Shown piece after piece: positions 1 to 64,000 of a DNA stretch of 64,000 nucleotides (position 1 is its first letter; the number at the start of each line of letters is the position of its first letter). A model generated the notes under the pieces. That model was given only the letters and a program-made list of their open reading frames with translations, was not told where the DNA came from and ran no database searches. The translations under genes were made by a program, and so were the position numbers. The stretch is from Thermincola ferriacetica. GTDB taxonomy: Bacteria; Bacillota; Thermincolia; Thermincolales; Thermincolaceae. The stretch covers positions 1-64,000 of the forward strand of contig NZ_LGTE01000008.1 of the NCBI RefSeq assembly GCF_001263415.1, given 5' to 3'.

Positions 1-60
1 TTTCCGCCGAAACTGCAATATAAGCCATCGAGTTCGGGAACGCTGCCTGAACGGCAAGGG

Positions 61-160
61 TTTGCAGCACCAAGCTCCCGGGTAGCGGAGACACCTTCCT
101 ACCCTGCCGCCATTCTCCAGCATAAAGCTCCGTGGTAGCGGAGAGCTCACCCACCCCTCC
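61..160 (+). repeat. Two copies of dispersed repeat family B
   Basis: Two successive similar stretches (about 61-108 and 118-160) share the core AAGCTCC followed by GGTAGCGGAGA, then a pyrimidine-rich tail with CCACCCCTCC in the second. Related copies occur at 42257-42300 and, inverted, at 42100-42130. The function is unknown. The copies look like a degenerate intergenic element rather than coding sequence. Confidence 0.7.
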
Positions 161-185
161 CATAGACTGGCCTGGATATTACCAC

Positions 186-303
186 CAGGGCCTAAAGCCC
201 GACCAGGGTCCGAACCAGGGTCTGAAACCCCACCAAGGCCCAACCCAGGGCCTAAAGCCCCACCAAGGCCCAACCCAGGGTCTGGCCCAGGGCCGGAAAC
301 CCC
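186..303 (+). repeat. Tandem 30-bp repeat, about 3.5-4 units
   Basis: Units begin CAGGG(C/T)CT at 186, 216 and 246, with a degenerate partial unit from 276. Units 2 and 3 end with the same ACCAAGGCCCAACC. The period is divisible by three and one frame reads as a decapeptide repeat (QGLKPHQGPT), but its only starts lie within the upstream repeat and no ribosome site precedes them. It is called here as non-coding tandem repeat. Confidence 0.8.
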
Positions 304-364
304 AGAACTGTTGAGCATTATATTCATCGAACATGATATTTACCCCCCATATTTGCATTTTCTA

Positions 365-432
365 CAGGTGAAACAACCGTTGCTCCGGAGCCCTCCCTCC
401 GCTAAGTCGCAACTTATTGTTTCTCATTACAG
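365..432. repeat. Palindromic dispersed repeat family A, full two-arm copy
   Basis: The left arm (CAGGTGAAACAACCGTTGC, then TCCGGAG) and the right arm (CTCCGCTAAGTCGCAAC, then TTATTGTTTCTCATTAC) are imperfect inverted repeats around a CCCTCC spacer. Half-copies occur at 14281, 29056, 42153 and, inverted, 42323. A shorter palindromic relative is at 36569. It is a likely small mobile or structural intergenic element of unknown function. Confidence 0.7.
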
Positions 433-624
433 TGTTAATAGAACGGTGAAAGTTGAAATTTTTATATTATATTATGTAGATACCTATCAGTTTGTTAATC
501 GTTGCACTGTAAAATATGCGGTAATGTTAAGCCTGTCCAACCTGATAAAAACCGGGGACGAAATGTCACTTTTATCTTAGCTTGAATATACTAGATTGAG
601 CTAATGTTTAAGGGGTGATTTTCC
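433..624. other. Intergenic region upstream of LysM gene
   Basis: AT-rich sequence with no convincing gene. The ribosome site AAGGGGTGAT at 610-619 belongs to the LysM gene. No confident promoter was identified. Confidence 0.5.
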
Positions 625-1164
625 ATGTATTACTACCCGTTCGTACGCCGGTGTCCCCGGGGAACTATGCCCTATATAATTAAAGCAGGAGATACCTATT
701 ACAGCATTGCCCTGCGGTATAATACCTCCGTACCGGCTCTGATTGCCGCCAACCCGGGCGTAAATCCCAATTTTTTGCAAATAGGCCAGACGATATGTGT
801 GCCTGTAAGGCCCCAAGTGCCGCCCTGCCCGGGTGGAAACTACTATACAATTAAGCCGGGGGATACCTTCTATTCAATTGCCCGCCGCTATAATATCTCA
901 TTGGATGATTTACTGGCAGCCAATCCAGGAGTGGACCCGGACAGGTTGCTGGTGGGTCAGGTTATCTGCATACCTGTAGCAGTACCGCCTACAGAGTGCC
1001 CGGACGGAACCAGACCTTATAAAATCAGGAGGGGTGACACTTTTTATTCTATAGCTGTCCGATTTGGCATAAGCCTGGATGCGCTTTTAGCGGCCAACCC
1101 AGGAGTAGATCCGGATGCCTTGCGGGTCGGCGAACAGATATGTGTACCGAGACGCCGGAGGTAA
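625..1164 (+). CDS. Triple LysM-domain protein, probably spore- or wall-associated
   Basis: The 179-residue protein consists almost entirely of three LysM peptidoglycan-binding repeats (about residues 15-60, 70-115 and 128-174). Each has the pattern Y-I/K-x-G-D-T-x-Y-S-I-A followed by AANPGV and ending I-C-(V/I)-P. LysM modules bind N-acetylglucosamine-containing glycans. There is no signal peptide or catalytic domain, and the start is a short MYYYPF stretch, which fits spore coat or cortex proteins such as SafA-like modules more than secreted hydrolases. The ATG at 625 follows AAGGGGTGAT. The neighbouring GerP-like genes support a spore-layer role, which is inference. Confidence 0.85.
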   Translation: MYYYPFVRRCPRGTMPYIIKAGDTYYSIALRYNTSVPALIAANPGVNPNFLQIGQTICVPVRPQVPPCPGGNYYTIKPGDTFYSIARRYNISLDDLLAANPGVDPDRLLVGQVICIPVAVPPTECPDGTRPYKIRRGDTFYSIAVRFGISLDALLAANPGVDPDALRVGEQICVPRRRR

Positions 1165-1212
1165 AAAAAAACTTCCCGTGGATATTATTAAACTCTTTAT
1201 TAATAGGCGTTT

Positions 1213-1626
1213 TCAGGTTTTCGGTTGAAAATTAATCGAATACTTGGGGCCGCCGTCTTTTTTTGGACAGGGTCTTTGGGGTTTGCGACCGGGTTTTTCG
1301 GGGACCTTCTCTTTTTCTTTGTCTAAATTGGAGGGGGCTTTTCCACCATAGTTGGCGCCGATGTTGAGGATGCCGCTTAACTCCTTGATGCCCAAAGTTC
1401 CAATATTGTTTACCAGTTCTACTTTGTCCACCATGATTTTATCTACATAAAGCTGTTCAATTATTATGGGAGGTTCGTTTTCAGATTGTCTGTTGCGACA
1501 CTGTTCCCTAAGCGTGACGAGCTGTTCTTCCAGGCTCCTGATTTTATTTTTTATCTGCTCTTTATGGCAGGTTACGCAGAATATGCCGATAATGTTTTTA
1601 ATTCTTTTTGTTATGTTGTATACCAT
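1213..1626 (-). CDS. GerPC-like spore germination protein
   Basis: A 137-residue protein with a coiled-coil segment (about 25-45, SLEEQLVTLREQ) followed by a region resembling GerPC: VDKVELVNNIGTL and LSGILNIG, comparable to the conserved 'L-x-GTLNIG' motif of that family. The C-terminus is Lys/Pro-rich and low complexity. GerP proteins act in the spore coat and affect access of germinants to their receptors. The gene lies just downstream of the Hsp20 gene on the same strand (19-bp gap) and next to two GerPA/PF-like genes. The start has only a weak ribosome site (AGGGAT). The family call rests on motif resemblance and is moderate. Confidence 0.6.
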   Translation of the reverse strand: MVYNITKRIKNIIGIFCVTCHKEQIKNKIRSLEEQLVTLREQCRNRQSENEPPIIIEQLYVDKIMVDKVELVNNIGTLGIKELSGILNIGANYGGKAPSNLDKEKEKVPEKPGRKPQRPCPKKDGGPKYSINFQPKT

Positions 1627-1645
1627 AGTTATCCCTGCATTTGTT

Positions 1646-2107
1646 TTATTTTATATGAATGAATTCTTCCTGTTCTCTGCAGATACGTGGAAATTTTATT
1701 TCCAAAAGCCCTTTATCAAAACGGGCCTCAATGCCGTTTTTATCAACAACTTCCGGCAACTGAACAGTACGTTGAAAGGGACCGTAAAACCTCTCGGTTA
1801 TTACCTGGGTATAATTCTTATAAATGGGTTGTATGTTACCGGTTATGCTAAGCCGGTCCCCGGCCAAACTTAATTGTATTTCCTCCTTGGCCTGCCCCGG
1901 TAAAGATACAACAACTAAAATTTCTTTTTCATTCATATATATGTCTACGGGGGGAAAGGTACCGGGTCTGGCGTGGTTACCAAACATTTCTGTAAAAGAT
2001 GACAGCATTTGCTGGGTATGAGGGTTGCTAAATATTTCGGACCAAAAATCTTTTCCCTGATATTTTTGCGTCAATTCCCGCCAACGCATTAATTTCTCCA
2101 TATCCAA
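1646..2107 (-). CDS. Hsp20/alpha-crystallin small heat-shock protein
   Basis: A 153-residue protein with an alpha-crystallin domain at about residues 50-150. It has PPVDIYMNEKEILVVVSLPG at its start and the closing G-I-E-A-R-F-x-K-G-L-L-E-I-K-F-P motif typical of Hsp20. These ATP-independent chaperones hold unfolded proteins; several spore-coat proteins of Bacilli (CotM-like) share the fold. The start is taken as TTG at 2107 because AGGAGG at 2117-2122 is nine bases upstream; the next ATG at 2101 is too far from it. It is transcribed together with the GerPC-like gene, so a spore-stage role is plausible but inferred. Confidence 0.88.
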   Translation of the reverse strand: MDMEKLMRWRELTQKYQGKDFWSEIFSNPHTQQMLSSFTEMFGNHARPGTFPPVDIYMNEKEILVVVSLPGQAKEEIQLSLAGDRLSITGNIQPIYKNYTQVITERFYGPFQRTVQLPEVVDKNGIEARFDKGLLEIKFPRICREQEEFIHIK

Positions 2108-2187
2108 GCCTGTTCACCTCCTGCCGGTACGCGACATGATTTTGCAGTTTTCGGCATATGTTGGTAATATAGCCAGGGGGGAAGTAA

Positions 2188-2448
2188 ATGCCGTCTATAG
2201 TAATTAATATTTTTTTAGTGAAAATTAATTCCATAGAAAATGCTTCTGCCTTCAATATCGGTCAAAGCCTACAGGCTGATTGGGTTAATTCGGATAAGCG
2301 AAATCAGGGATTTGGCCAGAATTACGGCGATGAAAGCTGTTTCCTGGGTACCCGTTGTTTTGTAGATGATAATGACGGGGTGGATTCGCCGGCGACCAAA
2401 ACCTCTTTGCCCCCGGGAAGGCAAAATTTCCTGAAGGAGGATTGGTAA
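2188..2448 (+). CDS. GerPA/GerPF-like spore germination protein
   Basis: An 86-residue protein starting MPSIVINIFLVKINSIENAS and then FNIGQSL, the pattern of short GerPA/GerPF proteins (MPAIVGP..., hydrophobic strand, F-G-D/N-x-L). It continues with a KRNQGFGQNYGD segment also found in the next gene. GGGGGAAG lies before the ATG. It is divergent from the Hsp20/GerPC-like pair. The predicted role is in the spore coat germination layer, based on family resemblance only. Confidence 0.6.
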   Translation: MPSIVINIFLVKINSIENASAFNIGQSLQADWVNSDKRNQGFGQNYGDESCFLGTRCFVDDNDGVDSPATKTSLPPGRQNFLKEDW

Positions 2449-2449
2449 A

Positions 2450-2680
2450 TTGTTTGCACCCATGGTGGTAAACTTATTGGGGTTTAAGATTAATGTTGCG
2501 GAGCGGAATAGCATTATTAGCCTAGGTCCCGTATTCCAGATTGATGTTTTTCAATCCAATAAACGGAACCAGGGGTTCGGTGAACAAAACGGCGACTTGT
2601 CCCCTAACTGGTTCCCTGTCCAAGCTGTAAACAACCCAGTAGTTCAGGATTCTGCTTCGGCGAAACTCAGCGCTGTATAA
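2450..2680 (+). CDS. Second GerPA/GerPF-like protein
   Basis: A 76-residue paralogue of the preceding gene: MFAPMVVNLLGFKIN, then IISLGPVFQIDVFQSNKRNQGFGEQNGD. The KRNQGFG(Q/E) stretch is shared, so the two look like a tandem duplication. The start is TTG at 2450, supported by GGAGG (2436-2440) nine bases upstream, which lies inside the end of the previous gene. The two genes are therefore likely co-transcribed and translationally close. The C-terminus (PVVQDSASAKLSAV) is unremarkable. Confidence 0.55.
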   Translation: MFAPMVVNLLGFKINVAERNSIISLGPVFQIDVFQSNKRNQGFGEQNGDLSPNWFPVQAVNNPVVQDSASAKLSAV

Positions 2681-3051
2681 CAATAATAAATTGTTATGGT
2701 GATAAAAGAAAAAACGGCCAAGTTTCCAGCCACAGTTTATCGCCAAACTCTCCATTTTTCTCCAAGAACCGGGTCAAATGGTTTCTATGCTTAAGGATGA
2801 ACTATTACCGGTGCCCCCTCGTGCTTTACTGATTATGGACCTGTCAGCGGTTCCGCTTCGGAAAACATTTGACCCTGTTCGGACATCTGTTAAATTCTGC
2901 GTGGTAGTTAATTTCCCCCTCCCCTTTCGGCGGTCGAACCAAAGTCAGGATGTTTGTCCAGAGAACCCAAAAACATGGCCTAGGATTATTTTATAATTTA
3001 GGCGAAACAATTTAACAAGGGTTATCCCGAGTAGAAGGAGGTGGAAAAGCA
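2681..3051. other. Intergenic region with a spaced inverted repeat
   Basis: No credible gene. A 10-bp perfect inverted repeat GGGTCAAATG (2771-2780) / CATTTGACCC (2866-2875) is separated by 85 bp and could be a regulator site or degraded element. The ribosome site AAGGAGGTGG ahead of 3052 is the only clear signal. Confidence 0.4.
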
Positions 3052-4623
3052 ATGTATAAACTCATGGTTGTCGATGGTGATAAGCTGGTACGTCAAACAA
3101 TTCAAACCATTATAAAAGAAAGAAATATTCCCCTGAGTTATGCGGCCGAAGCTACAGATGGCGTTGAGGCTTTGTTAAAAGCAAGAAAGGTCAAACCAGA
3201 TGTGGTTATCATGGAAATAAATATACCGAAATTTGATGGTTTGAACACAGCAGAAAAAATTAAAGAATTTCTGCCGCAGTGCCAGGTGATTTTTATCTCA
3301 GCTCATAAAGAATTTGAATATGTCAGACAAGCTTTAAGAATAGGGGCCTTTGATTACCTGCTCAAGCCGGTGCAGCCCGGGGAGTTTGAGGAAGTTTGCT
3401 GCAAGTTAACGGAAATTTTGGGTATTAACGAACAAGAGGAACTTGAGTTTGAACGGGAAAAAGTAGAATTGGCAAGCACCCAGTTATTTATCCGAAAAGT
3501 TTTACTGTCCGGTTGTTTTTCGGGCAGTAACGAGTTAAGAAACCAATTCCATGAGTTTTTTGTCAGTTTGAAGTGTGGAGTGTTAATGGTATTGTCAAGT
3601 CATGCCATTAATTTGGACAAATTAATTGTTCATAATATTATTGGGATGTTAAAAGGAAATCTGTATTTATGTCCAGTCCCGTTGAATCCCAACCAAATCG
3701 TTGTTTTTTTCGGACAAAAATATGGACAGTCTAAATTGACAACCACCGTTCTAAAAAAATACGGTTACAGATTGATGGAACAGGTTGCCCTGAAAACAGG
3801 TATTGAGTTAAATATCGGCATTGGAAAAATATATAAGGATCTGTCCAAGTTAAGAAAATCATATCTGGAGGCCTGTGATGCTTTGAATCTGGCCGAGTTT
3901 CTGCGGATGAATGGGGTTTTGTTAACCATTGAAGAATGTGAGAAGTTTTATAAAGATTTATCTAATTATCTTTTGGACAGAGAAAAAAAATTAATAGACA
4001 TGATTTTAAGAAAGAAACATGATGACGCAATCATATGTATTCATGATATATTTAATGACTTCCAGCCCCGTTTGGAGTCGAATCTTATTTGGGAAAAAGT
4101 CTTTTGTCTCGAAATTCTGGCGGTGCTGTTAAGAGCTGCCCGCAAAGCCAATGTAAATTCAGAGGAACTTTCGCAAATCAATTCTGCCTTAACGAATGAA
4201 TTGGTTGATATGACTGATTTAGGAAAAAGGTTATGGGTAGAATGGTTGGAACATTGTGTGGATAGAATTATAGCATTGATTGCAAATAACGAAAAAGCTT
4301 CGGTTCAGCGTCTCATTAAGGAGATTAAAGAATATATTGAAAATAACCTGAATAAATCTATCACCCTGAAGGACATAAGTGAATTAACTCATTATAATCC
4401 TCAATATTTCTCCCGCGCTTTCAAAAAAGAAATCGGGATGACGGTTATTGAGTACTTAACGCACCGGCGCATCGAAAAGGCCAAGATGTTATTGAAGAAA
4501 GAAAGGCTGCCTGTTAGACTGGTAGCGAAAAAGGTGGGTTTTTCCGATGTTGCTTATTTTAGCCGGGTATTCAGGAAAGTTGTTGGCGTTAAACCCAGTG
4601 AATTCCGGGAAAAATCTGGATAA
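3052..4623 (+). CDS. AraC-family response regulator (YesN-type) with atypical receiver
   Basis: A 523-residue regulator with an N-terminal receiver (about 1-120), a long variable middle and a C-terminal AraC-type double helix-turn-helix (about 425-520: ITLKDISELTHYNPQYFSRAF and VRLVAKKVGFSDVAYFSRVF). In the receiver, the position of the phospho-acceptor Asp is Glu55 (DVVIMEINIP) and the acidic pair is D-G-D rather than D-D-E; the conserved Ser and Lys (DYLLKP) remain. This may make it phosphorylation-independent or constitutively active, which is inference. No histidine kinase is adjacent. A strong AAGGAGGTGG precedes the ATG. The target genes are not evident. Confidence 0.88.
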   Translation: MYKLMVVDGDKLVRQTIQTIIKERNIPLSYAAEATDGVEALLKARKVKPDVVIMEINIPKFDGLNTAEKIKEFLPQCQVIFISAHKEFEYVRQALRIGAFDYLLKPVQPGEFEEVCCKLTEILGINEQEELEFEREKVELASTQLFIRKVLLSGCFSGSNELRNQFHEFFVSLKCGVLMVLSSHAINLDKLIVHNIIGMLKGNLYLCPVPLNPNQIVVFFGQKYGQSKLTTTVLKKYGYRLMEQVALKTGIELNIGIGKIYKDLSKLRKSYLEACDALNLAEFLRMNGVLLTIEECEKFYKDLSNYLLDREKKLIDMILRKKHDDAIICIHDIFNDFQPRLESNLIWEKVFCLEILAVLLRAARKANVNSEELSQINSALTNELVDMTDLGKRLWVEWLEHCVDRIIALIANNEKASVQRLIKEIKEYIENNLNKSITLKDISELTHYNPQYFSRAFKKEIGMTVIEYLTHRRIEKAKMLLKKERLPVRLVAKKVGFSDVAYFSRVFRKVVGVKPSEFREKSG

Positions 4624-4658
4624 AACCGGATAAAGTTCAATAACATTCAATATTGGTT

Positions 4659-4690
4659 GCACGGTGTGAAAAACCGTGCTTTATTTATGT
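4659..4690 (+). terminator. Probable intrinsic terminator of the AraC-type regulator
   Basis: The hairpin GCACGGT (4659-4665) / ACCGTGC (4673-4679), with a seven-base loop, is followed by TTTATTTAT. It lies 35 bp after the stop codon. Confidence 0.6.
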
Positions 4691-4952
4691 CCAAAACTTA
4701 CAGATCAGATTTGAAATTAAACTCAATTACCCGTTAGTAACTAAAATGTCCAGATAATACAAATATAAATCCCAAAAATCCAAAGGTAAATTGTATGTCG
4801 GTTATAAAAATATTCGACATAGTAAAAATTAGCAAAAACAGTCCCAATATAACTATGGATGTGGGTAGTTACCTCATGTGTATTTATTGTTTTGAAAATA
4901 GCTTGAATACTTTTCACAAATTAGAGTTTGCGGTCAAAGGGGAGAAAATACC
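4691..4952. other. AT-rich intergenic region before the signalling operon
   Basis: No gene is seen. The region is AT-rich and probably carries the promoter of the DUF342 operon, but no unambiguous -35/-10 pair was picked. GGGGAGAA precedes the ATG at 4953. Confidence 0.4.
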
Positions 4953-6854
4953 ATGAGAAAAATAGAAGACCTGATTAAAGAGGTTTTGGAAAGTCCGCTC
5001 AATAATTCCGAACGGGCCGAACAGATATCAACCGGTACTGATTATATTGAAATAAACGATAACAGGGGGATTTCTTCAACGGAGAATCAGGACGGAAGCG
5101 TTTGTGTGAAAAACGGTAAAATCATTATCAGTTACCCTAAAGGTACAGGTAAATACGCCAGTGTTTCTCCCGGCGATGGAGTTATGTTTTTGGTTAACGG
5201 CATGGAAGTTGGCGACAAGGTGCTGTTGACTGAAGATATACATTTACAAATAGTCTTTGATGAGGAGAAACCACAAAGTAATTTAGAGATTACTATTTCC
5301 GACGATGGACTGGAAGCATACCTGACTGTGCAGCGGCAGCCATACAGGAAATACCGGTTGGCAGATCAGGAAGCATCTCAACATCTAGTTTTAAAAAAAG
5401 AAGTTGTTGAAGAAATTTTACCGCCACCGGTAGACCTTGCAGAGGTCTTGGAGGAGTTAGAGTCACTGGGGATTAAAAGTGGAATTGACTTTGCCGCCCT
5501 GGAGCGGGAGCTTAAAGCGCCCACGGGGGAAAAAATAGTTATAGCCCGCGGCCGACCGCCTGTTCTTCCTCAGGATGCTTATGTAGAGTACCTGTTTAGC
5601 AACGACCAGAGAATTTCAAAAGAAATGCGGGACGCCGGACGAATAGATTATTTGGACAAAGGACAGTTCCAATCTGTTGAAATGGGAACTGTACTGGCTG
5701 TAAAGCGCCCCCCGGTTCCCGGAAAAAAAGGGGTAACGGTTACTGGGAAAGAGATACCCGTAGGTGAACCTAAAGATGTTCAAATTAATGTGGGCGAAGG
5801 GGCTTGCCTTGTGAATAACGGGCAGAAAGCGGTGGCCGTGATAGCTGGACGTCCTGTTTTAGCCGGGAAACAAAGGCTGATCAAAGTGTTACCAGAGCTT
5901 ACCGTTCCAGGTGATGTCAATATTTCCACGGGGCATATCCGGTTTAAAGGCGATGTGGTTATTCACGGAAACGTTTTGGAGGGATTAATTGTCCAGGCTA
6001 CCGGTAGGGTAACTGTCTTGGGCAATGTTTATTCAGGGCAAATTTTTGCCGGGGGTAGTATATTTATAGGGCAAAGCCTTATAGGGGGATTGGTAACAGC
6101 CGGCGGAGAGGGGGCTTTTTTAAATCGTATTCTTCCCGGAGTTAACCTGTTACTGAAAATGTTAGCCAATATTAAGAAAAATATTAAACAGTTAAAAAGC
6201 AATCCCAATTTTTCTGTTGGGGATTTAAATATTAAAGGTGACGGAAACCTTATAAAATTGCTTATTGATATGAAGTATAAGGAACTGCCGGCCATAGTGG
6301 CAAACTTGAGCAGTCATTTAAAGTCCGTTAGATATAAACCCAGTTCTGAAATAATTAACTGTATAAACGTAATGACTGAAAAATTAACAGGGCTGGGACC
6401 TTTGAACATAAAGTCCCTTGATGAATTAACCGACATAGAAAAAATGTTGGCTGAAATTACCCGAATTGCCGAGGAATCAGCCGAAATAGCGGAAGCGGAT
6501 GTTACGGTTAAGTATGTTCAAAATGCCACCGTAGAGGCTACCGGTTCGATTTACATAGCAGGGCAGGGATGTTACCGCACCAATCTATATGCCGGCAAAG
6601 ATATAACCATAGCAGGTATTTGCCGCGGTGGTGAGATCACGGCTGAAGGGGATATTTCGGTTTCCCAATTGGGGGCTGGTTCGGCGGTGTTAACGAAAAT
6701 TTCAACCAAAGAGAGCGGTGTAATTAAGGCCCAAAAAGTATATCCCAACGTTATTTTGAAAATAGGTCATCATTCTTATAAAGCGCATTCCGAAATGCAG
6801 AATGTGTATTGCTGTTGGGATGATGACAAGGGTTTATTTGTTAGTAGCAAATGA
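4953..6854 (+). CDS. FapA family (DUF342) protein
   Basis: A 633-residue protein of the DUF342/FapA family. It has an N-terminal region with YPKGTGKYASVSPGDGVMFLVNG, a central DUF342 segment with VKRPPVPGKKGVTVTGKEIPVG, and a long right-handed beta-helix-like part rich in G-D-V-x-I-x-G-N-V and AGGSI turns (about 310-400 and 520-600). FapA-like proteins are polymer-forming or scaffold proteins, sometimes linked to cell-surface or signalling functions; the biochemical role is not established. It heads an operon with STAS, PP2C phosphatase and kinase genes, which suggests it takes part in or is controlled by that switch. A paralogue with a Jag-N domain is at 24184. Confidence 0.85.
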   Translation: MRKIEDLIKEVLESPLNNSERAEQISTGTDYIEINDNRGISSTENQDGSVCVKNGKIIISYPKGTGKYASVSPGDGVMFLVNGMEVGDKVLLTEDIHLQIVFDEEKPQSNLEITISDDGLEAYLTVQRQPYRKYRLADQEASQHLVLKKEVVEEILPPPVDLAEVLEELESLGIKSGIDFAALERELKAPTGEKIVIARGRPPVLPQDAYVEYLFSNDQRISKEMRDAGRIDYLDKGQFQSVEMGTVLAVKRPPVPGKKGVTVTGKEIPVGEPKDVQINVGEGACLVNNGQKAVAVIAGRPVLAGKQRLIKVLPELTVPGDVNISTGHIRFKGDVVIHGNVLEGLIVQATGRVTVLGNVYSGQIFAGGSIFIGQSLIGGLVTAGGEGAFLNRILPGVNLLLKMLANIKKNIKQLKSNPNFSVGDLNIKGDGNLIKLLIDMKYKELPAIVANLSSHLKSVRYKPSSEIINCINVMTEKLTGLGPLNIKSLDELTDIEKMLAEITRIAEESAEIAEADVTVKYVQNATVEATGSIYIAGQGCYRTNLYAGKDITIAGICRGGEITAEGDISVSQLGAGSAVLTKISTKESGVIKAQKVYPNVILKIGHHSYKAHSEMQNVYCCWDDDKGLFVSSK

Positions 6855-6875
6855 TAAATAATGAGAGGTGTCACT

Positions 6876-7187
6876 ATGATAGACGTTCGGATAAAACAAG
6901 AAGGTTATACCAAACATATAGCGTTGTCCGGGAACATTGACATGGCAAATGCTTCCGAATGTGAAGAAGTTTTGACCAATAACTTGACCGGTGTGACGAA
7001 AATGGCGCTGGATCTATCCGGACTGTTATTTATTGATTCAACGGGAGTCGGCAGTCTGGTATCAGCCATCAAATCCGCTTTTGATAAGAATATTCAGTTT
7101 GAGCTGGTTAATGTACCGGAGGGAATAGATGAAGTGTTTGAAATCATCGGCCTTTATGAAGTTTTGCAACAGGGGCCGGGCAAATGA
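6876..7187 (+). CDS. STAS-domain anti-sigma factor antagonist
   Basis: A 103-residue single STAS domain with the phosphorylatable-serine motif F-I-D-S-T-G-V-G (about residue 54-61), like SpoIIAA/RsbV. Such proteins are phosphorylated by an RsbW/SpoIIAB-type kinase and dephosphorylated by a PP2C phosphatase. Both partners are encoded immediately downstream. The ATG at 6876 follows GAGAGGTG and is preferred to an earlier in-frame ATG at 6861. The stop overlaps the next start (ATGA), indicating translational coupling to the phosphatase. Confidence 0.88.
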   Translation: MIDVRIKQEGYTKHIALSGNIDMANASECEEVLTNNLTGVTKMALDLSGLLFIDSTGVGSLVSAIKSAFDKNIQFELVNVPEGIDEVFEIIGLYEVLQQGPGK

Positions 7188-8584
7188 AAAAACTGTGGGC
7201 AATAATTATAATTTTGGGGGTTATTGTTAACGGTACATTATTATATATTTCCAACGACATTTTTATTAATCAGTTAGCTTTTGCCTGCGTATATCTTTTA
7301 CTTTCGTTAATAAATCTCGAATCGGACCAAAAAATGGCCTTTTCCCTTGAAGTCAGTGTATTGGCATATTCTGCTACAAGTTTTGCTCCTGACTGGGCGC
7401 TGTTTACTGCATTTTTAGGCGGTATAATCAAAGGCATTTACGAACAGTTCCGGCTGAAAAAACCTCTTAAAGATATAATTTTTAATTTTTCCACCCAGGT
7501 ATTCGCCACTTTAACTGCAGGACGCTTTCTGTTACAACTGCAAAAATCGGTTGACCTGACATTATATACTCGGTTGTTGGTTTTTCTGGTAAGCTTTTTT
7601 ACCGCGAGTATCATTATAAAACTTTTGTATACTGCATTGTTAAATGAAGGTAGATTCACCAAAGATTTATTTTACTCTGTTAAGTTCAATCTTTTATCCA
7701 TGGTAGGAATAGGTTTGGTTTCCGTGGTGGGAACCATTGTGATGGAAGAAAGGAACTACCTGGTATTTCTATTGGTTTTCTTTTTCTTGCTGTACCTGCA
7801 ATATATCATTGATGGTTTGGTAAAGGAACGTAACCGGAATTTGTATTTGTCTCAATTAATTATAAGTATGCTGAACCAGGACCTGGAGCTAATTCGCGAT
7901 ATGTATGCCAAGTTACTTCCCGCGCCGAAGCAAACCTGGGAAAACTTAGATATATTTGCATTTAACTGTCCTGCCGAGAAAATTGGTGGCGATTTTTATG
8001 ATTTTATCCCTTTAAGCGAAACATTATTCGCTTTTGTAATCGGCGATGTTATGGGGCATGGGATGAAGGCTGCCATTCAAGTGAATAATACCATGTTCAC
8101 CATCCGGGCCCTTTTAAGGGGCAAGGCAAGTCCCGGTGATTGCCTTACAGAATTAAATAAAATTAGCTGCTCGTATTTAAACAAAACAAAGCAATTTTTT
8201 ACGGTATTTCTGGGGGTATATGACACTTCAGAGAAAATTTTGCGTTTTGCTAACGGTGGCCACTTACCCCCCATAGTTTATAGACAAAAGCCGGGACGGG
8301 CAGAGTTTCTGCGGGTAGAAGGTCCGGCAGTGGGTTTTTTATCCAATTATCAATATAGGGAAGGTTACTGCAGCCTGGAACCAGGTGACATCCTGGTTCT
8401 GTATACCGATGGATTACCGGAAATACTCAGTGGGATAAACATGAGGAACGGTAGCAAAATTCTGCAATTTGTTCAGCAACATGCAGGCCAACCAGGATTT
8501 TATGAGGCACTCAAAAATGAAGTTGAGTTGCTTGCCGGGAAAAACAAAGACGATGTTACCTTTGCATTAATTATAATTCATTAA
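7184..8584 (+). CDS. Membrane-anchored SpoIIE/RsbU-type PP2C phosphatase
   Basis: A 466-residue protein. The first ~210 residues hold about six hydrophobic segments and the C-terminal half is a SpoIIE-type serine phosphatase: the metal-binding motif GGDFYDF (about 270), the FVIGDVMGHGMKAA core, and the closing LYTDGLPE and NKDDVTFALI motifs. It should dephosphorylate the co-encoded STAS proteins in response to a signal sensed at the membrane. It overlaps the upstream STAS gene by four bases. The ligand or stress it senses is not evident. Confidence 0.9.
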   Translation: MKKLWAIIIILGVIVNGTLLYISNDIFINQLAFACVYLLLSLINLESDQKMAFSLEVSVLAYSATSFAPDWALFTAFLGGIIKGIYEQFRLKKPLKDIIFNFSTQVFATLTAGRFLLQLQKSVDLTLYTRLLVFLVSFFTASIIIKLLYTALLNEGRFTKDLFYSVKFNLLSMVGIGLVSVVGTIVMEERNYLVFLLVFFFLLYLQYIIDGLVKERNRNLYLSQLIISMLNQDLELIRDMYAKLLPAPKQTWENLDIFAFNCPAEKIGGDFYDFIPLSETLFAFVIGDVMGHGMKAAIQVNNTMFTIRALLRGKASPGDCLTELNKISCSYLNKTKQFFTVFLGVYDTSEKILRFANGGHLPPIVYRQKPGRAEFLRVEGPAVGFLSNYQYREGYCSLEPGDILVLYTDGLPEILSGINMRNGSKILQFVQQHAGQPGFYEALKNEVELLAGKNKDDVTFALIIIH

Positions 8585-8617
8585 AAGTCCTCGGTAAATA
8601 AGGAAGGATTGGAAATC

Positions 8618-9892
8618 ATGATTGAGTGCAAAAAGTGCAAAAAAAATTCTGAGACCGCCTGTGCGGATTGTTATTCCCTTATTGACGGGGGGTTGCTGCG
8701 CAGGAAACTGGATTATTCCAAAAACATAATATTGGAATCTCCGGAAGGAGAAAAATATCCAGGGGAACTGTTCATGGTCAGCCCGGTAAGTTTAGGTATT
8801 AAATGTCAGGTTCCTTCAGGCAAGCATTATACTATAAACCTACAAGAAAACCTGCAGGTCAAAGTGCAAAAAATTTCCGACCGGGGCAAATTTGATTACC
8901 ATGGCTTTGATATTATAGAAGTCCGGCGGCAGGGGGAATGTTCCTACCGGTTAAATAACGATGAATATATGACCCTCACGATGTCGGACGAACAATTGGT
9001 TGAAAAAATTACGGAATCACTACCGGACAACGTGAAGGGCATTGTCTTCGAGAGGTTAACAAAAGAGCTGGAAAAGGCCAAAATTTTGGATTCACTCCAG
9101 GTTGGGCAGGTGTTTAAGTACCAAAAAGACACATTTAAGCCTTTAAATAAACGGGCAGGGCCCCTTTCATTACCTGTTCAGGACCTGGTTAAGGTTGCTA
9201 AAAAATGCTGTAGAACCGGGGAGCCTATGCGGGAAGTCCTGCTGGTGGGGGATAAAATGTATGATGCCCACGCTATCCCTTTTGACTATGATACCGGCGG
9301 TTTACTGGTGCTGGATGTAACTGCTGTTCTGGAGAAAGAGAGGGAGATAAAGAAAAAAGAAAAGCGGGTATACCGGGAAGTAATAGAGGCTGTCACCTGT
9401 GGCAAATTGCTTCTAGCCGAAAGAGAAGAAATCGCCGCCTATATGGCTGTTGGTACAACTGTTTTAAGCGCAAATTTTTGCAAACCGGAAGACCTCGATT
9501 CTGTAAGGAGAAAAATCGAACGTATATTTAACAAATGCGGAATAGATCAAAAAGAAATTACTGTTTTGCTGATTTGTATTTCCGAGGCTTTGACTAATGC
9601 AGTAAAACATGCTGATGGTGGAACTTGTAAAGTTAATATACTTTCAAACGGATTCAGGATTGAAGTTTCTGATACTGGGCCCGGGATTGCAATGGAGAAT
9701 TTACCAAAAGCGACATTAATGAAGAATTTTTCAACAAAGCAATCTTTGGGTTGTGGATTTACCATCATGTTAAAATATGCTGACAGGTTAATACTGTCCA
9801 CCGGTATAGAGGGAACAACGCTGATTATTGAGAAATCATGTATTTTACCGGTTGAAATTAGTTTAAACGATAGCATGGATAAGTTAACCTGA
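8618..9892 (+). CDS. RsbW/SpoIIAB-type anti-sigma factor kinase with N-terminal Cys-rich and PilZ-like region
   Basis: A 424-residue protein with a Cys-rich N-terminus (CKKCKKNSETACADC, candidate metal site) and a middle region of unclear fold (about 25-90 could be PilZ-like). The C-terminal GHKL ATPase (about 285-405) has the N box EALTNAVKHA and G1 box D-T-G-P-G-I-A plus NFSTKQSLGCG. This resembles the serine kinases of partner-switching modules, fused to extra sensory parts. The ATG at 8618 is nine bases after AGGAAGGA. It sits between a phosphatase and a second STAS gene, so it is likely the kinase of the switch. Confidence 0.8.
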   Translation: MIECKKCKKNSETACADCYSLIDGGLLRRKLDYSKNIILESPEGEKYPGELFMVSPVSLGIKCQVPSGKHYTINLQENLQVKVQKISDRGKFDYHGFDIIEVRRQGECSYRLNNDEYMTLTMSDEQLVEKITESLPDNVKGIVFERLTKELEKAKILDSLQVGQVFKYQKDTFKPLNKRAGPLSLPVQDLVKVAKKCCRTGEPMREVLLVGDKMYDAHAIPFDYDTGGLLVLDVTAVLEKEREIKKKEKRVYREVIEAVTCGKLLLAEREEIAAYMAVGTTVLSANFCKPEDLDSVRRKIERIFNKCGIDQKEITVLLICISEALTNAVKHADGGTCKVNILSNGFRIEVSDTGPGIAMENLPKATLMKNFSTKQSLGCGFTIMLKYADRLILSTGIEGTTLIIEKSCILPVEISLNDSMDKLT

Positions 9893-9916
9893 TATTCGAA
9901 TCCAAAGGGGGCTAAT

Positions 9917-10234
9917 ATGTCTTTAATAATTAAGAAAAAGGTAGAAGAAGAAGTGACTTATTACAGGTTAGCCGGCATCCTCGACATATCAACGGATGCA
10001 TTTGACGATAATTTCAGTGATTTAAAGGATGTAGGAGATTTAGTTATTGATATTGATGAGATCAGGTTTATCGATTCTTCGGGTATCAACCTATTAGCTC
10101 AGATTATCAAAAAATGTCAAAAGCAAAGAATTCCTATAAAAATTATAAATATTTCCAATGAAATTTTTGAAGTACTTGATTTGATAGGATTACCTGAATT
10201 ATTTGGAGAGGATATTTTTATTTTGAAAAAATAA
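9917..10234 (+). CDS. Second STAS-domain anti-sigma factor antagonist
   Basis: A 105-residue STAS protein with FIDSSGINLL, the conserved phospho-serine region. It is a paralogue of the STAS protein at 6876 but clearly different in sequence. It follows the GHKL kinase gene by 24 bp with AAAGGGGG before its ATG. Two antagonists with one kinase and one phosphatase suggest a branched partner-switching circuit, which is inference. No sigma factor gene is in the cluster. Confidence 0.87.
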   Translation: MSLIIKKKVEEEVTYYRLAGILDISTDAFDDNFSDLKDVGDLVIDIDEIRFIDSSGINLLAQIIKKCQKQRIPIKIINISNEIFEVLDLIGLPELFGEDIFILKK

Positions 10235-10265
10235 TCCTCCGGTTTTTAAGAAGGAGGGGTAGATA

Positions 10266-11867
10266 ATGTCATGGTCTTTAAAATATATAAAAAAGCTGCA
10301 AAGAGAAATAGAAAAATATAAAGAACAAATGCTATACGTTTTTAACAGTGAAGAGGATATTGCCAAACAGAGTTATCTACTCAGATTAAGCCAGGATCTG
10401 GATAAGTTAATGATTCGTTACCAAAGTTTTAAAAAATTGCTTACTTCTTTTCAAAATATGCCTTACAGTGTTGATTTTTATATGAATACAAAATTTTGTG
10501 AAGTAAGACTAGACGGGGACTGTCGGGTTTTAAACATTGATAAGGTTGAGAACAATTTGCTATATATAATTAAAGATAATTTCAATAATATTGTTGATGT
10601 ATTATACGGAATAGAATTAAACGGGAGACAACCGAATAAAAAAGCTAATAATTTTTCTTTTTGTGATTCAGGTATATCCATCTGGTTAGCAAACAAAATA
10701 TTTCATAAAGAGAAAAGTGAATTTTTACTTGTTCAGAACCGTGATTGCAGGATCATCGGTATTCTGGAAAAAAAACAAACGCAGCTCCTGTGCCGGCAAA
10801 AAGCAATGAGTGCAAGTGTAAGAAAAAAGCTCTGCCGGATTGAGGAAGCCTTTGAACATGTGCCGGCCAGTATTTTTGTTCTTGATCAAGAATTATATAT
10901 TGATTATGCAAATTCAGCAGCGATAAAAAATTTTAGTGAGGTTTTGCCGGTCAATTACCTGCACAGAAGGGCAGACTTGGTTTTTAGCGGATTCTTCAGC
11001 AACAGCTATAAAGAATTTATCAATAGTAAATTCTGGCAATACATAAAAAGTGGACAAGAATGTTCGGAAATTGAGGTGAAATTGTTAAATTATATATCTT
11101 TATCTGCGGGTATAAAAGTTATAAAAACTGGTTTTGACATAGAGTGTATAGTAGTTAGTTTTGTAAATTCCGATGACAATTCCGATGAGTTAAAACAAAC
11201 GGTTGAGGCGCTTAAGTCCACCACTGATGAACTATCACAGGCATTAAGTCTCTTTATCCCCCGTGAAATCGAAAGCAAATTAAGGCAGATTCCCGAATAC
11301 AAGGACATTTATAACCCTGAAACGAAAAAAATAACAGTTATCGCCAAAATAGACGAAGGCGGTTACTGGCATGTGGTAAATTGTTTAAGAATTCTTTGTC
11401 AAATAGATCGCCTTGGGGTTTTAAAAAGGTTTAATATTGATAAACAATTACTGATTCAAGCAATCCTGATTCATGATATCGGGAAAATTCAGCCTGTTCT
11501 TCGTATAGGAGATACAGTTGACCCAATGGCTGTATTTGAAAAGAGTAGCTTACATGCTTTAAGAAGCTCCGAGTTCTCTGCCCAAATGGGGTACAGTAAG
11601 TACGTTACATTGTTGGTAAAGTATCATCACCATCGTGAGGATGAACTTCCTCCAAATTTCCCTAGAGAGTTAATTCCGGCATTCAAACTTTTTAAAATAA
11701 TTGATGGTTTGTCAGCTGCCATTACCAGGAGAAATGCAACTGTTACTATGGAACTAAGTAATACCAAGCTGATTATTTATGAGGAAAACTTCGAACGTCC
11801 GGAATACAATAAGAAACATATTCTAAATTTTACTGATATGATAAATCCTGAGATTTCTATATGCTAG
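10266..11867 (+). CDS. PAS-HD domain signalling protein
   Basis: A 533-residue protein. About residues 195-270 look like a PAS sensor (FEHVPASIFVLDQELYIDYA). The C-terminal ~170 residues carry an HD-type metal-binding signature (ILIHDIGK, then YHHHREDELP and KLFKIIDGLSAAI). This is HD/HD-GYP-like hydrolase territory, but the canonical GYP motif is not present, so cyclic-di-GMP hydrolysis is not claimed. It is the last gene of the signalling operon, preceded by AAGGAGGGG. Possible roles are output or nucleotide second-messenger turnover. Confidence 0.65.
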   Translation: MSWSLKYIKKLQREIEKYKEQMLYVFNSEEDIAKQSYLLRLSQDLDKLMIRYQSFKKLLTSFQNMPYSVDFYMNTKFCEVRLDGDCRVLNIDKVENNLLYIIKDNFNNIVDVLYGIELNGRQPNKKANNFSFCDSGISIWLANKIFHKEKSEFLLVQNRDCRIIGILEKKQTQLLCRQKAMSASVRKKLCRIEEAFEHVPASIFVLDQELYIDYANSAAIKNFSEVLPVNYLHRRADLVFSGFFSNSYKEFINSKFWQYIKSGQECSEIEVKLLNYISLSAGIKVIKTGFDIECIVVSFVNSDDNSDELKQTVEALKSTTDELSQALSLFIPREIESKLRQIPEYKDIYNPETKKITVIAKIDEGGYWHVVNCLRILCQIDRLGVLKRFNIDKQLLIQAILIHDIGKIQPVLRIGDTVDPMAVFEKSSLHALRSSEFSAQMGYSKYVTLLVKYHHHREDELPPNFPRELIPAFKLFKIIDGLSAAITRRNATVTMELSNTKLIIYEENFERPEYNKKHILNFTDMINPEISIC

Positions 11868-11933
11868 GTACATACATATGATTATAACATATTAAGGACG
11901 AAATGTTGCGCCGGTATGGAAATGTCCTGTTTA

Positions 11934-11980
11934 CAAAAAAAGCGCTTTGTCCGGGTTGATTTCCCGGATAAAGCGCTTCT
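11934..11980 (-). terminator. Intrinsic terminator of htrA
   Basis: A 16-bp near-perfect hairpin AAGCGCTTTGTCCGGG (11940-11955) / CCCGGATAAAGCGCTT (11963-11978) is followed on the minus strand by a seven-T run. It ends the leftward htrA transcript and may also stop the rightward operon. Confidence 0.88.
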
Positions 11981-12054
11981 ATCCTGAAACGGCCAAATTT
12001 GAATGTTTTTCATTAGTACTATTCGAATACTACCCGTTTATTTGCTGGATACTA

Positions 12055-13200
12055 TCATTTTTTCTCGCCGACGGTTACGGTGACGAAGCTGGAATGGCCG
12101 TTGCGGAAAACCTGCATGACCAGTTTGTCTCCGACTTTGGATTTCTTAACCAGGTCAACAACTTCGTCCGAATTCTTGATTTTCTTTTTATTAATTTCGA
12201 GAATAATATCCCCTCTCTGTAATCCTGCGGAATCTGCCGGACTGCCGGGCGTGACATCGGCTATGACAGCTCCGTTTGTTCCCGGGGCACCAAAATAATC
12301 AGCCAATTCTTTGTCCAGGGTTTGCAGGTATACCCCCAAGTACGGGTGGACCACTTTACCTTTGGTTATTAACTGGTCCAGCACCTGTTTAACGGTGGCG
12401 GAAGGAATAGCAAAGCCGATCCCTTGCGCGGAAGCATTAACGGCGGTATTAATTCCAATTACTTCACCACCGGTATTTAGCAGCGGACCGCCGCTGTTAC
12501 CAGGGTTTATTGCGGCATCGGTTTGCAGCAGGTTTTTATATTCCTTGCCGCTGATATTAACCGGACGGCCTTTGGCGCTTATTACCCCAACGGTAACGGT
12601 ATGGTCAAGGCCGTACGGGTTGCCTATGGCAATTACCCAGTCGCCTACCTGGATACGGTCGGAATCGCCCAACTTCAGGGTTGGTAATGCCCCTTTGGGG
12701 TTAACTTTAATCAGGGCCAGGTCCAGCTCCTCATCAGCTCCGATCACCCTGGCATCCAGAGGGGTTTGCATACCCTGAATTTTAACCTTAATTTTTTGGG
12801 CATTCCTTATGACATGTTCATTGGTAAGTATATATCCGTCCGGCTTTATAATAAAGCCTGTTCCCAACCCTTTTTCGGTCCTGGGGGTAAGGTCGAACTG
12901 ACTGCCAAAGAATTCACGGAAAAAGGGATCGTTGAAGAAGGGGTTATCCTGCAAGCCATTTTGGTTAACTACTTCTGTCTCAATGTTGACTACCGCCGGG
13001 CTGACTTCTTTCACAGTGGTTGATATTGTCGTGGGCCCTATGGTGATGGCGGGTGACTTGTTCTCATTTGGATTATTGGCTAAAACCGGTGTGGGCTTGT
13101 ACATGTGTAAGGCCCAACTGCCGCCCAGGGTAAAGACGGCGCCGCAAATAAAGCTTAGTATGACTATGCCGACAATAAAAGATTTCCTCTGGAACGACAT
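12055..13200 (-). CDS. HtrA/DegP-type trypsin-like serine protease with PDZ domain
   Basis: A 381-residue envelope protease. A single N-terminal transmembrane anchor (about 8-32) is followed by the trypsin-like domain with catalytic His (TNEHVIRN), Asp (ELDLALIK) and Ser (NPGNSGGPLL). A C-terminal PDZ domain (about 290-375) has the GSPADSAGLQRGDIILEINK core. It degrades misfolded secreted proteins outside the membrane. The ribosome site CGAGGTGAG lies seven bases before the ATG. The gene is monocistronic, with its own terminator at 11940. Confidence 0.95.
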   Translation of the reverse strand: MSFQRKSFIVGIVILSFICGAVFTLGGSWALHMYKPTPVLANNPNENKSPAITIGPTTISTTVKEVSPAVVNIETEVVNQNGLQDNPFFNDPFFREFFGSQFDLTPRTEKGLGTGFIIKPDGYILTNEHVIRNAQKIKVKIQGMQTPLDARVIGADEELDLALIKVNPKGALPTLKLGDSDRIQVGDWVIAIGNPYGLDHTVTVGVISAKGRPVNISGKEYKNLLQTDAAINPGNSGGPLLNTGGEVIGINTAVNASAQGIGFAIPSATVKQVLDQLITKGKVVHPYLGVYLQTLDKELADYFGAPGTNGAVIADVTPGSPADSAGLQRGDIILEINKKKIKNSDEVVDLVKKSKVGDKLVMQVFRNGHSSFVTVTVGEKK

Positions 13201-13502
13201 AAATGCTCACCTCGTACACTTAATTTATCTATGGTCAACATTTTAATAATGTAATTTTAAAACCAGACTGCATCTAGTGATGACTTTTATTGTAAATACA
13301 AGTTCTGCCATATTCAAGGTTGGAAAATATCTATATAGCAAGCTTATCTTTTATTTATCACAATTATTTTGAATAGGTGAATCATATTCAATTTTTTCTA
13401 GGTCAAACTTTAATTTGCTAAGTTATAGAAAATAAATAACTTGATCAGTTTAGTTAGTGTAAAATATTCTTGAGGGAATTATGTGAAGATGGGAGTACAT
13501 GA
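13201..13502. other. Divergent promoter region between htrA and the DUF1624 gene
   Basis: About 300 bp of AT-rich sequence with no gene. It must hold the promoters for both divergent genes. Candidate -10-like hexamers are too numerous in the AT-rich background to choose between them. Confidence 0.4.
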
Positions 13503-14195
13503 ATGTTGAACAGGGACGAAAGAAAAAGGATCTGGGAATTGGATTTTTTGCGGGGCATAGCTTTAATACTGATGATAATTTTTCACTTTTTATATGACCT
13601 GAATGAGTTTTTTCATTACCCGGTGGCTTATTATACAGGAGTTTACTATTATATAGGCAAGGTTTCTGTCATTCTTTTTATGTTGATATCGGGTATCAGT
13701 TCATCATTAAGCCGCAATAACCTGAAACGGGGATTGCGTTTATTGATTATTGCGATGGGTATTACTGCCGTTACCCACCTATGGCAGGCCCAGTGGGGTA
13801 TTAAATTCGGGATTCTCCATTTTTTGGGGGTAAGCATTATGCTTTATCCTGCCCTCGCCAGACTTCCTTCAATAGCATTGCCGGTGCTGGGGACATTGGC
13901 GATATGGGCCGGGCGGTTTTTACCGGAAGTATCATTTGATTACCTGTTTCCCCTAGGGATTAAAAGCAGCAACTTTGTTTCATCTGATTATTATCCGTTA
14001 ATTCCCTGGCTCGGCGTTTTTGTCTATGGTGTTTTTCTTGGCAAGGTTTTATACAAAAACCATAAAAGTTTGCTCAAGTTTCGTTTCAGTCCACAAAACC
14101 CAGTTAATTACCTGGGCGCCCATACTTTGATTGTCTACCTCATTCATCAACCCCTGTTACTGTTGATGTTGAATATAATTTTTCACTTTTTGTAA
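13503..14195 (+). CDS. DUF1624-type membrane protein (heparan-glucosaminide acetyltransferase-like)
   Basis: A 230-residue polytopic membrane protein with about six to seven hydrophobic helices. It begins with RKRIWELDFLRGIALILMII, the conserved D-x-L-R-G-x-A start of DUF1624 and acyltransferase-3-like proteins, and contains IIFHFLYDL and YLIHQP motifs. Relatives include HGSNAT-like transmembrane acetyltransferases, but the bacterial substrates are unknown. No partner gene shows its function. The start codon is clear; the ribosome site (GATGGGAG) is modest. Confidence 0.8.
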   Translation: MLNRDERKRIWELDFLRGIALILMIIFHFLYDLNEFFHYPVAYYTGVYYYIGKVSVILFMLISGISSSLSRNNLKRGLRLLIIAMGITAVTHLWQAQWGIKFGILHFLGVSIMLYPALARLPSIALPVLGTLAIWAGRFLPEVSFDYLFPLGIKSSNFVSSDYYPLIPWLGVFVYGVFLGKVLYKNHKSLLKFRFSPQNPVNYLGAHTLIVYLIHQPLLLLMLNIIFHFL

Positions 14196-14280
14196 TAAAC
14201 ATGTTGTAATTCAAGGAAATGGCATTCAACAGGTAGAATTAATAAAATAACTCAACTTTAGCACTTAAAAACATTAACAA

Positions 14281-14323
14281 AGCCCTGTAACGGTGAAAAC
14301 AACCGTTGCTCCGGAGCGGCGAA
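14281..14323 (+). repeat. Half-copy of dispersed repeat family A
   Basis: CCTGTAACGGTGAAAACAAC followed by CGTTGCTCCGGAGCGG matches the left arm of the palindromic repeat at 365. It ends some 20 bases before the PduL-GNAT start, so it lies in that gene's leader. Confidence 0.7.
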
Positions 14324-14340
14324 AAGAAGGTGCGTTATTC

Positions 14341-15543
14341 ATGACATTATCCCTTACCGTGCCCATCAAAATACTAAAACACCATGTCCATTTATCTCTG
14401 GACCATGCAAAAATTTTATTCGGCGACGAAATAGCGCAACAGGAACCTAATTACGCTGCCGGGACCGGCAATTACAGGACGGATAAATTCATTGACGTCG
14501 TGGGGCCAAAGGGGGAGATTCACAACGTAGCCGTGGTTGAACCCTACCGGGATAAAACTCAGGTGGAAATTTCCCAGTCGGCGGCCATTGAGTTAGGGTT
14601 AAAAGTTCCTTTAAAAGATTCCGGCGACCTTGAGGGAACACCGGGCGCTGTATTAATTGGGCCAATGGGAACGGTGGCAATCGGGGCGGGTATTATAATT
14701 CCCAATTCTCACGTACATTTAAGTAGGGAAGACGCACAAAAACTATCCTTGTCTAACGGGGATAGGGTAAATCTTTTGGTGCAGGGCTTAAAGAAAATAG
14801 AATACCAGGATATTCTCGTCAGGGTTGAACCGGCGTCGGAGTCGCAGGTGCATTTGGGCTTTGATGAGGCCAATGCAGCTATTGTTGAGAGTGGTGCTTC
14901 AGCCGTGATCAGAGTACATAATTACCCCTTTTTTTACGATAATGATGGGATTCCTGTGGTTTTGCCCCGTTTTGCGGATATTAAAATTTCCTTATTGAAC
15001 AAGGCTAATTGTTCCCTGGCGGTGGAAGCTATCAATTTCTGTACGAATATATTTGAATTTACTCCCACCGAGAAAAGAAGGATGACCAACAACCTTTTGA
15101 AAGTTCAGCGCGGGGAATCGGACGATTACTTCTTCCTGGTTGCCAGTGATGCTGAAAGCGTCATAGGGGTAACTTCCACCTACTATTTACCGGATCTCAA
15201 AATGGCATTCATGGAATTCATCGCTGTTGCCCCTCATTGCCAACGCAGGGGCTTAGGCTCGTACCTGTATTACCAGACGTTAAATACCCTAAGCAAAGCG
15301 GGGAAAGAATTGGTGGCCATGGTCTTTGAGGTGCGCTCCACCAGGGACGGCCTGGCTCGGCGGAAGGAATTCTTTTTAAATTTGGGAGCTGTACCTATCA
15401 ACCTGCAGTTCTACCCTATCGGTCACAAAATGGACCCGGAATTGATGCTCATGTTGAAACCAATGTCGGCCAATTTTTGCCTGAATACTCCGGTGCTGGT
15501 CAAATTTTTCAGCAGTTTATCCAAACGACTGATGGAAGTCTGA
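14341..15543 (+). CDS. PduL-type phosphotransacylase fused to a GNAT acetyltransferase
   Basis: A 400-residue two-domain protein. Residues ~1-205 match PduL phosphate acyltransferase: HHVHLSLDHAKILFG, KTQVEISQSAAIELG, the SGDLEGTPGAVLIGP core and the second His motif NSHVHLSREDAQKL, i.e. the metal-binding histidines. Residues ~235-370 form a GNAT fold (FMEFIAVAPHCQRRGLGSYL, the acetyl-CoA pyrophosphate loop). PduL interconverts acyl-CoA and acyl phosphate, while GNAT uses acetyl-CoA to acylate amines. The ATG at 14341 is preceded by AGAAGGTG; an upstream GTG at 14293 would read through a repeat and is not favoured. The fusion is unusual. Confidence 0.82.
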   Translation: MTLSLTVPIKILKHHVHLSLDHAKILFGDEIAQQEPNYAAGTGNYRTDKFIDVVGPKGEIHNVAVVEPYRDKTQVEISQSAAIELGLKVPLKDSGDLEGTPGAVLIGPMGTVAIGAGIIIPNSHVHLSREDAQKLSLSNGDRVNLLVQGLKKIEYQDILVRVEPASESQVHLGFDEANAAIVESGASAVIRVHNYPFFYDNDGIPVVLPRFADIKISLLNKANCSLAVEAINFCTNIFEFTPTEKRRMTNNLLKVQRGESDDYFFLVASDAESVIGVTSTYYLPDLKMAFMEFIAVAPHCQRRGLGSYLYYQTLNTLSKAGKELVAMVFEVRSTRDGLARRKEFFLNLGAVPINLQFYPIGHKMDPELMLMLKPMSANFCLNTPVLVKFFSSLSKRLMEV

Positions 15544-15555
15544 TTCCTGCCAATT

Positions 15556-16659
15556 TTAATACGTATTCTTGATAATCAGCAATTTTTGCAGAAAGGCCGG
15601 ATTTAATTGATAGAGGGACTCCTGCCGATTATATTTTAAATCAATTTTCAGGGAACACCACCGGTTATAAGGCCCTCTGGCGAAGGATGCCGAAACAACG
15701 GCCTTATAACAGGTCCCGTCCAGCTTATAAAGGTTTCTGAGGGTGACGCTTATAATGCCTGATTTTTTCAGCAGGTCCCGGGGCACCGGGCGGGTGAGGA
15801 AAATGTTCAAAGTCCTGCCGTCCTGCTGGTCAATGGCTGTTAAAGCGCCCAGAATGGCTTCCTCGGGAGAGGTTTTTTTAAACATCTTCTTAATTTGACC
15901 GGCTGCTTTGAAAATCAACATTTTATTAGCTAGATTCATGCTTTTGTTAGTGCCGGCGTCCACAAAATATAAGGAAAAAAGCTGTTCTTTTCCTTGTGGC
16001 ATACCGGCCAGGCAGGCGGCTATCTTTTTATTTTCCAGGTAGACCACTACTGCTCTGCGTTTCCAACTCCATTTTCCGCCAAATATCTTTTTTAGCAGTG
16101 ATTTATTTACCTGGTTTACCGGCGCAATTCTGGCCAGGTTATAACCTCCCCTGCGGGTAACCCATATTTTTATCCCACTGTCCAGGTCCCTAATCATTAC
16201 AGTTTTGTTAATCAGAAAACTTTGTTTTACTGTTGGCCAGGGAACCGGTTCTCCATAAGGACTTTTTCTTTTTAATTCAATGATGATTTTCTTAAGTTCA
16301 GCGCGCAAAGGAGCATCTGCCTGCAGGGAAACGCCTTCTTCTTTATTATAGAGCAGGGATGGAGCATTAAAGACATAAGTCCTGGTATGGCGCCGGCTGG
16401 TAATATGAACATAAAAGCGGCCCGGTTTTTGGTCCGTTGGCCCAGTGGTTTTTGCCTCTTTAATCAGCCGATCAAGTCTTTTGATATATACCGGGTCTTT
16501 ACTATCGTAGGAGGCAGCCAGCTCCGGGGAACTGAACTTAATCAGGTAAGGCTCATTCCACCACCGATAAGCAAAAAACAGTGATACGGCCATTGATATG
16601 GCCAGAAGTTGCAGGAATATTTTGCGTAAATCGATAAAGACAACCTTTGATGAACCCAT
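15556..16659 (-). CDS. Membrane-anchored protein of unknown function
   Basis: A 367-residue protein with one N-terminal transmembrane segment (about 14-32) and an extracytoplasmic remainder. A conserved-looking stretch ATRE-free, SPEEAILGALTAIDQQDGRTL near the C-terminus, resembles the spaced helices of DUF4829-like domains, but this is not secure. No catalytic motif is evident. The gene converges on the PduL-GNAT gene with only 12 bp between stops. GGGGGAGAA precedes the ATG. The function is unknown. Confidence 0.7.
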   Translation of the reverse strand: MGSSKVVFIDLRKIFLQLLAISMAVSLFFAYRWWNEPYLIKFSSPELAASYDSKDPVYIKRLDRLIKEAKTTGPTDQKPGRFYVHITSRRHTRTYVFNAPSLLYNKEEGVSLQADAPLRAELKKIIIELKRKSPYGEPVPWPTVKQSFLINKTVMIRDLDSGIKIWVTRRGGYNLARIAPVNQVNKSLLKKIFGGKWSWKRRAVVVYLENKKIAACLAGMPQGKEQLFSLYFVDAGTNKSMNLANKMLIFKAAGQIKKMFKKTSPEEAILGALTAIDQQDGRTLNIFLTRPVPRDLLKKSGIISVTLRNLYKLDGTCYKAVVSASFARGPYNRWCSLKIDLKYNRQESLYQLNPAFLQKLLIIKNTY

Positions 16660-16804
16660 TGGTTTTTCTCCCCCGGATTGTATTTTGAGTGTTTCAGGAC
16701 AAATTGTTCCTTAATTATTTATATTTTGGAAACAAAAAAAATTACCATTTTACTTGTTTTTAGTGTATTATGTATTTGAGCTATATTTTTTCGGGAGGAT
16801 AGCC

Positions 16805-17473
16805 ATGCGGGTTTTAATAAAAGACGTTATGTCCAAAGGAGTCGTGAAATTACATAAAGACTGGCCTGTCCGCAAGGCAGCCCAGATATTTTTGGAAAGG
16901 GTAATAGACGGTGCGCCTGTTGTCGACAATGAAAACCGTGTGGTGGGTATTTTTACCAAAACCCACCTGATGAGGGCCCTGGACAAGTCGCTGGATATGC
17001 CGGTGGAACGTTTGATGAACAAAAACGTGATATTTATAAGTGAAACACTGCCTGTTGAAGAAGCGCTGAATATACCTGTCGGTCGGCTCCCTGTTGTAGA
17101 CGACGACGGCAATATGGTGGGATGGCTGACCAGGACGGACTTGGCTTTTGCCTTTATCGATCAGTATAAAAAAGCTATTGAGGGGTTATCAGCAATTATA
17201 GATTCCCTTTATGTGGGTGTTTTGGCTGTGGACCGGAAGGGCCAGATTTCACTGGTTAACAAAAAGGCGGCCAGTTTGCTGGATATTGATCCTGCTAAAG
17301 TTTTGGGCAATTCCGTGGATCAGGTTTTGCCATTGCCGGTTAATAAGGCGATCGTGAAAAACCAGAGTATTAGTGGACTGGACCTCAGTGGGAGCGGTTA
17401 TCCGGTTGTTGCTGATATCACCCCTGTTGTCAGTAATGGCGAAGTAACCGGAGCAGTTGCGGTTTTCCGATAA
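16805..17473 (+). CDS. Tandem CBS-domain protein with C-terminal PAS
   Basis: A 222-residue protein with two CBS domains (about 1-58 and 62-118: MSKGVVKLHKDWPVRKAAQI, then PVVDNENRVVGIFTKTHL, LPVVDDDGNMVGWLTRTDL). They are followed by a PAS-like domain (about 128-222: IIDSLYVGVLAVDRKGQISLVNKKAASLLDI). This is the N-terminal half of CBS-PAS sigma-54 activators, but no AAA+ or DNA-binding part follows, so it is a stand-alone sensor or a truncated relative. CBS pairs bind adenine nucleotides. The ATG at 16805 has GGGAGGA upstream, and a terminator follows. Confidence 0.85.
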   Translation: MRVLIKDVMSKGVVKLHKDWPVRKAAQIFLERVIDGAPVVDNENRVVGIFTKTHLMRALDKSLDMPVERLMNKNVIFISETLPVEEALNIPVGRLPVVDDDGNMVGWLTRTDLAFAFIDQYKKAIEGLSAIIDSLYVGVLAVDRKGQISLVNKKAASLLDIDPAKVLGNSVDQVLPLPVNKAIVKNQSISGLDLSGSGYPVVADITPVVSNGEVTGAVAVFR

Positions 17474-17493
17474 ATGCATCATTTTACCAGAAA

Positions 17494-17538
17494 GACCCGG
17501 GTCGGGAAACTTTACCTGAAGCCGGGTTTGTTTTTTAC
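17494..17538 (+). terminator. Intrinsic terminator after the CBS-PAS gene
   Basis: The stem ACCCGG (17495-17500) / CCGGGT (17522-17527) has a 20-base loop and is followed by TTGTTTTTT. Confidence 0.6.
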
Positions 17539-17649
17539 AAGGCAGAATAAAGGAATATCTGAAAAAAAGTCGAATAAAAAAATAATATTAAGAAAATTAA
17601 GAAATTCGCGCGTGCTTTAAGAAACGGTAGCAGAAAGGAGCGGGCGGTA

Positions 17650-18981
17650 ATGCATTTCCTCAGGATAGTAGGTATCGCTATAGGGCTCGCCCTGTTACAG
17701 TTTGGCATAGTCTTTTTATCCAGGGATCTGTCTGGCAGCGCAGGGATAATAATTTTTGCCTTTTTCTGCCTGAATGCCCTGGGTGCTTACTTCATTTTTG
17801 ACCGTTTACAGTCGAAAAGGGTTATTACTTATACTATTGAAGGCGGCGAAGAACACATAGATTCTACCCTGAAGATTGCCAATGAAACTTTGCCCTACAT
17901 GCGTCAGGGGTTAAATGAGGAAACGGCGCAGAAAGCGGCGGAGATCATTCTTAAGATTAGCGATGTGGCGGCAGTAGCCATTACTGACCGGGAAAAAGTC
18001 CTGGCTTATGTTGGCGCCGGATGTGAGCGTCACCAGCCCGGGCGGCTGATTCTAACCCAGGCAACCAAACAGGTAATTGCTACCGGGGGGTTAAAAATTG
18101 TTGATAACAAAGAAAAACTGAATTGCCCGGTGAAAGACTGCGACTGTCCCCTGGAAGCAGCAGTAATAGCGCCGCTGAAGTGCAGGGGCCAGGTGGCCGG
18201 TTGCCTGAAGCTGTACCAGACGAAAGAAGGACAGATGCCGGCCCATGTGGTAAAACTTGCTGTCGGTATTGCGCAGCTTCTGGGTGTGCAGATGGAACTG
18301 GCGGAACTTGACAGGCAGGCACAACTGGTGACCAGGGCCGAATTGCAGGCTCTACACGCTCAGATTAACCCTCATTTTCTCTTTAATACTTTGAACACCA
18401 TCATCATGTTTAGCCGGACTAACCCGGAGACAGCCCGCCGGCTATTAATCAGACTGGCTAATTTCTTCCGGCAGACGTTAAAGAAACACGGTCACTTCAA
18501 TACATTACGGGAGGAACTGGAATATATCAATACTTACCTGGTACTGGAGAAGGCCAGGTTTCGAGAAAAGCTTCGTATTATCAGGGATATTGACCCGGAT
18601 TTGATGGATTACCAGGTACCGGTCCTTACTCTGCAGCCCCTGGTGGAAAATGCGGTAAAGCATGGAATAACGCCTAAAGTTGGCCCCGGGGCCGTTAATA
18701 TTTCCGTAAAAAAGGCCGGCGAGGAATTGCGCATCACCATTAAGGATGACGGGGTGGGGATACCGGAGGACAAACTGGACAAGGTATTGATTCCCGGTTA
18801 TGGTAAGGGAAACGGCGTAGGCCTCAGCAATGTTAACGAACGGTTAAAAAGCCTTTTCGGTGAGGAATACATGCTTACTATAACCAGTAAAGAAAATGTC
18901 GGTACCACCATTTCCCTGCGGGTGCCGTTGATAAAAGATTCCGAATCCACGGAAAGGGGAGAAGAGGCAAGTGAAGCTTAA
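17650..18981 (+). CDS. LytS/YehU-type sensor histidine kinase
   Basis: A 443-residue protein with one or two N-terminal membrane helices (about 5-45), a GAF-like middle region (about 60-215) with Cys residues CPVKDCDC (about 160), and a His_kinase block (ALHAQINPHFLFNTLNTI, phospho-His about residue 240). It ends with a GHKL ATPase (ENAVKHGI, DDGVGIP, GNGVGLSNV). It partners the overlapping LytTR regulator. The Cys cluster in the GAF region could bind metal or FeS, a guess. AAGGAG lies ten bases before the ATG. Confidence 0.92.
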   Translation: MHFLRIVGIAIGLALLQFGIVFLSRDLSGSAGIIIFAFFCLNALGAYFIFDRLQSKRVITYTIEGGEEHIDSTLKIANETLPYMRQGLNEETAQKAAEIILKISDVAAVAITDREKVLAYVGAGCERHQPGRLILTQATKQVIATGGLKIVDNKEKLNCPVKDCDCPLEAAVIAPLKCRGQVAGCLKLYQTKEGQMPAHVVKLAVGIAQLLGVQMELAELDRQAQLVTRAELQALHAQINPHFLFNTLNTIIMFSRTNPETARRLLIRLANFFRQTLKKHGHFNTLREELEYINTYLVLEKARFREKLRIIRDIDPDLMDYQVPVLTLQPLVENAVKHGITPKVGPGAVNISVKKAGEELRITIKDDGVGIPEDKLDKVLIPGYGKGNGVGLSNVNERLKSLFGEEYMLTITSKENVGTTISLRVPLIKDSESTERGEEASEA

Positions 18982-19762
18982 GGCATTGATTGTGGACGAT
19001 GAATACCCGGCCAGGAAAGAATTGCGGTTTCTCCTGAACAAATTTGACAATATCGAGGTAGTTGGCGAAGCCACAAATGCACAGGAAGCTCTTACACTGA
19101 TCAAGGCGCTGGATTATTCTATATTGTTTTTAGATATCGAAATGCCGGGGATGAACGGTTTGGAAGTGGGGGCCAGGATACAGGAGCTCCCTAATCCACC
19201 GCATGTGATTTTTGTTACCGCTTATGACGAGTACGCCGTGAAAGCCTTTGAAGTTAACGCGGTAGATTATATTTTGAAGCCTTTTGACGAAAAGCGGCTG
19301 ACCCAGGCTATTAATAAAATTATGAAAATTAATCAGCGGCAGGCTGCTGCGGCTAATGACTCTGCCAAGGCCGGGGAGGCGATAACTACTGGCGGGGAAC
19401 AGGTTGCCGCTAAGCCCCAGCATATTAAAATTGACCGGATCCCTGCCGAAAAACAAGGTAAGACTATTCTTGTCAACGAGTCAGATATCATATATGCCTT
19501 CACGGAGCAGGATTATGTATATATCAAAACCTTCACCGACAAACTCTTCACCCGATTTACTTTGAAAGAGCTGGAAAGCCGGTTGAATTCTACCATGTTT
19601 TTCCGTACGCATCGCTGCTACCTGGTGAACTTGCACAAAGTAAAAGAAATAATTCCTTTCTTTAACGGCACATATACCCTTATAGTTGAGGACAATGAGA
19701 AAAGCGAAGTGCCCGTAAGTAGGGCTCAGGCTAAAAAGTTGAGGAAAATTTTGGGCATGTAA
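18971..19762 (+). CDS. LytTR-family response regulator
   Basis: A 263-residue response regulator. The receiver (1-120) has a canonical VDDE acidic pair, Asp55 (LFLDIEMPGMNG) and Lys (DYILKP). The C-terminal LytTR DNA-binding domain (about 165-262) includes FFRTHRCYLVNLHKVKEI. It overlaps the kinase gene by 11 bp and starts with GTG at 18971 after AAGGGGAG. LytTR regulators usually control cell-envelope, virulence or transport genes; here the targets are unknown. Unlike three other receivers in the window, this one has an intact phospho-acceptor. Confidence 0.93.
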   Translation: MKLKALIVDDEYPARKELRFLLNKFDNIEVVGEATNAQEALTLIKALDYSILFLDIEMPGMNGLEVGARIQELPNPPHVIFVTAYDEYAVKAFEVNAVDYILKPFDEKRLTQAINKIMKINQRQAAAANDSAKAGEAITTGGEQVAAKPQHIKIDRIPAEKQGKTILVNESDIIYAFTEQDYVYIKTFTDKLFTRFTLKELESRLNSTMFFRTHRCYLVNLHKVKEIIPFFNGTYTLIVEDNEKSEVPVSRAQAKKLRKILGM

Positions 19763-19821
19763 TAAAGGGAAATTGATTTTTTTGTCGAAATATGTATTCA
19801 ATTCTATGGAGGTGAAAGGTT

Positions 19822-20301
19822 ATGAGCTTTGCGGAAGGGTCTGAAATCCAACTGGTTGTTTTTAAACTGGGGAATGAAGAATACGGTGTGCCGATAACTC
19901 AGGTAAAGGAAATTAACCGCTTGACCAATACCACGAAAGTGCCGAAATCGCCTGAATTTGTAGAAGGAATAATAAACCTACGCGGGCAGATTATCCCCAT
20001 TATCGACCTGAAGAAGAGATTTGATTTGGAATTAACGGAATATACGGGGGAAGCCCGAATCATAGTTATTCAGGTTGCCCACCATACATTTGGGGTGAAA
20101 GTTGATGCCGTATCAGAGGTTTTGCGCATAAGTACCGACACTATTGAAAATGCCCCTGATATTGTTTCGGGTATCGATGCCCGGTATATTACGGGGGTGG
20201 CTAAAGTGGGAGAACGTCTGTTAATACTTCTTGATCTGGATAAACTTTTAACCGACGAGGAAAAGGTGGAATTATCTGAAATACATAACGAAGCTGTTTA
20301 A
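19822..20301 (+). CDS. cheW: CheW-family chemotaxis coupling protein
   Basis: A 159-residue CheW domain: ELVVFKLGNEEYGVPI-type start, RLTNTTKVPKSPEFVEGIIN, LRGQIIPIIDLKKRFDL and ITGVAKVGERLLILLDLDKLL. It couples chemoreceptors to CheA. GGAGGTGAAAGG lies before the ATG. No cheA is adjacent; a soluble-domain chemoreceptor is encoded at 29137-30783. A terminator follows immediately. Confidence 0.92.
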   Translation: MSFAEGSEIQLVVFKLGNEEYGVPITQVKEINRLTNTTKVPKSPEFVEGIINLRGQIIPIIDLKKRFDLELTEYTGEARIIVIQVAHHTFGVKVDAVSEVLRISTDTIENAPDIVSGIDARYITGVAKVGERLLILLDLDKLLTDEEKVELSEIHNEAV

Positions 20302-20307
20302 CCAAAG

Positions 20308-20338
20308 CAAATCCTGCATTATTTGCAGGTTTTTTTTT
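20308..20338 (+). terminator. Intrinsic terminator of cheW
   Basis: CCTGCA / TTGCAGG with a TTAT loop and an eight-T run, seven bases after the cheW stop. Its position also argues that acpS starts downstream at 20407. Confidence 0.85.
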
Positions 20339-20406
20339 CTTTTCCTAGAATGAATATACAAAAAAAAGCGGAAACTATAGCCGCTTTACAAGGAAGGGAA
20401 ATACCG

Positions 20407-20784
20407 GTGATTATAGGGATAGGAACTGATATTGTTGATAACAAAAGACTATATAATATATTGGAGCGGGTAGGAGAAAGGTTTTTATCGCGGGTTTATA
20501 CCCCAAGGGAAATAGAACTCTGTACCAATAGCAAAGGGCTCAAGGTTCAGTCCCTTGCTGCCCGGTTTGCTGGGAAGGAAGCGGTAGCCAAAGCTCTTGG
20601 TACCGGGATTGGCCCCGTTGGCTGGAAAGAAATCGAAATAGTGGCAGATGCCAGTGGGGCGCCGACGGTTAAGTTAACGGGTAAAGCACTGGAGCAAGCC
20701 AGACGGCAGGGAATTTGCCAGACGAAGATTTCTCTGTCTCATACGGAAGAGTATTCCGTGGCTTTTGTGCTGTTAACGGGATGA
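20407..20784 (+). CDS. acpS: Holo-[acyl-carrier-protein] synthase
   Basis: A 125-residue enzyme that transfers phosphopantetheine from CoA to ACP. It shows the conserved GIGTDIVD at the N-terminus, the F-A-G-K-E-A-V-A-K-A-L-G-T catalytic motif with Asp/Glu metal ligands, and ISLSHTEEYSVAFV. The length is exactly typical. The start is GTG at 20407 with AAGGAAGGG upstream; an earlier ATG would overlap the cheW terminator. Next to nnrD/nnrE and alr, as in many Firmicutes. Confidence 0.95.
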   Translation: MIIGIGTDIVDNKRLYNILERVGERFLSRVYTPREIELCTNSKGLKVQSLAARFAGKEAVAKALGTGIGPVGWKEIEIVADASGAPTVKLTGKALEQARRQGICQTKISLSHTEEYSVAFVLLTG

Positions 20785-20848
20785 ATCTTGGGGCGTGGAC
20801 CATGACCATTTCCAGGAGACTACATATTATTACTAGGGAGGGGTTTTT

Positions 20849-22402
20849 TTGTTTTTGGTTACTGCCGAAGAAATGCAAAACCTGGATAAACTCACAATTG
20901 ACCAGGTGGGCATCCCCGGGGTAGTATTAATGGAAAATGCCGGGCTGCAGGTAGTTAAAGTCATTAAAGAGATTTTGGGAGAAGTTCCGGGGAAACAAGT
21001 GGCTGTATTTGCCGGCAAAGGCAATAACGGTGGCGACGGATTCGTTATCGCCCGTCATCTGCTGAACATGGGTGCAGAGGTTAAGGTTCTGCTAAACGGG
21101 GAACCTGCGGATATAACCGGAGATGCAAAGGTCAACCTGAATATACTGCAGAACATGGGACAGAAGATATTTACCATTAATAACAGCAACTCCCTCAATA
21201 TAGTTAAACTTACGTTGGTTTATACTGACCTTATTGTGGATGCTGTTTTCGGCACTGGTTTCAAAGGCGCCGTTAATGACCACATGGGTAAAATAATATC
21301 GCTTATCAATGAATCGGGCAAACCGGTGGTGGCTGTCGACATTCCTTCCGGGCTGGAAGCAAACACGGGCCAGGTGCATGGCCCTTGTATACAGGCAACC
21401 CATACGGTGACATTTGGACTGCCGAAATTGGGTTTGACAATACATCCCGGTAAAGAGTACGCCGGGCAACTACATATTGCTGATATTTCCATTCCGCCTG
21501 ATTTAGTGAAAAAACAGAACTTTAACAAATTCCTTCTGACTAAAGAATTGGTGGCCCAAATGCTGCCTAAGCGCCATTCCCAAGGACATAAAGGGGATTA
21601 TGGCCGGGTGTTGGTGGTGGCGGGGTCCGAAGGGCTTACGGGGGCCGCTGTTCTGACCAGTATGGCGGTTTTAAAATCAGGCGCCGGGTTGGCTACCCTG
21701 GCTGTACCCAGGAGCCTGCATGACTTGATGGAAATTAAGCTAACGGAAGTAATGACAAAACCGCTTCCGGAGACAGAAAAAAAGACTATCAGTCGAGACG
21801 CTCTGGAAGAAGTTATTGCCTTAACAGAATCTGCGGATGTGGTGGCACTGGGACCGGGGATTTCCACTGAACCGGCGACGGCTGGCTTTGTCCGGGATTT
21901 ACTGCCGGAGTTAAATAAACCAGTGGTAATCGACGCCGACGGTCTTAATGCCCTGGCAGGCAGCCTGGAAGTGCTGAAAAAAATTGAGGCGCCCGTGGTT
22001 ATCACGCCCCATCCCGGGGAAATGGCCAGGTTGGCCGGGATAAAAACTGAAGAAGTTCAAAATAATAGAATTGAAGTGGCCAGAGAATTTGCCGCCAATT
22101 GGTGCGTGAATGTGGTTTTAAAAGGAGCTGAAACTGTTGTAGCCGGGGTTGACGGTTCTCTCTTTGTCAATTCCACCGGTAATCCGGGTATGGCTACGGG
22201 AGGCTCCGGTGATGTATTAACAGGAGTTATAGCCGGTCTTATCGGCCAGGGGTTGGCGCCGGTCCGGGCGGCTGCTGCCGGAGTATTTATCCACGGATAC
22301 GCCGGCGACCTGGGAGCTCTTGAAAAGGGCCAGGCCGGTTTGCTGGCCGGTGACATTTTAAATTTATTACCCAAAGTATTTCGGGAATTGGAGGGAGCTT
22401 GA
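20849..22402 (+). CDS. nnr: Bifunctional NAD(P)H-hydrate repair enzyme (epimerase + ADP-dependent dehydratase)
   Basis: A 517-residue fusion. The N-terminal YjeF_N epimerase (about 1-210; AGKGNNGGDGFVIARHL, VAVDIPSGLEANTG) is followed by the C-terminal carbohydrate-kinase-like dehydratase (about 225-515; HKGDYGRVLVVAGS, VIDADGLNAL, TGGSGDVLTG). It repairs damaged NAD(P)HX. The start is TTG at 20849 following GGGAGGGG. The CBS gene begins one base after its stop. Confidence 0.96.
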   Translation: MFLVTAEEMQNLDKLTIDQVGIPGVVLMENAGLQVVKVIKEILGEVPGKQVAVFAGKGNNGGDGFVIARHLLNMGAEVKVLLNGEPADITGDAKVNLNILQNMGQKIFTINNSNSLNIVKLTLVYTDLIVDAVFGTGFKGAVNDHMGKIISLINESGKPVVAVDIPSGLEANTGQVHGPCIQATHTVTFGLPKLGLTIHPGKEYAGQLHIADISIPPDLVKKQNFNKFLLTKELVAQMLPKRHSQGHKGDYGRVLVVAGSEGLTGAAVLTSMAVLKSGAGLATLAVPRSLHDLMEIKLTEVMTKPLPETEKKTISRDALEEVIALTESADVVALGPGISTEPATAGFVRDLLPELNKPVVIDADGLNALAGSLEVLKKIEAPVVITPHPGEMARLAGIKTEEVQNNRIEVAREFAANWCVNVVLKGAETVVAGVDGSLFVNSTGNPGMATGGSGDVLTGVIAGLIGQGLAPVRAAAAGVFIHGYAGDLGALEKGQAGLLAGDILNLLPKVFRELEGA

Positions 22403-22403
22403 T

Positions 22404-22856
22404 ATGCAGGCGAAAGATATTATGACCAAAGAAGTAATTACAGCAAGGCCGGAACAAACTGTCCGGGAAGTGGCAAAAATTCTGGCTGACAAAAAAATAA
22501 GCGGTGTCCCTGTGGTAGATGAAGCAGGGAAAATTGTAGGAATTGTTACGGAAGCCGACCTATTGGTACAGACCCAAAAGCTTAAGGTTCCGTCTTATGT
22601 TCAGCTTCTGGGCGGAATCATATACCTTGACTCAGTCAAAGAATTTGAGGAAGACTTGCGAAAAGCCGTGGCAGTACAGGTTAAAGACATAATGACCACT
22701 GATGTGGTCACTGTTGAAGAAGACGCGGAAATCGAAGATATAGCTACCACTATGGCCGATGAAGGGATTAATCGCCTTCCGGTCGTAAGGGACGGAGCTC
22801 TTGTCGGTATTGTCAGCAGGGCAGACATAGTTAAAGCTCTGGCTAAAAGAGATTAA
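22404..22856 (+). CDS. CBS-domain pair protein
   Basis: A 150-residue protein made of two CBS domains (about 1-58 and 90-150: DIMTKEVITARPEQTVREVA and VKDIMTTDVVTVEEDAEIED). They likely bind AMP/ATP or S-adenosyl ligands and signal energy state. It sits between nnr and alr with a one-base gap to nnr, so it is co-transcribed. No partner domain is present. GGAGGGAGCTT precedes the ATG. Confidence 0.92.
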   Translation: MQAKDIMTKEVITARPEQTVREVAKILADKKISGVPVVDEAGKIVGIVTEADLLVQTQKLKVPSYVQLLGGIIYLDSVKEFEEDLRKAVAVQVKDIMTTDVVTVEEDAEIEDIATTMADEGINRLPVVRDGALVGIVSRADIVKALAKRD

Positions 22857-22916
22857 GTTTTTGTGAAACTGGAGCGATTACGCTTAAGAAATGGATTTGA
22901 TGACAGGGGTGGTTTT

Positions 22917-24038
22917 GTGAAAACTAGACCGGCTTGGGCAGAGATCGACCTAGGTGCCATTGCTCATAATTTACGGGAAATTCGCCGTATCACCCAACCC
23001 CAGGCCCGGATTATGGCCGTGGTCAAAGCCAATGCATACGGACACGGGGCTGTGCCTGTCAGCCAGGTAGCTCTACAAAACGGTGCTTCTTATCTGGGTG
23101 TGGCCATGCTGGATGAAGCTCTTGAACTGAGAAGGGCAGGTATTGAAGCGCCTATTTTAATTTTAGGCTACACCCCAAAAGAGCAAGCAGAGGAAGCAGT
23201 TAGGCACAACGTAACCCAGACAATATATACCCTTGAGATGGCCCGTTTTGTTTCAGCAGTCGGAGAAAAGTTGAGACAAAGGGCCAAAGTACATATAAAA
23301 ATTGATACCGGAATGACCCGGCTCGGGTTTTTGCCCGGGGCGGGGACTGTGGAAAAAATAAAAGAAATTGCGGCGCTTCCCGGATTGTCTGTGGAAGGGA
23401 TTTTTACTCATTTTGCCGTATCGGACATAAAGGATAAAGCCTTTACCCGGCAGCAATTTAAACTGTTTACCGATATGTGCGCTGTCCTTGAACGGGAAGG
23501 GGTAAAGATTCCCATTAAACATGCCGCCAATACAGGCGCAATTATTGATATGCCCGAAACTCACCTTGATATGGTGCGGTTAGGTATATCCCTGTATGGG
23601 TTATATCCTTCTCCGGAAGTTGACCAGGCAAAAGTATCGTTAAAACCGGCCTTGTCGTTAAAAGCCGAAATCTCCCATCTCAAAGAAGTTCCCCAGGGGG
23701 TAACCGTCAGCTACGGCAGAACCTATACGACGCAAGAAAAGACGATAATTGCCACAATTCCTATGGGTTATGCCGACGGCTATTCCAGGTTATTGTCCTC
23801 CAAGGCTCATGTATTGATAAGAGGAACCAGAGCCCCTGTAGCGGGCGTTATTTGCATGGACCAATTTATGGTAGATGTAGGACATATACCTGATGTTGCC
23901 GCTACTGATGAAGTGGTGCTCATCGGCAGGCAGGGGGACGACTGTATTTCTGCTGACGAATTGGCACAACTGCTGGGAACTATTAATTATGAAATAGTCT
24001 GCATGTTAAGTGAGCGGATTCCCAGGGTTTATATTTAG
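22917..24038 (+). CDS. alr: Alanine racemase
   Basis: A 373-residue PLP enzyme making D-alanine for peptidoglycan. It shows the PLP-lysine motif [17 protein letters not shown] and the catalytic Tyr region MGYADGYSR, and ends [12 protein letters not shown]. The start is taken at GTG 22917 ([14 protein letters not shown] is the usual N-terminus) with GGGGTGG upstream; a GTG at 22863 would add 18 unconserved residues. Confidence 0.96.
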
Positions 24039-24183
24039 GGCGAGAGAATATTTGTCATATACTTACTTGCAAAAGGAATTTGGCAAATTTTGTGGAAATA
24101 TATTTAAAAAATTTTCGGGGGTATAAAATGTTTTTCGGTCACTTTTCTGTTAGTTCTGGTCCATGAGAAGAGGTGAGCGGTTT

Positions 24184-26331
24184 GTGCCTGGACAAAGTAG
24201 TATCCTGGTAACGGGGAAAACAGTAAAGGAAGCGCAAACAAAGGCTTTAAAGCTGTTAAATGCCAGGGAAGATGAAACTGTTACGGAAATTCTTTCAGAG
24301 GGCAGGCGCGGTTTTCTGGGTCTAGGGGCTGTCCCCGCCAAGGTGCGGGTTTCTCTAAAAGAAGAAGTGCTTAAAGAACGCGAATTGGAGGGTATTCTGG
24401 CAGACCTTGACATTGGGGCTGCAACCCATGACAGAAACGGCCGGTATGAACCGAACAGGAGCGGGCAGGAGTGGGGAGAAAATGGCAGTACCGGTTTAAA
24501 AAGCGGGGACATAGTCGAGAGGGAGACAGGAAAGCCTCCCCAAACAGATAGTAAAGACATTCAGGTTGGTTTGGCAGGGATTAAAGAAGGCCGGTTTTTT
24601 GTTATTAATCCTTCCGGGGACCAATACGCTGTCGTTAAGCCGGGTGAGCACATAAGATTAATTGTCAACGGCAATGAGGTCGAAGGAGAATCCATCATTT
24701 CAGAGGAAGATGAGATCAAAATAGATTTATTGCATGAAGAGCCGCAATCTGATCTGGAATTAAAAATATCCCCCGATAAACTGGCCGCTTATCTGCGATT
24801 AGCTACCAAGCCGGGGGTAAAATATAAATTGAAGGACCAGCCGGCTGCCCCCAGGCTAACTTTACTTACGGAAGTTGAAGAAATATTGGAACTTCCCCCA
24901 CCTACCCCGGAAGAAGTCAGGAAATTTTTGGAGAACCAGGAAGTAGTTAAGGGTATTATAGATGATGCCATTCAGGAGGTAATAGAAAACCCTAACAGCA
25001 AGGAGAGCTTCCTTGTGGCACAGGGACAAAGGCCTGTGGATGGGGTACATGCTTATGTAATTTATCCTTTTCTGGAAAAAAGTAAAAATAATGAAAGGGG
25101 CAGCTTGTTCGAAAACGACAAACTGGTGTCGGTAAAAAAGGGTGATATCGTAGCCTTAAAAGTACCGATGCAGGAAGGAAAAGACGGTTGGGCTGTGACG
25201 GGCGAGGTTATTCAGGCCAGGAGCCCGGTAGATTGCCAGATTAACGTAAGAAAAGGCTGTGAAGTTACAGAGGATGGAATGCGGGCTGTGGCAACCATTG
25301 ATGGCCGCCCTTATTTGGAGACCAGCGGCCAGGTGACTTATGTTTCTGTTGATCCAATTTATGTGGTGCAGGAGGTCAATGCTGCTACAGGCAATATAAA
25401 GTTTGTCGGCGATATAGAAGTTAAAGGCGATGTAACGGATGGTTGTCTTATCGAAGCTGATGGTAATGTAGAGGTATTCGGCGACGTGTCGCAGGCCACC
25501 ATACGGGCGGGGGCCAGCATTGTAGTACATAAGTCGGTATTCGGCAGTACTCTAATTGCCGGGGGACGGGCAGCATTATATACTTCTATCCTTCCGAATT
25601 TGGCGGAAATACGGGATATATTGGAGAATATGCATTTTACCGGTGAACAGTCAAAGGACTATTTAGCGGTCGGGCCCGCCGGTGATGGCGCTGTTATTCA
25701 GTTTCTGGTAGATAGTTTTTACCGGGAATTACCGAAAAAAGTGCAGTGGCTGTCCGATATCATTACCCGCGCAAGCCTTTCAGTGAGTGAAGAGATATCA
25801 CGGGTAGTTGATACCCTGAGGAGAAATTTCTGCGGCTTAAATGCCAGTAGGATAAAAGACTTTACCTACCTCAAAGAACTGCAATCCGCTGTGGAAAAGG
25901 CAATGGACTATATTGAACAATATAGTAAGAAAGCTGAATTTATCAAAGCGAAATATGTGCAAAATTCCTCGCTTATGTCCAGTGGCGATGTCGTAATAGA
26001 AGGACAGGGCTGCTATATTTCTAATATAAATGCCGGGGGAAGGGTCGATATTTGCGGTGAGCCGGGTGTGGCCAGAGGCATTAAAGTAGTAGCAGGCAGC
26101 GAAATAAATGTAGTTGATATAGGTTCCGATTTTGATTCGCAAACTTTACTCAAAATTAAGGAAAAGGGCCGGATAACTGCCGAATTAATTAATGCCGATG
26201 TGGTGGTGCAAATAGGCAGGGAGAAATACAGGGTAGACAAGCCTTCCCGCAAGTTTACCGCTTACCTCAATCCAGAAGGTCGTTTGACCGTGAATAAGCT
26301 CCTGGCTGATGGAAACTGTTCTAATCAGTAA
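24184..26331 (+). CDS. Jag-N domain plus FapA/DUF342 protein
   Basis: A 715-residue protein. An N-terminal Jag-N domain (about 1-55; ILVTGKTVKEAQTKALKLL, RRGFLGLGAVPAKV) is followed by DUF342 repeats with a beta-helix-like glycine-rich part (about 400-520, G-D-V-T-D-G, AGASIVVHKSV). It is a paralogue of the 633-residue protein at 4953, sharing INCQ-type KPG and VKxxDIVAxKVPxxxGxxGxxVTG patterns. Jag-N occurs in Jag/KhpB and FapA proteins. The start is GTG 24184 with AGAGGTGA eight bases upstream, preferred to ATG 24163, which would put that site inside the gene. Confidence 0.85.
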   Translation: MPGQSSILVTGKTVKEAQTKALKLLNAREDETVTEILSEGRRGFLGLGAVPAKVRVSLKEEVLKERELEGILADLDIGAATHDRNGRYEPNRSGQEWGENGSTGLKSGDIVERETGKPPQTDSKDIQVGLAGIKEGRFFVINPSGDQYAVVKPGEHIRLIVNGNEVEGESIISEEDEIKIDLLHEEPQSDLELKISPDKLAAYLRLATKPGVKYKLKDQPAAPRLTLLTEVEEILELPPPTPEEVRKFLENQEVVKGIIDDAIQEVIENPNSKESFLVAQGQRPVDGVHAYVIYPFLEKSKNNERGSLFENDKLVSVKKGDIVALKVPMQEGKDGWAVTGEVIQARSPVDCQINVRKGCEVTEDGMRAVATIDGRPYLETSGQVTYVSVDPIYVVQEVNAATGNIKFVGDIEVKGDVTDGCLIEADGNVEVFGDVSQATIRAGASIVVHKSVFGSTLIAGGRAALYTSILPNLAEIRDILENMHFTGEQSKDYLAVGPAGDGAVIQFLVDSFYRELPKKVQWLSDIITRASLSVSEEISRVVDTLRRNFCGLNASRIKDFTYLKELQSAVEKAMDYIEQYSKKAEFIKAKYVQNSSLMSSGDVVIEGQGCYISNINAGGRVDICGEPGVARGIKVVAGSEINVVDIGSDFDSQTLLKIKEKGRITAELINADVVVQIGREKYRVDKPSRKFTAYLNPEGRLTVNKLLADGNCSNQ

Positions 26332-26348
26332 AAAATTAATGGCAGATT

Positions 26349-26392
26349 AAGCATGGCATCAACTTATTGCAGTTTGGGCCATGCTTTTAATT
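26349..26392 (+). terminator. Intrinsic terminator of the Jag-N/DUF342 gene
   Basis: An AGCATGGC / GCCATGCT stem with a long loop, followed by TTTTAATT, lies shortly after the stop codon. Confidence 0.75.
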
Positions 26393-26436
26393 ACTCTTAT
26401 AAAGTTTTTTGCAATATAATTGCTTTCAATAATCTA

Positions 26437-26466
26437 CTGTCAACAATATTTAAAATGTGCTACAAT
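26437..26466 (+). promoter_or_regulatory. Candidate sigma-A promoter of the ANTAR regulator gene
   Basis: -35 CTGTCA (26437-26442) and -10 TACAAT (26461-26466), spacing 18. Transcription would begin near 26473, which supports the ATG at 26514 as the true start rather than upstream TTG/ATG codons. Confidence 0.5.
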
Positions 26467-26513
26467 TAGATATTGAAAACCGGAGTAGGGAAATTCAAAT
26501 TGGGGTGGGTGCG

Positions 26514-27107
26514 ATGCACGAACTAAGGATCATGATAGCTGACCCGGATGTAGATTTCTGTAAATACCTCAGGGAAAAACTGGTCCAGGCGGGATACATT
26601 GTCGTAGCCGAAGCTTCCGAAGCTCGCAGCGCCCTCCATATGATTTTCAGCAGCCAGCCTGATGTGGCCCTGATCAATGCCCGTTTTCATGGCCAGGACG
26701 GCTTGGATATTTCCTATTTTCTTGAAGAGCACCGCATAGCCCCAGTAATCTTAATGGCTGACTACGATGATTATGAGATTCTCTCTTATGTGCTGGGACA
26801 TTGGGTTTTTGGCTATTTGGTAAAGCCCATTGATTTTGCGACCCTTATTCCTAACATGGAAATTGCCGTGGCAAATTATCGCAGGCTGCTCAACCTGGAA
26901 GCCGAAATTAAAAAGCTTAAAGAGAACCTGGAGAACCGGAAGTTGATAGAAAAGGCCAAAGGCATCCTGGCCGATATGTTGGGTTTTACCGAGGAAGAAG
27001 CCTTGAAGTTTTTGCAGAAAATTAGTATGGACAAGTGTATGCCTATGAAAAAAGTGGCTTTAAAAATAATTGCCAAATATGGACAGGCCCAAAACGGCAG
27101 GGAGTAA
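26514..27107 (+). CDS. ANTAR-domain RNA-binding response regulator, atypical receiver
   Basis: A 197-residue protein with an N-terminal receiver fold (1-118), a short coiled-coil linker (KLKENLENRKLIEKAKG) and a C-terminal ANTAR domain (about 140-192: LIEKAKGILADMLGFTEEEAL, then KISMDKCMPMKKVALKII). ANTAR proteins bind paired hairpins in leader RNAs and prevent termination. In the receiver, Asn55 (VALINARF) replaces the phospho-acceptor Asp and the acidic pair is D-P-D, so control by phosphorylation is unlikely. The glutamate synthase immediately downstream has a matching leader. Its other targets may include asnB and nifH. Confidence 0.92.
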   Translation: MHELRIMIADPDVDFCKYLREKLVQAGYIVVAEASEARSALHMIFSSQPDVALINARFHGQDGLDISYFLEEHRIAPVILMADYDDYEILSYVLGHWVFGYLVKPIDFATLIPNMEIAVANYRRLLNLEAEIKKLKENLENRKLIEKAKGILADMLGFTEEEALKFLQKISMDKCMPMKKVALKIIAKYGQAQNGRE

Positions 27108-27184
27108 ATTTTTTCTTTATCGTTGTATAGAAACGATAATATAATAATTCGGTTTTGTATACAATATTTTTTCCAGCAACAATA

Positions 27185-27213
27185 TTGATTATTTTACAAT
27201 AATTATATATAAT
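27185..27213 (+). promoter_or_regulatory. Sigma-A-type promoter of the glutamate synthase leader
   Basis: -35 TTGATT (27185-27190), 17-bp spacing, -10 TATAAT (27208-27213). Transcription would start about 27220, just ahead of the ANTAR hairpins at 27234. Confidence 0.65.
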
Positions 27214-27233
27214 GTGAAAGGATATATTAATGA

Positions 27234-27279
27234 TGCAACCGCATATATAGATATAGGTTGCACGGGGCAATGGCGTCCC
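27234..27279 (+). ncRNA. ANTAR-target tandem hairpins (P1/P2) in the glutamate synthase leader
   Basis: P1 is the stem TGCAACC (27234-27240) / GGTTGCA (27256-27262) with a GCA bulge, a TAT/ATA pair and the six-base loop ATAGAT. P2 is the stem GGGGC (27264-27268) / GTCCC (27275-27279) with the loop AATGGC. Both loops have A at position 1 and G at position 4, the recognised ANTAR RNA signature. The 3' arm of P2 is also the 5' arm of the following terminator, so P2 and terminator exclude each other. Confidence 0.82.
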
Positions 27280-27320
27280 ACTGGTCATAGGTTTAAGCTA
27301 TGATCCGTGGGGCGTTTTTT
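27274..27320 (+). terminator. Regulated terminator in the glutamate synthase leader
   Basis: A 17-bp stem CGTCCCACTGGTCATAG (27274-27290) / CTATGATCCGTGGGGCG (27298-27314), with one mismatch and a G-U pair, is followed by TTTTTT. It overlaps P2 of the ANTAR element, as expected for an antitermination switch. Confidence 0.85.
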
Positions 27321-27365
27321 GTTTAAAATTAAAATTTAATTCACCAAAGGGAGGATGGAGAGAGG

Positions 27366-28943
27366 ATGAGCTACAGTAAAGGAATCAATGCTACTGCAGC
27401 AACACTGACAAAATTACGCACAGGGGACAGTAACTGTCCTTTCAGCGGGATGTGCGTAACCTGTCTGGACGGGTGTCCGGGACTTTGCGAAATTGGAAAA
27501 TCTTCCATAAGGGGTAAAGAAACCCTGTACCCGCAGCCTTTCGGTAAGATTACCGCTGCTGCTGAAAAAGATTACCCGGTGGATTATTCACATTTCAACA
27601 TTGCGGGTACTGCAGTCGGCGCTCATGGAATTGCCGCTGACCCCGACGTGGCCACTTTCCCGAATGTAAACATTGAATCTGCTGTGGGCGCTTACGGTGA
27701 CCTGCCCCTGCGTTTACCCATCGTGATTGCCGGGATGGGTTCAACAAACGTGGCTGCTGACAACTGGGAACACCTGGCTGCCGGCGCAGCTATCTCCGGA
27801 GTTGGGATTGTTATCGGTGAGAACGTTGTGGGCATGGACCCCAAGTCTGAAATCAAAAACGGCAAAGTAGTCAAAGCTCCGAACTTAGAAAAACGGGTCA
27901 AGGACTTCCAGAACTGGTATAATGGCAAAGGCTTTGTTGCGGTACAGGCTAACGTAGAAGACACCAGGCTTGGTGTTCAGGAGTTTGCCCTTGAGAAACT
28001 GGGCGTTGAAGTAGTTGAGCTGAAGTGGGGCCAGGGCGCCAAAGATATCGGTGGCGAGGTTAAGTTAAACACCCTTGAGCGCGCTAAGCAGCTTTACAGC
28101 AGGGGTTACATAGTACTGCCGAATCCTGAAGACCCGGAAGTAGAAAAAGCCTTTAAGGCCGGCGCTTTCACTGAATTTGAAAGGCATTCCCGTATAGGTA
28201 TGGTTACCGAAGACAGTTTCCATGCGCGGGTTAAGCAATTGCGTGAAGCCGGCGCCAAGTATGTATTCCTGAAGACCGGCGCTTACAGGGCAGCAGACCT
28301 GGCCCGCGCCGTGAAGTTTGCTTCCGATGCGAAAATCGACCTGTTAACTGTAGACGGCGCCGGCGGCGGTACAGGTATGAGCCCGTGGAGAATGATGAAC
28401 GAATGGGGTATCCCAACCCTCTATATCCAGGCTTTACTTACCAGGTACCTTGACAAGTTGGCTGCCAAAGGCGCCTTTGTACCTAAGGTTGCCATTGCCG
28501 GTGGGTTCACTTTAGAAGACCATATGTTTAAAGCTCTTGCCATGTCGGCGCCCTATGTGAAAGCTGTTGGTATGGCCCGTTCGCCGCTTACCGCCGCTAT
28601 GGTTGGCAAGACTGTCGGCGAAGCTGTTAAACAGGGCAAAGTGCCTAATGAATACAAGAAATATGGCGAAACCCTGGAGCAGGTATTCATCTACGCTCAT
28701 GAACTGAAAAACAGGCTAGGCAAAGACTTCGACAAACTCCCCGTTGGCGCTGTGGGTGTATATACTTACTTCGAACGTCTGGCTCAAGGCTTACGTCAAT
28801 TGATGTGTGGCGCCCGGAAGTTTGCTCTGGAATACATCACCCGTGATGACATATTTGCTTTAACCAAAGAAGCTGCTGAAATTACGGGAATCAAGTATGT
28901 TATGGAGCACGATGCTGAAGAAGCTGAAAAGATACTCGGCTAA
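27366..28943 (+). CDS. FMN-binding glutamate synthase family protein
   Basis: A 525-residue protein corresponding to the central FMN and FeS domain of glutamate synthase (GltB2-type). It has an N-terminal Cys cluster (CPFSGMCVTCLDGCPGLC) and a TIM-barrel GOGAT core with LLTVDGAGGGTGMSPW and GLRQLMCGARKF. It is expected to help form glutamate from 2-oxoglutarate with an amide or ammonia donor, using separate partner subunits; none is adjacent. GGGAGG lies before the ATG. Its leader carries an ANTAR-type switch, tying it to nitrogen control. Confidence 0.9.
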   Translation: MSYSKGINATAATLTKLRTGDSNCPFSGMCVTCLDGCPGLCEIGKSSIRGKETLYPQPFGKITAAAEKDYPVDYSHFNIAGTAVGAHGIAADPDVATFPNVNIESAVGAYGDLPLRLPIVIAGMGSTNVAADNWEHLAAGAAISGVGIVIGENVVGMDPKSEIKNGKVVKAPNLEKRVKDFQNWYNGKGFVAVQANVEDTRLGVQEFALEKLGVEVVELKWGQGAKDIGGEVKLNTLERAKQLYSRGYIVLPNPEDPEVEKAFKAGAFTEFERHSRIGMVTEDSFHARVKQLREAGAKYVFLKTGAYRAADLARAVKFASDAKIDLLTVDGAGGGTGMSPWRMMNEWGIPTLYIQALLTRYLDKLAAKGAFVPKVAIAGGFTLEDHMFKALAMSAPYVKAVGMARSPLTAAMVGKTVGEAVKQGKVPNEYKKYGETLEQVFIYAHELKNRLGKDFDKLPVGAVGVYTYFERLAQGLRQLMCGARKFALEYITRDDIFALTKEAAEITGIKYVMEHDAEEAEKILG

Positions 28944-28985
28944 TTTGGGCTAAAACCTCCTACTTTTTAATATAACAGCTAAATG

Positions 28986-29017
28986 AAAAAGAGGCCAAAT
29001 CATTCTTGGCCTCTTTT
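28986..29017 (+). terminator. Intrinsic terminator of glutamate synthase
   Basis: A GAGGCCAA / TTGGCCTC stem flanked by AAAA and TTTTAATTTT, about 45 bp after the stop. It may act in both directions. Confidence 0.85.
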
Positions 29018-29055
29018 AATTTTGAACGGTTTTTTCAACTTTTGCAGTCTGGTTG

Positions 29056-29095
29056 CCCTGTAACGATGAAACAATAGTTGCGACTTAGCGGAGGG
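29056..29095 (+). repeat. Half-copy of dispersed repeat family A
   Basis: CCTGTAACGATGAAACAATA then GTTGCGACTTAGCGGAGGG corresponds to the reverse complement of the right arm of the palindrome at 365-432. It lies between the glutamate synthase and chemoreceptor genes. Confidence 0.65.
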
Positions 29096-29136
29096 CGACT
29101 AATATAATACTTCACGTTGGCAAAGCTTCCCTGAGC

Positions 29137-30783
29137 TTATAGTTTAAATTGGGCTAAGAATTTATTGAGTGATTCGGCGGTGGCTGCCAGTTCTTTGGCT
29201 ACACCGGCCACACTCTGGGAGCTGGCCGTCGCCTGTTCTGTTGAAGCGGACGCCTGCTGGCAGTTTGCTACAAAGCCCTGGGAAAGATTTGATACTTCGT
29301 TGACCATAGTTTTTATATTGGTATTTTCCTCCACCAGGTTGTGTAGCAACTGTAATGTTTCGTCAGACATGCTCTGTAGTTGCCTTATGCTGGTATTAAC
29401 TTTCGTGCTGCTGTCGGTTACTTCGTTGGTGGCATGGCTGATTTCCTGAATGTTCATGTTGGTTTGCGCCACGTTTTCACTGATTGCAGAAAGAGCGGTT
29501 TCTGCTTCGGCGGAAAGTTCAGTGCCCGCCTGGACTATTTTTGTACCGTTGTTTATTTCCTCGACGGCTTCATTAACTTCCTGCTGAATAGCCGTTATTA
29601 AAGCATAAATTTCTTTCGTGGCCTGCCCGGAACGTTCGGCCAGCTTACGAACTTCATCGGCAACAACGGCGAAACCTTTACCGTGTTCACCGGCCCGGGC
29701 GGCTTCGATGGCGGCATTGAGAGCCAGCAAGTTGGTTTGTTCCGCGATATCATCAATAACCTGGATAATCTCCCCGATTTTTTGCGACCTTTCGCCAAGA
29801 GCCTGTATTTTTTCGGCGGTATCAAAAACAGCATCCCGTATGTTAGTCATTTCGTGAATTGTCCGGGAAATAATTTCCTGGCCTTTCAGGGCTATTTTTT
29901 GTGCTTCTTCCGAATCTTTGGCGACGCTGTTGATATTGGCTGTTATTCTGTCCAGGGATGCAATCATCTGCTGAATTACGGCGGAAGTTTCCACGATGGT
30001 GTCGTTTTCGTTTTCCATTTGCTTGACAAAGCTATGCAAAGTTGCCGTTTGATTGTTGACTGCGCTGCTGATGTTCATTAATTTATCGCCCTGCTGGTTG
30101 CTTCCGCTGGCAATATCAGCGGTGGCATTGGCAATTTGTAAAAAGGCCTGCGTGCTTTCTTCGGTGATTTTTTTTAACTCCTTACTTGTATTGTTAATTT
30201 CGTTGGCATGTTTTGTAAGGAGTTCTACAAACTTTTGCCGGGTATCAAAAAAAATGTTTAAATCATTGGCCAACATGCCAATTTCGTCGTAGCGCCTCAC
30301 CCTGAGAAAAATACGATGCTGCAGGTTCCCTTCATTAGCAATGTTAATGCCTTTCAGAATTGTTCGAATAGCATTGGACAGGCCGGCGCCGGGTATCCAC
30401 CAGCAAAAAATACCCAAACCGATAAAAATAACTGCCAGTATCCAGTCTTTGAGATGGAGTCCCGAGACCAGGCCGAAAATAACAGCAGTGCCGTAAGCAT
30501 AGATGGGATGAAATATGCCAGAAATATTAGTAAGCGCCGGAATTTTACCTCCAATAACAGTATTCAGCACCAGACCAAGAATTGATGCTGTCAGCATGAT
30601 TGTGCTCCAGTTATTCCATTTTCCCTGGTAATAAACTGCCGGGACCAAAAAAGTAAGTAGGGCAATATAGATGGCCGGAAAAATAAATTTTTGGTTAAAA
30701 CTTACCCTGGTAAACACGTGACCGTTTAATCCCAAACGGTCAATAAAATTTGGTTCGTATTTTTTTCTTACCTGACTCTCCAT
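29137..30783 (-). CDS. Methyl-accepting chemotaxis protein
   Basis: A 548-residue chemoreceptor. About four hydrophobic segments occupy residues ~25-140, and a HAMP-like linker follows ([17 protein letters not shown]). The cytoplasmic signalling domain carries the conserved hairpin tip [20 protein letters not shown] (about 358), then [23 protein letters not shown]. No large external sensor domain is present, so it may sense via its membrane segments or the cytoplasm. GGAGGG lies six bases before the ATG at 30783; an upstream in-frame start would have no ribosome site. Confidence 0.93.
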
Positions 30784-31058
30784 AATTTCCCTCCACCCGA
30801 TTAACTTACAAAATGTTTTGCGCACTGATGAAATGTAATATTTTGTCGTATAATGTCTATTACTACAGATTGGATAAAAAATCCTGCAATTTAATAAAAT
30901 ATTTGTAAAAAATACCAGCACAATATAATTACGTTACTAAAAGCGCTGCAAATATGAACAAATTTGCCCTACCGTATATGAGTTTGCTGTTTGATATGTT
31001 AAAATAAAGCCAAAGTCTTTTTGAAAAATCTTTTTTCGATTTACAAGGTGGGAAAAAA

Positions 31059-31631
31059 GTGCGGGTTTTAATTGCAGATAAAGATGTTTCCTTCGTAAAA
31101 ACCATAAAGCAGTATCTGGTCCCTGCCGGTTACGAGGTAATTGCTGAAACGGCGGACGGGATAACCGCTTTGAAATTAACTCGCACGATGCAGCCAGACC
31201 TGGTAATTCTAGAAGCTTTTCTGCCCGGGATGGATGGTATTGAGGTGGGCAAGATAATAGAAGAAAGCAGGCTTGCTGCGGTAATTGTTGTGGCTACATA
31301 CTCTGAGCTTGATGTAGTCATGGCCAAAGGAGATTGGCCTTTTCCTGTTCTCCCCAAACCTATTGAGCCGGCCGCCCTTATTTCCGTGGTAGATTACGTT
31401 GTGAATTCCTATAGAAAATTAATTTCTTTGGAAAAAGAAGTTCGGTCATTACAAAATGCACTGGCTGCCAGGAAGCTGGTGGAGAAGGCAAAAGGCATTT
31501 TGATGAAGACGCAGGGACTTTCCGAAGAAATGGCTTTTCGTAAGATGCAGCAGTTAAGCATGAAAAAAAGGTTGTCCATGAAAAAAATTGCTGAAGCTAT
31601 TATCCTGGCCCATGAAAGTACGAAAGCGTGA
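31059..31631 (+). CDS. Second ANTAR-domain RNA-binding response regulator, atypical receiver
   Basis: A 190-residue paralogue of the regulator at 26514. The receiver fold (1-118) has Glu52 (LVILEAFLPGMDG) where the phospho-acceptor Asp should be and D-K-D for the acidic pair. The ANTAR domain (about 130-186) has RKLVEKAKGILMKTQGLSEE and KRLSMKKIAEAI. The start is GTG at 31059 with AAGGTGGG upstream. It is monocistronic, ending in a terminator at 31640. With the first ANTAR protein it is a candidate activator of the leaders at 27234, 34595 and 51120; which protein binds which leader cannot be told. Confidence 0.92.
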   Translation: MRVLIADKDVSFVKTIKQYLVPAGYEVIAETADGITALKLTRTMQPDLVILEAFLPGMDGIEVGKIIEESRLAAVIVVATYSELDVVMAKGDWPFPVLPKPIEPAALISVVDYVVNSYRKLISLEKEVRSLQNALAARKLVEKAKGILMKTQGLSEEMAFRKMQQLSMKKRLSMKKIAEAIILAHESTKA

Positions 31632-31639
31632 TGGCGGAG

Positions 31640-31669
31640 CACCTTGGGAAAAATCCCAGGGTGTTTTTT
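31640..31669 (+). terminator. Intrinsic terminator of the second ANTAR gene
   Basis: CACC..TGGGA / TCCCA..GGTG around AAAA, followed by TTTTTT, begins 9 bases after the stop. Confidence 0.85.
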
Positions 31670-31787
31670 GTGGAAAAATGTAGAATTATTTGTTATATTT
31701 TTAAAAGTAAACAGGAATATTGCTTTTTATTGTCGAAAGCACAATGTGTGTTTACCTAATCTTGCTAATTGGAGGTGGGTTGTTGCA

Positions 31788-32195
31788 ATGGCGTTGATGG
31801 TTTGGGATGATAAGTTCAGTGTGGGTGTCAAGGAACTGGATGACCACCACAAAAAGCTTGTCGCACTCATAAACGAACTGCATGATGCGATGAAGGTGGG
31901 TAAAAGTAAGGAAATAATGGACGATATAATAGCCAGACTTACCGATTATACTAAATTTCACTTTTCTGTCGAAGAAAATTACATGGTTAAGTATTCCTAT
32001 CCCCAATATCCTCAGCAAAAACTTGCCCATGATAAATTTACCGAAAAAGTACTACAGTTTCAGAAGGACCTGAAAGAGGGGAAAATTGCCATTTCGATGG
32101 AGATAATGACCTTCCTGAAGGATTGGCTGATTAACCATATCTCCGGCTCAGACAAAAAATATGGACCCTTTTTTAACGAGCATGGGTTAAGGTGA
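31788..32195 (+). CDS. Bacteriohemerythrin, copy 1
   Basis: A 135-residue hemerythrin fold with the diiron ligands recognisable as H-H-x-x-L...E (DDHHKKLVALINELHD), HFSVEENYM and KLAHDKFTEKV, then LINHISGSDKKYGPF. It binds O2 reversibly, for protection, storage or sensing in an anaerobe. GGAGGTGGG is about 12 bases before the ATG. It is closely similar to the next gene, a recent tandem duplication. Confidence 0.95.
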   Translation: MALMVWDDKFSVGVKELDDHHKKLVALINELHDAMKVGKSKEIMDDIIARLTDYTKFHFSVEENYMVKYSYPQYPQQKLAHDKFTEKVLQFQKDLKEGKIAISMEIMTFLKDWLINHISGSDKKYGPFFNEHGLR

Positions 32196-32241
32196 GAAAC
32201 CAAATGATATTTTTTAAATATTTTTCAAGGAGGGGTTGACA

Positions 32242-32649
32242 ATGGCATTGATGGTTTGGAACGATAAGTTCAGTGTAGGTGTAAAGGAACTGGATGACCA
32301 TCATAAAACGCTTGTTGCACTGGTAAACGAATTGCATGATGCGATGAAGGTGGGTAAAACTAAGGAAATAATGGACGATATTTTAGCCAGACTGACGGAT
32401 TATACCAGGTTTCACTTTTCTGCAGAAGAGAAATACATGACTAAGTATTCTTATCCCCAGTATACTCAGCACAAACTTGAGCATGATAAGTTTACCGAGA
32501 AAGTATTGCAGTTTCAGAAGGACCTGAAGGACGGTAAATTTGCCATCTCCATGGAGATAATGACCTTCCTGAAGGATTGGCTTATAAACCATATCTCCGG
32601 TTCAGACAAGAAATATGGACCCTTCTTTAACGAGCATGGGTTAAAGTAA
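32242..32649 (+). CDS. Bacteriohemerythrin, copy 2
   Basis: A 135-residue tandem paralogue, about 90% identical to copy 1 by eye, with the same diiron ligand motifs (DDHHKTLVAL, HFSAEEKYM, HKLEHDKFTEK, HISGSDKKYGP). The ATG at 32242 has AGGAGGGG seven bases upstream; TTG 32236 is too close to that site. Differences are mostly conservative, so the two may differ in expression more than function, an inference. Confidence 0.95.
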   Translation: MALMVWNDKFSVGVKELDDHHKTLVALVNELHDAMKVGKTKEIMDDILARLTDYTRFHFSAEEKYMTKYSYPQYTQHKLEHDKFTEKVLQFQKDLKDGKFAISMEIMTFLKDWLINHISGSDKKYGPFFNEHGLK

Positions 32650-32677
32650 AAGGGTCTTTACATAATGCTGTATAAAG

Positions 32678-34522
32678 CTATATAACACTGATTTTATACT
32701 CCCGCAGCCAGGTATCCACCTGAATAAGAAAGGCAAATAACTGCGGGCCTTTCATTAACTGGCCGAACCATGGCCGATCAAAAACATCCCCACCGGATTG
32801 AGCCATTTTCCGCAGGGCAGTTAGATTGACCAGAGGCAAAAGGGGTGAAGAGGAATCATGCAAAATATGGAGCAGATGCTCCCGCACAATGGCCATATAA
32901 GCCGGGTTGTGGGTTTTGGGGTAAGGGCTTTTACGCCGGTACAGGATTTCATTGGGCAGAACCCCGGACAGGGCCCGGCGAAGTATGCCTTTTTCCTTGC
33001 CGCCACAGGTCTTCATATGCCATGGAATGTTCCAGACGTATTCCACCAAATGGTGGTCGCAAAAGGGCACCCTTATTTCCAGGCCCGTGGCCATGCTCAT
33101 CCGGTCTTTGCGTTCAAGCAGGGTAGCCATAAACCAGTTAAAATTTAAATAGAAGATTTCCCGCCTGCGGGCTTCAATAGGGTCTTCGCCCGGCAACCTG
33201 GGGACTTCGGCAATTGTTTCTTCGTACCTACGCCTGATGTACTCTTCAGGTTTGATGTAGTCCAGCAGTTCCGCGGAAAATATCTTTTTGCGCCGGTCAA
33301 AACCCCTGAGCCATGGGAAGGTATTCGCATTAAAGGCATCTTCATCCCGGTACCACGGATAGCCGCCGAACACCTCATCGGCACACTCGCCTGACTGGGC
33401 CACGGTGGCCTCTTTTTTTATCTCCCGGCAGAACAAGAGAAGTGAGGAGTCGATGTCGGCCATACCGGGCAGATCACGGGCCAGGGTAGCCTGGATTAAT
33501 GCTTCTGCCAATTTGTCTGTAGCAATTTTTATATGATGATGTATAGTTTTATAACGGTCAGATACCAGGTTGATATAAGGGCCGTCGGCAGTTGGCTCGA
33601 AGTGACTGGCCTGGAAGTACCGGTCGTTTCCCTCGTAATCAATGGAAAAGGTATGTAGTGGACCGCGCCCTTCTTCCTTGAACACTGTGGCGGCCAAAGC
33701 AGTTAAAGCGCTGGAGTCCAGCCCGCCTGAAAGGAGAGTGCAGACGGGGACATCAGCTACCAACTGGCGCCGGATAGAGTCTTCCAACAGTTGCCTTACT
33801 TTAGCGGTGGTGGTTTCCAGGTCATCGGTATGTTCTTTACTTTCCAAAACCCAATAACGCTTTGTGCGGATGAGGTTATCTTTAAAAAGCAGACAGTACC
33901 CCGGTTTTACTTCCGCTATGTTTCGGAAAACTCCATGACCCGGCGTTCTTGAAGGCCCAAGGGCAAAAATTTCCGCTAACCCCTCGGCATCAACTTCCGG
34001 CCTAACCATGGGATGGGCCAATAAAGCCTTAAGTTCAGAACCAAAGATAAAGGAGCCATCCTGTAGGGTATAAAACAGGGGTTTAACGCCAAAACGGTCC
34101 CTGGCCAGAAAAAGACTTTCTTCTTTGTCGTTCCATACGGCAAAAGCGAAAATCCCGTTAAGCTTCTCAACGCATTTGGCTCCCCATTCCATATAAGCGG
34201 TTAAAAGCACTTCAGTATCGGAATGGCCCTGGTAAGTATAGCCCCGGGAAATTAATTCCGCCCGCAGTTCGGGTGTGTTATACAGCTCGCCGTTATAGAC
34301 AAGGACAAAGGTTTCGTCTCCCCGACGGCGTATCATCGGCTGGTTCCCGCCGGTGGGGTCTATAACTATGAGACGCCGGTGGCCAAGAATGGCATGGGGT
34401 GAATGCCATATGCCTTTTGCATCGGGACCGCGTGGGGCCAGGGTTTGGGTCATATCTTCAACAATCGGACGGTATGGCGTAAGGTCTTGATTCCTGTCAA
34501 TCCAGCCTGTAATTCCACACAT
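32678..34522 (-). CDS. asnB: Asparagine synthase (glutamine-hydrolysing)
   Basis: A 614-residue enzyme converting aspartate and glutamine to asparagine. The N-terminal Ntn glutaminase starts MCGITGW with catalytic Cys2, then GPDAKGIW, GHRRL and VYNGELYN. The C-terminal synthetase carries the PP-loop LLSGGLDSSALTA (about 260) and SGECADEVFGGYPWYRD. The ATG at 34522 is set by Cys2 and by GGAGG eight bases upstream. Upstream on the same strand is an ANTAR-type leader with a terminator, so expression is probably controlled by antitermination. Confidence 0.96.
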   Translation of the reverse strand: MCGITGWIDRNQDLTPYRPIVEDMTQTLAPRGPDAKGIWHSPHAILGHRRLIVIDPTGGNQPMIRRRGDETFVLVYNGELYNTPELRAELISRGYTYQGHSDTEVLLTAYMEWGAKCVEKLNGIFAFAVWNDKEESLFLARDRFGVKPLFYTLQDGSFIFGSELKALLAHPMVRPEVDAEGLAEIFALGPSRTPGHGVFRNIAEVKPGYCLLFKDNLIRTKRYWVLESKEHTDDLETTTAKVRQLLEDSIRRQLVADVPVCTLLSGGLDSSALTALAATVFKEEGRGPLHTFSIDYEGNDRYFQASHFEPTADGPYINLVSDRYKTIHHHIKIATDKLAEALIQATLARDLPGMADIDSSLLLFCREIKKEATVAQSGECADEVFGGYPWYRDEDAFNANTFPWLRGFDRRKKIFSAELLDYIKPEEYIRRRYEETIAEVPRLPGEDPIEARRREIFYLNFNWFMATLLERKDRMSMATGLEIRVPFCDHHLVEYVWNIPWHMKTCGGKEKGILRRALSGVLPNEILYRRKSPYPKTHNPAYMAIVREHLLHILHDSSSPLLPLVNLTALRKMAQSGGDVFDRPWFGQLMKGPQLFAFLIQVDTWLREYKISVI

Positions 34523-34594
34523 GTTTTTCTCCTCCAACCTTCAAGAAATTTCCATTCCCACAGAAATTAAGCTGTGGCACCTTTCGGCAAGTCC

Positions 34595-34645
34595 AAAAAC
34601 AAAGAAGAGGCCACAAGGTTTAAAGTTAAACCTTTTCGTGGCCCC
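34595..34645 (-). terminator. Regulated terminator in the asnB leader
   Basis: Read on the minus strand: GGCCAC (34643-34638) with AAGGTTT (34634-34628) pairs with AAACCTT (34621-34615) and GTGGCC (34614-34609), a two-part stem with a small bulge. It is followed by CTTCTTTGTTTTT. The 5' arm overlaps the 3' arm of ANTAR hairpin P2. Confidence 0.82.
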
Positions 34646-34680
34646 TTTGCCAACTGAACTTGATACGCCGTTGTATCAAG
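34639..34680 (-). ncRNA. ANTAR-target tandem hairpins (P1/P2) in the asnB leader
   Basis: On the minus strand, P1 is CTTGATAC-AACGGC-GTATCAAG (34680-34659), an 8-bp perfect stem with a hexaloop. P2 is TGGC-AAAGGG-GCCA (34652-34639). Both loops have A at position 1 and G at position 4. P2 shares GCCA with the terminator that follows. This is the same logic as the glutamate synthase and nif leaders. Confidence 0.82.
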
Positions 34681-34819
34681 AAACCTATTTCGAAATCTAT
34701 TTTATGAATTAAGATGTCGGAAGTTGCCTGAATTTTTGCCGGAAGATTTTTATCAATATGTCAGTCACACGGAAATGTGAGATTTAACACACAAGGGTGC
34801 TGTTAACTATATCAAGGCA

Positions 34820-34851
34820 TTGACAGTATACTGTAAATAGCAGTATACTGT
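34820..34851 (+). promoter_or_regulatory. Promoter with paired palindromic operators of the PadR unit
   Basis: -35 TTGACA (34820-34825), 18-bp spacing, -10 TATACT (34844-34849). Two near-identical palindromes, ACAGTATACTGT (34823-34834) and GCAGTATACTGT (34840-34851), overlap both elements and are 17 bp apart. They are probable autoregulatory sites for the PadR protein encoded downstream. Confidence 0.7.
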
Positions 34852-34906
34852 AAAATATAGTTAGAAAAAATGGCCTGTCGGTATATTGGGAAAGGGGGTC
34901 ATTAAT

Positions 34907-35257
34907 ATGCCGGCAAAAAAGAGACAACAATATCGCCATTTACCTGCATTTATACTTCTGGTCCTAGCGCAGGGAGAGGCCCACGGCGGTGCCATTTACA
35001 GCGCTTTAAATGATAATTTGCCTCTGTTTCAGGCTGATACCGGAGCTATATACCGTACCCTGCAGCAGATGGAGAAAGAGGGAGCGGTGACGTCTGTTTG
35101 GAATATCACTGAATCCGGTCCGGCCCGTAAGATATATCGGATTACACCGGCGGGCTGGAATAAGCTGGACAGCTGGAAACATGACATAGAGCTGCGGAGG
35201 GCTAATTTGAACTATTTTTTGACAACGTATGAAAAATTAAAAGCTCAAAAAGATTAA
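34907..35257 (+). CDS. PadR-family transcriptional regulator
   Basis: A 116-residue PadR winged-helix protein: FILLVLAQGEAHGGAIYSAL, then DTGAIYRTLQQMEKEGAVTS and ARKIYRITPAGW, with a short C-terminal helix. PadR proteins are usually repressors that release DNA on ligand binding. The ATG at 34907 follows AAAGGGGGT. The adjacent MFS gene, 18 bp downstream, is the likely target; paired palindromes overlap the shared promoter. Confidence 0.92.
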   Translation: MPAKKRQQYRHLPAFILLVLAQGEAHGGAIYSALNDNLPLFQADTGAIYRTLQQMEKEGAVTSVWNITESGPARKIYRITPAGWNKLDSWKHDIELRRANLNYFLTTYEKLKAQKD

Positions 35258-35275
35258 CACCAGGAGGAAATAAAC

Positions 35276-36481
35276 ATGTCATCAACATCGCAAGCTAAAT
35301 TAGCGCCTGTAAGTGTATTGTTCGTGGCCCATCTGGTCAACGATATGTATGCCAACTTTCTTCCCCAATTCGTGGCCATTATGATTGCCGCTCATAGCTT
35401 AACCGTTGCTGCCGGAACAGCTTTGGTTTCCGCTTTCACTGTAAGCTCTTCTTTGGTGCAGCCGGTTTTCGGCTACCTGGTAGACCAGAAAGGGCAGCGA
35501 TGGCTGGTATATGTGGGGACGTTGTGGATGTCGATTTTACTGGGGATAACCGGTTATATATCAAACTATGGCTTACTACTGGTTGTTTCGACGTTAGCCG
35601 GAATGGGTACGGCCGCTTTTCACCCCCAGGCGGCAGCTATGGTGGGAGAGGCAAGCGGCAGTCGAAAAGGATTTGTACTGGCGTCCTTTATTGCTATGGG
35701 TAACATAGGCCTGGCCATAAGTCCTGTGCTGCTTTTGCCCCTGTTTCACAGGTATGGTACCGGCTATACCTGGCTGGTTATAATTCCCGGGATTCTGGTC
35801 AGTTTGCTTCTTTATTGGTTTGCTCCCAGAATCAAATCCGATGGAGCCGATGTTCCGGGACTGGGAAAAGTGGTATCGGATCTTAGAAAAGCCTCATCAG
35901 AGCTGGTTAAGCTGATGGTAGTGGTGGCGTTGCGCTCTTTGGTACACACTGGTTTGATGACCCTCTTACCGATGTATTTTTTGGCCGAGAAGTTTTCACC
36001 GGAAACTACCGGGTATCTCATGTTTGCCACACTGGCAACAGGAGCGGTGGGGGGAGTCATTGGAGGTTATATTTCGGACCGCTACGGCAGAAAACCTCTC
36101 ATAGTCGGTTCTCTGATCCTCGCTTCCTTCTTCTTTTATGGATTCCTTTATACCAAAGGAGTGTTGTCTATTATCTTGTTGGCCGTTGGCGGGATGGCGC
36201 TATTGTCCTCGTTCTCGGTTACAGTAGTAGCCGCTCAGGAAGTGATCCCACAGAACAAGGCACTTGCTTCCGGATTGAGTCTGGGTTTTGCTATCGGTGC
36301 GGGTGGCTTGGCGGTTTCTCTGATTGGTAAATATGCGGATCACTTTGGGATTTATTCTGCTATTCACCTAATCTTTATTTTACCATTGCTGGCAGGAATC
36401 ATCGGACTTTTGTTAAAGGGGGAAACCCCTCTGGAACAGGGTGCAAGAGTAGAAATAGCCCAAAAATCTTTATATCAATAG
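35276..36481 (+). CDS. MFS transporter, fosmidomycin-resistance-like
   Basis: A 401-residue major-facilitator with about 12 transmembrane helices. It shows LVNDMYANFLPQFVAIMI at the N-terminus, the FHPQAAAMVGEASG motif and GGYISDRYGRKPLIVGS (the loop 2-3-type signature in the second half). This fits the Fsr-type efflux subfamily. It is controlled with the upstream PadR regulator, so it is likely an inducible drug or metabolite exporter. The substrate is unknown. A terminator follows. Confidence 0.9.
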   Translation: MSSTSQAKLAPVSVLFVAHLVNDMYANFLPQFVAIMIAAHSLTVAAGTALVSAFTVSSSLVQPVFGYLVDQKGQRWLVYVGTLWMSILLGITGYISNYGLLLVVSTLAGMGTAAFHPQAAAMVGEASGSRKGFVLASFIAMGNIGLAISPVLLLPLFHRYGTGYTWLVIIPGILVSLLLYWFAPRIKSDGADVPGLGKVVSDLRKASSELVKLMVVVALRSLVHTGLMTLLPMYFLAEKFSPETTGYLMFATLATGAVGGVIGGYISDRYGRKPLIVGSLILASFFFYGFLYTKGVLSIILLAVGGMALLSSFSVTVVAAQEVIPQNKALASGLSLGFAIGAGGLAVSLIGKYADHFGIYSAIHLIFILPLLAGIIGLLLKGETPLEQGARVEIAQKSLYQ

Positions 36482-36506
36482 TCAAATAGGCGTTACCAAA
36501 TGATAA

Positions 36507-36546
36507 AAGGGACTGTCCCAAAAACGATTTTGGGCGGTCCCTTTAA
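36507..36546 (+). terminator. Intrinsic terminator after the MFS gene
   Basis: A long stem AAGGGAC..TCCCAAAA / ATTTTGGG..GTCCCTT is followed by TTAATATT. Confidence 0.8.
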
Positions 36547-36568
36547 TATTAATTCCGGCAGTGAACAC

Positions 36569-36607
36569 AATGTAATGGTGAAACAATGAGCAACGATTGT
36601 TTTTTTA
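36569..36607. repeat. Short palindromic member of dispersed repeat family A
   Basis: GTAAT...AAACAAT (36571-36585) pairs with ATTGTTT...ATTAC (36595-36612) around GAGCAACG. It resembles the family A arms (GTGAAACAA, GTTGC), and could also act as a terminator for leftward transcripts. Confidence 0.5.
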
Positions 36608-36613
36608 TTACAG

Positions 36614-36739
36614 TTATAACTTAGTGGTTATTTGGATTTTTTCCAAAAGTTCGTCAAGGTACAAAGGATCGACGAAAATCACCTCTGTGGTTACCAGCCA
36701 TTTAATGTAACCTTGAAAATTTACAATTCGTATTTTCAC
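36614..36739 (-). CDS. Small hypothetical protein
   Basis: A 41-codon reading frame (VKIRIVNFQGYIKWLVTTEV, continuing IFVDPLYLDELLEKIQITTKL) with GAAGGT seven bases before a GTG start. It lies downstream of the XRE regulator on the same strand. The composition is protein-like with a beta-strand start and an amphipathic helix, but no family is recognised. It could be a small effector or antitoxin-like peptide, or chance. Confidence 0.35.
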   Translation of the reverse strand: MKIRIVNFQGYIKWLVTTEVIFVDPLYLDELLEKIQITTKL

Positions 36740-36805
36740 GGGCCATACCTTCAATACCTGCAAGACTTATGTTATATTATATGCTCTGACTGTCTTAAAG
36801 ATATC

Positions 36806-37201
36806 TTATGAATTTGCATATTTTTTGTTTTGGATAAGGGATTCATAGGATTCTATTATCTTTTCCATGACCTCCACAGGGAGGTTTTTACTTTTTAATT
36901 TATGAGCCAGAACAATATAATCCATATTTTCGCTGTTGAGAATGAATTCGCGGATATGTTGAGGTAAATGAGGAGCAACTTCCAAAGGGGTAACGGCATT
37001 TTCCTCCAGGAAATATAAAGGCGATACCCGTAGGGCTTTGGCTATTTTTTCAATTGTTTCAATAGAGGGGTTTTTTTGTTTATTATTGATTAATTCACTT
37101 ATGGTTGCTTTGGAAACGCCTGATACTTTAACCAAATCAGCCTGTTTCATGGATCGTAAAAATAATAAATGTTTTATTTTGTCACCAAGAGTATTATTCA
37201 T
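36806..37201 (-). CDS. XRE-family transcriptional regulator
   Basis: A 131-residue protein with an N-terminal Cro/C1 helix-turn-helix (about 7-60: MKQADLVKVSGVSKATISELI, SIETIEKIAKALRVSPLYFL) and an alpha-helical C-terminal half of unknown partner. It is divergent from the small Cys protein at 37383. Two matching 16-bp dyads in the shared promoter region (37239, 37294) are likely operators of this regulator. Confidence 0.88.
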   Translation of the reverse strand: MNNTLGDKIKHLLFLRSMKQADLVKVSGVSKATISELINNKQKNPSIETIEKIAKALRVSPLYFLEENAVTPLEVAPHLPQHIREFILNSENMDYIVLAHKLKSKNLPVEVMEKIIESYESLIQNKKYANS

Positions 37202-37238
37202 GCAGCTTCCTCCGAAAAAAATTTCTGGACAGGCAAAA

Positions 37239-37309
37239 GTTCGGTATAGCGAACATATAATTTACCAAAACCACAATTTTTTTTAATTTAATTGTTCGCT
37301 ATTCTGAAC
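37239..37309. promoter_or_regulatory. Two 16-bp dyad operators between divergent genes
   Basis: GTTCGGTATAGCGAAC (37239-37254) and GTTCGCTATTCTGAAC (37294-37309) share GTTCG(G/C)TAT(A/T)(G/C)(C/T)GAAC. They are 55 bp apart, centre to centre, and lie between the XRE gene and the small Cys-rich gene. Probable binding sites of the adjacent XRE protein. Confidence 0.65.
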
Positions 37310-37382
37310 AGATGCCTTTAAGTTTTTACCAAAGCGAACGCTGGTTGGCGCCAATTCAGCAATTAAGTGGGAGAGTGAGATT

Positions 37383-37577
37383 ATGTGCCCGTACGTTAGA
37401 AAAGGCGAAAACATTAACGGTTGGTATTATTATTGCGACGCAGTAGCCTTTGGATTAAAGTTAACTGCCCGGGAATTGGAAGAGATAGGCTGTACTCCGG
37501 AGCAGCGGAAAATCTGCCAAAGCCTGATGGAATTAGCCGTTGGGGTCGGCTTGGTTCCAGAACCGGCAGACGGTTAA
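37383..37577 (+). CDS. Small Cys-containing protein, stand-alone copy of a regulator's C-terminal domain
   Basis: A 64-residue protein with Cys at about 2, 18, 38 and 46 (MCPYVRKGENINGWYYYCDA, LEEIGCTPEQRKICQSLMEL) and ending GLVPEP. It closely resembles residues ~80-140 of the XRE protein at 37702 (CKYRMEYPTMNGWVYYCDL, LEEVGCTEVERAKCKQMMEL, MGIVPEP). The shared C-x15-C-x19-C-x7-C layout suggests a metal or FeS site. Such a free domain could compete with or sense for the regulator, an inference. It is probably in the fdh regulatory unit. Confidence 0.7.
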   Translation: MCPYVRKGENINGWYYYCDAVAFGLKLTARELEEIGCTPEQRKICQSLMELAVGVGLVPEPADG

Positions 37578-37701
37578 AAAAGTATCTAATTAGAATATAT
37601 GCAGTTGGCATATAAAAATGATTTTAATTTTTTAATATTCCTTATTAATTGTTCATTCTTATTCTTAATGGTTAATTATTTCTTTGTGTGCCAGGAGAAA
37701 G

Positions 37702-38127
37702 ATGTCTATGATTAACGGAAAAAAAATACAGGCCCTCAGAAAAACCAAGGGATTCAGCTTGCGGCAGATATCTCAACTGGCCAACGGGCAGATTAGTCCA
37801 AGCTACCTGTCTGAAATCGAAAACGGTAAGGTTAAAAACCCGTCTAAAAAAATAGCCCGCGCCCTGGCCAAAGCCTTGGGAGTCAGAGAATTTGAGCTAT
37901 TCACTTTTGATGATTATGTGGAGGGGGAATTCAAAATGTGTAAATACCGTATGGAATATCCCACAATGAACGGTTGGGTGTACTATTGCGATTTAGTAGC
38001 CCGGGGAAAAAACATAACTAAAAAAGAGTTGGAGGAAGTGGGCTGTACGGAAGTTGAACGGGCCAAATGCAAGCAAATGATGGAATTAACCTGCGGAATG
38101 GGGATAGTGCCGGAACCCCGGGAATAA
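37702..38127 (+). CDS. XRE regulator with C-terminal Cys-motif domain, upstream of fdhA
   Basis: A 141-residue protein. Residues ~5-60 are a Cro/C1 helix-turn-helix (IQALRKTKGFSLRQISQLA, SPSYLSEIENGKVKNPS), and ~80-140 are a domain with four spaced Cys residues (CKYRM, YYCDL, EVGCTEVERAKCKQ) shared with the small protein at 37383. A metal- or redox-sensing role in controlling the formate dehydrogenase operon is likely, but not shown. AGGAG is four bases before ATG 37702 and ten before an in-frame ATG at 37708, so either may be used. Confidence 0.8.
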   Translation: MSMINGKKIQALRKTKGFSLRQISQLANGQISPSYLSEIENGKVKNPSKKIARALAKALGVREFELFTFDDYVEGEFKMCKYRMEYPTMNGWVYYCDLVARGKNITKKELEEVGCTEVERAKCKQMMELTCGMGIVPEPRE

Positions 38128-38170
38128 AATTAAAACAGAAAAATTATTTTTGGGGAGAGGAGGTTTTCCT

Positions 38171-40207
38171 TTGAAAGAGGTCCTGACTACTTGCCCTTAT
38201 TGTGGATGTGGGTGTGGTTTTTATCTGATGGTCAATGAAAAGGAAGAAATAACAGGTGTAGTACCAAGCGCCGAGCATCCGGTCAGCAGGGGAAGGCTCT
38301 GTGTAAAAGGGTGGAATGTCTTTGAATTTATAAACAGCCCTGACAGGCTGCTTTCTCCGCTGGCCCGGGAAGCGGGCAGTCTCAGGGAAACGGGCTGGGA
38401 CGACGCTTTGAACAAAACTGCCGGCAAATTAAAAGAAATAATTAAAAAATACGGGCCCGATGCAGTGGGATTTTTCAGTTCTGCCAAATGTACCAATGAA
38501 GAGAATTACCTGTTTATGAAATTTGCCCGGGCTGTTGTAGGCACAAATAACATTGACCATTGCGCCCGCCTCTGACACTCGTCAACAGTCGCCGGTCTGG
38601 CGGCATCTTTTGGCAGTGGAGCGATGACTAATTCTATTGATGAGATATCCCAGGCAGATGTGATATTGGTTACAGGTTCCAACACAACAGAACAGCACCC
38701 CCAGGTGGGGGCGGAAATACTTAAGGCCATTCAAGAAGGAGCAAAGCTCATTGTTATTGATCCCCGCAAAATACCCCTGGCTGATTATGCCACTCTTTAT
38801 TTACAGCCGAAAGTGGGCACAAATGTGGCCTGGTTGAACGGATTAGCCCATGTGATAATTGAAGAAAACCTGTGCGACCGAACTTTTGTTGATGAACGAA
38901 CGGATGGTTTTGCGGAGCTTCAGCAGGTTGTTAAAAAGTATAGTCCCATCTATGTCGAGCAATTGACGGGTATTCCCGCCGGTGATTTGGTTAAGGCAGC
39001 CAGGTTATATGCCGGCGCAGACAAAGCAATGATTTTCTACTGTATGGGTCTGACCCAGTTTACATCCGGTGTGGATAATGTCCGGGCCTGCGCCAACCTG
39101 GCCATGCTTACGGGCAATATAGGCCGGCCCGGAACGGGAGTGAACCCCTTAAGAGGCCAAAATAATGTGCAGGGCGCCTGTGATATGGGAGCTTTGCCCA
39201 ATGTCCTGACCGGATACCAAAAAGTTGACGATGAAGATGCCCGGAGCAAGTTCGAACAGGCCTGGCAGGTAAAATTGCCTGCCGAACCGGGACTGACCTT
39301 AACAGAAATGATCAGGGCCGCAGAAGAAGGCAAAATTAAATGTTTATACATTATGGGTGAAAACCCGCTGGTCAGTGACCCTGACATAAACCATGTCCGG
39401 AAAGCTTTTGAAAAATTGGAATTATTGATTGTGCAGGACATTTTTTTGACAGAGACGGCTGCTCTGGCCGATATCGTACTTCCGGGGGCCTGTTTTGCCG
39501 AAAAAGAAGGCACCTTTACCAATACGGAACGCCGGGTGCAGCGCGTCCGGCAGGCTCTGGCGCCCAAGGGGAAAGCCATGGAAGATTGGCGCATAATTTT
39601 AGCCCTGGCCTGTAAAATGGGTTACCTGATGGGTTATGAGACACCGGAAGAGATTATGGAAGAAATAGCTGTCCTTACACCTGCCTACCGCGGGATTACC
39701 TACCAACGACTGGAAGATGAAAAGGGTTTGCAGTGGCCTTGTCCTGACATGCAGCATCCAGGTACTCCGTACCTCCATAAAGACCGGTTCAGTTGCGGCA
39801 GGGGCAAGTTTCATGCCGTTGATTACCGGCCGCCGGCAGAAACACCAAACGATGATTACCCATACATACTCACGACAGGCCGCACTGCCTACCAGTTCCA
39901 TACAGGGACCATGACCGGCAGGACTTCAGTTATCCAGAGGGAAGTCCCCGACGGTTACGTGGAAATCAATAAAAAAGATGCCCAGAAAATTGGGATAAGA
40001 GACGGTTGGCCGGTGGAAGTTTCTTCCGCCCGTGGCAAAGTGGTCTGCCGGGCCAGTGTCTCCGATACTGTGCCTGCCGGAACAGTTTTTATGCCCTTCC
40101 ATTTTGCGGAAACAGCCGCCAACCTGCTGACCAACAGCGCTGTGGACCCCATTGCCAAGATTCCGGAATACAAGGTCTGTGCCGTCAAGATAAAGGGGGT
40201 GGACTAA
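38171..40207 (+). CDS. fdhA: Formate dehydrogenase alpha subunit, selenocysteine-containing
   Basis: A 678-residue molybdopterin enzyme, read through an in-frame TGA at 38573-38575 as selenocysteine (residue 135). The context is DHCARL-Sec-HSSTVAGLA, the conserved Sec site of FdhA. The N-terminus has a CPYCGCGCG 4Fe-4S motif with a fourth Cys in GRLCVKG. Downstream are the molybdopterin motifs GSNTTEQHP, MGENPLVSDPD, and the C-terminal ILTTGRTAYQFHTGTMTGRT. The start is TTG 38171 with GAGAGGAGG seven bases before it. A SECIS hairpin follows the TGA. It is translated with FeS and flavin subunits as an operon. Confidence 0.95.
38573..38605 (+). promoter_or_regulatory. Bacterial SECIS element of fdhA
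   Basis: Just after the TGA (38573-38575), GTCGCC (38588-38593) pairs with GGCGGC (38599-38604) around loop GGTCT. Loop GGTCT begins 21 bases after the T of the TGA, the same spacing and loop as in Escherichia coli fdhF. This supports SelB-dependent selenocysteine insertion. Confidence 0.88.
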
Positions 40208-41233
40208 TTGGACTATATTTTAAACAAGGGATTGGTCAAAGCGTGGCTGCGCAAATTAATTAAACACGGTATTCTCGTAGCTCCTATTCGGTTGGAGGGC
40301 GGGGATATAATTTTCAAAGAAGCTTTTAACCCCGATAATATACTGCTTGAATGCAAAAAGACGTTATATTCCGCCAAGCCCTTTTTTTTGCCGCAGGAGG
40401 AAACCCTGTTCACTTTCAGGGAACGTTCTTTTGGCACAATAAAAGAAGTATTCGATGAGTTCCCCAGAATATTTTTTGGCTTGCGGCCCTGTGATTTGAA
40501 GGCAATTATCCAGGCTGACCGGTTTTTTACGGAAAATTACCAGGATCCTTATTACCGGAAGCGCCGGGAACATACTCTATTGATAGTGGTCGGCTGTAAT
40601 GACCCGGATTCCAACTGTTTTTGCCATGCCATGGGCCTCGGACCCTTTTATCATGAAGGGGCCGACATTTTCCTGGCGGACATGGGGAAGAGCTTTATAG
40701 CCACCCCCATTACTCCTAATGGCATCAATGCCGTAGAAAAATACCGGTATTTTTTCGAAGAAGCCACTGCCGAGCAGCAGGGTGAAAAATCCAGGTATGA
40801 ATTAACCGCTATGCAAAAATTGGTGGCCAATCTGCCTTTGACTGACGTACGGGCCTGTTATTCATTAATAGATGATGAGTTTGTCAGCGGCATAAGCCGC
40901 AAATGCGCCGCCTGTGGCAGTTGTTCTTATGTCTGCCCCATGTGTTTCTGCTACAACGTAGTGGACCGGGAAAACAAGGACCTGGAAGGGAAACGGGTCA
41001 GAACCTGGGATTCCTGCATTTTTGAAGGTTTTACCCGCATGGCGGGACGGCATAACCTGATAAAAAGCCGGCAGGAGCGCCTGAAGAAAAGATTTGCCCA
41101 TAAGCTGAAACAATATCCGGAAACCTACGGTTTCCCAGGTTGTACCGGTTGCGGCCGTTGTTCCCTTACTTGTCTGGGGCACATCAGCATGTTGGATGTT
41201 CTCAAAAAGGTAACGGCGGAGGTGGGGAAATGA
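40208..41233 (+). CDS. 4Fe-4S dicluster electron-transfer subunit of the formate dehydrogenase operon
   Basis: A 341-residue protein of the HydB/AsrA type, with a large N-terminal region (GLRPCDLKAI, VVGCNDPDSNCFCHAMG) and two C-terminal 4Fe-4S clusters (CAACGSCSYVCPMCFC; CTGCGRCSLTC). It probably relays electrons between the selenoprotein and the flavin subunit. The start is TTG 40208, one base after the fdhA stop, with GGGGGTGG upstream; it overlaps the next gene by four bases (ATGA). Confidence 0.88.
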   Translation: MDYILNKGLVKAWLRKLIKHGILVAPIRLEGGDIIFKEAFNPDNILLECKKTLYSAKPFFLPQEETLFTFRERSFGTIKEVFDEFPRIFFGLRPCDLKAIIQADRFFTENYQDPYYRKRREHTLLIVVGCNDPDSNCFCHAMGLGPFYHEGADIFLADMGKSFIATPITPNGINAVEKYRYFFEEATAEQQGEKSRYELTAMQKLVANLPLTDVRACYSLIDDEFVSGISRKCAACGSCSYVCPMCFCYNVVDRENKDLEGKRVRTWDSCIFEGFTRMAGRHNLIKSRQERLKKRFAHKLKQYPETYGFPGCTGCGRCSLTCLGHISMLDVLKKVTAEVGK

Positions 41234-42060
41234 ATAAAAACGAATTAACACCTAAACCCGCAGTAATAAAAAATATAATTGATGAAACAGCCGATACCAA
41301 GACATTCACCCTGGTATTTACCGACCCGGAGGAGCAGAAGAGGTTTCAATATAAACCGGCTCAGTTCGTGGAAATATCTGTTCTGGGCGTGGGCGAGGCG
41401 CCTATATCAATAACTTCATCGCCATCGCAGCAGGGTTTTCTTGAACTGAGTATTAAAAGGGTGGGTAAACTGACGGAAGTAATTCATCAACTGAAGCCGG
41501 GGGATGAAGTGGGCATCAGGGGGCCTTATGGCAACGGTTTCCCGGCTGACGAGGTGAAGGGCTTTGACCTACTCTTTGTTGCCGGGGGTATTGGCCTGGC
41601 GCCCCTGCGCTCTCTGATTAACTGGGTAATGGATAACCGGCAGGATTACGGCAAGGTAAAGATTTTATACGGCGCCCGTACGCCGGGGGATATTGTGTTC
41701 ACCCGTGAACTGACCCGATGGACCGGCGAGCCTGATACAGAGGTGCTGTATACCGTGGATAGGGGGGACCCCCAATGGCAGGGCAATGTAGGCCTGGTCA
41801 CCCAATTGCTGCCCAGAATAGAGCTGACCCCCGCAACCTATACGGCCTTTATCTGCGGCCCGCCGGTGATGATACCTTTTGTCATCAAGGACTTATTGGC
41901 GCTGGGATTTAAAGAGGAAAATATAATTTCCACCCTGGAGAACTACATGAAGTGTGGCATCGGTAAATGCGGGCATTGCCTGCTGGGCGGCAAATACATC
42001 TGCATGGAAGGCCCGGTATTTCGTTACAACGAAATGAAGGAACTGGGCTTTGGGGAATAA
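41230..42060 (+). CDS. FAD/NAD(P)-binding oxidoreductase subunit with C-terminal 2Fe-2S
   Basis: A 276-residue flavin-NAD(P) reductase module like AsrB/HydG. The FAD domain (about 10-110) has ISITSSP and the GPYGNGFP loop; the NAD(P) domain has LLFVAGGIGLAPLRSL; the C-terminal Cys motif is CGIGKCGHCLLGGKYIC for a 2Fe-2S cluster. It should link formate oxidation to NAD(P) reduction or to ferredoxin bifurcation, which the sequence does not settle. The start overlaps the preceding stop by four bases with GGAGGTGGG upstream. Confidence 0.9.
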   Translation: MNKNELTPKPAVIKNIIDETADTKTFTLVFTDPEEQKRFQYKPAQFVEISVLGVGEAPISITSSPSQQGFLELSIKRVGKLTEVIHQLKPGDEVGIRGPYGNGFPADEVKGFDLLFVAGGIGLAPLRSLINWVMDNRQDYGKVKILYGARTPGDIVFTRELTRWTGEPDTEVLYTVDRGDPQWQGNVGLVTQLLPRIELTPATYTAFICGPPVMIPFVIKDLLALGFKEENIISTLENYMKCGIGKCGHCLLGGKYICMEGPVFRYNEMKELGFGE

Positions 42061-42080
42061 AAAAATGCCGGTCTGTTGGA

Positions 42081-42300
42081 AGGGTGGGTGGGGTGTCCGG
42101 CTATCACGGAGCTTTGTGCTGCGAAACCTTGCCAGGCAATGCCCACTATGGAGGTAAAACATCCGTTGCTCCGAGGTTACGGGTAGAGACAGTGTAACTT
42201 TCGTTTGGTTGCAATTACCGGACCCGGCCAAATCGTCATCCGTGACTCAGGTTATGCAGCATCAAGCTCCCTGGTAGCGGAGAACCCTGTCCACCCCTCC
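42081..42300. repeat. Element bounded by ~45-bp imperfect inverted repeats (family B)
   Basis: The left arm 42081-42127 (with CTATCACGGAGCTTTGTGCT) is inverted relative to the right arm 42250-42300 (with GCAGCATCAAGCTCCCTGG). Both match the family B copies at 61-160. The interior (42128-42249) contains a family A arm at 42153-42173. The structure resembles a small non-autonomous transposon, but no flanking target duplication was established. Confidence 0.6.
42153..42173 (+). repeat. Family A arm
   Basis: GGTAAAACATCCGTTGCTCC matches the left arm of the 365 palindrome with few changes. It lies within the inverted-repeat element above; an inverted relative lies at 42323-42342. Confidence 0.6.
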
Positions 42301-42322
42301 TTAGCTGGGAAGGTATAGCCTT

Positions 42323-42342
42323 GGAGCAATGGTTGTTCCACC
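42323..42342 (-). repeat. Inverted family A arm
   Basis: On the minus strand this reads GGTGGAACAACCATTGCTCC, matching the family A arm. Confidence 0.6.
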
Positions 42343-42552
42343 GGCAGGAAAAAGGCGGAACATGTTGAATAATCAACAATAGAGAGACTTACAGAAAACT
42401 ATATGTCGCGAAGCGCACAGGGATGACTTTTATGAACCTAGACTGGCTTAATAAGTCTGCTACGACCTTGATAGGCACCAGGTGTGGGTTAATACAATGG
42501 TTTTACGGTGAACCCGAACGCCTAGATTAAAGAAGCTACGGAGGAAACTTTT
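42343..42552. other. Intergenic region of unclear nature
   Basis: No reading frame or known element is supported. Short GC-rich and AT-rich blocks alternate and may be remnants of a group II intron or other ribozyme, a suspicion only. ACGGAGGAAAC at 42537-42547 is the ribosome site of the next gene. Confidence 0.3.
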
Positions 42553-42741
42553 ATGGGATTTGATGCGCTTAAATTTCTTTGGCAAATAGTAAACATTTTG
42601 ATACTGATAGGGATCTTTGTACTTATATTTGTAATACCAGCAAGGGTTTTCAAGAAAATAAATGCAATCGAGAGTCATTTAGAACAAATAAATCGTAGGC
42701 TAGAAACCTTGGAGGAGAACAAAGTTAAAAACAAACTCTAG
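42553..42741 (+). CDS. Small membrane protein with coiled coil
   Basis: A 62-residue protein: one transmembrane helix (about 10-30, IVNILILIGIFVLIFVIPA) and a C-terminal coiled coil (INAIESHLEQINRRLETLEE). ACGGAGG lies before the ATG. The function is unknown. It is followed 18 bp later by an attC-like palindrome, as a cassette-style small gene would be. Confidence 0.75.
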   Translation: MGFDALKFLWQIVNILILIGIFVLIFVIPARVFKKINAIESHLEQINRRLETLEENKVKNKL

Positions 42742-42758
42742 GGCTAAGTGACAACATC

Positions 42759-42865
42759 GCCTAACATAAAGCCGTGTTTCCGCAGTTGAGCATGCCATAA
42801 CACTGGCAAAGCACCAGCCCTGCCGGTGTTAAAAAATTACTCATTATGCTCAATTGCGGTTGTTC
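42759..42865 (+). repeat. attC-like imperfect palindrome, copy 1
   Basis: Begins GCCTAAC (42759-42765), contains the nested inverted repeats CCGCAGTTGAGCAT / ATGCTCAATTGCGG and AACACTGGCA / TGCCGGTGTT, and is closely related to copies at 47270 and 49463. A right core site GTTRRRY is not clear in this copy. It may mark a former integron cassette boundary; the identity is tentative. Confidence 0.5.
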
Positions 42866-43017
42866 ATGAAACCATCTCTTTTAGAAATATTTTTTTAATT
42901 CTAATTTTGCAATCTCAGGTAGCAAAAATCGCGCCACCAAGCAGGTCGTGGCAAGTTCGTTTCTATCCAAATGCGGCAGGCGAAGTTGCCCCTAATTTGG
43001 GAAAAAGAAAACTCCCA
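42866..43017. repeat. Partial repeat family C
   Basis: CTCAGGTAGCAAAAATCGC then GCCACCAAG (about 42914-42942) matches the end of family C copies (GTTACCTGGCAAAAATCGC). No gene seen. Confidence 0.4.
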
Positions 43018-43449
43018 TTATTGGGAGCGTGATTTTGATGATTTTCGTGTTGACGTTTTAGGAGTTCCGGATTTTCTTGAGTTTTTTCCGAAATTTAGAG
43101 CAACCAGGCTGAGAATATACTGATTTAAGCTTATATTATCTTTTTGGGCAGCGAGAGAAAGTTCTTTATGGAGGAACTTTGGGAGTCTAAGAGTAAATTT
43201 TCCGCTATATTTATCATTATCCTCTGTTTCTGGTAAAGGTATTGTTTGCCCTCTTTTAAGCGCGGTAGATATCCAAACCATCTTCGCTTCTTCTATATTT
43301 TTTAAAGCTTCTTCCGGTGTCTTCCCATCGGACATACATCCTTTAAGTTCAGGTATTTCAGCAAGCCAGCCACCGCCGTCTTCTTCAGAAATAGGTATCA
43401 ACTTAACGCTATATTTAAGATTTTTGTAGTATTCAAAGTCTTTGGTCAT
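43018..43449 (-). CDS. hicB: HicB-type antitoxin
   Basis: A 143-residue protein. The HicB partial-RNase-H-like fold (about 1-70: YSVKLIPISEEDGGGWLAEI, LKGCMSDGKTPEEAL) is followed by a ribbon-helix-helix-like DNA-binding tail (FTLRLPKFLHKELSLAA, ISLNQYILSLVALNF). It neutralises HicA and represses the operon. It lies just downstream of hicA as usual, but that hicA is frameshifted, so hicB may be an orphan. Confidence 0.9.
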   Translation of the reverse strand: MTKDFEYYKNLKYSVKLIPISEEDGGGWLAEIPELKGCMSDGKTPEEALKNIEEAKMVWISTALKRGQTIPLPETEDNDKYSGKFTLRLPKFLHKELSLAAQKDNISLNQYILSLVALNFGKNSRKSGTPKTSTRKSSKSRSQ

Positions 43450-43452
43450 ACT

Positions 43453-43702
43453 TTATTTCTCCTCTCTAACTTCTTTGATTAGAGCAATTAACTTTTTTAC
43501 ATAGATGGCTTTAACTCGGTTATATATGAACAGGCACGGTTATGATAGCATCTGAATTTTCGTCATAAACAGACCAGTGACTACCACTTCCGGGTGGTTC
43601 GCATATCAAGCCAAATTTGTTAAGAACCGCTTGAAGCTCTGACCATTTTATGTCTTTGGGATTGTTGAGAATTCTTTGAAACCGTTTCTCGATTTTAGTC
43701 AC
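43453..43702 (-). pseudogene. hicA: hicA toxin with internal frameshift
   Basis: The first 60 codons (MTKIEKRFQRILNNPKDIKW...GSHWSVYDENSDAIITVPVH) match HicA mRNA interferase, including the catalytic His in GSHW. After VPVH the frame breaks; a second frame continues RVKAIYVKKLIALIKEVREE to a stop at 43453, just before hicB. An inserted ATAT near 43526 accounts for the break and would give a typical ~81-residue protein if removed. A natural pseudogene or a sequencing error. Confidence 0.75.
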
Positions 43703-44037
43703 TGGAACCTCCTATGAAATATTAAACAAAAATACCATATTTAATACCAATAATACTTTGCTGGTATTAATTATGATACCATAAAAATAGAATCTGAACA
43801 AGGGGCACTTCCTCTAACAACACCCAAAACGGCTCCGCTTCGCTCCGTTCAACTTGCCCCGTCCTCGGCTGTCGTGGTCTTGCGAATAGGGAGCAAGGGT
43901 CTGGGGAGGCAAAAACCGCGCCAGCCATGCGGGAAGTCAAAGTTTGTTTAGCCAATATGTCTTAGGCGAAATTGTGCCATCGACGTATCAATTTTTTAAA
44001 ATAACAGTTCTCATTGAATTAATATGGAGGTATCACT
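43703..44037. repeat. Intergenic region with family C and D repeats
   Basis: Family C (43828-43883: ACGGCTCCGCTTCGCTCCG, ACTTGCCCCGTCCTCGGCTG) and family D (43911-43934: CAAAAACCGCGCCAGCCATG) follow one another. Related copies lie at 47412-47500/47717-47741 and 50294-50375/50449-50470. No intact gene is present. Confidence 0.55.
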
Positions 44038-44169
44038 ATGAACTTAGGTATTTTCGAGTTATCTATGATGATTCTTTATCCTGTTGTTGGAATTTTAATA
44101 ATATATTTTGTAATAAAGTCGGCCGTAAAAAATGCTATTAAAGAATTAAAAGAGGAAGGTCATTTATAG
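44038..44169 (+). CDS. Small membrane protein (43 residues)
   Basis: Begins MNLGIFELSMMILYPVVGIL, with one transmembrane helix at about 8-30 and a charged tail (KNAIKELKEEGH). TATGGAGG lies nine bases before the ATG. The function is unknown. Confidence 0.65.
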   Translation: MNLGIFELSMMILYPVVGILIIYFVIKSAVKNAIKELKEEGHL

Positions 44170-44196
44170 AAATTTATTGTAAATAGAGGGATAATA

Positions 44197-44373
44197 ATGC
44201 CTTTAGTTAAGGTAGAGATATTCAAAGGTAAGAGTGACACCTATAAAAAAGCCTTACTCAATGGAATTCACGCAGCACTAGTCGAAGCGATCAAGATTCC
44301 GGATTATGATAGGATGCAGCGGCTCTATGAATTAGAACCTCAAAATTTCGAGATAGCACAAAATAAAACGTGA
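44197..44373 (+). pseudogene. Truncated tautomerase-family protein
   Basis: 58 codons: MPLVKVEIFKGKSDTYKKAL, then IPDYDRMQRLYELEPQNFEI. This is the N-terminal half of a roughly 120-residue tautomerase-superfamily protein (Pro after the initiator Met is the catalytic proline). The frame ends at TGA 44371 just 11-12 bp before the attC-like half-copy, where the rest of the gene would be. It is likely cut by a rearrangement at the repeat. Confidence 0.7.
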
Positions 44374-44384
44374 TTAGCCGTTCC

Positions 44385-44431
44385 TCAATATGCCCAACTG
44401 CGGCAACACGTGTTGGACGAAGCCGCAGCCG
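44385..44431 (+). repeat. Right half of attC-like palindrome
   Basis: ATGCCCAACTGCGGCAACACG, then TGTTGGACGAAGCCGCAG, matches the 3' part of the full copy at 47357-47394, including core GTTGGAC (44412-44418). It has no left half. It is adjacent to the truncated tautomerase. Confidence 0.5.
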
Positions 44432-44497
44432 TAAAGCATACAGCGGCGCGGCATTTTGGCGGTTAAGCGAAACGGCGCAATTTCGGGGAGGACAAGC

Positions 44498-45202
44498 ATG
44501 ATAGTTGATTTCTTAAAAAGCAATTCTACTTGGATAAAAGATGTTTTTTCAATTATCTTTACAGGGAGCGCTACTATTGTAGCAATTTTGACATACATTC
44601 GGGCCAAAGAAACATTCTTGCAGCTTATAAGAACTGAGGTTATTAAAAAGCAGACTGAAATTCTTAACTGAAATTCTGGAAGTGTTTTCTAAACATGAAT
44701 TTAGCTTAGAACGTGCTCTTGATTATGTAAACGTTGCACAAATCAATGCTTTAAACATTTTGTTTGAGTATGGTTGCATAAATCACAACCTATCACAGAG
44801 GTTATATATTTATGCAATCGAGCAGTTCATGGCCAAGAGGTTCGAATACAGGATGCAAAATCTATTGTTGATATAGGCATTTCGTTATTAAGTTACTTAA
44901 ATGGTTTTATCCATGATTACACTATAAAACCTTCTGAGGTTCTGGAAATCAGCCAACAGGAATTGACAAATTATAAAAATGCTAAATATCGGGTTGTTAG
45001 TATAATACCCTACGTCGAAAGGCCGGTAAAAAATGTTCGTATTGTTACTCAGGAAGGACTTGATCAACTCCTTGAAGGATATGTTAAGGGATTAGCAATT
45101 GTCGGACCACAAGAGTCATTTCCTTTTGTTCAGGATGTTCGCCTATCTTCTTCCGCGCGGACTACGGGAATCGATGTATTCCTGCAACCATTTCTTGGAT
45201 GA
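44498..45202 (+). pseudogene. Decayed membrane-protein gene with two frameshifts
   Basis: An ATG at 44498 with GGGGAGGA upstream opens MIVDFLKSNSTWIKDVFSII and a transmembrane helix. The frame shifts at an ACTGAAATTCT direct duplication (44654-44664, 44667-44677), which adds 13 bp. It continues as LEVFSKHEFSLERALDYVNV...EQFMAK, and shifts again near 44830 (a one-base loss fits) to EVRIQDAKSIVDIGISLLSY. The 3' end overlaps the Fic gene end and is uncertain. The family is not recognised. Confidence 0.65.
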
Positions 45203-46135
45203 TAACCAGAGGCTTCCCTCTTTAACGGCCTTAAGTTTTCCTTCCTGGGCCAAACGGCGAAGGTAGCTTGGTTGGTACTGCGTACCTTCTGCTAAAGTAC
45301 TCAGTGGGACCAGGTCTTCTTTCCTGGAAAGTTTAGGTAACATTAGTTTATTTAAATTGTCCCTTACCGCTCTTGCGACCAGTTCTGCAAGCATTGTATA
45401 ATCAGGATTTTTGCTCTGCGCCCGTTCAAGTGCCCGGAGATATTTGGGGCGCTGGCTTTTAAGAATAATTGCCGGTGGATAACCATTAACTATAAGGATA
45501 TAGTTCATTAACAGCCGGCCGGTTCTGCCGTTCCCATCGCTAAAAGGGTGAATTTTTTCAAATTCGGCATGTATTAGAGCTACCCATTCACAAACGGATA
45601 AGTCTCCTGGACCGTCATTTATTTTTTTTATTAATTCGTTGATCAAGTCAGGCACGTCACCGGAAGGAGGAAGTTTAAGCGAGCTCCCTCTTATTCTCGG
45701 AGTCGGTCCTGTGCGAAATTGGCCGGGCTGGTCTCCTGTTACGGGAGGATATGATGTCCAAACCGGTCCCATAAGTAATTTGTGAATATGGCTTATGTGC
45801 TGAACAGTTATTATTTTATCCTGTTGTTTATATGATTCTACTGCCTGCTCGTATACCCACCTTGCTGCATTGGAATAGCCCTGCACCTCTAAGTAATGTC
45901 TGATTTCTTTGTTGCCAGTTACAATTTCTTGTTCAACCAGTTTATAAATTTCTCGTGAATTTAGTGTATTTCCCTCCAGAGCTGTAGAATGGTGTGTTTC
46001 TTCAAGCCAAATGTCTTTCCAGATTTCATTTGCTTCCAGGCTTGCAGGAAACCCGCCCATTTCTTTATGGAATACGGTTATTTCACTTTTAACTTTCTCA
46101 AGCAGCTTCTTTAAGCTGGGTCTTCCCCTGTTCAT
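45143..46135 (-). CDS. Fic-domain protein with C-terminal helix-turn-helix
   Basis: A 330-residue class II Fic protein. The inhibitory helix motif S-T-A-L-E-G-N (about 48-54) precedes the Fic core with catalytic HPFSDGNGRTGR (about 205). A C-terminal winged-helix-like segment (PLSTLAEGTQYQPSYLRRLA) suggests DNA binding. Fic proteins AMPylate or otherwise nucleotidylate targets; class II ones are self-inhibited. The ATG at 46135 follows GGAGG at 46142-46146. Four copies of an 8-bp box upstream are likely autoregulatory sites. Confidence 0.9.
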   Translation of the reverse strand: MNRGRPSLKKLLEKVKSEITVFHKEMGGFPASLEANEIWKDIWLEETHHSTALEGNTLNSREIYKLVEQEIVTGNKEIRHYLEVQGYSNAARWVYEQAVESYKQQDKIITVQHISHIHKLLMGPVWTSYPPVTGDQPGQFRTGPTPRIRGSSLKLPPSGDVPDLINELIKKINDGPGDLSVCEWVALIHAEFEKIHPFSDGNGRTGRLLMNYILIVNGYPPAIILKSQRPKYLRALERAQSKNPDYTMLAELVARAVRDNLNKLMLPKLSRKEDLVPLSTLAEGTQYQPSYLRRLAQEGKLKAVKEGSLWLSSKKWLQEYIDSRSPRGRR

Positions 46136-46150
46136 AGTAATTCCTCCAAA

Positions 46151-46229
46151 TTGTAGCTTTAATTTTAGTTTAACCAACTAGCTACAATTTTATTGTAGCT
46201 TTTTATTAAGTTTTTTGCAATAGCTACAA
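46151..46229. promoter_or_regulatory. Four AGCTACAA boxes upstream of fic
   Basis: TTGTAGCT at 46151 and 46193, and its complement AGCTACAA at 46180 and 46222, form two inverted pairs with the same 21-bp inner spacing. The order suggests binding by a dimeric regulator, probably the Fic protein's own helix-turn-helix domain. Confidence 0.65.
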
Positions 46230-46750
46230 TTTGTCGAAAATTATTCCTCATATATATAGGAGTAGTGTCAGCTACGCTGGTACTACCCTTGCCTGCGGCT
46301 GTCTCAGCAGCGTTTTTTAGGGAATATGTTTGTATGTTTGTAAACATGTAATTATGGCAATTCTTAATCAACCCCACTGGCGGAAAGCTGGTCCCAAGGG
46401 CTGTACAAAAAAATTTTCCTACTTGGTTGTAATTCTTCCAGGCGGTAAAAATTTTTTTGCTCCCGTGGGTTGACCTGGCCGGGCCTGACCGGTGCGCCCA
46501 GCCTGCGGCCGACGGAACTCAAGGGATTAGCACAGTCTGAGCTAAACGTCGGCCCACATTTATTGGACCGGTCATTCCTGGCCAGGAAGCAATATTTTAT
46601 TCAGCCTCAGGAATCTAGGGATTAGCAAGGTTAATGCTTGAGATGGATTTTTATGGTATAATTTAGATGGGACAGACGAACTTTGTTCGTTTAGGGACGT
46701 GTTTAGGCGAAATGACTTGCTCCATAGGGGTTTTTCGGAGGCACATCATA
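46230..46750. other. Long region with no supported gene
   Basis: Mixed AT-rich and GC-rich sequence. No supported gene, RNA or terminator is identified. GGGATTAGCA occurs twice (about 46524 and 46618). GGAGG at 46736-46740 belongs to the next gene. Confidence 0.4.
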
Positions 46751-46990
46751 TTGAAAAAATATTGTTTTCTTATTTTGGCAGTATTGCCTTTACTAATGTT
46801 GTTGATATTGTTTTTGTTAATTCATGGGTCATATTCTACAATGATTTGGCTCACTTCCAAGCCGTTTCCGTTTAGGGCAATGGGTAGCGGTCCGTTTCAA
46901 CTATGGACGGGTGTATTAATGATTATATTGTCAGGATTGTTCTTTAGTTTATATCGATTTGTATCTCGAAATAAAGAAAAAGATGATTAG
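46751..46990 (+). CDS. Small membrane protein (79 residues)
   Basis: The TTG at 46751 has GGAGG ten bases upstream. It encodes MKKYCFLILAVLPLLMLLIL, then a second hydrophobic helix (LWTGVLMIILSGLFFSLYRF), giving two transmembrane segments. The function is unknown. Confidence 0.6.
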   Translation: MKKYCFLILAVLPLLMLLILFLLIHGSYSTMIWLTSKPFPFRAMGSGPFQLWTGVLMIILSGLFFSLYRFVSRNKEKDD

Positions 46991-47007
46991 TTGGGTTGAG
47001 TGATTCA

Positions 47008-47239
47008 ATGAAGATTAATAATCAAAAGCAGGATTTGCATGAATATATAAAACAGCTAGAAAAAGATACAAAACCTATTTTGACCTTTGCAGATAGACGA
47101 AAAAATGAAATCTGGTGTTTTTCGCCGTACATTTCTAGAGCCGCTTCCAAAAAGGCTGAAGATCATGATTGCTGTTGTAGTGACTGGTCTAATACTTTAT
47201 AGACTATTTGAAAATATAATGGTTTCATTGTGGCAATAA
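47008..47239 (+). pseudogene. Possible frameshifted small membrane protein
   Basis: The first frame gives MKINNQKQDLHEYIKQLEKD, a soluble start. The neighbouring frame (from 47105) continues with KSGVFRRTFLEPLPKRLKIM and a hydrophobic helix (AVVVTGLILYRLF) to a stop at 47239. No ribosome site precedes the second part, so a single gene broken near 47090-47105 is a reasonable reading. Could instead be two unrelated small frames. Confidence 0.4.
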
Positions 47240-47269
47240 AGTAAATGATGCGGGTCAGCAAGTCACATC

Positions 47270-47385
47270 GCCTAACATAAAGCCGTGTTTCCGCAGTTGA
47301 GCATGCAAAAACACCGGCAAAGCACTGGCACTGCCGGCGTTAAACCGTTACTTAATATGCTCAATTGCGGCAACACATGTTGGAC
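47270..47385 (+). repeat. attC-like imperfect palindrome, full copy
   Basis: A 116-bp palindrome starting GCCTAAC (47270-47276) and ending GTTGGAC (47379-47385), matching the integron core patterns RYYYAAC and GTTRRRY. Nested arms are CCGCAGTTGAGCATG (47291-47305) / ATGCTCAATTGCGG (47357-47370), GTGTT / AACAC, and an inner AACACCGGCA / TGCCGGCGTT. It lies 31 bp after the last small gene on the plus strand. It is the best attC candidate in the window. Confidence 0.55.
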
Positions 47386-47411
47386 GAAGCCGCAGCATCG
47401 AAGCTGTACGA

Positions 47412-47500
47412 CACAACAGCTCCGCTTCGCTCCGACCCAACTTGTCCCGTCCTCGGCTGCCACGGTTTTTGCAGTTACCTGGCAAAAATCGCGCCACCAA
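47412..47500 (+). repeat. Repeat family C, copy
   Basis: ACAGCTCCGCTTCGCTCCGA, then CAACTTGTCCCGTCCTCGGC and GTTACCTGGCAAAAATCGC, closely matches copies at 43828 and 50294. A family D copy follows at 47717-47741. Confidence 0.6.
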
Positions 47501-47741
47501 GGGGGTAGGGGCCAGGGCTACTACTACGACCTGCCACGCCGCTCATTTGGTACCACCGGCCAGGCGGCACATTGGGAAAAGGCCGCCGCGTGCCTGGCCG
47601 ATGGGCCGTTCCTACTCAACAAAGCAATAAAGCCGACTCAAATGAGCGGCTTTGCAGAATGGCCGACTAACGGCGTTCTAAACGACAGTTTTGGTGTCAC
47701 GATTTTTGCGGACCAGGTGCAAAAACCGCGCCGGTCGTGCG

Positions 47742-48333
47742 GGGAAAGACTAAAGAAATTCCGGCTGGAGTTAGCAGAAGAAAAGACCCGGATAATCCGG
47801 TTCACCCGATTTCGCAAGGAAGAAAACCAAAGCTTCGAGTTCTTGGGCTTCGAATACCGATGGGGAACGTCACGACAGGGGAAAGACATAATTAAGAGGA
47901 GAACCTCCGGGAAGAAAGTTCGGAAATCCCTGCAGGCATTCAAAGAATGGTGCCGGGAGAACCGGAACAACCGGCTATTAAAGCTATTCGGGCAATTAAA
48001 TCCGAAACTTCGAGGCTATCACAACTACTATAGGATTATCGGCAACTATGAAGGAATTAACGAGTTCTACCAAAATGCCGTAAGAATCCTATATAAATGG
48101 CTAAATCGAAGGAGCCGAAGGCGGAGCTTCAACTGGATGGAATTTCGGAAAACCCTGGACAGATACAAAATATTGCGGCCTCGAATAATGGAGAGTCGTA
48201 ACTGCCAGTTAGAACTTGAATTTGATTTTGTCTGATTACGGAAGTGAGTATTACTGAAGAGCCCGGTGCGGTAGTTCCGCACGCCGGGATCTGTGCGGGG
48301 GTTGGCGGGTAACCGGCAGTCCTACCGTGACGG
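47742..48333 (+). mobile_element. 3' fragment of a group II intron
   Basis: It contains the end of an intron-encoded reverse transcriptase and the catalytic RNA 3' end. Domain V is at 48259-48291 (GAGCCCGGTGCGG, then TTCCGCACGCCGGGATC; AGC triad near its start), followed by a domain VI-like segment to about 48330. The 5' RNA and most of the enzyme are missing. A second 3' remnant is at 49579-49633. Confidence 0.8.
47745..48235 (+). pseudogene. Truncated group II intron reverse transcriptase/maturase
   Basis: The last ~163 codons of a maturase: ERLKKFRLELAEEKTRIIRF, then FEFLGFEYRWGTS, and the X domain (LRGYHNYYRIIGNYEGINEF). The catalytic reverse transcriptase core (YADD) is absent. The reading frame stays open upstream into repeat sequences, which is not coding. 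The intron is therefore immobile by itself. Confidence 0.85.
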
Positions 48334-48361
48334 TGAAATGTTTTTTGTCTATTTGTAGCTA

Positions 48362-48395
48362 AAAAATAAAAAACCCTTGAAAAGACAAGGGGTTT
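48362..48395 (-). terminator. Probable terminator for leftward transcripts
   Basis: AAACCCCTTG / CAAGGGTTT on the minus strand with a short loop is followed by TTTTTATTTTTT. Confidence 0.5.
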
Positions 48396-48427
48396 AAAGA
48401 GTTAAGGGGTGTAAAGAGTTAGTCTGA

Positions 48428-48476
48428 ATACATCACTGGTGAATAACTTCAATTAAAGATTATTTACCAGTGATGT
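48428..48476. repeat. Long hairpin
   Basis: ACATCACTGGTGAATAA (48428-48444) pairs with TTATTTACCAGTGATGT (48460-48476), a 17-bp near-perfect stem with a 15-base loop. There is no T-run directly after it, so its role is unknown. The nearby GAAAATCCTGCATAAATATC resembles GAAATCCTGCAATTTATC at about 49420, which may mark the two ends of a module. Confidence 0.55.
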
Positions 48477-48513
48477 AGGAAAATCCTGCATAAATATCTA
48501 ACTTCTAAATAAA

Positions 48514-48745
48514 AATGCTAAAGCTCCTCCAAAGAGGGGCTTTAGCTAGAAAAAGCTTTAAGCCAATACCTAATTATTATTTAATAATTAGGTTAGATAA
48601 GACTCATGTATAATTATATGCATTGTATTGATATTTTATACTTGTTTTTGTGAAAATATGACAAAAGGTCGCCAATTAAAGCGACCTTTGCCTAGAAAAG
48701 CTTTAAAAGCCAATGCCTAGAAAACTAGGCTAGATAACTAATAGG
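48514..48745. repeat. Two repeated paired-hairpin units
   Basis: Unit 1 (48514-48603): hairpin GCTAAAGC...GCTTTAGC, then CTAGAAAAAGCTTTAAGCC, then hairpin ACCTAATTATT/AATAATTAGGT, then TAGATAA. Unit 2 (48662-48745): hairpin AAAGGTCGC/GCGACCTTT, then CTAGAAAAGCTTTAAAAGCC, then hairpin GCCTAG/CTAGGC, then TAGATAA. Linkers are conserved while stems vary but keep pairing. This suggests conserved structure; the function is unknown. Confidence 0.6.
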
Positions 48746-48825
48746 ATCTCTCAAGTTCATTGTAATACCATTTTGTTGATGTTGTCAACACTTTTGTTGA
48801 CAAAATTGTTAACAGATAAAAAACC

Positions 48826-49374
48826 TTATATATGTAGTTGTTTTCTAAGTTTTGAGTTAATTTCCTTCATTTTTTCATGTTTTATTTTACCAATTTTAAT
48901 ATCTAACCTAGCTTTATCAATAGTCATGATATCAGTAAAAATGATTCTAGAAGGATCTTTATCTAGGTGGCCTGATTCAAGGTCGCTGTTGGAAAGCCTC
49001 ATTTGATATTTTGGATTGATTTTTGTACCGTCACCTTCGATAGGTAGTACATTCACTTTTTCGGAATATATGTTTCCTGTATCATTTGAGATAATGATAA
49101 CCAAGTGGTTTCCACATAGTTCACTTCCAATGTTTTCATTTATAATCGCATTAAATATCTCTCCTCTTAAAGGTCTAACCGGATGGTAACTTAACTGGTG
49201 CTCAGACCTGGCCTTTCTATTTTCTAATGATTGATAATGCAACTTGCAAATATCTGGGAGATGTTTAATAATGGCTAAAGTTTTAAGAAAATAGTGGGGC
49301 TTAAAGTCTTTAATTATGTCTTTAAAGGATTCTGAAAGATTGTTTATGGCTTTATCTTCGTTATTTCCGCTCAA
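48826..49374 (-). CDS. MazF/PemK-like endoribonuclease toxin candidate
   Basis: A 182-residue protein. An N-terminal helical part is followed by a PemK-like beta-barrel (about 75-165: RPLRGEIFNAIINENIGSEL, HLVIIISNDTGNIYSEKVNV, VLPIEGDG...). The R-G-x-I/V-x-N and H-x-x-V/I-I-I-S-N patterns fit the family. No antitoxin gene is adjacent, which is unusual. TTG 49374 has GGAGGG upstream; an ATG at 49389 would overlap that ribosome site and is the alternative start. The hairpin repeats lie downstream. Confidence 0.7.
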   Translation of the reverse strand: MSGNNEDKAINNLSESFKDIIKDFKPHYFLKTLAIIKHLPDICKLHYQSLENRKARSEHQLSYHPVRPLRGEIFNAIINENIGSELCGNHLVIIISNDTGNIYSEKVNVLPIEGDGTKINPKYQMRLSNSDLESGHLDKDPSRIIFTDIMTIDKARLDIKIGKIKHEKMKEINSKLRKQLHI

Positions 49375-49462
49375 AAGGTTTCCCTCCATTCATCAAATAT
49401 TAATTTGACAAATTGAGGGGAAATCCTGCAATTTATCTAGCCAAGCCGACAAAAAACACATC

Positions 49463-49563
49463 GCCTAACATAAAGCCATGTTTCCGCAGTTGAGCATGCA
49501 AAAACACCGGCAAAGCACTGGCCCTGCCGGCGTTAAACCGTTACTTAATATGCTCAATTGCGG
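49463..49563 (+). repeat. attC-like imperfect palindrome, copy 3
   Basis: GCCTAAC (49463-49469) then nested arms CCGCAGTTGAGCATG / ATGCTCAATTGCGG, nearly identical to the full copy at 47270. The final core site is lost; a group II intron remnant begins 15 bp later. Confidence 0.5.
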
Positions 49564-49578
49564 ATAAAACATATAAAG

Positions 49579-49633
49579 TAAAATATTCCATACGCCGGGA
49601 CGTGCGTGGGTTGTCGGGTAACTGGCAGTCCTA
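49579..49633 (+). mobile_element. Second group II intron 3' remnant
   Basis: ACGCCGGGACGTGCGTGGG, then GTCGGGTAACTGGCAGTCC, TACC matches the 3' part of domain V and domain VI at 48281-48330. Only about 55 bp remain. Confidence 0.65.
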
Positions 49634-49656
49634 CCGCAATTAACTTTTTTCAATTA

Positions 49657-50121
49657 TTATTTTGAATTTTTTGTTGATATTGAAAATTTTCCATACTTGG
49701 CAATTATATATGAGCTCAACAAACCGTACACAACATAATTCAGGGTATGCATTAATGTTGTTAAGCCATCGTTTTTCATTTGCGGAGCTATTTTTAGTAA
49801 ACGTACAATAAGTCCCATACCAATCAATAACATGAAACCAGCTAATGCTAATCCTTTTAGCCAGTAATAATCCTTTCCTGACAGTTTGAGCAAATAAGCT
49901 AATAAAACACCACCGGCGGCTCCAATTACTAAATGAACTATAATACCTACTAAATAGCCATAGATAGTGTTGACTTGACTCCAACTGAGTAAGATAGCTG
50001 CAGATACTTGCAATGTTGTAATCTTTATTATACCAAGCGATTTCCATACCATTGATAATAGATGCATTACAATCGTTCCCGATATTCCAGCTATAGTACC
50101 TATAGTCAAAGTGTCCTTCAT
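49657..50121 (-). CDS. Small polytopic membrane protein
   Basis: A 154-residue protein with about four transmembrane helices (IAGISGTIVMHLLSMVWKSL, TIYGYLVGIIVHLVIGAAGG, LAGFMLLIGMGLIVRLL, MHTLNYVVYGLLSSYI). AAGGAGATA lies before the ATG. It resembles YqhR/DUF1440-like membrane proteins, which have no known function; the identification is weak. Confidence 0.65.
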   Translation of the reverse strand: MKDTLTIGTIAGISGTIVMHLLSMVWKSLGIIKITTLQVSAAILLSWSQVNTIYGYLVGIIVHLVIGAAGGVLLAYLLKLSGKDYYWLKGLALAGFMLLIGMGLIVRLLKIAPQMKNDGLTTLMHTLNYVVYGLLSSYIIAKYGKFSISTKNSK

Positions 50122-50520
50122 AGTAATATCTCCTTCATTAAATTTATTGCTATCTAGATTTTAGTATATCCGTTGGTTCAGTTAGTTTATACTTATGCAT
50201 TGTAAGGCATCGCAAAACATATTTTTTGTTAATAAAACTTTTGGCTAATCAATTTTAAACAGTTTCCGGCCAACTTCAGCTAACAACAAGCTAAACGGCT
50301 CCACTAGGCTCCGACCCAACTTGTCCCGTCCTCGGCCGTCACGGTTTTTACAGTTACCTGGCAACAATCACGCCAACGGCTGGGACTGTAGAGAGATACA
50401 AATAAAGAAAGCCGCCGTTGTCACGATTCCTGCATTGACGATGCAAAAACCGCGCCAGCCTGCGGGCGGATAAAGTTCCTTTTCAACCATGGGTCAGATG
50501 AAATACGGCTATATGTTAAT
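50122..50520. repeat. Intergenic region with family C and D repeats
   Basis: Family C at 50294-50375 (CGGCTCCACTAGGCTCCGAC, ACTTGTCCCGTCCTCGGC) and family D at 50449-50470 (CAAAAACCGCGCCAGCCTGC). No gene was found. Confidence 0.5.
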
Positions 50521-50829
50521 TTAGCTGATTCCTGTAGTACCCTTGTAACTGTGTGAGTGAGGGGTACTTCCACTAATTGAGGTTTCTCCTCCAAAATTAT
50601 GATAATGACCTCCCTCGGGAAGTTCGATGGAAGTACCAGATATTCCAGAGACTATATGGGTGTGGCCATCATCATAGGTAGTAACAGTATAGTATCTGTG
50701 TGAATGAGGAACTTCACTTGGAGCTGGGTCTGTAAATCCTGAGTACCTGTGACTATGGTTTAAATTTACTGAAGTTACCCCTGCAAATTTATGTTGATGT
50801 GAAGGTCCATAATTGTTAACATTATTCAT
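50521..50829 (-). CDS. YmaF-family His-rich protein
   Basis: A 102-residue protein with repeated H-S-H-R-Y and HTH/HYH motifs (NLNHSHRYSGFTDPAPSEVP, HSHRYYTVTTYDDGHTH). This is the YmaF pattern. A role in metal binding or spores has been suggested for the family by composition, not established here. The ATG at 50829 has GGAGCTGATGGG upstream. Confidence 0.75.
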   Translation of the reverse strand: MNNVNNYGPSHQHKFAGVTSVNLNHSHRYSGFTDPAPSEVPHSHRYYTVTTYDDGHTHIVSGISGTSIELPEGGHYHNFGGETSISGSTPHSHSYKGTTGIS

Positions 50830-51071
50830 CCCATCAGCTCCTTTCGTCGTCAATCTAGTATATGTATAAAGCACTTTTATGGAGACATAATTAAAAGCAT
50901 ATTTTTAAAAATATTATTTTCGCCAAGTCTTTGATTTTTCTCTTCTAAAAAATGTAAAAAAGTTATTTATGATTTTTACTCTTCAAGCAATATTTCCAAC
51001 TACCAATTCAACTTTTGATAAACGGATGTTATTTTTCTATTTTGCTTAAACACAGAAATTTTAAATTCCTA

Positions 51072-51100
51072 TTGACAATTTAATTCATGCCAATTATACT
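51072..51100 (+). promoter_or_regulatory. Sigma-A-type promoter of the nif operon
   Basis: -35 TTGACA (51072-51077), 17-bp spacing, -10 TATACT (51095-51100). Transcription would start about 51107, 13 bases before the first ANTAR hairpin. No sigma-54 signature is seen. Confidence 0.8.
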
Positions 51101-51119
51101 ATCACTATAAACCATAACC

Positions 51120-51153
51120 GATACACAGTTGTATCAACTGAGCAATGATGCTT
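51120..51153 (+). ncRNA. ANTAR-target hairpins, module 1 of the nif leader
   Basis: P1 is GATAC-ACAGTT-GTATC (51120-51135); P2 is GAGC-AATGAT-GCTT (51140-51153). Both hexaloops have A at position 1 and G at position 4. The 3' arm of P2 is the start of the terminator 51150-51176. Confidence 0.8.
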
Positions 51154-51176
51154 TCCGAGGCCGGAAAGCATTTTTT
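51150..51176 (+). terminator. Regulated terminator 1 of the nif leader
   Basis: GCTTTCCG (51150-51157) / CGGAAAGC (51162-51169), loop AGGC, then TTTTTT at 51171-51176. It overlaps P2 of module 1. Confidence 0.85.
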
Positions 51177-51265
51177 GTTTATTTAAAACGAAATGAATTA
51201 GTTTTATGTTATGATAAAATTAAATAAAGGATACTTCATGATTTCTGCAAAACACTGTTGTTAGA

Positions 51266-51295
51266 GTACTTAGATGTACATGGGCAGAGGGGCCT
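51266..51295 (+). ncRNA. ANTAR-target hairpins, module 2 of the nif leader
   Basis: P1 is GTAC-TTAGAT-GTAC (51266-51279); P2 is GGGC-AGAGGG-GCCT (51282-51295). G is at position 4 of both loops; A is at position 1 in P2 but T in P1, a departure from the consensus. P2's 3' arm overlaps the next terminator. Confidence 0.68.
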
Positions 51296-51335
51296 TTTGG
51301 CATAATTTCCGGTTTGGAAGCCAAAGGGCCTTTTT
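51291..51335 (+). terminator. Regulated terminator 2 of the nif leader
   Basis: GGCCTTTTGGC (51291-51301) / GCCAAAGGGCC (51320-51330), with an inner TTCC/GGAA stem, then TTTTT at 51331-51335. Confidence 0.82.
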
Positions 51336-51365
51336 GTTTAATTCTACGGCGATTGTTCAGGCGAA

Positions 51366-51402
51366 GGCGCCAGGGTTAACTCACTTACCCCGGCGCCTTT
51401 TT
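51366..51402 (+). terminator. Third terminator of the nif leader
   Basis: GGCGCC-A-GGGT (51366-51376) / ACCC-C-GGCGCC (51387-51397), followed by TTTTT. A candidate competing hairpin GGC-GAAGGC-GCC (51360-51371) overlaps its 5' arm, but that loop starts with G, so an ANTAR role is uncertain here. Confidence 0.75.
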
Positions 51403-51456
51403 GTATACATCTGTGGATCTTCCCAAGGGAGGTGAACAGCTAAAAATAATAGGTAG

Positions 51457-52332
<876 letters not shown>

Positions 52333-52366
52333 CCGGAAGAAAAACAGAAAGCGAGGATTGAGGCCT

Positions 52367-52693
52367 ATGTTAATGATTAAAGCTGTTGTGAGACCTGAAA
52401 AAACCAACCGGATTCTGGCAGAACTCAACGATGCTGGTTTTCCGGCCGTAACCAAGATTGACGTGGTTGGTCGTGGTAAGCAAAAAGGCGTTATTGTGGG
52501 AGATGTTGTTTACGATGAAATTCCCAAGGAACTGCTGATGATCGTGGTTCGGGACGAAGACAAGGATGATGTGGTCAGCATTATTATGAGACACGCCAAG
52601 ACGGGCGAACAGGGCCATTACGGCGACGGTAAAATCTTTATTCTTCCTGTGGAAGAGGTATATACCATCAGCAGCGGCAAGAAAGAGCTATAG
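52367..52693 (+). CDS. nifI1: GlnB-like nitrogenase regulator NifI1
   Basis: A 108-residue PII-family protein: MLMIKAVVRPEKTNRILAEL, VVGRGKQKGV, GHYGDGKIFILPVEEVY. NifI1 and NifI2 form a complex that inhibits NifDK in response to ammonium and 2-oxoglutarate in methanogens and some Firmicutes. Here it lies between nifH and nifD as in those clusters. ATG 52367 is preferred; a TTG at 52358 is in frame but close to the GAGG site. Confidence 0.95.
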   Translation: MLMIKAVVRPEKTNRILAELNDAGFPAVTKIDVVGRGKQKGVIVGDVVYDEIPKELLMIVVRDEDKDDVVSIIMRHAKTGEQGHYGDGKIFILPVEEVYTISSGKKEL

Positions 52694-52706
52694 GAGGTGG
52701 CCGGCC

Positions 52707-53081
52707 ATGAAAGAAATTATTGCCATTATCCGTATGAATAAGGTCGGTCAAACCAGAAGCGCCCTTGCTGAAGCCGGGTTTTGCCGGATGACTGCCACCA
52801 AGGTTATGGGCCGGGGCAAGATGCTTAAGGACTTGGCCTTGCTTGACAAGGCCACAGACGAGAACCGGGAAATCATTCTGCAAAGCATGTTGAAGGGCGG
52901 ACGGTTAATTCCCAAGCGGCTGCTGAGCATAATTGTAAAGGATGAAGATGTACAGAAGGTTGTCGATACCATCATAGCCGTAAACAAGGAAGGTCACGTC
53001 GGTGACGGTAAAATCTTTGTCCTCCCGGTCACGGATGTAATCAGGGTCCGCACCGGGGAAACCGGCGAAGAAGCAATCTAA
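52707..53081 (+). CDS. nifI2: GlnB-like nitrogenase regulator NifI2
   Basis: A 124-residue PII-family protein with a longer T-loop region than NifI1: MKEIIAIIRMNKVGQTRSAL, KVMGRGKMLKD, GHVGDGKIFVLPVTDVIRVR. It forms heteromers with NifI1 for post-translational nitrogenase switch-off. TAGGAGGTGG lies before the ATG, 13 bp after the nifI1 stop. Confidence 0.95.
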   Translation: MKEIIAIIRMNKVGQTRSALAEAGFCRMTATKVMGRGKMLKDLALLDKATDENREIILQSMLKGGRLIPKRLLSIIVKDEDVQKVVDTIIAVNKEGHVGDGKIFVLPVTDVIRVRTGETGEEAI

Positions 53082-53102
53082 AAGAAAAAGGGGGTTGTAA
53101 CC

Positions 53103-54704
53103 ATGTCTGTTACAGAAAAGGATTTAGAAAGAATACTTGAGGCTTATCCTGCCAAAGTAAAAAGAAACCGCAAAAAGCACATCCTGATTAAAGATTCCAG
53201 CCAGGAACCCCAGGAAATCGAAGCCAATACCCGGACTATTCCCGGCATTATCACCAACCGGGGCTGTGCTTATGCCGGCTGCAAGGGCGTGGTGCTGGGT
53301 CCGCTCAAGGATATAGTACATATTACCCATGGGCCTGTGGGATGCGGCTACTATTCCTGGCTAACCCGGAGAAATAAAGCCAAGACGCCCCCGGACGGCA
53401 AGAATTACCTTGCTTACTGTGTTACTACTGATATGCAGGAAAAAGACATCGTATTTGGCGGCGAGAAAAAACTGGCCCAGGTCATTGACGAAGTGGTGGA
53501 AATCTTTAAACCCAATGCCATTACTATATCTGCTACTTGCCCTGTTGGTCTTATAGGAGACGATATTCAGGCAGTGGCCAAAGCAGCCCAGGAAAAGCAC
53601 GGCATTCCCGTTATGGGTTTTAACTGCGAGGGTTACCGGGGCGTCAGCCAGTCGGCCGGCCACCATATTGCCAACAACGGTTTGCTGGAGTGGGTAGTTG
53701 GCAAGGGAGAGATGACGGCAGCGCCGGCCAAATATTCCATTAATATTTTGGGCGAGTACAATATCGGCGGCGACAGTTGGGAAATCCACCGTATTCTGGA
53801 AGAGATAGGTTACCATGTTATCGCCGTAGCCAGCGGTGACGGCTCTTACGAAGACCTGAAAAATGCTCATGTGGCTGACCTTAACCTGGTTCAGTGCCAC
53901 CGGTCCATTAACTACATCGCGGAGATGCTGGAAATTAAATACGGTACACCGTGGTTAAAGGTGAACTTCATAGGCGTTGAGGCTACTTGCCAGTCCCTGC
54001 GCGATATGGCCCAGTACTTTGGTGACGAAGAGCTAATTAAAAAGACGGAAGAGGTTATTGCCAAGGAGTTGGCCAGGATCGAACCAATCCTGGAGCAGTA
54101 CAGGAAAATATGTAAGGGTAAAACTGCCTTTTGTTTCGTCGGCGGTTCCAGGGGACACCACTACCAGAAGCTGTTTGAGGACTTGGGCATAGAAACCGTA
54201 CTGGCAGGTTACGAATTTGCCCACCGGGACGATTACGAGGGTCGGCAGGTTATACCGCATATCAAGGTTGATGCTGACAGCAAGAACATTCCCGAATTGC
54301 ATGTGGAACCGGATCCCAAGTTTTTTAAACTGAGAATTTCGCCTGAAAAAGCGGAAGAATTGAAGAAAAAAATCCCACTGAGCTATTATGCCGGCATGAA
54401 CGTGGATATGAAGGACGGACATGTAATTATTGACGACATGAACCACTTTGAAACCGAGGAGTTTATCAGGATTCTCAAGCCCGATATTTTTGCGTCGGGG
54501 ATTAAAGATAAATACATTCCGCATAAAATGGGCATTCCTTCCAAGCAGCTCCACAACTATGATTACAGCGGACCTTACGCCGGCTTTAACGGCGCTGTTA
54601 AATTTGCCCAGGATGTAACAGCTATGTTTACTAATCCGGCCTGGAACTTCATAGCTCCTCCCTGGAAAGGCAAACCGTTACTGGAGGGGCAATTGCAAAA
54701 ATAA
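53103..54704 (+). CDS. nifD: Nitrogenase molybdenum-iron protein alpha chain
   Basis: A 533-residue NifD. P-cluster cysteines lie in RGCAYAGCKG (about 55), GPVGCGYYSW (81) and ISATCPVGLIGDD (about 147). The FeMo-cofactor ligands are Cys in NLVQCHRSINYI and His in KQLHNYDYSGPYAG; SAGHHIAN holds the substrate-site His. It is the catalytic subunit for N2 reduction with NifK. The layout HI1I2DK places it in the group of methanogens and Firmicutes. AAGGGGGT precedes the ATG. Confidence 0.97.
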   Translation: MSVTEKDLERILEAYPAKVKRNRKKHILIKDSSQEPQEIEANTRTIPGIITNRGCAYAGCKGVVLGPLKDIVHITHGPVGCGYYSWLTRRNKAKTPPDGKNYLAYCVTTDMQEKDIVFGGEKKLAQVIDEVVEIFKPNAITISATCPVGLIGDDIQAVAKAAQEKHGIPVMGFNCEGYRGVSQSAGHHIANNGLLEWVVGKGEMTAAPAKYSINILGEYNIGGDSWEIHRILEEIGYHVIAVASGDGSYEDLKNAHVADLNLVQCHRSINYIAEMLEIKYGTPWLKVNFIGVEATCQSLRDMAQYFGDEELIKKTEEVIAKELARIEPILEQYRKICKGKTAFCFVGGSRGHHYQKLFEDLGIETVLAGYEFAHRDDYEGRQVIPHIKVDADSKNIPELHVEPDPKFFKLRISPEKAEELKKKIPLSYYAGMNVDMKDGHVIIDDMNHFETEEFIRILKPDIFASGIKDKYIPHKMGIPSKQLHNYDYSGPYAGFNGAVKFAQDVTAMFTNPAWNFIAPPWKGKPLLEGQLQK

Positions 54705-54738
54705 TAGCGCAGTTAGTGGAACGACCGCCGGCGCAGGG

Positions 54739-54771
54739 CATAGCCTACTGGCTGCCGGCAGTCGGCCTATG
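54739..54771 (+). other. Intercistronic hairpin between nifD and nifK
   Basis: CATAG...CTATG flanks a CTGCCGGCAG palindrome in the 87-bp gap between nifD and nifK. There is no T-run, so it is more likely an RNA-stability or processing hairpin than a terminator. Confidence 0.4.
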
Positions 54772-54791
54772 ACGGAAAGGAGGAAAATAAA

Positions 54792-56159
54792 ATGCTAGAC
54801 TTTACACCTAAAGAAATTAAAGAACGCGCTTCGGGTGGTTTAATCAATCCAGCCAAGACATGCCAGCCGATTGGGGCCATGTATGCCGCTCTTGGCATAC
54901 ACAGGTGCCTTCCCCACAGCCATGGCTCTCAGGGATGCTGTGCCTACCACCGGTCTCATCTGACCAGGCATTTTCGTGATCCCATACTGGCGTCAACCAG
55001 TTCCTTTACCGAAGGGGCTTCCGTTTTCGGAGGCGGCGCCAATCTAAAAACTGCTATCAAAAACGTATTTGCCATCTATAACCCGGATGTCATGGCCATT
55101 CACACTACCTGTCTCACCGAGACCATCGGTGATGATATCCCGGCGTTCCTGAACCAGGCTGAAATACCGGAAGGCAAAATTGTGATCCACGCCAACACCC
55201 CGAGTTACGTTGGGTCCCATATCACCGGTTTCTCCAACATGACTAGGGGAATGGTTAATTACTTGTCTGAGGCCACCACCGAGACCAAAAAGGAACAGGT
55301 CAATATCATTCCCGGTTTTGTGAACCCGGGTGATATGCGGGAGATTAAAAGGCTGGTCAAAGCCATGGGGATTAACTTTATCATGTTCCCCGACACTTCC
55401 GGTGTCGTAGACTCCCCAATGACCGGCAAGTTTGAAATGTTCCCCAAAGGCGGTACTACCGTTGAAGAACTGAAAGATACCGGTAATTCTAAGTTGACTA
55501 TTGCCCTGGGTTCATTTGCATCTACCGATGCCGCCATTGCATTGGAGCGCAAGTGCAAAGTACCCGCAAAGACCCTGAAGACGCCCATTGGAGTAAAAGC
55601 AACAGATGAGTTCCTTATGACCCTCAGGAATACTTTTGTTACCGAAATACCTTATGAACTGGAAGAAGAAAGGGGCCAATTGGTGGATATTATGGTAGAC
55701 ACGCACCATCAATTTCATGGTAAAAAAGTGGCTATCTTTGGCGATCCGGATATCGTTATCGGCTTGACCGAGTTAGTACTGGGTCTGGGCATGGTACCGG
55801 TGCATGTACTGACCGGTACTCCGGGCAGTTCCTTCGAGAAGGAAGTCAGGGCCATGCTGCTGGAGTCCGGTTTAAAGGGCAATGTAAAGGCTGCCGGCGA
55901 CCTCTTCGAATTCCACCAGTGGATCAAGAATGAACCGGTGGACCTGATCATCGGCAACACTTACGGCAAGTATATCGCCCGGGCTGAAGACATACCGCTG
56001 GTACGGGTAGGCTTCCCGATTCTCGATAGGAGCGTACACTCTTATATGCCCATTGTAGGTTACAAAGGGGCCATGCGGCTGGTTGAAATGATCAGCAACG
56101 CCCTCCTTGACAGGCAGGACAGGGATGCCGCTGATGAAGACTTTGAGTTGGTCATGTAA
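54792..56159 (+). CDS. nifK: Nitrogenase molybdenum-iron protein beta chain
   Basis: A 455-residue NifK, short because it lacks the N-terminal extension of Azotobacter-type beta chains. P-cluster cysteines lie in KTCQPIGAM, GSQGCCAYHRS and HTTCLTETIGDD. With NifD it forms the alpha2-beta2 dinitrogenase. AAAGGAGGAAAA precedes the ATG. The C-terminus (MRLVEMISNALLDRQDRD) is normal. Confidence 0.97.
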   Translation: MLDFTPKEIKERASGGLINPAKTCQPIGAMYAALGIHRCLPHSHGSQGCCAYHRSHLTRHFRDPILASTSSFTEGASVFGGGANLKTAIKNVFAIYNPDVMAIHTTCLTETIGDDIPAFLNQAEIPEGKIVIHANTPSYVGSHITGFSNMTRGMVNYLSEATTETKKEQVNIIPGFVNPGDMREIKRLVKAMGINFIMFPDTSGVVDSPMTGKFEMFPKGGTTVEELKDTGNSKLTIALGSFASTDAAIALERKCKVPAKTLKTPIGVKATDEFLMTLRNTFVTEIPYELEEERGQLVDIMVDTHHQFHGKKVAIFGDPDIVIGLTELVLGLGMVPVHVLTGTPGSSFEKEVRAMLLESGLKGNVKAAGDLFEFHQWIKNEPVDLIIGNTYGKYIARAEDIPLVRVGFPILDRSVHSYMPIVGYKGAMRLVEMISNALLDRQDRDAADEDFELVM

Positions 56160-56176
56160 CGGAAGGACGTGGTCAT

Positions 56177-57514
56177 ATGGACACCGGCCTGGCCATCAGA
56201 GAACGTCTTGACTCTATTGCTGTCAAGGGTAAACAGAAAAAGCAGATTAAGTGTGATACGGACAGCATTGCGGGGTGTGTCAGCCAGCGGGCATGTGTCT
56301 ACTGCGGGGCCAGGGTAGTTTTGAACCCTGTCACTGATGCAATCCACCTTGTTCACGGACCCATTGGCTGTGCCAGCTATACCTGGGATATCAGGGGGAG
56401 CCTTAGCAGCGGTTCCGAACTTTACCGGAACAGTTTCTCCACTGACCTGCAGGAAGAAGATGTAATTTTTGGCGGTGAAAAGAAACTGGCCCGGGCCATT
56501 GATGATTTGGTAGGTAAATATAAGCCCAGGCTGGTTTTTGTCTATGCTACCTGCATCGTGGGGGTAATAGGTGACGACCTGGAAGCCGTTTGCAAGGCGG
56601 CTGCGCAGAAACACAACATCGAAGTAATCCCGGTTGAGTCAAGTGGGTTTATCGGAAATAAAGCGGCCGGATACAGGGCAGCCTGTGATGCCCTGTTCCG
56701 CCTGATTAATTCTGGTGAAACGGAGAAGAAAAAGAACGACCCCAAAATTAACTATTTGGGTGATTTTAACCTGGCTGCCGAGGCATGGATAATTAAAAAT
56801 TATCTGTATGAAATGGGTATAGAGGTCAATGTAACCTTTACCGGCGACTCAGATTACATGGCGCTGAAAAAAGCCCCGGAAGCTTCTTTAAATATCGTCC
56901 AGTGTGCCGGTTCCATGCATTACCTGGCTAGAAAAATGAAAGACCGCTTTGGCATTCCCTTTATGAACGTATCTTTTCTGGGCATCGAGGATACCTCCGA
57001 TTCCCTGCGCAAAATTGCCGCATTTTTTAACAATGATGAAATTACCCGGCGTGCGGAAGCCTTAATTGATAAAGAAATTCGGCGAATAGAGCCTCTTATA
57101 AGGGGTTACCGGAAGAAACTGCAGGGTAAAAAAGCCGCAGTATATGTGGGAGGTGGGTTTAAGGCAATTTCCTTAATTAAGCAGTTTAAAGAATTGGGCA
57201 TAGATGTTGTTATGGTTGGTACCCAGACAGGAAGGCGGGAAGAGTATGAGGTGATCCATGACCTGGTTAATGAAGGGACAGTAGTACTGGACGATGCCAA
57301 CCCTTCAGAATTGGAACGCTTTATGCTGGAAAAGGGCGCCCACCTGCTGGTGGGAGGCGTGAAGGAGCGGCCCCTGGCCTATAAACTGGGCTTAGCCTTT
57401 ATAGACCACAACCATGACCGGAAGCATCCCCTGAGCGGTTTTGTGGGAGCTGTAAATTTCGCGGAAGAGGTCTACTCTACAGTTTGCTCCCCCGTCTGGA
57501 GATTCATTGGATAA
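56177..57514 (+). CDS. nifE: Nitrogenase cofactor scaffold protein NifE
   Basis: A 445-residue NifD-related scaffold that with NifN receives NifB-co and matures FeMo-co. It shares RACVYCGARVVLNPV, GPIGCASYTWD and YATCIVGVIGDD cysteines and the Cys in NIVQCAGSMHYL. It follows nifK by 17 bp. GGAAGGACG precedes the ATG. It lacks the NifD substrate-site His context. Confidence 0.96.
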   Translation: MDTGLAIRERLDSIAVKGKQKKQIKCDTDSIAGCVSQRACVYCGARVVLNPVTDAIHLVHGPIGCASYTWDIRGSLSSGSELYRNSFSTDLQEEDVIFGGEKKLARAIDDLVGKYKPRLVFVYATCIVGVIGDDLEAVCKAAAQKHNIEVIPVESSGFIGNKAAGYRAACDALFRLINSGETEKKKNDPKINYLGDFNLAAEAWIIKNYLYEMGIEVNVTFTGDSDYMALKKAPEASLNIVQCAGSMHYLARKMKDRFGIPFMNVSFLGIEDTSDSLRKIAAFFNNDEITRRAEALIDKEIRRIEPLIRGYRKKLQGKKAAVYVGGGFKAISLIKQFKELGIDVVMVGTQTGRREEYEVIHDLVNEGTVVLDDANPSELERFMLEKGAHLLVGGVKERPLAYKLGLAFIDHNHDRKHPLSGFVGAVNFAEEVYSTVCSPVWRFIG

Positions 57515-57605
57515 AACTCTCCAGGCCTCCCGGCGGCAATAATTCTCAGACATTTGATTTCAGGGATTGGCCTTTTTAAAGGTTGCCCAAAAAGGAGGAA
57601 AGCTT

Positions 57606-58997
57606 ATGAAGAAGGAGACCCCAAATTTTCGTAATGTTACCGAAAACCCATGTCATATGTGTATGCCTATGGGCGGGATCATTCCCTTTAAAGGAATAGA
57701 GCAGTCAATGGTCATCCTCCATGGTTCCCAGGGTTGCGCCACCTATATGAGGAGGCATATTGCCGAACACTTTAACGAACCCATTGACGTAGGGTCTTCT
57801 TCACTTAATGAAAAGGGAACCGTTTACGGGGGAGAACAGAACCTGAAAACAGGCCTCGATAATATAATGAAGGTTTATCGGCCCAAACTGGTCGGAGTTT
57901 TGACTACCTGCCTGGCGGAGACAATCGGTGAAGATATAGAAAGAATTACTTCGGATTACTTGCGTGACAGGGGCTTAGAGGGTTTCCCTGTTGTTACCGT
58001 ACCTACTCCCGGTTACGGGGACAGCCATTTTGAAGGTTACTGGTTTACTCTGACAAGAATCGTTACCAAACTTACTCAAAGGGCGAAGAGACATTCCCGG
58101 GTTAACGTAATTGTGCCTAATATAAGCCCCGCCGATATACGGGAAATCAAGAGACTGCTGGAGTTAATGGGCGTGGAATATATTTTGTTCCCTGATTTTT
58201 CAGAAACCCTCGACCGACCCTTTGAAAAGCCGTACCAAAAGATTCCCGCAGGAGGTACCAGGACGGCAGACATCAAGGTAATGGCAGGCTCCGCAGCTAC
58301 CATACAGTTTGGGATGACGGTAGAAGACAGTATGTCTCCCGGTAGGTTTTTACAAACCGAGTATGATGTGCCCTTATATAATCTGCCCATACCGATGGGT
58401 GTTGAAAATACGGACTTATTTTTTGCGTGTCTTAAGGAAATTACGGGGAAAGAAATGCCCGCAAGCCTGCGGTTGGAACGGGGCAGGCTTTTAGATGCCA
58501 TGGTCGATTCGCATAAATATAATTTCCATGGCCGAAGCGTAATTTTTGGGGAACCGGAACTTGTTTTCGCTGTTACAAAAACCTGCAGTGAAAACGGGAT
58601 TTTCCCGGTAGTGGTGGCCACAGGCAGCAGGAATTCCAAACTGCCCAGGTTACTTAAGGGCTTTTTGCACGAGTTAGAGATTGAAACCAGGATCCTTACC
58701 TCTTCTGATTTTACGCAAATCCGCAAAAACAGCCGTGAAATGGGCGCCAATATTGCCATTGGCTCTTCAGAGGGCCGGTACCTTACAGAAAAAGAAGGTA
58801 TTCCCCTGGTCCGGCTGGGCTTTCCCATCCATGACCGGGTTGGGGGGCAGCGGCTGTTGTCAGTAGGGTATACGGGGACCACCATGTTTCTGGATCGTAT
58901 AACTAATACATTATTAGAAAATAAGCTTACTAACTATAGGAGTTCGATGTACCAAAAGTACTACAAAAATTATCATGCCGCTGTACCGACGCATTAA
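57606..58997 (+). CDS. nifN: Nitrogenase cofactor scaffold protein NifN
   Basis: A 463-residue NifK-related partner of NifE: NPCHMCMPMGGIIPFKGIEQ, GSQGCATYMRRH, LTTCLAETIGED and SVGYTGTTMFLDRITNTLLE. It is needed for FeMo-cofactor assembly. ATG 57606 follows AAAGGAGGAAAG; a TTG-like start at 57567 would lie upstream of that site. A ~90-bp gap separates it from nifE. Confidence 0.95.
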   Translation: MKKETPNFRNVTENPCHMCMPMGGIIPFKGIEQSMVILHGSQGCATYMRRHIAEHFNEPIDVGSSSLNEKGTVYGGEQNLKTGLDNIMKVYRPKLVGVLTTCLAETIGEDIERITSDYLRDRGLEGFPVVTVPTPGYGDSHFEGYWFTLTRIVTKLTQRAKRHSRVNVIVPNISPADIREIKRLLELMGVEYILFPDFSETLDRPFEKPYQKIPAGGTRTADIKVMAGSAATIQFGMTVEDSMSPGRFLQTEYDVPLYNLPIPMGVENTDLFFACLKEITGKEMPASLRLERGRLLDAMVDSHKYNFHGRSVIFGEPELVFAVTKTCSENGIFPVVVATGSRNSKLPRLLKGFLHELEIETRILTSSDFTQIRKNSREMGANIAIGSSEGRYLTEKEGIPLVRLGFPIHDRVGGQRLLSVGYTGTTMFLDRITNTLLENKLTNYRSSMYQKYYKNYHAAVPTH

Positions 58998-59060
58998 AGC
59001 ATTAATAACTACTGGCCACTGACCACTGGTTGCTGGCAACTATTGTAGGAGGTGAAGGCG

Positions 59061-60347
59061 ATGGAATGCAGTTCGCCATGCAGTGTTAATAATAAACATA
59101 TACCACCGGGCCTGTTGGAAGCTACTGCCAAGCATCCCTGCTATTCCTTTGGAGCTCATCATAAATATGCCCGCATGCACCTGCCCGTTGCGCCCAAGTG
59201 CAATATCAACTGTAACTACTGCAACAGGAAATTTGACTGCCTGCACGAAAGCAGGCCGGGAGTTACCAGTGAAATCCTTACTCCTCAATCAGCAGAGCAA
59301 AAATTCCGCAGGGTAAAAGCGCAGATTGAAAACTTAAGTGTGGTAGGGATAGCAGGGCCTGGAGATGCCCTGGCCAACTGGGAAATAACAAGGGAAAGTA
59401 TTGAACGGCTGAAGGCTATCGATCCTGAAATTATCTTTTGCCTGTCGACCAACGGTCTGCTGCTTCCGGAATATTACCACGAAATTATAAGTCTGGGCAT
59501 AAAGCATGTCACGGTAACAGTAAATTGCCTTAAACCGGAGATTGGGGCCCGGATTTACGGCCACATTCTGTACAAAGGAAAGAGATATGAGGGGGAAACA
59601 GGTGCGGCCATTTTGATAAAGAACCAGTTGGAAGGTATTCGGCTACTGGCGGAAAACGGAGTCCTTGTCAAGGTGAACATAGTTATGATCAAAGACATCA
59701 ATGACTTTCACATACCTGACATAGTCAAAAAGGTGAAGGAACTGGGGGCCTTTATGACCAATATTATGCCGTTAATTCCCGCGCCGGGAAGCGCTTTTGA
59801 AAATTACCAGCAAACCAGCATGAAGGAATTAAACAAGATGAGAAACCAGTGCCAGCTTCATTTACATCAGATGCATCACTGCCGGCAGTGCAGGGCCGAT
59901 GCCATTGGTTTGCTGGGAGACGACAGGGCGATAGAATTTGCCGCCGAGACAGCAGGGAGAATACCTGCGGGAACAGCCTCCGGTCAAGGGAAAAAGATTT
60001 ACAGAATTGCGGTGGCATCGAAAAGAGGCGATCTGATTGACCAGCATTTTGGCCATGCTTCAGAATTCCTTATTTATGATGGGAATGGCCGTTACTTCGA
60101 AATGGTAGAAACAAGGCGGGTTGACAAATACTGCAGTGGGGCAGAACTTTGTGAAACGGAAGAAGATAAAAAAGATGCCATTGCCGATGCACTGAAAGAC
60201 TGTAATGCGGTACTCATATTGCGGATAGGCTACCAAGCCAGGCAGAGGCTGCTGAAAAAAGGTATCGTCAGCATAGAACATTACGGCACAGTGGAAGAGG
60301 GCCTGAGTTTTGCCGTACAAAAGATTGAGGGCAAGGAGGCGGTTTAA
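59061..60347 (+). CDS. nifB: Nitrogenase cofactor biosynthesis protein NifB
   Basis: A 428-residue radical SAM enzyme that makes NifB-co, the Fe8S9C core. The SAM-cluster motif is CNINCNYCNRKFDC (about residue 48), with MHLPVAPKCN before it and AGPGDAL after. The C-terminal ~100 residues are a NifX/dinitrogenase-iron-molybdenum-cofactor-type domain (RIAVASKRGDLIDQHFGHA). ATG 59061 follows AGGAGGTGAAGG; GTG 59052 lies inside that site. Confidence 0.96.
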   Translation: MECSSPCSVNNKHIPPGLLEATAKHPCYSFGAHHKYARMHLPVAPKCNINCNYCNRKFDCLHESRPGVTSEILTPQSAEQKFRRVKAQIENLSVVGIAGPGDALANWEITRESIERLKAIDPEIIFCLSTNGLLLPEYYHEIISLGIKHVTVTVNCLKPEIGARIYGHILYKGKRYEGETGAAILIKNQLEGIRLLAENGVLVKVNIVMIKDINDFHIPDIVKKVKELGAFMTNIMPLIPAPGSAFENYQQTSMKELNKMRNQCQLHLHQMHHCRQCRADAIGLLGDDRAIEFAAETAGRIPAGTASGQGKKIYRIAVASKRGDLIDQHFGHASEFLIYDGNGRYFEMVETRRVDKYCSGAELCETEEDKKDAIADALKDCNAVLILRIGYQARQRLLKKGIVSIEHYGTVEEGLSFAVQKIEGKEAV

Positions 60348-60348
60348 A

Positions 60349-60657
60349 ATGAATAAACCTAAGTACCATATTTTTGTCTGTACCAGTTCCCGGCCTACGG
60401 GTCAGCAGAAGGGCTTCTGCCATGCCAAAGCATCAGTGGAATTAATGGAAGCATTTATGGAAGAAATTGAAGAACGCGGGCTGGGAAGCGAGGTTTTTGT
60501 AACCAACACAGGTTGCCTGGGAATTTGTGAAAAAGGCCCCATCGTGATAGTCTACCCCGATAATGTCTGGTATGGAGCGGTTACAGTTGACGACGTGGAA
60601 GAAATTATGGAGGAGCATATAGAAGGGGGGAGACCCCTTGCCCGCTTGATTTTCTAG
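60349..60657 (+). CDS. Thioredoxin-like 2Fe-2S ferredoxin
   Basis: A 102-residue ferredoxin with cysteines at about 10, 23, 55 and 59 (IFVCTSSRPTGQQKGFCHA; NTGCLGICEKGP), the Shethna/thioredoxin-like 2Fe-2S type found in nif clusters. It may deliver electrons for cofactor assembly or protect nitrogenase. It starts two bases after the nifB stop, with AAGGAGG inside the end of nifB. Confidence 0.92.
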   Translation: MNKPKYHIFVCTSSRPTGQQKGFCHAKASVELMEAFMEEIEERGLGSEVFVTNTGCLGICEKGPIVIVYPDNVWYGAVTVDDVEEIMEEHIEGGRPLARLIF

Positions 60658-60734
60658 TCTATTAACAGACAAAACCTTTGGTTACACAACGATAGTCAGG
60701 AGACATCGGCCCATTAGTACGGGGGGTGAGAAAA

Positions 60735-61370
60735 ATGGCTAAAGAAATTGCTGTGTTTGTCGGTGCAGACGGGAATACGGCTTCCTTCTACGAAAAAGGG
60801 AAAGTTATCGTATTTCAGAGAAACCAGGGCAAGTGGAAAAAATTAAGGGAAAAAGGGTTTACTCTTGCTGACAGCCAGGGTATGAGGGGACTGCGGGAAA
60901 AGATGGCTGAGGTGGTAAAGTTTCTTGGTACTTGCCGGATATTCATCGGGCTTTCTGTAATCGGTGTGCCGTATTTTGAACTGGAGAAGGCGGGCTGCAG
61001 CATATGGGAGTTTGAGGGAAATCCCCTGGAATTCCTGGACTACATTCTTGAGCAGGAAGAAGCAGAAAGGGCCGGGAAAACGCGCGACGGAAATCCTGAT
61101 ACAGAAATAAAGCCTATCGAAAGATCGGCGGGGTGTTTTTATATATCCCTTAAAGATATTCAGAGCCGCAACCTTGGAATCACATCAAAGCAGGCCTTAT
61201 TGCCTTTTTTGAGAAAAGGTAGCTTTTACGAATTGGAAGTGCTTTGTGACCATGTTCCGCCATGGCTGGAAGGTGAATTATATAGTTCCGGACTATTAGG
61301 CAGAATAGAAAAGCTTGGGAACGGGGAGATAAGAGTCACAATAACGAAGAAATGCAGTGACCAATGTTAA
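60735..61370 (+). CDS. AnfO-family nitrogenase accessory protein
   Basis: A 211-residue protein resembling AnfO of Fe-only nitrogenase clusters (EIAVFVGADGNTASFYEKGK, RIFIGLSVIGVPYFELEKAG, IWEFEGNPLEFLDYI, then C-terminal VLCDHVPPWLEGEL). The role of AnfO is poorly known; it supports alternative nitrogenase. No anfG or other Fe-only genes are in the window, so its presence next to molybdenum genes is notable. ATG 60735 follows GGGGGGTGAG. Confidence 0.85.
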   Translation: MAKEIAVFVGADGNTASFYEKGKVIVFQRNQGKWKKLREKGFTLADSQGMRGLREKMAEVVKFLGTCRIFIGLSVIGVPYFELEKAGCSIWEFEGNPLEFLDYILEQEEAERAGKTRDGNPDTEIKPIERSAGCFYISLKDIQSRNLGITSKQALLPFLRKGSFYELEVLCDHVPPWLEGELYSSGLLGRIEKLGNGEIRVTITKKCSDQC

Positions 61371-61405
61371 TGAAAAAATAACCGGTTGAGAAAGGGGTTG
61401 GGAGT

Positions 61406-62245
61406 ATGAGGATGGCCTTTGTATCAAGCGATGGATTAAAAGTCATGAAAAAAATGCTTTTAATACTTGCAGCCCTTTTATCAATTCTACCGCTTAACGG
61501 TTGTGGGCAAAAAGGGGTTAGCAGTGAAAAGGCCCTGCAGGGGAAGAAAGAGATTATACTTGATGTTTCTGCTGCAGCCAGCTTAAAGGACGTTTTGACA
61601 GAAGTCCGGAAAATGTACGAAGAAAAAAATCCGGGTATAAGATTAAGGTTTAATTTTGCCTCCTCGGGTACCCTGCAGCGCCAAATTGAACAGGGAGCTC
61701 CCGCTGACCTTTTTTTCTCCGCCGGGGAAGAACAAATGGATGCTCTGGTCAAACAGGACCTTGTTGAAAACCCTGTTATTATTTCCGGTAACCGGTTGGC
61801 TTTAATAGCTCCTGCCGGCGAACCCATTGAAATTGGTTCCCTGGAAGATATTCTCAGCCGGAAATTGGATAAAATCGCCATTGGCAACCCCGATACAGTC
61901 CCGGCAGGGGAATATACCGAAGAAGCTTTGCAGAAGACCGGCCTATATGAAAAATTATCCTCCAAACTGGTTTTTGCCAAAGATGTAAGGCAGGTTTTGG
62001 CTTATGTGGAAACGGGAAACGCCGATGCCGGTTTTGTTTACCGGTCAGATGCCGTCCTTTCCAAAAATGTTAAAACCCTTTTCATCATACCCTCAGGGCT
62101 GCATAGGCCTATCAAATACCCTGGAGCTGTGATAAAAGGTTCTGACCACAGGGAACAGGCAGAAGATTTCCTGGAGTTCATGGGAGAGGAAGAAGTACGG
62201 AAGGTATTTCAAAAATACGGTTTTTCGGTACCCGGAGCAGAATAA
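61406..62245 (+). CDS. modA: Molybdate ABC transporter substrate-binding lipoprotein
   Basis: A 279-residue protein with a signal peptide and lipobox (LSILPLNGC, about residue 31-32). The mature part has AAASLKDVLTEVRKMYEEKN, FASSGTLQRQIEQGAPADLF and FVYRSDAV, as in ModA. It binds molybdate outside the membrane. ATG 61406 has AAAGGGG upstream; an in-frame ATG at 61445 would give a shorter signal with no clear ribosome site. Confidence 0.93.
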   Translation: MRMAFVSSDGLKVMKKMLLILAALLSILPLNGCGQKGVSSEKALQGKKEIILDVSAAASLKDVLTEVRKMYEEKNPGIRLRFNFASSGTLQRQIEQGAPADLFFSAGEEQMDALVKQDLVENPVIISGNRLALIAPAGEPIEIGSLEDILSRKLDKIAIGNPDTVPAGEYTEEALQKTGLYEKLSSKLVFAKDVRQVLAYVETGNADAGFVYRSDAVLSKNVKTLFIIPSGLHRPIKYPGAVIKGSDHREQAEDFLEFMGEEEVRKVFQKYGFSVPGAE

Positions 62246-62266
62246 CCGGGAAAGGAGGGGCTTATT

Positions 62267-63013
62267 TTGGCTGTACCTGTAGAACCGGTGATTTTATCTG
62301 TAAAGGTAGCTTTAATATCAACTATAATAACAACAGCCCTTGGAACAGGAACAGCCTGGGTTATGTCCCGCAAGGAGTTTCCCGGGAAGAACCTGGTGGA
62401 AACAATTATAGGGCTGCCCCTGGTTTTACCGCCTACGGTAATAGGTTTCGGCCTGCTGCTGCTGTTCGGCAAACACGGGCCCCTGGGATTTATACTGGAA
62501 GAAGTATTTAACGTACGGGTGGTATTTACCTGGTGGGCCGCTGTGATTGCTGCGGCCGTAGTATCCTTTCCATTAATGTACCGCAGTGCCAAGGCAGGGT
62601 TCGGGTCGGTTGACAGAAGGCTGGAAAGTGCGGCCAGGAATCTCGGCGCTTCCGAGTGGAAAGTTTTTTACACTATCTCCTTACCGCTGGCCTTACCGGG
62701 CGTTCTCGCCGGCGTTCTAATGGCTTTCGCCAGGTCACTGGGTGAGTTTGGCGCAACGGTGATGCTGGCTGGCAATATTCCGGGCCAGACCCAGACCATA
62801 CCTTTAGCTATATACTTTTCTGTGGAATCGGGCGATATTGATACAGCCGGCCGGCTGGTGGCAATTATAACGGCAGCCTCTTTTATCATTACCTTCGCCG
62901 TCAATAAATGGCAGGGGAAAACGGGTCAGGGTTTTCAAGGCCGGCAGGACAAGAAGGGACCGGAAAGAGGTGAAATGGGTGTTAGAAGTAAATATACAAA
63001 AGGCTTTACCTGA
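62267..63013 (+). CDS. modB: Molybdate ABC transporter permease
   Basis: A 248-residue inner-membrane permease with about five helices and the EAA-type loop ESAARNLGASEWKVFYTISL. The TTG at 62267 follows AAAGGAGGGG. The C-terminus overlaps modC by 35 bp. Confidence 0.93.
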   Translation: MAVPVEPVILSVKVALISTIITTALGTGTAWVMSRKEFPGKNLVETIIGLPLVLPPTVIGFGLLLLFGKHGPLGFILEEVFNVRVVFTWWAAVIAAAVVSFPLMYRSAKAGFGSVDRRLESAARNLGASEWKVFYTISLPLALPGVLAGVLMAFARSLGEFGATVMLAGNIPGQTQTIPLAIYFSVESGDIDTAGRLVAIITAASFIITFAVNKWQGKTGQGFQGRQDKKGPERGEMGVRSKYTKGFT

Positions 63014-63668
63014 TTTCTTATTAAAAGTGGCCTTTTCTTTTGCTAATGGCATAACTGCTATATTAGGCCCTTCCGGAGCCGGCAAAACAACCCTGCTGCA
63101 ATGCATCGCAGGACTTGTCTCGCCGGATGAGGGTTTTATCAGTTTAAAAGGGAAGGTTTTCTATTGCTCCGGGGAAGGTGTTAATTTACCGGCACGCCTG
63201 CGAAGAGTAGGTTATGTATTTCAGGATTATGCTTTATTTCCTCATATGACAGTAAAACAAAATGCCATGTACGGAGTAAAAGGCTGCAAAGAAAAGAGGG
63301 GCTACAGGCTTTCTGTTATTGACGTGCTGGAAATGTTAAAGGTAACCCATCTTCAGCACAGATACCCGGACGAACTGTCAGGCGGTGAGAAACAGCGGGT
63401 TGCCCTGGCCAGGGCCCTGATGACCGAACCTGATATCCTGCTTCTTGATGAACCCCTGTCAGCCCTCGATGATTATACGCGGAAGCAGTTGCGCAGGGAA
63501 TTGAAAGAACTTCAGGGGAAATGGGGGATTCCTTTTGTTATGGTGACCCATAACAGTGAGGATGTGAAGTACCTAGCGGATCAGGCCCTGTACCTTCATG
63601 AGGGGAAACAATACACGTTAGGGCAGCTACGGAGCGCGTCCTCCACATTAGTATACCTGACCAGGTAA
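62979..63668 (+). CDS. modC: Molybdate ABC transporter ATP-binding protein
   Basis: A 229-residue ABC ATPase with Walker A GPSGAGKTT, signature LSGGEKQR and Walker B ILLLDEPLSALD. It lacks the C-terminal TOBE/molybdate-binding domain of full ModC. The GTG at 62979 is eight bases after GAGGTGA and is preferred to GTG 62970. It is co-transcribed with modAB and nifV. Confidence 0.93.
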   Translation: MLEVNIQKALPDFLLKVAFSFANGITAILGPSGAGKTTLLQCIAGLVSPDEGFISLKGKVFYCSGEGVNLPARLRRVGYVFQDYALFPHMTVKQNAMYGVKGCKEKRGYRLSVIDVLEMLKVTHLQHRYPDELSGGEKQRVALARALMTEPDILLLDEPLSALDDYTRKQLRRELKELQGKWGIPFVMVTHNSEDVKYLADQALYLHEGKQYTLGQLRSASSTLVYLTR

Positions 63669-63731
63669 AGGGAAAAACAGTTAAAACGAAGTCACTAATC
63701 ACCAATCCGGCCCGAAGGAGGAGGTGCGCCT

Positions 63732-64000
63732 ATGTCTGAATTTTTGATAGTTGATACAACGTTAAGGGACGGTGAACAGGCTGCCGGTATAGCTTTTACA
63801 CCTACGGAGAAAATTGCTATTGCCCGGCTGCTTGACGGTGCCGGGATACCATTGATAGAAATTGGCACTCCGGCCATGGGGCTGGAAGAACAGGAAGTCA
63901 TTCGTCATATTGCCGGCTTGGGGTTGCAGGCAGGTATTTTTACCTGGAATCGCTTATCTGTAAAGGATATAGAGGCTTCCCTGAGCTGTGGCGTAAACAG
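63732..64000 (+). CDS. nifV: Homocitrate synthase, 5' part (runs off the window)
   Basis: The 89 codons present match NifV: MSEFLIVDTTLRDGEQAAGI, then FTPTEKIAIARLLDGAGIPL, TPAMGLEEQEVIRHIAG. It condenses acetyl-CoA and 2-oxoglutarate to homocitrate, the organic ligand of FeMo-cofactor. A related acyl-CoA lyase (isopropylmalate or citramalate synthase) cannot be excluded from this fragment, but the position behind nif-mod genes favours nifV. AAGGAGGAGGTG precedes the ATG. Confidence 0.88.
   Translation, partial: MSEFLIVDTTLRDGEQAAGIAFTPTEKIAIARLLDGAGIPLIEIGTPAMGLEEQEVIRHIAGLGLQAGIFTWNRLSVKDIEASLSCGVN

Follow-up and report, generated by a model that had tools for sequence, protein, structure and literature searches.

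The 64,000-nucleotide stretch of Thermincola ferriacetica DNA analysed here (the window) carries, on its minus strand, a gene for glutamine-hydrolysing asparagine synthetase (asnB) that is preceded by two small hairpins and a terminator. A preliminary description had taken this leader for an ANTAR switch that has the architecture of the nif and glutamate synthase leaders and links asparagine synthesis to the same nitrogen signal. We asked whether the leader is such an element, which genes share it, and which protein and signal may act on it.

Anatomy and folding of the asnB leader

The asnB product scored 529 bits against TIGR01536 (cut-off 267), and the gene is the single full-length copy in the genome. 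Its mechanical open reading frame begins at TTG 34537; the more probable start, ATG 34522-34520, yields Met-Cys and was preferred because it places Cys2, the nucleophile of class II amidotransferases. Upstream of it, P1, P2 and a terminator reusing the GCCA of P2 were found at 34595-34680 exactly as first described, in sequence and in coordinates (Table 1). The loop and 3' arm of P2 double as the 5' arm of the terminator, and on paper P2 and terminator are mutually exclusive. Transcription is expected to start near 34692, downstream of a putative -10 box (34704-34699) that is separated from the probable asnB start by 176 bases. In each of the order's eight asnB leaders a TATAAT/TAAAAT-like box precedes P1 by approximately 15-25 nt; no good match to a -35 box was found for the asnB promoter.

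Table 1. Positions of the asnB leader, of related leaders and of candidate regulators (window coordinates unless a contig is given).
Feature	Position	Strand	Remarks
Receiver-ANTAR regulator adjoining glt gene	26457..27107	+	PF03861 + PF00072; phosphoacceptor Asp replaced by Asn
ANTAR-type leader of glutamate-synthase-domain (glt) gene 27366-28943	27239..27327	+	R2, 26.4 bits, E 0.003 in window
Receiver-ANTAR regulator, candidate	31059..31631	+	PF03861 + PF00072; phosphoacceptor Asp replaced by Glu
asnB, glutamine-hydrolysing asparagine synthetase	32678..34522	-	TIGR01536
Intrinsic terminator	34595..34650	-	hairpin formed with P2 loop and 3' arm (RNAfold), running to GTGGCCTC at 34614-34607, T run 34599-34595
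P2 antiterminator hairpin	34639..34652	-	TGGC/GCCA; arms 34652-34649 and 34642-34639; hexaloop AAAGGG (A1, G4) at 34648-34643
Linker, P1 to P2	34653..34658	-	TTCAGT, 6 nt
P1 hairpin	34659..34680	-	8-bp stem CTTGATAC/GTATCAAG; arms 34680-34673 and 34666-34659; hexaloop AACGGC (A1, G4) at 34672-34667
Putative -10 box of asnB promoter	34699..34704	-	TAAAAT; inferred
Weak ANTAR-type leader candidate upstream of nifH	51117..51187	+	R2, 19.8 bits, E 0.055
Second weak ANTAR-type candidate upstream of nifH	51262..51342	+	R2, 17.9 bits, E 0.13; P1 loop TTAGAT, without A1
NifH gene	51466-52332
Third ANTAR regulator, glnA-linked	contig C8, 69465-70043		Glu at the EutV Asp54 position

According to the published rule, ANTAR target RNAs carry two hexaloops with A1 and G4, the second hairpin overlapping a terminator (PMC3369931, PMC3369936), and functional eut linkers measure 5-12 nt (PMC3369931). 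The asnB leader has the A1/G4 hexaloop in P1, a P2 stem longer than the 3-bp minimum and likewise topped by an A1/G4 hexaloop, a linker within range and an overlap of P2 with the terminator in the right direction, and the genome encodes ANTAR proteins. It thus resembles the eut leaders of Enterococcus faecalis, read by EutV, in its dual A1/G4 hexaloops, its short linker and its P2 overlapping an intrinsic terminator; it differs in its target, asnB, and in that the regulators encoded here lack the EutV phosphoacceptor Asp54.

The leader folded with a minimum free energy of -41 kcal/mol (z = -4.33), and none of 200 shuffled sequences folded equally well. When folding was followed along the growing transcript, P1 formed first and P2 at 46 nt, while the terminator formed only after its 3' arm had emerged. 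The predicted terminator form is more stable than the form with P1 and P2 (-33.4 versus -13.8 kcal/mol), so that the terminator would win unless P2 is held. A strict scan for the layout (hexaloops of the form A..G.., minimum stem lengths of 6 bp for P1 and 4 bp for P2, and a T-tailed hairpin that takes up an arm of P2) returned the asnB leader as the sole site in the window and no occurrence in 60 random strands of 64 kb, by which a chance origin of the layout was ruled out. A consensus terminator scan missed the asnB terminator owing to its tight limits on loop and tail.

As asnB is a plausible T-box target and its leader has a terminator, control by a ligand- or tRNA-sensing element, i.e. 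an asparagine T-box or an amino-acid riboswitch, was weighed. However, no Rfam family reached its gathering score anywhere in the window, the best chance matches of the leader fell far below threshold, and a T-box was not matched in the leader at gathering or at E values up to 5. Moreover, with transcription probably starting near 34692, the RNA up to the terminator's end would measure approximately 95 nt, which is short for a T-box. We therefore give this explanation practically no credence, in agreement with the preliminary description, which had considered a T-box and dismissed it.

Two further features flank the leader. A small hairpin (CCACAG...CTGTGG, 34554-34577, minus strand) separates the terminator from the ribosome-binding site of asnB; it has no T run and is not obviously conserved. 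At 34820-34860, in the interval that separates asnB from a divergent PadR-family gene with an MFS transporter, ACAGTATACTG occurs twice and looks like a PadR operator.

Conservation of the leader in front of asnB

The order comprises ten genomes including this one, which is the only genome of its family; searches at the level of class and family added none. All eight genomes of the order with a close asnB, this one included, carry P1 and P2 hexaloop hairpins directly upstream of the gene. In seven aligned asnB leaders, five of the eight P1 pairs showed changes on both sides, and 92.8% of cells were paired compared to 26-37% in slid controls. A1 and G4 of both loops were kept in all seven, while the remaining loop positions vary. 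The GGC/GCC of P2 was invariant, and the P2 helix accordingly showed no compensatory change in these seven leaders. The terminator stem was paired in 95% of cells in the relatives, with changes on both sides at three of six pairs. The exception is genome G007, whose P2 loop reads GACGAG and whose terminator shows no 3' arm, possibly due to an assembly collapse in this 63%-complete genome.

Beyond the order, the more distant Clostridia genome Soudan_19 carries the full element with different stems (P1, AGTATC/GATACT with loop AAAGAC; P2, TGGC/GCCA with loop AATGGC). In three further distant genomes (MES5, 'isolate 27' and AS04) P2 is kept upstream of asnB and P1 is not clear. The leaders of these three consist of a perfect P2 hexaloop and a terminator, and are possibly single-hexaloop ANTAR leaders. 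ANTAR proteins are encoded by all four of these distant genomes, as they are in T. ferriacetica and in every relative carrying the leader. In front of asnB in Bacillus, Ruminococcus and Clostridium, and in most of the remaining Bacillota examined, no such element was detected.

Terminators with adjoining stems are common, and the hairpins could in principle form an ordinary constitutive terminator or attenuator that resembles ANTAR targets by chance in its hexaloops and is free of ANTAR control. We consider this highly improbable, given that P1 covaries and A1/G4 are invariant across the order, that the random strands were devoid of the layout, and that the leader tops the genome-wide ranking of a model made from ANTAR leaders of other genes (see below). 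With P1 and P2 conserved in the relatives, the published A1/G4 pattern present and this ranking, the original assignment of an ANTAR switch to asnB was borne out, and as judged from sequence the leader is very probably a standard ANTAR antitermination element controlling asnB.

Covariance models and the nitrogen regulon

A first covariance model, R1, was built from the asnB leaders, that of the window included. It matched in 42 of 398 Bacillota genomes, approximately a tenfold excess over expectation at E 0.01. Outside the order, 18 R1 sites had a readable next gene, and in 14 of these it is glnA, amt, eutA, a gene for P-II or for an ANTAR regulator, or a class II amidotransferase gene such as gltB. 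Three of the others precede a near-identical MFS transporter (one examined) and one an unrelated gene. The target classes are those reported by Ramesh et al. 2012 (PMC3369931).

For the reverse comparison, model R2 was made from 24 non-asnB leaders of other genomes; its sequences had been gathered with R1, so that the independence of this test is not total, while the gene contexts are independent. Over the 3.18-Mb genome the best R2 match was the asnB leader (59.1 bits, E 7.6e-8), followed by the leaders of amtB (C8:64654, 52.0 bits), an ANTAR gene (C8:69338, 49.4 bits), glnA (C8:71697, 35.0 bits) and glt (27239, 26.4 bits). The comparison with other leaders that had been suggested at the outset thus places asnB first. 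The further claim that the glt and nif leaders have the same architecture held in so far as R2 finds all of them, albeit weakly (Table 1), and the P1 loop of the second nif candidate departs from the pattern at A1. The two nif candidates are followed at 51360-51405 by a third hairpin, GGCGAAGGCGCC...GGCGCCTTTTTG, that has a T run; its P2-like loop lacks A1 as well. A group II intron maturase fragment is located at 47285-48235, between the asnB region and nif.

Just past the window, amtB, P-II, amt, P-II, P-II, an ANTAR regulator and glnA follow one another at C8:64000-72500; of these, amtB, the ANTAR gene and glnA are each preceded by an ANTAR leader. In G009 and Soudan_19, asnB is divergent from an ammonium transporter gene (amt), and the leader is present on both genes. 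ANTAR nitrogen regulons have been predicted for Desulfotomaculum acetoxidans, D. reducens and Pelobacter carbinolicus, where the same element precedes genes for ammonium transport, P-II, glutamine and glutamate synthesis and nitrogenase; the main text of that study does not name asparagine synthetase as a target (Ramesh et al. 2012, PMC3369931). No relevant paper linking ANTAR to asnB or asparagine synthase was found in the literature searched, which did not extend to Table S2 of the 2012 study. On the evidence of its leader, asnB belongs to a predicted ANTAR nitrogen regulon together with amtB, glnA, glt and probably nif. The device itself is known, and asnB is a new target gene of it rather than a new mechanism, priority being subject to the 2012 Table S2. 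Asparagine synthesis would thereby join the functions whose genes are coupled to nitrogen status via ANTAR antitermination in some Bacillota.

Candidate regulators and proposed mechanism

Three ANTAR proteins are encoded in the genome. Each has a receiver, each lies on the contig of the window, and their PF03861 scores of 67-80 bits exceed the cut-off. Alignment with EutV revealed that the Asp54-type phosphoacceptor is absent from all three receivers. Across the order, three paralogue groups are maintained whose receiver sites are not alike: reading the motif by eye in relatives, we found Asn in all four glt-linked proteins seen, Ala, Ser or Glu in the orthologues of the 31059-31631 protein, and, outside this genome, a retained Asp in the glnA-linked group. 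EutV requires phosphorylation for dimerisation (PMC3369936). Without this phosphoacceptor Asp in any of the three receivers, activation by EutV-style phosphorylation is unlikely, and in this organism at least the ANTAR proteins probably do not depend on a kinase for activation. A precedent is AmiR of the Pseudomonas aeruginosa amidase operon, likewise an ANTAR protein with a non-phosphorylated pseudo-receiver that acts through a leader terminator (PMC3369936); a feature of its own is that it is held by the amide-binding protein AmiC.

For protein binding, direction of control, signal and the identity of the protein at asnB, we infer the following scheme. RNA polymerase starting near 34692 would make P1 and then P2. 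As long as no active ANTAR dimer is at hand, P2 would be drawn into the downstream hairpin and transcription would stop near 34597, before asnB. An active dimer would be recruited at P1, move to P2 and hold it, whereby the terminator would be blocked and asnB transcribed. One of the three receiver-ANTAR proteins is most likely the regulator; these proteins are probably either switched on through a partner protein or ligand, in the manner of AmiR, or permanently active.

The signal is probably nitrogen status, since amtB, glnA, the ANTAR gene, glt and probably nif carry the same leaders. This agrees in part with the preliminary description, which had proposed one nitrogen signal throughout: the co-regulated genes are indeed nitrogen genes, while a common signal is to be read against three different ANTAR paralogues, none of them with a phosphorylatable Asp. 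Alternatively, asnB may be an ANTAR target that answers to a signal or polarity unlike that of the nif, amt and glnA leaders, as only one of the three paralogues may read it. The maintenance through the order of three paralogue groups with different receiver sites would fit such a division, and the consumption of glutamine by asnB means that its 'on' condition need not be nitrogen starvation. However, the loops and layout of the asnB leader are the same as those of the amtB and glnA leaders, one model finds all of them, and asnB and amt form divergent pairs in two genomes. We consider a separate signal unlikely on balance, and favour nitrogen status as the shared one.

More tentatively, we propose that asnB is an unreported member of the ANTAR nitrogen regulon in this order, and that the regulon is run here wholly by ANTAR proteins with non-phosphorylatable receivers, so that nitrogen status would reach the RNA via a partner or ligand. 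The asnB leader would then be a clean, top-ranked RNA for asking how dead-receiver ANTAR proteins are switched. Two tandem bacteriohemerythrin genes, 88% identical, directly follow the ANTAR gene at 31059-31631 (31644-32649). They were considered as a sensor and set aside: no match was found near the orthologous ANTAR genes of relatives, and the pair is probably local to this genome.

Residues of EutV that contact RNA are Lys143, Lys147, Met172 and Tyr164, the last of which stacks on G4 (PMC8934654). Lys143, Lys147 and Met172 are kept in all three ANTAR proteins, and Tyr164 is replaced by Phe in the 31059-31631 protein, by Leu in the 26457-27107 protein and by Phe in the protein at C8:69465. 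Given Phe at this position as opposed to Leu in the glt-linked protein, the asnB leader would more likely be read by the 31059-31631 protein or by the glnA-linked one.

Follow-up and report, generated by a model that had tools for sequence, protein, structure and literature searches.

Serial ANTAR-type modules in the nif operon leader of Thermincola ferriacetica, a probable transcription attenuator

Layout of the nif leader

We analyzed the region upstream of nifH in the window, a 64,000-nucleotide stretch of DNA from Thermincola ferriacetica (contig NZ_LGTE01000008.1, positions 1 to 64,000). The nifH gene is followed by nifI1, nifI2, nifD and further nif ORFs. On the opposite strand, a YmaF family gene (50521–50874) precedes the leader, which comprises approximately 400 untranslated bases between the promoter and nifH and contains two P1/P2 hairpin modules and three intrinsic terminators (Table 1). 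A TTGACA-17 promoter was also read by eye ahead of module 1 in the relatives L010 and L012. A scan for sigma-54 (−24/−12) promoters gave matches at chance level, none of which was convincing in the nif leader.

Table 1. Features of the nif leader and ANTAR-related features of the same genome (window positions unless C8 is given; loops in square brackets).
Feature	Position	Strand	Description
nif promoter	51072–51100	+	sigma-70/A type, TTGACA-N17-TATACT; 11 of 12 consensus matches; start expected near 51107
Module 1 P1	51120–51135	+	GATAC[ACAGTT]GTATC; A1 and G4
Module 1 P2	51140–51153	+	GAGC[AATGAT]GCTT; A1 and G4; 3′ arm common to terminator 1; −3.1 kcal/mol
Intrinsic terminator 1	51148–51176	+	arms ATGCTTTCCG/CGGAAAGCAT, then T6; −15.4 kcal/mol
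Alternative weak P1, module 2	51251–51262	+	AAC[ACTGTT]GTT; canonical A1/G4 loop, 3 pairs
Module 2 P1	51266–51279	+	GTAC[TTAGAT]GTAC; U1 and G4
Module 2 P2	51282–51295	+	GGGC[AGAGGG]GCCT; A1 and G4; 3′ arm common to terminator 2; −4.3 kcal/mol
Intrinsic terminator 2	51290–51335	+	arms GGGCCTTTTGGC/GCCAAAGGGCC, then T5; −23.5 kcal/mol
P2-like hairpin at terminator 3	51360–51371	+	GGC[GAAGGC]GCC; G1 and G4
Intrinsic terminator 3	51364–51402	+	−21.1 kcal/mol
nifH	51514–52332	+	ATG at 51514 preceded by AGGAGG; in-frame ATG also at 51466
ANTAR response regulator 1	26457–27107	+	N in place of the phospho-Asp; several residues that contact RNA in EutV are missing
ANTAR response regulator 2	31059–31631	+	phospho-Asp replaced by E
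Third ANTAR gene	C8:69465, outside the window		between PII and glutamine synthetase genes; phospho-Asp replaced by E
Single module, glutamate-synthase-domain ORF 27366	27229–27320	+	found by pattern scanner, below the covariance-model lists; P1 GCAACC..AT[ATAGAT]AT..GGTTGC, P2 GGGGC[AATGGC]GTCCC, then terminator
Single module, asnB leader	34600–34680	−	found by scanner, R1 and R2; P1 CTTGATAC[AACGGC]GTATCAAG, P2 TGGC[AAAGGG]GCCA; terminator present
amtB1 leader, two serial modules	C8:64656–64800 (L004:4656–4800)		second module with loop ATGGAA
amtB2 leader, two serial modules	C8:66754–66900 (L004:6754–6900)		second module with loop AATGGT
Module ahead of ANTAR gene C8:69465	C8:69340–69425 (L004:9340–9425)

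A preliminary description of this DNA had placed the TTGACA-N17-TATACT promoter, the hairpin pairs at 51120–51153 and 51266–51295 with their four loop sequences, and a third terminator after module 2, and all of these proved correct. It had also stated that the 3′ arm of P2 is shared with the 5′ arm of a terminator, which holds in both modules, and the two states are mutually exclusive. When the terminator and P2 states were compared by folding, as it had proposed, the terminator was much stronger in every module (−15 to −28 kcal/mol, against −1.6 to −6.7 kcal/mol for P2), and P1 was compatible with the terminator. Since the terminators are far stronger than P2, termination is expected by default, and a protein would be needed to hold P2. 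The description had further named A1 and G4 as the loop rule of hairpins bound by ANTAR proteins. Three of the four loops follow this rule, and that of the P1 of module 2, UUAGAU, keeps G4 but carries U1; G1 and Y1 loop variants occur in relatives too.

The fold of the leader lay 9 standard deviations below shuffles. Dinucleotide shuffles (n = 1000) contained zero modules scoring at least 25, compared with two in the real leader, of which module 2 was scored through the alternative P1 at 51251–51262 because the scan demanded A1. In module 1, P1 and P2 are joined by the 4-nt linker AACT; its P1 is identical in L005 and L088, and carries the loops GCAGCT in L012 and GCGGTT in L010.

Covariance models and the leaders of relatives

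Relatives carrying nifH were fetched and their leaders read, and two covariance models were built. R1 was made from 24 modules in nif leaders of other lineages, with named records mostly from Desulfotomaculum-like genera, and its seed contains no sequence from this genome, its close relatives or the rest of its order. R2 was built from 37 modules, including the window sequences of this genome. A search with an ANTAR-RNA covariance model had been suggested in the preliminary description, and the independent R1 matched both modules of the window (module 1, 24.1 bits; module 2, 15.8 bits). In the P1/P2 stems, 34 cells had changed on both sides, compared with 12.9 in shuffles, and 90.8% of cells were paired, although the partly pairing-based choice of seed hairpins biases these values towards structure. 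The pairing was lost when stem partners were slid.

The serial layout recurs in relatives. Three R1 modules were found in the nif leaders of L006, L009, L013, L015 and L016, and two in those of L005, L007, L008, L011, L012, L018, L021 and L022; most of these relatives had supplied R1 seeds, whereas L005, L012 and L013 had not. A scanner that uses no model found modules in 11 of 18 nearer-relative leaders, where shuffles predicted 0.05, and in 6 of 62 more distant ones, where shuffles predicted 0. When the leader was searched within its own family, this genome alone was returned. Among 149 genomes of the phylum, an ANTAR protein was encoded in 17 of the 18 with an R1 match, as against 59 of the 131 without one (Fisher 4e-5, with the relatedness of the genomes ignored).

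For module 2, two hairpins compete as P1. R2, run directly on the window, found the module at 28.4 bits with GTAC[TTAGAT]GTAC, which it favors over AAC[ACTGTT]GTT at 51251 (5.4 bits), and GTAC[YNNGNT]GTAC is found at the corresponding position in L005, L012 and L088. The linker to P2 would be AT, only 2 nt, with the former and 19 nt with the latter. P1–P2 linkers in close relatives measure 4–5 nt; in the Enterococcus faecalis eut leaders the functional range is 5–12 nt, and induction by EutV dropped drastically once the linker of eutP was shortened to 3 nt, as described in the text of PMC3369931. A hairpin similar to the alternative, AC[ATTGTT]GT, precedes module 2 in L005 and L012 but not in L088. 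The R1 match in L005 and L012 covers this upstream hairpin and not the GTAC-type P1, so that either hairpin may serve as P1 in module 2.

The third terminator differs from the other two. No full P1 was found for it in the window, L005 or L088, and R2 scored it at only 8.4 bits; the loops AAAGGC (L005) and AAGGGT (L088) occupy the place of its P2-like hairpin. Judged from sequence, it amounts to no more than half of an ANTAR module. Of the up to three serial checkpoints proposed earlier, two modules thus stand, whereas the third lacks a P1.

As a separate observation, L020 carries four serial terminators approximately 400 bases upstream of nifH, with at least three P2-like hexaloops (AATGAA, AAAGAG and AATGAG). 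R1 gave no match on this leader, which may represent a P1-poor variant.

ANTAR-type leaders and proteins of the same genome

ANTAR-type modules also precede other nitrogen genes in this genome. The amtB1 and amtB2 leaders each contain two, the second having an imperfect P1 stem with a U-U mismatch and an A1/G4 loop, and a single module precedes each of glnA2, asnB, the glutamate-synthase-like gene and the ANTAR gene at C8:69465. R1 matched the leaders of amtB1, amtB2, asnB and an ANTAR gene. Over the whole genome (3.18 Mb), the top four R1 matches were the ANTAR gene, amtB1, asnB and nif module 1, all on contig C8, and matches five and six were at noise level. Similarly, the top six genome-wide matches of R2 all lay at nitrogen genes on C8, the seventh (E 0.47) being noise. 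Nif module 2 and other weaker modules were missed in these genome-wide searches because only a limited candidate set was scored. One R2 match, at 40717 on the minus strand, was set aside since it lies antisense within an oxidoreductase ORF. The module ahead of the ANTAR gene C8:69465 suggests that this gene is autoregulated. Model matches just upstream of ANTAR genes were seen in several class relatives as well.

The genome contains three ANTAR genes, all on contig C8. The two named earlier, at 26514 and 31059, are both present; the third and best-preserved, C8:69465, lay beyond the window. All three proteins have a receiver domain, and none of the three has the phospho-Asp, as read from alignments to EutV and Rv1626. 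Among 27 ANTAR proteins (3 from this genome and 24 from class relatives), D is present in 14 and absent from 13, and the glnA1-adjacent ANTAR orthologues of relatives carry D. A search of the genome, which is 99.9% complete, for HisKA_2 (PF07568), which we take to be the partner kinase type of EutVW-like systems, returned zero matches, whereas control genomes matched. EutW-like phosphorylation is therefore improbable, and aspartyl phosphorylation is unlikely to be the activating signal; likewise, the known route of EutV activation is not directly applicable to proteins that lack the phospho-Asp.

EutV contacts RNA through R142, K143, K147, E160, Y164, M172, N173 and R175 (PMC8934654). As mapped from the alignments, C8:69465 keeps nearly all of the EutV contact residues, with F for Y164 and S for R177. 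The protein at 31059 keeps fewer of them and has K for N173; in that at 26457, Y164, N173, R175 and R177 are replaced by L, D, C and P. Because the contacts are best kept in C8:69465, gel shifts using just the two window proteins might miss the main regulator.

Proposed mechanism and its alternatives

The covariance model, the covariation, the leaders of relatives and the same-genome regulon give good support to two ANTAR-type modules in series on the nif operon. We consider it likely, with a probability of roughly 0.85, that the leader from 51107 to 51513 acts as a serial ANTAR-type transcription attenuator. Weighing against this reading are the U1 loop and 2-nt linker of the P1 of module 2, the missing P1 of terminator 3, the absent phospho-Asp of the ANTAR proteins and the lack of a matching Rfam family. 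In the EutV model, P1 recruits a dimer, which then passes to P2 (PMC8934654). By analogy, RNA polymerase would start at the housekeeping promoter and would, by default, halt in vivo at terminator 1, 2 or 3. An active ANTAR dimer recruited by the P1 of module 1 would hold P2 and prevent terminator 1, and a like event at module 2 would prevent terminator 2, giving two events before nifH. Terminator 3 would be either a partial module, with its P2-like hairpin alone, or a constitutive brake. The need for at least two independent antitermination events could lower leakage and make the nif operon, which is costly, respond more steeply to a presumed nitrogen signal. Control by these ANTAR proteins probably extends to amtB1, amtB2, glnA2, asnB and the glutamate-synthase-like gene, as well as to the ANTAR gene itself. 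Our best guess for the signal is either PII or glutamine synthetase, acting as a partner protein, or else a bound ligand; the partner idea comes from gene order, with PII proteins and glutamine synthetases encoded at C8:66336–73213, beside one of the ANTAR genes.

Other readings of the leader were weighed against this serial attenuator. The modules may be read by different ANTAR paralogues, one for the A1-type and one for the U1-type P1, which would form an AND gate for two signals. The genome does encode three diverged ANTAR proteins, and the U1 class recurs as TTAGAT here, TCGGGT in L005, TTTGAT in L088 and TAAGAT ahead of amtB2. However, relatives mix A1, G1 and U1 loops too, so the variants may simply be tolerated, and we hold this reading to be possible but unlikely. 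An extended form, in which the checkpoints are read by different non-phosphorylatable paralogues that are gated by contact with PII or glutamine synthetase, is speculative and appears quite improbable; if it were true, nif transcription would need several agreeing signals of nitrogen starvation. A rather doubtful reading, which we would place between these two in likelihood, is that module 1 alone is regulated, with module 2 and terminator 3 left as decayed copies that serve as constitutive brakes. The low R1 score of module 2, the variation of its P1 among relatives and the missing P1 of terminator 3 fit this view. On the other hand, each of the four class relatives whose leader could be read retains the P2 of module 2 together with the G4 of its hexaloop, relatives outside the class still have complete second and third modules, and two unregulated terminators would almost silence nif.

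It is very improbable that the leader works through another kind of attenuation (leader peptide, T-box or riboswitch) or merely insulates nif from upstream transcription, even though three serial terminators and small ORFs in the leader could be so explained. Against other attenuation, an Rfam search at gathering and E-value thresholds gave no relevant family match to the leader, and separate lineages conserve the P1/P2 pattern. The small ORFs cross terminator stems with no evident ribosome site, and none was convincing as a leader peptide. As for insulation, the YmaF family gene points the opposite way, and neither a coding gene nor a same-strand upstream gene that the terminators could serve was found between the promoter and nifH.

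The serial attenuator resembles the EutV-responsive dual-hexaloop antiterminators in the leaders of the E. faecalis eut operon, as described in the text of PMC3369931 and in PMC8934654, in its two small hexaloop hairpins with conserved G4, its AC/GU pairs closing P1, its overlap of P2 with an intrinsic terminator and its response-regulator ANTAR proteins. It differs from them in having two serial modules before one gene with a third terminator, a P1 with U1, ANTAR proteins without the phospho-Asp and no HisKA_2 kinase found. In NasS-NasT of Paracoccus, a receiver-like ANTAR protein is likewise tied to nitrogen genes, and NasT is controlled by its partner NasS, not by any shown phosphorylation (PMC3795266). 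NasS, however, senses nitrate, whereas a PII or glutamine synthetase partner is a guess here.

That ANTAR elements occur on nitrogenase genes, and more than once per unit, is already known from the predictions of Ramesh et al. 2012 (PMC3369931). As given in the text of that paper, these include nitrogenase units of Pelobacter carbinolicus, and 13 elements in six transcription units of Desulfotomaculum acetoxidans; since the elements outnumber the units, several must share a unit. The regulon here is like those two in covering nitrogen genes including nitrogenase, with multiple elements per unit; theirs are presented there as lists from model searches, whereas the present analysis describes the serial nifH order, the variant loops and the state of the receivers for this lineage. 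Supplementary tables of that paper aside, we found nothing beyond it in the literature on ANTAR and nif. What appears new from our sequence comparisons is the serial nifH order conserved in the lineage, the U1 and G1 loops, the incomplete module at terminator 3, a map of the regulon and the receivers' loss of the phospho-Asp. The U1 and G1 variants would extend the loop rule, and the locus offers a natural case for measuring what serial attenuators contribute to leakage and steepness. To our knowledge, the route from nitrogen status to nif is poorly known in anaerobic Firmicutes with a housekeeping nif promoter. This locus would provide a compact, testable answer, namely serial RNA attenuation over a whole nitrogen regulon by ANTAR regulators whose receivers do not allow the usual phosphorylation.

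Two further features were observed near nifH. A GACGCCGA motif lies at 51468–51475 of the window and at L004:4862–4869, just ahead of the nifH and amtB1 starts, and its occurrence near nifH and amtB starts was within chance frequency across the window; it is also present at recurrent positions in the nif leaders of L005 and L010. Finally, the ORF at 47285–48235, 3 kb upstream of nifH, resembles a group II intron maturase with a GIIM domain.
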